Shown one piece after another: positions 1 to 14,749 of a DNA stretch of 14,749 nt. The DNA comes from Clostridiaceae bacterium (GTDB taxonomy: Bacteria > Bacillota > Clostridia > DSM-8532). Within the stretch, counting starts at the first letter, position 1; every line of letters begins with the position of its first letter. The notes beneath the pieces were generated by a model. The model did no database searches. It was not told where the DNA came from and saw only the letters and a list, made by a program, of their open reading frames with translations. The position numbers were made by a program, and so were the translations under genes. The stretch is taken from positions 1 through 14,749 of the forward strand of contig DUSJ01000237.1 of assembly GCA_012842645.1 (NCBI GenBank). The letters are read 5' to 3'.

Positions 1-1100
1 AATCCTCCGCAATCCGGGTCACCCTCCAGCGCTTTGGTCAGGAACGTATGATAAATCTTTGCCTTGCTTGCCTCGAAGCCCAGGGCCCTGACCGCCTCGC
101 TGAACAGGCTGAACCAGGCATCATAATCCGAAGTGCAGTTGTTGGAATGCACCATAGCCACAAGTTTTCCTGTAGGTGTCGTTACCAGGTCTATCTCGGG
201 ATATGCTTTGGATAGTTCCTTTTCGAGGACGATCATGGCGAAGACAGATGTGCCTGCCGATACATTGCCGGTACGTTCTGCAATGCAGTTAGTAGCAACC
301 ATGCCGGTACCCGCGTCGCCTTCAGGCGGGCAAAAAGGTATTCCAGGCTGCAGGTGGCCGGTAATATCAAGACGTCTTGCGCCTTCTTCCGTAAGCTCGC
401 CTGCGCATTCGCCAGCCTCAAGAACGTCGGGCAGTATGTCTTCCAGTTTCCATGAGATATTCTCCCCGCGGAGTATTTCATTGAACTGTTCCAGCATTTT
501 TTTGTTATACCACTTCGTGTTTATATCAATGGGGAACACACCTGATGCGTCGTCAATGCCCAGCACTTTCCTTCCCGTCAGCATCCAGTGTACATAACCC
601 GCCAAAGTCGTCATGAAGCTGATTTCCGGCACATGCTCCTCCTTGTTGAGTATGGCCTGGTAAAGATGCGCTATGCTCCACCTTTGGGGTATGGGATAGT
701 TAAACAGTTTGGTCAGCGCTTCAGAGGCCTGGCCCGTTATGTTGTTGCGCCATGTCCTAAACGGAGTCAGAAGCCTGCCGTCCTTGTCAAAAACCATATA
801 TCCGTGCATCATGGCGCTTATGCCGATGCTCTTTGTGGTTCGGATAAATGTTCCGTACCGTTTTTCAGCATCTTCGGCCATTTTCTTGTAACTGTCCTGA
901 ACGCCATTCCAGATATCCTCAAGGCTGTAGGTCCAGATGCCGTTTACAGAGTCATTCTCCCAGTCATGGCTTCCGGATGCCAGGATCTCATGCCCGGGAC
1001 CGATCAGGACCGTTTTGATCCTGGTAGAACCCAATTCGATGCCGACAGCAGTATTTCCGGCATCGATCAGATCCCTGATGTTTTTTGAATCCATGCTCAT
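1..1100 (-). CDS. FGGY-family carbohydrate kinase, probable L-ribulokinase of the AraK type (partial, C-terminus outside window)
   Basis: The minus-strand reading frame is open from an ATG at 1100 to the left edge, giving about 366 residues of a family usually near 500-550. The N-terminus carries the phosphate-1 motif of the FGGY/actin-like fold ([10 protein letters not shown], residues 20-29), followed by a sugar-binding region (MMHGYMVFD, then TPFRTWRN). The second domain begins at PPEGDAGTG with a conserved NVSAGTSVF stretch. The start at 1100 is chosen because AAGGAG lies 8 nt upstream; an in-frame ATG at 1094 is the alternative. The gene follows araR by 21 nt and is surely co-transcribed. 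Known family context: in Clostridium acetobutylicum a kinase of this kind replaces AraB as ribulokinase and is controlled by AraR. The ribulokinase call rests on that context plus general similarity; xylulokinase or another pentulose kinase is possible. Confidence 0.85.
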
Positions 1101-1121
1101 ACTCCCCTCTCCTTCGCAATG

Positions 1122-2213
1122 TTATCTTTTCATGCATGATCCCTTTACCACGAGCTTAGGGATCAGGATTTCATGTACAGGTTTTTTGAGATAATCATCA
1201 TCCTTAAGCATCTGAAGCAGTATTTGGGCAGCAAGTGCCCCTAACTTCTCCTTGGGATGGGCGACAGTAGTCAGTTCAACAGGGCTGTTTTCAGACAAAA
1301 ACGAATCATCGAACCCGGTGACCGATATATCATGCGGAACCCTGATCCCAAGGTCGTAAAGCTGCTTTAGTATTCGAACGGCTACCTGGTCGTTATAACA
1401 GGCTATGGCATCTATTTCACGTCCTGTTTCGATCATGTGCCTTACAGCCTGGGATGGTTTCGTTTCCCTGTCTTCGGTATGGAACCATATGACATTGTCC
1501 GGGTCGTAAGCCAGTCCGGCATCGTTCAGCGCCTTGGCATAGCCTTTATGCCTGTTGATGCCCTGGATGTCGTCCGCTTTGAATATCCCGACTATCTTCC
1601 TGTGACCAAGGCCGGCCAGGTATCCCACGGCGTCATACATGCCTTTTGCGTCGTCAAGCAGTATATAAGACTTGTTCTCCAGCTGCTGGTAATATCCGTG
1701 TATGAAAATGTATGGTATGCGATGGCTGTCAAGGGCCTGATAATACCTGATGTTGTTGGAATACAGCACGCTTTTTGTAGGTTCAACGATAAGACCTTCA
1801 ATGTTTTTCGTAAGGATGTCCTTCAGGCAGACAGCTTCCATTCCTGTATCGTTGCCGGTGTTTTTGAGTATGATGCTGTAACCGTTTTCTGAAAGGACCC
1901 TGTCTATGCCCTGGATGATTCTTGGAAAAATATACTCTGAAATGTAGGTGGTGATTACTCCGATGTTTCCGGACCTGGCTCTTCCAGGTCTCCTGTCAAC
2001 GCAATACGTTCCCTGTCCATGTCTTGCGGCAAGATAGCCTTCGCTGACAAGCACGGAAATTGCCTTTCTGACGGTATGCCGGCTCATCGAGAACTTTTCG
2101 GCCAGTTCATTCTCAGAAGGTATCTTCTCACCGGGCCTGATACTTCCCATCAGTATTTCTTCCCTGAGGAAATCTGCGAGTGCATTGTACTTCGTTTGAT
2201 TCTGGCTGTCCAA
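1122..2213 (-). CDS. araR: AraR-type transcriptional repressor (GntR DNA-binding domain, LacI-like sugar-binding domain)
   Basis: A 363-residue regulator, close to the 362 residues of Bacillus subtilis AraR. Residues 7-75 form a GntR winged helix-turn-helix (KIPSENELAEKF, recognition helix around SRHTVRKAISVL, wing GQGTY). From about residue 84 the protein is a LacI/GalR-like periplasmic-binding-protein fold (NIGVITTYISEYIFPRIIQG, later SVTGFDDSFLSE) expected to bind a sugar. The start is a TTG preceded by GGAGG at 7 nt. A longer in-frame extension to 2306 would begin inside the upstream terminator hairpin and span the promoter and operator, so it is rejected. This two-domain architecture, the length, the operator over its own start site and the co-transcribed FGGY kinase all point to AraR with L-arabinose as effector. 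A different pentose-responsive relative is the main alternative. Confidence 0.86.
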   Translation of the reverse strand: MDSQNQTKYNALADFLREEILMGSIRPGEKIPSENELAEKFSMSRHTVRKAISVLVSEGYLAARHGQGTYCVDRRPGRARSGNIGVITTYISEYIFPRIIQGIDRVLSENGYSIILKNTGNDTGMEAVCLKDILTKNIEGLIVEPTKSVLYSNNIRYYQALDSHRIPYIFIHGYYQQLENKSYILLDDAKGMYDAVGYLAGLGHRKIVGIFKADDIQGINRHKGYAKALNDAGLAYDPDNVIWFHTEDRETKPSQAVRHMIETGREIDAIACYNDQVAVRILKQLYDLGIRVPHDISVTGFDDSFLSENSPVELTTVAHPKEKLGALAAQILLQMLKDDDYLKKPVHEILIPKLVVKGSCMKR

Positions 2214-2227
2214 TGTATTTCCTCCAT

Positions 2228-2243
2228 ACTTGTATGCACAACT
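2228..2243. promoter_or_regulatory. Probable AraR operator (autoregulatory)
   Basis: The imperfect palindrome ACTTGTATGCACAACT has TTGT and ACAA arms around a 4-bp centre, matching the general form of AraR operators (TTGTNNNNACAA within a 16-bp site). It lies just downstream of the araR -10 box and covers roughly +1 to +16, a position where a bound repressor would block its own promoter. Assignment to AraR is inference from motif form and position. Confidence 0.72.
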
Positions 2244-2250
2244 TAAATAT

Positions 2251-2279
2251 ATTATACAATTACCCTTGATAATAAGCAA
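2251..2279 (-). promoter_or_regulatory. Sigma-A promoter of the araR-kinase operon
   Basis: On the minus strand, TTGCTT (2279-2274) and a perfect TATAAT (2256-2251) are separated by exactly 17 nt. The expected transcription start is near 2244, which places the TTGT/ACAA operator directly on it and leaves a leader of about 30 nt containing GGAGG. Confidence 0.8.
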
Positions 2280-2286
2280 TATCAAT

Positions 2287-2335
2287 AAAAAAAGACCGGA
2301 CAACATGAGGGAATCACCCTGTCATGTTTCCGGTC
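2287..2335 (-). terminator. Rho-independent terminator of the HAD phosphatase gene
   Basis: The arms GACCGGA (2294-2300) and TCCGGTC (2329-2335) pair, and the stem continues with AACATGA/TCATGTT and GGG/CCC through small bulges. On the minus strand the stem is followed by seven T (2293-2287). It sits 26 nt after the HAD stop and ends 7 nt before the araR -35 box, so it insulates the two transcripts. The + strand side has no T-run, so termination is one-directional. Confidence 0.85.
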
Positions 2336-2360
2336 CTTATAATATCATTTCTATTCTTTG

Positions 2361-2978
2361 TTATACGAAATCCGGGTCGTTTTCCAGTTTCCTGATGATT
2401 TCTTTAATGCTGTCCAGCCTGTCGTTGGAAAACCGTATGCCGCGTATGCCTTCCTTCACGGCGCCGGCCACGTTTATTTCCATGTCGTCAAAAAAAACTA
2501 TTTTATCCGGTTCGTTTCCTATATGCGCGCAAGCCTTCGCGTATATCTCCGGCTCGGGCTTATGGCAGCCCATTTCATAGGATAGAAACTGCTTGTCAAA
2601 CAATGCAAAAACGTCGGGTATCCTTCTTTCAGCCGCTGTTTTGTGGAAATCTGCAAGATTGCTGAGGAGATAGACTTTGCGTCCCTTTCTCTTTATCATG
2701 CGGAGCAGTTCAATCCCCGGAGCATTGGGTGTGAAGTGCTCTGCATAGATATCTGTCAGGGCATCGAAAGACAATCCCGGCATTGCCTTCGTCACGTACT
2801 TTTCATAGTATTCCTTTGTGCTCATCCTCCCGGTTTCAATGGGATAAAGATATTCAAAGGAAAGCAGTTTCCTTATCATTTCATAATCGCCTTTTGAGGC
2901 TTCATAAAGCCTGTCGGCCAGTTCTTTCCCGTTATAGTTGACTAATACTCCTCCAAGGTCAAACACGTAGCTGTACAA
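2361..2978 (-). CDS. HAD superfamily hydrolase, YihX-like (subfamily IA), probable sugar-phosphate or related phosphatase
   Basis: A 205-residue protein, the usual size for this family. HAD motif I is FDLGGVLV with nucleophile Asp7. Motif II is Ser106 in LLSNL, motif III is Lys140 in HKPEPEIY, and motif IV is the Asp pair 164-165 in VFFDD. The second acidic residue of motif I, usual in classical HAD phosphatases, is Gly9 here; the YihX group likewise has DLGNV and still dephosphorylates glucose-1-phosphate. The helical cap lies between residues 15 and 85. The start is TTG, with AGGAGG 8 nt upstream; no earlier start is plausible. The gene stands alone between two terminators and no convincing promoter was found in 2979-3117. 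Its nearness to pentose genes fits sugar-phosphate metabolism, but the substrate cannot be read from the sequence. Confidence 0.87.
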   Translation of the reverse strand: MYSYVFDLGGVLVNYNGKELADRLYEASKGDYEMIRKLLSFEYLYPIETGRMSTKEYYEKYVTKAMPGLSFDALTDIYAEHFTPNAPGIELLRMIKRKGRKVYLLSNLADFHKTAAERRIPDVFALFDKQFLSYEMGCHKPEPEIYAKACAHIGNEPDKIVFFDDMEINVAGAVKEGIRGIRFSNDRLDSIKEIIRKLENDPDFV

Positions 2979-3117
2979 TGTATCTTCCTCCTGTCGAAAT
3001 TGATTATCAAATTTTTGTCCATTTTAAGTCCGCCCTGTTTTGCAGATACGCGATTATTTTAAACTCTTTCTCGGAAAAATGCCATATAAAATTGCGCCTT
3101 GTCATATCCATGACGGA

Positions 3118-3157
3118 TTAAAAATGGAAAGAGGTTCAGCAATCCGAACCTCTTTCC
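3118..3157 (-). terminator. Rho-independent terminator of the transporter operon
   Basis: A perfect 12-bp stem (GGAAAGAGGTTC at 3126-3137, GAACCTCTTTCC at 3146-3157) with an 8-nt loop. On the minus strand it is followed by A then TTTTT. It lies 44 nt after the stop of the last gene of the operon and marks its end. Confidence 0.88.
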
Positions 3158-3201
3158 CATATTTATGAAATAACCTTTTTATCTGATCCTGCGCAGTTAT
3201 C

Positions 3202-4656
3202 TCATGGCTCACGTGTAAGCATTTCGTTTATCTGCGCGAACTCCGACGCATTGATCTCAACATTTTCGCCAGTAACATTGGTTACAGTGTTATTACGGCC
3301 TCTTGCGATGAGATCCGAAACGATATACGAGGCACTGCCGTCGTCGCCTCTTCCCGTATTGATGGTAAGATCGACAAACCTGATGTCCTTAAGCTGTGTC
3401 CTGTTAGCCTCAACGGCCAGGGCCCCGATAGTTACAGAAATACCCGGGTTGGTATTCACATTAATGCTCATGTTTTCTAACGTCAGGTTCTCAATGTATG
3501 CGCCGTCCATAGACAGGAACAATCCTGCGGACTTCCTGGAATCAGTATCAATCTTCCTGCTGCTGACGTTTATAGTAATGTTCTTAAGGCTATACCCGTT
3601 GCCATATATCTTCCCCTTGAAGTTTTCGGTCATTTCAAGGGTTATGCCCTTGAAGTCGATATCCCTGGTCAGAATATATCCGTCAACAGGATTCCCGTAC
3701 CTATCCGTTCCCAGGAAACCATATTTGCCGTTGTTCTTCAAATCTTCCGCGCTGGCTATACGTGCATAATTGCCCTTTATATATTTCAGGTAAACGTGCG
3801 TGTTTTCGGTATTCTTGATATACTCATTTATAGCTTCTTCATATATCTGATCCTTGCGCGCCCTGATCTTTGCCCTGTCCTCTTCGCGGTCTGTCGTTAT
3901 CTCATACCCAAGCTTGTTTATGAACAAATCGGGATTGGAGAACTCGGGTTCTTCTTCACCGCCCTCGGGCTCCACATACTCGATCTTCCTGAAAAACTGC
4001 GGGAATTCTTCGTACAGTTGGGCATATACCTCTTCGTTGGATGGTATCAGGGACCTGTGCTTATACTGGGCAAACTCGTACGGTATAGTGCAGGCGCTGT
4101 CAGCAAAGTATCCTAAGAACGTGTGTCCTGCCTTGGAAATAAGCGTCAGGGCAGCTCCCGACAATTCCTGGACAGGAGAAGACTCGGTTATGTTCTTCGA
4201 AAACATGATATCTCCAGTATCTGCATCAATGTATTCGACCTTTCCCTGGGGGATCCATCTGGCGTACAGTGTCATATCGCCCTGAACCCTGTCTTCGTCA
4301 AAATCCCACCTGTCTTCTGCCTTAAACGAATACCCGACAACATTGCCGCTGCTGTCAAGGATATCTTCCTTGGCAGTGTACCAGCCGGCCAGGATGTACC
4401 CGTCCTTAACCGGTTCGACCATCATGTTCGCTGTCCCTGATGGTTTGAACAGGTATGAATTCTTCATATAGTAAGTCTCACGGACTTCGCGTGTATTGAT
4501 TACTCCGCCCAGCGCGTCATATATAACTACACAGTCATAGCCCCAGTTGCCTGGGTTGATGGCGTTGTCCCTGATGGAGCATGCGCTCAGCAACAGAGCC
4601 ACCGTGGCTATAACTATGAGTTTCAATCTATGACGAAGGCTTTTTGATTTTATCAT
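3202..4656 (-). CDS. Lipoprotein with InlB/Flg_new-type repeats and a GLUG-like beta-helix region; function unknown
   Basis: A 484-residue secreted lipoprotein. The positively charged N-terminus (RHRLK) and hydrophobic segment end in lipobox LSAC with Cys26. Residues 40-135 and 136-200 look like two Listeria-Bacteroides (InlB B-type) repeats, with signatures GYILAGWYT, TLYARW and GHTFLGYFAD. Residues 225-240 form an acidic linker (EGGEEEPEF), then a charged helical stretch to about 285. From 298 the protein resembles GLUG/right-handed beta-helix proteins (YILTRDIDFKGI, GKIYGNGYSLKNITI, then YIENLTLENMSINV). The start ATG has AGGAGG about 12 nt upstream, slightly far. It is the last gene of the transporter operon, 30 nt after the small membrane protein gene and before the terminator. 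A role as extracellular accessory factor of the transporter or as cell-wall binding protein is inference; no enzymatic motif is visible. Confidence 0.8.
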   Translation of the reverse strand: MIKSKSLRHRLKLIVIATVALLLSACSIRDNAINPGNWGYDCVVIYDALGGVINTREVRETYYMKNSYLFKPSGTANMMVEPVKDGYILAGWYTAKEDILDSSGNVVGYSFKAEDRWDFDEDRVQGDMTLYARWIPQGKVEYIDADTGDIMFSKNITESSPVQELSGAALTLISKAGHTFLGYFADSACTIPYEFAQYKHRSLIPSNEEVYAQLYEEFPQFFRKIEYVEPEGGEEEPEFSNPDLFINKLGYEITTDREEDRAKIRARKDQIYEEAINEYIKNTENTHVYLKYIKGNYARIASAEDLKNNGKYGFLGTDRYGNPVDGYILTRDIDFKGITLEMTENFKGKIYGNGYSLKNITINVSSRKIDTDSRKSAGLFLSMDGAYIENLTLENMSINVNTNPGISVTIGALAVEANRTQLKDIRFVDLTINTGRGDDGSASYIVSDLIARGRNNTVTNVTGENVEINASEFAQINEMLTREP

Positions 4657-4686
4657 TTCTGACTTTTCCCTCCTGAAGGCAATAAC

Positions 4687-4995
4687 TTAATACTTAAACC
4701 AAACCTTGATGCAGAAAAGTATAAAAAGTGCGAATCCGCCAAACACAATCGCTATGAACAGGAGATGCGACAGTATCACACCCAGTATTACTTCCCTGCG
4801 TTCTTTCCTTGTAAGCTTTACTTGCTCTTTTTCCTCCCCGGTCTTGCCAAACTCATCGAATGCGGTCCGTTTTTGCCTCAGCAACGATCTGAATGGCGAC
4901 TGCGGAACTCCGTCGATGTTCATGTTGGCTATTACCCTTCCGTCATCTATGAAATCATCGGTTTTCTTTTTCTTCCTTGTTTCCGGCTTTCCCAT
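4687..4995 (-). CDS. Small membrane protein of the transporter operon, function unknown
   Basis: A 102-residue protein not recognised as a named family. The N-terminal 66 residues are hydrophilic and strongly basic, with a KKKK cluster and the block DDFIDDGRVIANMNIDG (residues 13-29), which looks like a short linear conserved motif. Residues 61-68 (LTRKERRE) precede a hydrophobic stretch from about 69 to 96 that is one long or possibly two tight membrane segments; the positive charges before it predict a cytoplasmic N-terminus. The ATG at 4995 is preferred because it lies 2 nt after the upstream ATPase stop with AGGA 6 nt before it; an extended frame to 5022 would overlap that gene. Tight coupling to the ATPase gene suggests a job with the transporter or with the lipoprotein that follows, but this is inference. 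Confidence 0.75.
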   Translation of the reverse strand: MGKPETRKKKKTDDFIDDGRVIANMNIDGVPQSPFRSLLRQKRTAFDEFGKTGEEKEQVKLTRKERREVILGVILSHLLFIAIVFGGFALFILFCIKVWFKY

Positions 4996-4997
4996 GA

Positions 4998-5999
4998 TCA
5001 ATCCTGACTGTATAAATGGCATGCAACCATATGCCCTTCTTCGTATTCCTTAAGTTTCGGAACCTCCCGGGAGCATATATCCATACAATGCTGGCACCTT
5101 GTCCTGAATTTGCATCCCGACGGAGGATTGACCGGGCTTGGGATGTCTCCCGACAGGATAATCCTGTTCATTTTAACATCGGGATCGGATATCGGCACGG
5201 CTGACAGCAGCGCTTTAGTATAAGGATGCATGGGGTTATCGAATATACGTTTTTTATCTCCAATCTCCACCATGCTTCCGAGATACATGACCCCGATAGT
5301 GTCAGATATATATTCCACAACAGACAGGTCGTGGGATATAAACAGGTATGTATAGCCATACCTTTCCTGCAGGTCCTTCATCAGGTTGATGATCTGGGCC
5401 TGGATGGACACATCAAGAGCGCTCAGCGGTTCGTCACATATGATAAACTTTGGCTTAAGCGCTACTGCCCTGGCAATGCTTATACGCTGTCTCTGTCCTC
5501 CCGAAAATTCATGGGGATAACGGTAGAAGTACTGGGGCTGCAGGCCGCAGTCACGCATAACCTTGAGGATATGCGACCTGTATTCGGATTTGGGCACTAT
5601 TTTATGCTCTTTTACAGCTTCGCCTATTATCTCTCCTACAGGCATACGCGGCGACAGGCTTGAATACGGGTCCTGGAATATCATCTGCATCTGCGGACGC
5701 ATCTTTCTCAGTTTACTGGGAGGAATCTTTGCCAGGTCCTGCCCGTCGAATATGACCTGACCTCCCGTTATATCATGAAGCCTGAGAATAGAGCGCCCGA
5801 CCGTCGTCTTGCCGCAGCCCGACTCGCCGACAAGTCCCATTGTGGTGCCGCGCTTTATTTTAAATGATACATCATCCACTGCCTTGACATAAGCCCTGCT
5901 CTTGCCTAATGAAAACCTGGACAGAGGGTAATACTTTTTTAAGTTTCTGACTTCCAGAATATAATCATTTTCTTTCTTTATATTTTCCATGGATGCCAA
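4998..5999 (-). CDS. oppF: Oligopeptide/dipeptide-type ABC transporter ATP-binding protein (OppF/DppF-like)
   Basis: A 333-residue ATPase, normal for OppF. Walker A is GESGCGKT (58-65), the Q-loop lies in [13 protein letters not shown], the ABC signature is FSGGQRQR (165-172), Walker B is FIICDE (185-190) followed by SALD, and the switch histidine is in ISHDLSV. The C-terminal oligopeptide-transporter extension has a Cys cluster (296, 302, 305, 309, 327), of the type that binds a 4Fe-4S cluster in some DppD proteins. The start is TTG at 5999: AAAGGAG ends 6 nt before it and lies inside the end of oppD, while the ATG at 5990 is too far from any ribosome site. The gene begins 3 nt after the oppD stop, so translation is probably coupled. 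With OppD it powers uptake through the two permeases. Confidence 0.93.
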
Positions 6000-6002
6000 T
6001 AT

Positions 6003-7202
6003 CTACTCCTTTGCTAAATCGTTCTTGGGAAAGCTGCTTTCGCCGCACAGGTAACAGGCCGCAAAGTGGGTAGGCGAATACTGTATCATCTTCGGATACT
6101 CACCGTGACAAATATCCATAGCCATATCGCACCTGTTCAGGAAATAGCAGTGGTCAGGCATATTGATCGGGTTCGGGACCTGGCCCTTTATACTGTAAAG
6201 CCTGTTGTCCTTCAGCTTGCCGCTTGGTTTCGATCTCATGAGCCCGATCGTATATGGATGTTTTGGATCATGGAATATCTCCCTGACCGTACCCTTCTCG
6301 ATTATTCTTCCTGCATACATGACCACCACCAGGTCAGCCATTTCAGCAATAACACCCAGGTCATGGGTAATAAGCATTATACTCCCGTTTATCCTTTCCT
6401 TGACCTCTCTTAAGAGTTCAAGTATCTGCGCCTGTATGGTCACATCGAGGGCTGTCGTTGGCTCGTCCGCTATGATCAGCCTCGGGTTGCACAACAGGGC
6501 CATTGCTATCATGACACGCTGGCGCATTCCGCCTGACAGTTCATGGGGATATTTCGTGTATATCTTGTCCGGCATGGGTATGCCGACCGATTTCAGCATC
6601 GCGATGCTTCTTTCCTTCGCAATTTCGGGAGTAGCCCCCTCCTCATGGAGCAGAATCACTTCATCCATCTGCTCGCCGATCCTGAAAACAGGGTTAAGGC
6701 TCGTCATAGGTTCCTGAAATATCATGGAAATCTCTTTGCCGCGAAGCTTCAGCATCCTGTCCTTGGGAACCTTCGGAATATCATAGCACTTACCGTCTCC
6801 GGCCTGGTACCTGATGCTGCCCTCCACGATCTGCCCGGTAGGAGCCTGAACAAGCTGCATCAGGGAAAGGCTCGTAACTGATTTGCCGCATCCGGACTCG
6901 CCGACCATGCCAACAGTTTTCCCTATTGGCACATCAAAAGTCACACCGTTTACCGATTTTACGGTTCCAACGTCAGTAAAGAAGTAAGTATGAAGATTGT
7001 CAAACTCGACTACATTGTTCGGATCCCTCATCTGTGTAAGGTATTCTTCTTCCGGCACGTTTTTCCGGGCCTTCTGCCTCTCATAATACTTGATTATTCT
7101 ATTATTTTCCTTGCTAATACGTCTCTCTTCCCGCAGGGTCAGATACATCGTATTATCTACGCCTTCTATTTTCTTACGCTCGAAAAAATTCTTCAAACCC
7201 AT
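6003..7202 (-). CDS. oppD: Oligopeptide/dipeptide-type ABC transporter ATP-binding protein (OppD/DppD-like) with N-terminal extension
   Basis: A 399-residue ATPase, longer than the usual 320-350. The ABC domain starts at about residue 62 (NNVVEFDNLHTYFF). Walker A is GESGCGKS (101-108), the Q-loop is MIFQEPMTSLNP, the signature is LSGGMRQR (222-229), Walker B is LIIADE (242-247) with TALD, and the switch histidine is His280. The C-terminal domain carries Cys352, 358, 365 and 383, the arrangement linked to a 4Fe-4S cluster in DppD structures. The first ~60 residues are charged and helical (REERRISKENNRIIKYYERQKARK) and are not part of the typical fold. An internal Met19 exists, but AGGTG lies only before Met1, 8 nt after the oppC stop, so the extension appears real. 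It pairs with OppF as the nucleotide-binding heterodimer. Confidence 0.93.
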   Translation of the reverse strand: MGLKNFFERKKIEGVDNTMYLTLREERRISKENNRIIKYYERQKARKNVPEEEYLTQMRDPNNVVEFDNLHTYFFTDVGTVKSVNGVTFDVPIGKTVGMVGESGCGKSVTSLSLMQLVQAPTGQIVEGSIRYQAGDGKCYDIPKVPKDRMLKLRGKEISMIFQEPMTSLNPVFRIGEQMDEVILLHEEGATPEIAKERSIAMLKSVGIPMPDKIYTKYPHELSGGMRQRVMIAMALLCNPRLIIADEPTTALDVTIQAQILELLREVKERINGSIMLITHDLGVIAEMADLVVVMYAGRIIEKGTVREIFHDPKHPYTIGLMRSKPSGKLKDNRLYSIKGQVPNPINMPDHCYFLNRCDMAMDICHGEYPKMIQYSPTHFAACYLCGESSFPKNDLAKE

Positions 7203-7210
7203 GATGTCAC

Positions 7211-8293
7211 CTACCTTTTCATCCTCGGGTCAAACGCGTCCCTGAGACCGTCACCGATAAAACTGAAACCTAATACTGTAACAACGATAAGGATACCTGC
7301 CGGAACCCACATATTCGGATAGTTGGCCAGGATGTCCTGTCCTTTTGCCGGATCGGCCAGTGCGATCATTGAACCCCATGCCGCCCTCGGGAAGGGAACC
7401 CCTATTCCAAGGAATGACAGGGTGGATTCGTAAAGAATTACGCCGCCAAGACCCAGGGTCGCTGTTACGATCAATTGAGGCATGGTATTGGGTATAAGAT
7501 GCCTGAATATTTTATGGAGAGAGCTGATACCGGTGGTGGTAGCCGCCATCATATATTCCTGTTCTCTCAGCATGAGGATCTGTCCTCTTACGATTCGTGC
7601 AACGCCTGTCCATCCCAGCAGGGTAATAAAAGCCATCAGGTAGTAAATCCTGTGTTCCGGAGGAATCGCTTCAATGGAACTTATCGTTGCGGACAGAACA
7701 AGCAATATGGGCAGCGTCGGCAGAGACGAGAAAATGTCCACAAGCCTCATGATCAGCAGGTCCACCCAATCACCGAAATAACCGGCCAATCCGCCCATTA
7801 TAATTCCAATAAATGTTTCCAGGAATATTACTATAAATGATATCACGAGCGATATACGTCCACCGTACATCAATCGCGTGAATATATCAAAACCAGACGT
7901 ATCCGTCCCGAGCCAGTGGTCCTTTGAGGGCGGAGCCTTGAAAGTTATTACCGTCTGAGATTTGTCATAATAAGTGTATTTCATGCCGTCAGGTCCTGTA
8001 AAATCGGCAGTGGTAAACATATCGGAAACTCTTTCAATCTTGAATACCTGATTCTCTTTGTATCCCCAGGTAGCATCAACGATCAATGGCCCGACAAAGG
8101 AGAAAAGGAAAACGAAGATAATCATAATCAGTCCGGCAACGGAGAGCCTGCTCTTGAAGAACCGCTTTGCCACCATTCGCCCGGGAGAAATAACCCTGAA
8201 ATTATGTTCCAGTTCCAATTCAATGTTATTATTGCCATTATTACCATTAACGTTTGATTCCGTAATTTTTTCTTTTTCTGTCGTCATCATCAT
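7211..8293 (-). CDS. oppC: Oligopeptide/dipeptide-type ABC transporter permease (OppC/DppC-like)
   Basis: A 360-residue inner-membrane permease. After an Asn-rich cytoplasmic tail (NGNNGNNN) comes the OppC-type N-terminal segment (FKSRLSVAGLIMIIFVFLFSF), then an external loop of about 70 residues, and the binding-protein-dependent permease domain with its EAA-type coupling loop (MMAATTTGISSLHKIFRHLIPN) and the ESTLSFLGIGVP motif typical of DppC. The C-terminus GDGLRDAFDPRMKR is the family's usual ending. Three ATG codons stand in a row at 8293, 8290 and 8287; the first is used here. A longer frame to 8329 would overlap oppB and has no better ribosome site. The start is 10 nt after the oppB stop. 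The peptide label comes from the family; some relatives carry oligosaccharides or nickel. Confidence 0.92.
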   Translation of the reverse strand: MMMTTEKEKITESNVNGNNGNNNIELELEHNFRVISPGRMVAKRFFKSRLSVAGLIMIIFVFLFSFVGPLIVDATWGYKENQVFKIERVSDMFTTADFTGPDGMKYTYYDKSQTVITFKAPPSKDHWLGTDTSGFDIFTRLMYGGRISLVISFIVIFLETFIGIIMGGLAGYFGDWVDLLIMRLVDIFSSLPTLPILLVLSATISSIEAIPPEHRIYYLMAFITLLGWTGVARIVRGQILMLREQEYMMAATTTGISSLHKIFRHLIPNTMPQLIVTATLGLGGVILYESTLSFLGIGVPFPRAAWGSMIALADPAKGQDILANYPNMWVPAGILIVVTVLGFSFIGDGLRDAFDPRMKR

Positions 8294-8303
8294 CAATCCA
8301 CTT

Positions 8304-9302
8304 CTAAGATAATTTGACACGTGGGTCAACCACCATGTACATTAAGTCGGAAATCAGCATGCCTAAAACTGTCAGAACGGCAAGGAACATGTTATACCCC
8401 ATGATAAACGGGATGTCGCCCTGAAGAGTCGCTCTTAGCGCCATATATCCTATGCCTGGAATCGCAAAGACCGTTTCGGTTATCATTGCTCCTCCGAAAA
8501 GGCCCGGGATCATTCCTGACAGGGTCGTTACAAGGGGTATCATTGTATTCCTGAAGGCATGCTTGTAGGTAACAGTCTTCTCAGACAGACCTTTTGCGCG
8601 TGCTGTCCTGATATAATCGGAGTTTAATACCTCAAGCATATTGGTTCGTGTAAACTTCATTATATAGCCGGCATTCAGCAGAGTCAGTACCGTGATTGGC
8701 AAGACCAGGTGCCATGCCTTGTCCAGGAAAATCTGGATATATGCATTCTTATCAAATATTTTCGTAGCCGTTGTCAATCCCTGGAGCGGAAAGATCCTAA
8801 GCTTGATCGCAAACACATTCAAAAGCAATGCCGAAAGGAAGAATGACGGCAATGCGGTGCCCATCATGGCAAATACCGAAACTGTATAGTCATATGCGCT
8901 GTATTGGTTGACCGAAGCCTTGATTCCCATTGGGATACCTATGGCTATCTCGAGGATATATGAAATAAACGCTATCATAAAGGACAGCCAGATATACTCC
9001 GAAAGCACCTTGGTGACAGGTTTCTGGTATAGGAATGAAAACCCTAAATCTCCTGACAATGCACTTTTAAGCCAGGAAAAATAACTTTTCATGATGCCTC
9101 CAAAGCTTTTATCGGCAAGGCCATAAAGCTCTTTCAGACGCATTACGTCATCCATGGTCATGGCACCGCTTTGGAGAGCGGCAGCTGTCTGGGTGTCAAT
9201 AAAGTCTGCCGGCATAAGCATTGAAAGCATATAAATCAATATTGATGCACCTATCAATATTATGAATGCAAGTCCTAATCTTTTTAAAATGTATTTTAAC
9301 AT
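8304..9302 (-). CDS. oppB: Oligopeptide/dipeptide-type ABC transporter permease (OppB/DppB-like)
   Basis: A 332-residue membrane protein, standard for OppB. The N-terminus MLKYILKRLGLAFIILIGAS is the family's first membrane helix. An extracytoplasmic segment with MTMDDVMRLKELYGLADK follows, then several membrane helices and the EAA coupling loop (IRTARAKGLSEKTVTYKHAF) that contacts the ATPase, with the GGAMITETVFAIPGIG motif near the end. The ATG at 9302 has a modest AGGGG 6 nt upstream. The gene lies 91 nt after the binding-protein gene, with a strong stem-loop in the gap, and just before oppC. With OppC it forms the transmembrane channel. Confidence 0.93.
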   Translation of the reverse strand: MLKYILKRLGLAFIILIGASILIYMLSMLMPADFIDTQTAAALQSGAMTMDDVMRLKELYGLADKSFGGIMKSYFSWLKSALSGDLGFSFLYQKPVTKVLSEYIWLSFMIAFISYILEIAIGIPMGIKASVNQYSAYDYTVSVFAMMGTALPSFFLSALLLNVFAIKLRIFPLQGLTTATKIFDKNAYIQIFLDKAWHLVLPITVLTLLNAGYIMKFTRTNMLEVLNSDYIRTARAKGLSEKTVTYKHAFRNTMIPLVTTLSGMIPGLFGGAMITETVFAIPGIGYMALRATLQGDIPFIMGYNMFLAVLTVLGMLISDLMYMVVDPRVKLS

Positions 9303-9335
9303 ATCAAGCCCCTGTTCCTGTATTTATACAATATT

Positions 9336-9369
9336 GGTACAAGGCTTGGGCGGTCCCAAGCCTTGTACC
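9336..9369 (-). other. Strong intercistronic stem-loop between binding-protein and permease genes
   Basis: A perfect 15-bp inverted repeat (GGTACAAGGCTTGGG at 9336-9350, CCCAAGCCTTGTACC at 9355-9369) with a 4-nt loop. No T-run follows on the minus strand, so it is probably not an ordinary terminator. It lies 24 nt after the binding-protein stop. Such hairpins often protect the 3' end of the upstream message or partly stop transcription, giving more binding protein than permease; that role is inferred. Confidence 0.85.
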
Positions 9370-9393
9370 CAAAAGTTGTCTGTAAATCAATAC

Positions 9394-11856
9394 CTAGTTC
9401 AGCTCGACATTCCAGATGTAAACCAGCGGTGAATGGAACGGAGTTACATCATCGCCGGTCTGGAGTGACGATGTCTTAATAACTTCATGGTTATAAACGA
9501 ACATGTTCTTTCTCTGGTATGTGGGAACCTCAACTGCAAGGCCTGTTGAAAGCTCAAGGGCTCTCTTGTAGATGGTCTTGCGCTCTTCCATATCGAGTGT
9601 CTGACGGCCAGCCATGATCAGCTCGTTCAGTTCCCTCAGCATAGCTTTCTCTTCGTCTGAACCGTTCTGGAAGAGATAGTACAGACCGCTTCTTGCTGCA
9701 GAAGTACCCTGGTTGACTGCAGGATCTGAGTACCAGATCTGGAACATATCAGGATCAACGCCGCCGCCGCCCCAAGCAGCTGCCCATACCTCGAGACCGG
9801 ATTCATATGCAGTGCTCAGCTTAGACAGCAGGTTCGTATCTGTTTCAATATTAACCTTAACACCGATCTTAGCGAGTACTTCCTGAGTATCAAGGAATAT
9901 CGAACCGGCAGGATGTTCTGATGCCTCAGATGGCAGCGTGAACTTGAATGTTACCTGCTGACCGGCCTTGGGATGTCCGTCAGGATAGGTCATTATGTTC
10001 TTCGCTGCGTCATATTTGTAGCCGGCTTCGAGGAACAGTTTCTTGGAGGTTTCGCCTGTTCCGTCGTAGGGATAAAGGGGCTCGGGATTATCGGGATATG
10101 CCCACAGGATCTTGGTCATTGTCCTGTAGTTGACTGTTGCAAGCTCCTGGTAGTAGTTGTCAACAGCAAGCTGAGGATTGATTGCATGAGCTATAGCCTG
10201 TCTTACCTTGAACTCAGGTATAGCCTGGCCCTGGATACCAATATAACCATAACCGTCATTGTCAACGAGTATATATTTAACCTTCGCATAGTCTCCGGTA
10301 CCGGCTGTAATGTTGTTGATTATAGTCATTGAAGCCGACGGGTTGGAGTAATGTACTGTACCGGTCAGTACGGCATCAAGTTCTGAACCTGAAGTTACTT
10401 CCTGGTAACGTACGGTCTTTATTTTCGGCGAACCAAGGAGGAAGCTGTCGTTTGCTGTAAATGTAACAACGTTATCCTTGTATTCCTCGAATACATAGGG
10501 GCCTGCTCCCATGGGCTTGTTGTTCTTGGTCTTCAGGTGATCCATGAACTCTTTCTTGCCTATGTCAACGCCATATTCATTAAGTGTCCCGGTATATCCT
10601 TCAGTATAGTAATGGAAGGGAACTACGGGAACCTGGAATTTGAAGATAGCCGTCGGATCAACGCCGTCGAGTACGACCTTGATATATTCCCTTTCAACGC
10701 CGTCATCACAAACCATCTTACCGTATGTGATACCGCTTATGCTGTTAACGCCACCGGCAACGCGGCCTTCCTTTTCAATATATATATCCCTGATATAATC
10801 CTGAATGGTGAGATCACCGGCTTTTTCATAGTTGATACCGGTGTCGCTCAGGTCATATCCGTAAGCATCAAGGATATTCTTCCAGTAAATATTAGCGTCT
10901 ACAGTATCTTTTGAAAGATCATAGGTATTGCCCATGGAATCGATAAACTTACCTGAATCGTCGAGTTCACCGAATCCCCACATTACCATACCGAATGCAG
11001 CCTGCATAGAAGGACTTGCAGCAACCTGGTCAGGGGTATATGGTGCAAAATACTTTTCTATGTAGCTCTTATAGTTATTATTTACATAATCGATGATTTC
11101 CTGTGCGAATTTGGCACCGGCTTCATCAAGATAACTCCAGAACTTCTCCTGTTTATCCATGGTAACGCCATTTGCAGGATTGATAACCATTTTACCATCG
11201 TCGCCATTCGTAATACCTGCTTCGATGATAGCATCGACCATCTTCAGGACATCAGCGCTGGTCTGGAGACGATATTCGCTCAATCCCTGGATCTTCATTG
11301 TATAGAAGGTAGACGAACCATCATACATGGGATCTGACAGTACGTACATAGAGAAAAGTACGTCTTTAACTGTAATAGGCTTGCCATCGCTGAAAGTCAG
11401 GCCGTTTTTCAGTATGAAGGTATAAGTTGATGTAGAGTTGTCAGATGCCACGTCAACCTTGTAGTCGAAAGCATAGCTGGCAACATCAACACCCGCTGTC
11501 ATTTCACCCTTCTTGTTGGGGAACATAAGGTAGAGCTGGGTCAGGTCAACAATATCGCCATCATAAGCTGATGTGTAGAAGAACGGGCTGAACTTGCCGT
11601 CAAGAGTGTTTGTGGCGATAACGAGAGGCATCGTCGCATTGTTGCCTGTTCTTGGGGTAACTGTTGCGTCATATCTGTTTGCCGGAACATCAGGTTTTAC
11701 TTCTGCAGGACCCGTTGTCTGGCTCGGACCTGGAGTCGCACTTGTGCCCGGAGAAGGAGATCCGTCTCCGCTGTTGCGATTTCCGCATGCCACCAGCGAT
11801 AAAACAAATACTAACGCCAGCAGCGCTGCAAGCATCCTTTTGATTCTGAGCTTCAT
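9394..11856 (-). CDS. Large extracellular solute-binding lipoprotein, family 5 (OppA/DppA-like)
   Basis: An 820-residue lipoprotein, far longer than the usual 500-600. The signal sequence ends in lipobox LVAC with Cys24, and a Ser/Pro/Thr/Gly-rich linker (25-55) tethers the protein above the membrane. Family-5 landmarks are TYTFILKNGLTFSDGKPITVKDVLFS (147-169 region), then PMGAGPYVFEEY, VRQAIAHAINP and the C-terminal EVWAAAWGGGGVDPD. Between about residues 197 and 367 lies an extra segment, rich in Tyr, Asp and Asn, with no clear counterpart in the standard fold. The ATG at 11856 has AGGAGG 7 nt upstream; an in-frame extension to 11928 precedes the signal peptide and is rejected. It is the first gene of the operon. 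It should capture peptides or possibly oligosaccharides for the OppBCDF system; the ligand is not predictable. Confidence 0.92.
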   Translation of the reverse strand: MKLRIKRMLAALLALVFVLSLVACGNRNSGDGSPSPGTSATPGPSQTTGPAEVKPDVPANRYDATVTPRTGNNATMPLVIATNTLDGKFSPFFYTSAYDGDIVDLTQLYLMFPNKKGEMTAGVDVASYAFDYKVDVASDNSTSTYTFILKNGLTFSDGKPITVKDVLFSMYVLSDPMYDGSSTFYTMKIQGLSEYRLQTSADVLKMVDAIIEAGITNGDDGKMVINPANGVTMDKQEKFWSYLDEAGAKFAQEIIDYVNNNYKSYIEKYFAPYTPDQVAASPSMQAAFGMVMWGFGELDDSGKFIDSMGNTYDLSKDTVDANIYWKNILDAYGYDLSDTGINYEKAGDLTIQDYIRDIYIEKEGRVAGGVNSISGITYGKMVCDDGVEREYIKVVLDGVDPTAIFKFQVPVVPFHYYTEGYTGTLNEYGVDIGKKEFMDHLKTKNNKPMGAGPYVFEEYKDNVVTFTANDSFLLGSPKIKTVRYQEVTSGSELDAVLTGTVHYSNPSASMTIINNITAGTGDYAKVKYILVDNDGYGYIGIQGQAIPEFKVRQAIAHAINPQLAVDNYYQELATVNYRTMTKILWAYPDNPEPLYPYDGTGETSKKLFLEAGYKYDAAKNIMTYPDGHPKAGQQVTFKFTLPSEASEHPAGSIFLDTQEVLAKIGVKVNIETDTNLLSKLSTAYESGLEVWAAAWGGGGVDPDMFQIWYSDPAVNQGTSAARSGLYYLFQNGSDEEKAMLRELNELIMAGRQTLDMEERKTIYKRALELSTGLAVEVPTYQRKNMFVYNHEVIKTSSLQTGDDVTPFHSPLVYIWNVELN

Positions 11857-11919
11857 AATCAATCCTCCTATATTTTTTCTCTTTTTTATAATTACAATGC
11901 GCAGCGGTGTCTCAGCAAC

Positions 11920-11934
11920 CGTACACATCGTACA
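11920..11934. repeat. Short direct repeat in the leader of the binding-protein gene
   Basis: CGTACA occurs twice with a 3-bp spacer (11920-11925 and 11929-11934), 22 nt or more downstream of the predicted start of transcription. It could be a regulator site, but the form matches no operator that I recognise, and a chance occurrence is possible. Confidence 0.35.
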
Positions 11935-11962
11935 TTATAGTCTTTCTTGTAGAGCTTTTTTA

Positions 11963-11991
11963 ATTATATATCATTTCAGGCAAATATCCAA
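11963..11991 (-). promoter_or_regulatory. Probable sigma-A promoter of the transporter operon
   Basis: On the minus strand TTGGAT (11991-11986) and a perfect TATAAT (11968-11963) are 17 nt apart. The -35 box matches the consensus only in its first three bases, so activation or modest strength is possible. The predicted start near 11956 gives a leader of about 100 nt. A second TATAAT at 11939-11934 lacks a -35 box. Confidence 0.65.
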
Positions 11992-12027
11992 TACACAATC
12001 TTATGGTTTTTGCTGGAATTATCTACT

Positions 12028-12077
12028 GGTTTATACTAAGTTTTTACATGCAAAATGCAGGATAGTATTTAAAAACC
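12028..12077. repeat. Imperfect inverted repeat in the divergent intergenic region
   Basis: GGTTTATACTA (12028-12038) and TAGTATTTAAAAACC (12063-12077) can pair with a bulge. It lies between the two divergent promoters and upstream of both -35 boxes. The 312-nt gap 11857-12168 otherwise holds the two promoters, the direct repeat, the LexA box and the two ribosome sites. It may be a regulator site or simply AT-rich chance symmetry. Confidence 0.35.
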
Positions 12078-12105
12078 TTCATTTCAGCTATTTGGTCCCC
12101 GAATA

Positions 12106-12134
12106 TTGACCCTTTGAAAATTATAAAGTAAACT
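12106..12134 (+). promoter_or_regulatory. Probable sigma-A promoter of the nuclease-helicase gene
   Basis: TTGACC (12106-12111) and TAAACT (12129-12134) are separated by 17 nt. The predicted transcription start near 12141 falls on the LexA palindrome, the classical arrangement for an SOS-repressed promoter. Confidence 0.7.
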
Positions 12135-12140
12135 GTTTGT

Positions 12141-12152
12141 GAACATATGTTC
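12141..12152. promoter_or_regulatory. LexA (DinR) SOS box
   Basis: GAACATATGTTC is a perfect 12-bp palindrome and fits the Gram-positive LexA consensus (CGAAC-RNRY-GTTCG core GAAC-N4-GTTC) except for the outermost C/G pair. It overlaps the predicted start of transcription, 4 nt before the AGGAG ribosome site, in front of a DNA-repair-type helicase. Motif, position and gene function all agree. Confidence 0.85.
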
Positions 12153-12168
12153 TTTCAGGAGAATGGCT

Positions 12169-14589
12169 TTGACTGAATCAATTAAAAATAATAATTTCAT
12201 GGAAAATAATAACAGCGATCTTCCCGTATTCAAGGTATCGGTAAGGAGCCTTGTCGCTTTTTCGGTAAAGGACGATTCACCCTGGAGCTTTACTTCGTAC
12301 AGGTTTGCCTATGAAGGCACCCTCGCCCATTCAAAGCTCCAGGCTGTCAATCGTGATGCCGGGAATTACTCTTCCGAGGTATATCTTTCATGGTCATTCG
12401 AAACAGCAGACTGTATTTTGGATGTCAGCGGAAGGGCAGATGGCGTGTGGAATAATGATGACGGCAGGGTAATTGTCGAGGAAATCAAGACATCGGCGAC
12501 ACCGCTTTCCGAAATCGATGAAAATATCAGCGACGCCCACTGGGCCCAGGGAAAATGCTATGCTTACTTATTGGCCCTGTCCCGTGACTTGAAGAAAATT
12601 ACCGTCAGGCTTACCTATTACGACATGGAAAAAGATCAATCGAAGTCTTTTGACCGGGAATTCACAAGGGACAGGCTCAGCCGTTTCTTCAGAACGCTTC
12701 TCCATCCCTATGTCAAGTGGTGTATTTCTCAAAGAAACTGGAAGCAAATAAGGGATTTGTCAATCAGCACGCTGAACTTCCCGTTTCCGGATTACCGGAA
12801 AGGCCAGAAGCTGCTGGCTTACAACGCCTACAAATGCATAGAGGACCGTAAAAGGCTTTTTGTCCAGGCGCCCACGGGAACTGGAAAAACCATGGGATTG
12901 CTTTATCCCTCCATAAAATCCCTTGGCGAAGGAAAACTCGACAGGATCTTTTATGCAACAGCCAAGACCACGACTAAGTCGATTGCTGAAAACGCATACA
13001 AGATCATGGCGGACCAGGGTCTGCGCCTGAAGGTGCTTACCCTTACCGCGAAAGAAAAGATGTGCCTTAACGACATCAAGAACTGCACTCCCGATAAATG
13101 TCCGTATATCATGGGATACATGTCCCGCTCCAGGAAAGTTATAAAAAACCTGCTGAAAAAGCACGACTTCATTTCGCGGGATATCATAAGCGCTGCCGGG
13201 GTCAGGAACGTGATCTGCCCTTTTGAGCTCAGCCTGGACCTGGCATTGAGCTGCGATCTTATCATATGCGACTACAACTATATATTCGATCCCCGGGTTT
13301 ACCTGCGCCGTTTCTTCGAGCAGAAGGGACGGGAGGAATACCTTATAATGGCAGACGAAGCCCATAATCTTTTTGACCGCGCAAAAGAAATGTATTCCTC
13401 TGAGCTTAAAGCAAAGGCGATACTGGAGATATCACGAGAAATAAAAAAGGACCTGCCGCACCTGAACAGAAAGATAAGAAAGCTGAGGAAGGCCATCTCC
13501 GATTTTGAAAAGCAGTCCGGGGATCTTGCGAAAGAAGCCGGAGGCATCAGGTACAATGTCCTTGATGACGCTCCTGTCAGCCTTAAAGCTCCCATAGAAG
13601 ATTTCATACTCGAAGCGGAGAGATTGATGATATCCGCAACGGAAGAAAAGCCTTATACTGACAAGCTTCTCACTTTCTTCTTCGATCTCCTCCATTTCAA
13701 GAATATACTGGAGCTTTACTCGAAACAGTACAGGACGCTCCTGACCGGCTTTAAGTCAGGCTTTTCCATCAGACTGCAATGTCTTGACCCCAGTCCGATG
13801 CTAAGCAGGCACCTAAAGGCTGCGAGAGCTGCCATACTGTTCTCCGCCACCCTTTCTCCCCTGTGGTACTTTAAGAGCATCCTGGGAGGGAGGGATGAAG
13901 ATGTCACGCTCAGGCTTCCATCCCCGTTCCCCCGCGAAAACCTGCTCGTCTTTATTGAAGACAGGATTGAAACTCGTTACCGCCAGAGGGCACAATTTGC
14001 CGAGGCAACCGCAAAGGCCATTTACGACTGGACAGTTTCCCATAATGGCAATACCATGGTCTTTTTCCCGTCATACAAATATCTTCTTGACGTGCTGGAG
14101 AAATTCAGGGAGCTGGGCGGCAGTTTTGAAATCCTATGCCAGGACAGGGACATGGATGAACGGGCAAGAGAGGCTTTCCTGAAAGAATTCGATAAATACG
14201 GGGACGCTGACAGGATAGCTTTCTGCGTCATGGGCGGAGCATTCGGCGAGGGCATAGATCTGACCGGTGAAAGGCTGACCAGCGTTATCATCGTGGGGGT
14301 GGGCCTTCCCCAGGTATCGCCCGAGCTTGAAATGACGAGGGATTATTACCAGGAAAAATGCGGCGCCGGGTTTACTTTTGCATACACTTACCCCGGGCTG
14401 AACAAGGTCCTGCAGGCGGCTGGAAGGCTGATCCGGTCTGAAACCGACCGTGGCGCCCTGCTGCTTATCGATTCGAGGTTCGCCACGCCCGAATACATGG
14501 GGCTTCTGCCGCAGGAATGGCAGCCCGTTCCAAGGACGTCGCAGGGGCTGAGCCTTAAAGAATTCGCGGATCATTTCTGGAACAGGTAA
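12169..14589 (+). CDS. SOS-type DNA repair nuclease-helicase: PD-(D/E)XK (Cas4/RecB-like) domain fused to an XPD/DinG-family iron-sulfur helicase
   Basis: An 806-residue protein. Residues 85-135 carry a PD-(D/E)XK nuclease core: Asp91 in GRADG, Glu105 and Lys107 in EEIK, and QGKCYAY at 127-133. The helicase part (about 220-800) is superfamily 2, Rad3/XPD type: Walker A QAPTGTGKT (233-241), DEAH box (396-399), four Cys (299, 306, 311, 350) placed between motif I and the DEAH box as in 4Fe-4S XPD/DinG helicases, and motif VI QAAGRLIR (749-756). It should unwind DNA 5'-3' and may cut or trim it. The start chosen is TTG at 12169, 7 nt after AGGAG; ATG 12163 is 1 nt from that site, and GTG 12139 lies at the transcription start within the SOS box region. 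Divergent from the transporter operon. Confidence 0.9.
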   Translation: MTESIKNNNFMENNNSDLPVFKVSVRSLVAFSVKDDSPWSFTSYRFAYEGTLAHSKLQAVNRDAGNYSSEVYLSWSFETADCILDVSGRADGVWNNDDGRVIVEEIKTSATPLSEIDENISDAHWAQGKCYAYLLALSRDLKKITVRLTYYDMEKDQSKSFDREFTRDRLSRFFRTLLHPYVKWCISQRNWKQIRDLSISTLNFPFPDYRKGQKLLAYNAYKCIEDRKRLFVQAPTGTGKTMGLLYPSIKSLGEGKLDRIFYATAKTTTKSIAENAYKIMADQGLRLKVLTLTAKEKMCLNDIKNCTPDKCPYIMGYMSRSRKVIKNLLKKHDFISRDIISAAGVRNVICPFELSLDLALSCDLIICDYNYIFDPRVYLRRFFEQKGREEYLIMADEAHNLFDRAKEMYSSELKAKAILEISREIKKDLPHLNRKIRKLRKAISDFEKQSGDLAKEAGGIRYNVLDDAPVSLKAPIEDFILEAERLMISATEEKPYTDKLLTFFFDLLHFKNILELYSKQYRTLLTGFKSGFSIRLQCLDPSPMLSRHLKAARAAILFSATLSPLWYFKSILGGRDEDVTLRLPSPFPRENLLVFIEDRIETRYRQRAQFAEATAKAIYDWTVSHNGNTMVFFPSYKYLLDVLEKFRELGGSFEILCQDRDMDERAREAFLKEFDKYGDADRIAFCVMGGAFGEGIDLTGERLTSVIIVGVGLPQVSPELEMTRDYYQEKCGAGFTFAYTYPGLNKVLQAAGRLIRSETDRGALLLIDSRFATPEYMGLLPQEWQPVPRTSQGLSLKEFADHFWNR

Positions 14590-14749
14590 GGAACCGTCCC
14601 TCTGCTTCAAATGAGGGCTGTCTCAAAAAGTGTATTTTTGGCATGCTGTTCAGATCTGCATTGCCTCCGCAGGAGCAGTTGAATGTTGTAATGCGATAAG
14701 TAGCAGCTCCAGTGAGGTAAAATCTGCCAGATGCAGATTCCTAGACGGC
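14590..14749. other. Non-coding end region with possible insertion-sequence/MITE terminus and long imperfect hairpin
   Basis: No coding sequence is seen after the helicase stop. GAGGGCTGTCTCAAAAAG (14613-14630) resembles the outer terminal repeats of several Firmicute insertion sequences. Behind it, 14654-14738 can fold into a nested imperfect stem: ATCTGCAT/ATGCAGAT (14654-14661 and 14731-14738), CCTC/GAGG (14664-14667 and 14714-14717), GGAGC/GCTCC (14672-14676 and 14706-14710). A short CCCTC/GAGGG pair (14598-14602, 14613-14617) could be a weak end signal for the helicase transcript but has no T-run directly behind it. The other end of any element would lie outside the window. Confidence 0.4.

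Follow-up and report, generated by a model that had tools for sequence, protein, structure and literature searches.

The 14,749-nucleotide stretch analyzed here (the window; contig DUSJ01000237.1 of an anaerobic Clostridiaceae bacterium) carries a gene whose product probably both unwinds and cuts DNA on one polypeptide chain, and whose promoter bears a putative LexA operator kept in every readable orthologue of the same bacterial family. The protein belongs to the EndoDinG type. We consider there to be a good likelihood that this EndoDinG is directly repressed by LexA as a single-gene unit, and that it performs DinG/YoaA-like unwinding together with cutting at sites of damage. Sequence comparison supports the architecture of the protein, its intact active-site residues, and the conservation of the operator.

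The helicase-nuclease and its locus

The features of the locus are collected in Table 1. The initial annotation had placed a perfect GAAC-N4-GTTC palindrome on the predicted start of transcription. The palindrome is exact and lies 6 bases past the -10 hexamer, a distance that positions it at the expected transcription start. The annotated feature began at 12106, which holds for the promoter; the coding sequence more likely starts downstream, most likely at TTG 12169 given the AGGAG preceding it. By eye, an AGGAG was also seen 6 bases 5' of a TTG in the relatives L015, L016, and L018. The alternatives are a protein of 808 residues from ATG 12163 and a mechanical open reading frame from GTG 12139. 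Residue numbers used here are counted from ATG 12163; the Asp91 and Lys107 singled out earlier, which had been counted from the TTG, are D93 and K109 in this numbering, and both are present. Elsewhere in the window, on the minus strand at 4998-11928, a peptide-type ABC transporter cluster comprising a binding protein, two permeases, and two ATPases was recognized by eye.

Table 1. Positions of promoter, operator, and protein features in the window (residues in ATG numbering)
Feature	Position	Strand	Remarks
Sigma-70-type promoter	12106..12134	+	-35 TTGACC 12106-12111, 17-bp spacer, -10 TAAACT 12129-12134
LexA operator, putative: GAACATATGTTC	12141..12152	.	exact GAAC-N4-GTTC; covers expected transcription start
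Ribosome-binding site AGGAG	12157..12161	+	7 bases 5' of TTG 12169
EndoDinG-type helicase-nuclease CDS	12169..14589	+	806 aa from TTG
N-terminal PD-(D/E)XK nuclease domain	12223..12717	+	about residues 21-185
Nuclease active-site residues	12328..12561	+	H56 12328, E72 12376, D93 12439
Nuclease active-site residues, continued		+	E107-K109 12481-12489, Q129 12547, Y133 12559-12561
Helicase motif I APTGTGKT	12868..12891	+	residues 236-243
Fe-S domain, C301/C308/C313/C352	13063..13218	+	invariant cysteines; DEAD_2 domain
DEAH box	13354..13365	+	residues 398-401
Helicase_C_2 domain with motif VI QAAGRLIR	14038..14526	+	residues 626-788, E 2e-42

An iron-sulfur cluster held by four cysteines within the nuclease domain is a feature of Cas4, to which the N-terminal domain had been likened in the initial annotation. 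No conserved set of this type was found in residues 1-215, where only C132 is nearly invariant. The PD-(D/E)XK nuclease itself is supported by sequence, profile, and fold comparisons. In an alignment of 36 sequences, selected among the available loci and with identity down to 33%, H56, E72, D93, E107, K109, Q129, and Y133 are invariant, with E107-I-K109 forming the motif. The fold is of the RecB/Cas4 class and matches the nucleases of AdnA, AddA, RecB, and Dna2, and the PDDEXK_1 profile matched six of nine members (best E 1.9e-5), the window's own domain not being among them. No Pfam nuclease family matched either the full protein or this N-terminal domain; support for the nuclease comes from relatives, matches in the PDB, motifs, and the structural model. 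The model of the full-length protein is of middling confidence (pLDDT 73, pTM 0.57). The fold, the motifs, and the profiles of relatives thus sustain the nuclease as originally read, and the Cas4 likeness stops short of the four-cysteine set and of a Pfam match in the domain itself.

The combination of such a nuclease with a DinG motor is already known. EndoDinG is named in section 3.7 of a 2025 review by Cheng for the DinG of Bdellovibrio bacteriovorus, whose endonuclease activity is there attributed to unpublished data (PMC11981726). A shortened Arch domain and the absence of MD2 beta-7 are further features of the class. Bdellovibrio EndoDinG and the protein described here share an N-terminal PD-(D/E)XK domain with H, E, D, E, and K residues, a CCCC Fe-S domain, and an XPD/DinG motor; they differ in the host, which here is a member of the Clostridia, and in the LexA-type operator present on the promoter here. 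A homologue from Finegoldia magna, about a third identical to our protein, has been solved with ssDNA and ADPNP (9kqh, released 2025-12-03), and no paper on it was found among the matches listed for open-licence PMC papers. The N-terminus encoded by genome G253 is near-identical to that of 9kqh, and reads GRADG where 9kqh reads GRAAG. The metal-binding Asp is thereby replaced by Ala, and the crystal therefore probably holds a nuclease-dead variant.

The N-terminal domain is apparently an active nuclease, as judged from its residues. It could be argued instead that the domain serves for DNA binding alone or for control of the motor, and that cutting is not the main task of the protein; the modest Foldseek TM-scores against Cas4 4ic1 (0.48-0.57 by query length) are in keeping with that idea. 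We regard it as unlikely, given that the catalytic positions do not vary among the 36 chosen sequences, that endonuclease activity, albeit unpublished, is credited to the Bdellovibrio protein (PMC11981726), and that the Ala in 9kqh suggests an active site disabled by the depositors.

The motor is an XPD-type SF2 helicase, to which the Helicase_C_2 and DEAD_2 domains were matched. All four cysteines of the Fe-S domain are invariant in the 36 aligned sequences, as are three positions of the DEAH box, with A400 nearly so. These matches bear out the original reading of an XPD/DinG-like iron-sulfur helicase joined to a nuclease. From the family and the four cysteines, 5'-3' movement and a [4Fe-4S] cluster are expected. 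Identity with ExoDinG was considered and rejected: the N-terminal domain fits PD-(D/E)XK folds, a DnaQ-type exonuclease is not present at the N-terminus, and TIGR01407 scored 101 bits (cut-off 547.7), with its best stretch at residues 548-783.

Dna2 and AddAB have SF1 motors, and share with our protein a Cas4/RecB-class nuclease coupled to a helicase. The same coupling is found in UvrD-Cas4 fusions, which differ in having an SF1 motor; links of Cas4-like proteins to UvrD and YprA-type helicases have been described (PMC5704561). A resection machine for double-strand breaks, similar to AddAB/RecBCD or Dna2, would accordingly also place a nuclease with a helicase, as on the single chain here, and would account for the fold matches named above. 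It is nevertheless quite unlikely, as the motor is SF2 rather than SF1, and AddA was matched in all 24 genomes searched (23 above cut-off). In the same number of genomes, no second DinG-type helicase was found with one model, dinG_rel, at a threshold of E<=1e-10. The model matched 22 of the 24, 20 at the helicase-nuclease locus and two (G012 and G018) over its exonuclease part only; since it scores the helicase-nuclease family well below its cut-off, a distant paralogue could escape detection. With AddA present and no second DinG-type helicase found, a DinG/YoaA-like role at forks becomes likelier than break resection.

PADLOC model PDLC01439 (typeIV_DinG, "CAS-IV-A; associated") matched residues 196-792 with an E-value of 5.4e-118, a strong match that might indicate a CRISPR or defence helicase; NCBIfam Csf4 scored 17.4 bits (cut-off 400). 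The initial annotation had likewise raised invading DNA as a possible target. The neighbourhood gives this no support: inspection by eye of the opening 70 residues of every frame revealed no cas-like neighbours in 18 loci of 4-8 kb, and none was recognized by eye in the window. The four-cysteine Fe-S set is intact in our protein, in contrast to the pseudo-FeS domain ascribed to CasDinG (PMC11981726), and presence in 27 of 32 genomes of the family under a LexA-type box is a better fit to repair. We therefore hold a CRISPR or defence function to be very unlikely, and note for annotators that the PADLOC label marks as CRISPR-associated what is probably a repair protein. In a phage collection, relatives of the protein (<60% identity) occur in 30 records, which are labelled as Listeria, Arthrobacter, Enterococcus, Bacillus, and unnamed phages, and some of these records may contain bacterial DNA.

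A LexA-type operator conserved within the family

The bare pattern is common enough that counts of it are of little use. GAAC-N4-GTTC occurs twice in the window, where 0.20 occurrences are expected, and a count of two or more arises in 3 of 200 shuffles; the second perfect match, at 3940-3951, falls within an open reading frame and is considered chance. A genome-wide count was dropped as proof because the backwards-read control pattern was equally frequent in the complete relative G020 (42 perfect matches of each) and commoner in our own bin (67 versus 18). Outside the window, the 16 matches of the own genome comprise 12 within long open frames, one at recA, and three in intergenic DNA. On these counts, the box alone is weak proof, and it is conservation that makes the case.

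The protein was matched in 33 of 61 genomes, its own included, and in 27 of the 32 belonging to the family, f1; no match was found in the other five f1 genomes (G008, G012, G018, G023, and G027). Two of the 27 genes, in G011 and G030, were excluded at contig ends, and the remaining 25 with readable upstream DNA all have the box, 23 in perfect form and two with one mismatch (G003 and G013). In G016 and G021 it was found on direct reading of the sequence. G015 and G017, retrieved once the pattern was already defined, fit it: each has a perfect box with TACAAT nearby, as seen by eye. In 22 of 23 box-aligned loci, a pattern search located a -10-like hexamer ending 1-16 bases 5' of the box, and the remaining one, L016, has TATACT before the box by eye. 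Over the 23 loci, the box has 1.71 bits of information per column, compared with 0.23 for the bases on its downstream side and 0.15 for those far upstream.

A further test used a scoring matrix for which 48 recA/lexA operators were the sole training set. Compared with 200 dinucleotide shuffles per region, it gave p<=0.02 in all 23 f1 upstream regions examined, with 17 reaching the floor of 0.005; of the 23, L026 was scanned over a stretch lengthened once its box was known. The 13-mer TGAACRTATGTTC, picked with the boxes already known, is present in 12 of 21 genomes at a single place each, which is the helicase-nuclease promoter in 11 of them. The exception is G025, whose helicase-nuclease box reads GAACATTTGTTC. 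Read backwards, the pattern occurs twice across the 21 genomes.

Two loci of the set deserve separate mention. Upstream of L012 (G006:C27, around 17041), an imperfect box, AAACATATGTTGAAC, comes after the perfect one, and the two are a possible tandem operator. The orthologue of G010 lies in two open pieces (L004 and L027), and the gene is perhaps broken or misassembled.

The same operator type stands upstream of recA in 20 of 20 loci read (22 loci, two of which were not parsed), including that of the own genome, AGAACAAATGTTCG, and upstream of lexA in 19 of 21 loci, with three boxes in 17. A LexA DNA-binding domain was detected in 21 of 23 genomes, among them nine of nine same-genus relatives searched. 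LexA was not found in the search of our own bin, which is 87% complete. The box also matches published Gram-positive operators (PMC4234289). By these comparisons, the helicase-nuclease box is of the same type as the LexA operators in these bacteria, and the presence of a conserved repressor site on the promoter indicates expression switched by damage.

That the palindrome might instead serve a repressor other than LexA is suggested by a perfect TGAACAATTGTTCA preceding an ArsR-like regulator gene, not an SOS gene, in the own genome (contig C196, by eye), and is most improbable, because the center and flanks of the box agree with the operators that stand at recA and lexA in the same genomes, and no regulator gene stands constantly beside the locus in 18 relatives (by eye). 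In all 18 loci the downstream gene, taken from the longest open frames, is convergent, and in L029, L030, L031, and L034 it resembles a LacI-type regulator by eye.

Three further boxes stand near genes, named by eye, in the own genome, G000. The aforementioned TGAACAATTGTTCA (C196:2940-2951; L049:1541-1552) is a LexA-box look-alike that is probably the operator of another regulator. An intergenic GGAACACATGTTCT upstream of a threonine synthase gene (C169:1851-1862; L047:1552-1563) is possibly a further LexA site. An intergenic TGAACCAAAGTTCT lies about 110 bases 5' of a dnaX-like gene (C197:3982-3993; L050:1483-1494).

Probably lineage-specific control: orthologues outside the family

In a class-wide sample, the protein was found in 114 of 293 genomes. 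Outside f1, 75 orthologues were read and one (L142) was removed for its short upstream DNA. Among the remaining 74, there were four perfect boxes and eight with one mismatch, compared to none and six for the control. The recA/lexA matrix gave p<=0.02 in 13 of 83 loci, with about 1.7 expected, the set being the 74 plus L006-L010, L035-L037, and L040. Universal SOS control of the orthologues was rejected on account of these few boxes. The prediction that orthologues would conserve the palindrome is thus borne out in f1 and mostly fails outside it.

Boxes adjoining a -10 occur in two other families, f26 (perfect in G203, G152, and G235, one mismatch in G086) and f38 (G094 and G117, AGAACATATGTTTG). 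Decayed boxes occupy the equivalent place in the relatives L036 (f26) and L160 and L165 (f38). Within a single genus of f26, the loci L036, L127, L128, L130, L132, and L135 display perfect, one-mismatch, decayed, and missing boxes, possibly a natural series of operator loss. G032, of the nearest other family, f2, has a one-mismatch box, TGAACATATGTTTG, of doubtful meaning, since searches of this 93% complete genome found no LexA and no RecA. G120 (L129) has a perfect box with no clear adjoining -10; RecA was not found in the genome, and the box may be a chance occurrence.

The absence of the box from most of these orthologues does not reflect a change in the operator type of most of their genomes. 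Outside f1, a perfect box is kept at recA in 23 of 30 loci (29 of 30 genomes searched). In G253, for example, the orthologue (L179) has no LexA box, unlike those of f1, and recA (L238) has one. The recA genes without a perfect box are those of all three f63 genomes, of G069 and G138 (f38), and of G222, plus a second RecA-like gene of G127; in f63, G069, and G138, a missing helicase box consequently says little. Because most orthologues outside f1 have no box and most recA genes there keep it, SOS control of the helicase-nuclease appears to be lineage-specific, and the rarity of the box implies a core function of the protein that is independent of SOS control.

Proposed role and relation to known DinG proteins

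In the SOS pathway, RecA filaments on single-stranded DNA trigger LexA self-cleavage. For the gene described here, LexA would occupy the transcription start and so repress the single-gene unit, and LexA self-cleavage would turn the gene on. The helicase-nuclease would then load on single-stranded DNA exposed at blocked forks, at R-loops, or in gaps and translocate, the nuclease cutting the strand being displaced, such that the unwound DNA could not simply re-anneal. In this scheme we infer LexA binding, induction, the substrate, the polarity, and which strand is cut. Most likely, the single-gene SOS unit takes over the DinG/YoaA task where forks are blocked or R-loops form.

We take DinG and YoaA of E. 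coli to lack an N-terminal PD-(D/E)XK nuclease. They share with our protein an XPD-family helicase under a LexA-type site, and are reviewed as damage-inducible and LexA-controlled (PMC11981726); the E. coli SOS box is of another type than the box here. Firmicute ExoDinG also has an N-terminal nuclease on a DinG motor, and differs in that its domain is a 3'-5' exonuclease of another kind and in that the S. aureus and B. subtilis proteins are reported as outside LexA control (PMC11981726; PMC12345164). LexA is not mentioned in section 3.7 on EndoDinG (PMC11981726), the word "helicase" is absent from the main text of the C. difficile regulon paper (PMC4234289), and PMC3150331 and PMC3765255 contributed nothing further about the helicase-nuclease protein. 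No report of LexA control of EndoDinG was found among the matches listed for open-licence PMC papers, and its membership in the LexA regulon seems to be unreported there.

For the EndoDinG class, whose reviewed activity rests on unpublished data (PMC11981726), the LexA-type operator links the protein to DNA damage and provides a directly testable case for its purpose. The operator also suggests damage control of DinG-family helicases in Gram-positive bacteria, though the ExoDinG proteins of S. aureus and B. subtilis are reported otherwise. More tentatively, and as a possibility we would not yet favor, the SOS response of this Clostridia lineage may employ a one-chain unwind-and-cut enzyme in place of a plain DinG, with LexA control kept or regained in f1, f26, and f38 for restraint of the nuclease and most other orthologues being without it. 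If so, the nuclease must stay under a switch, which would explain why control was kept or regained in those three families, and, during damage, EndoDinG gated by LexA would convert stalled forks or R-loops into DNA that has been cut and processed.
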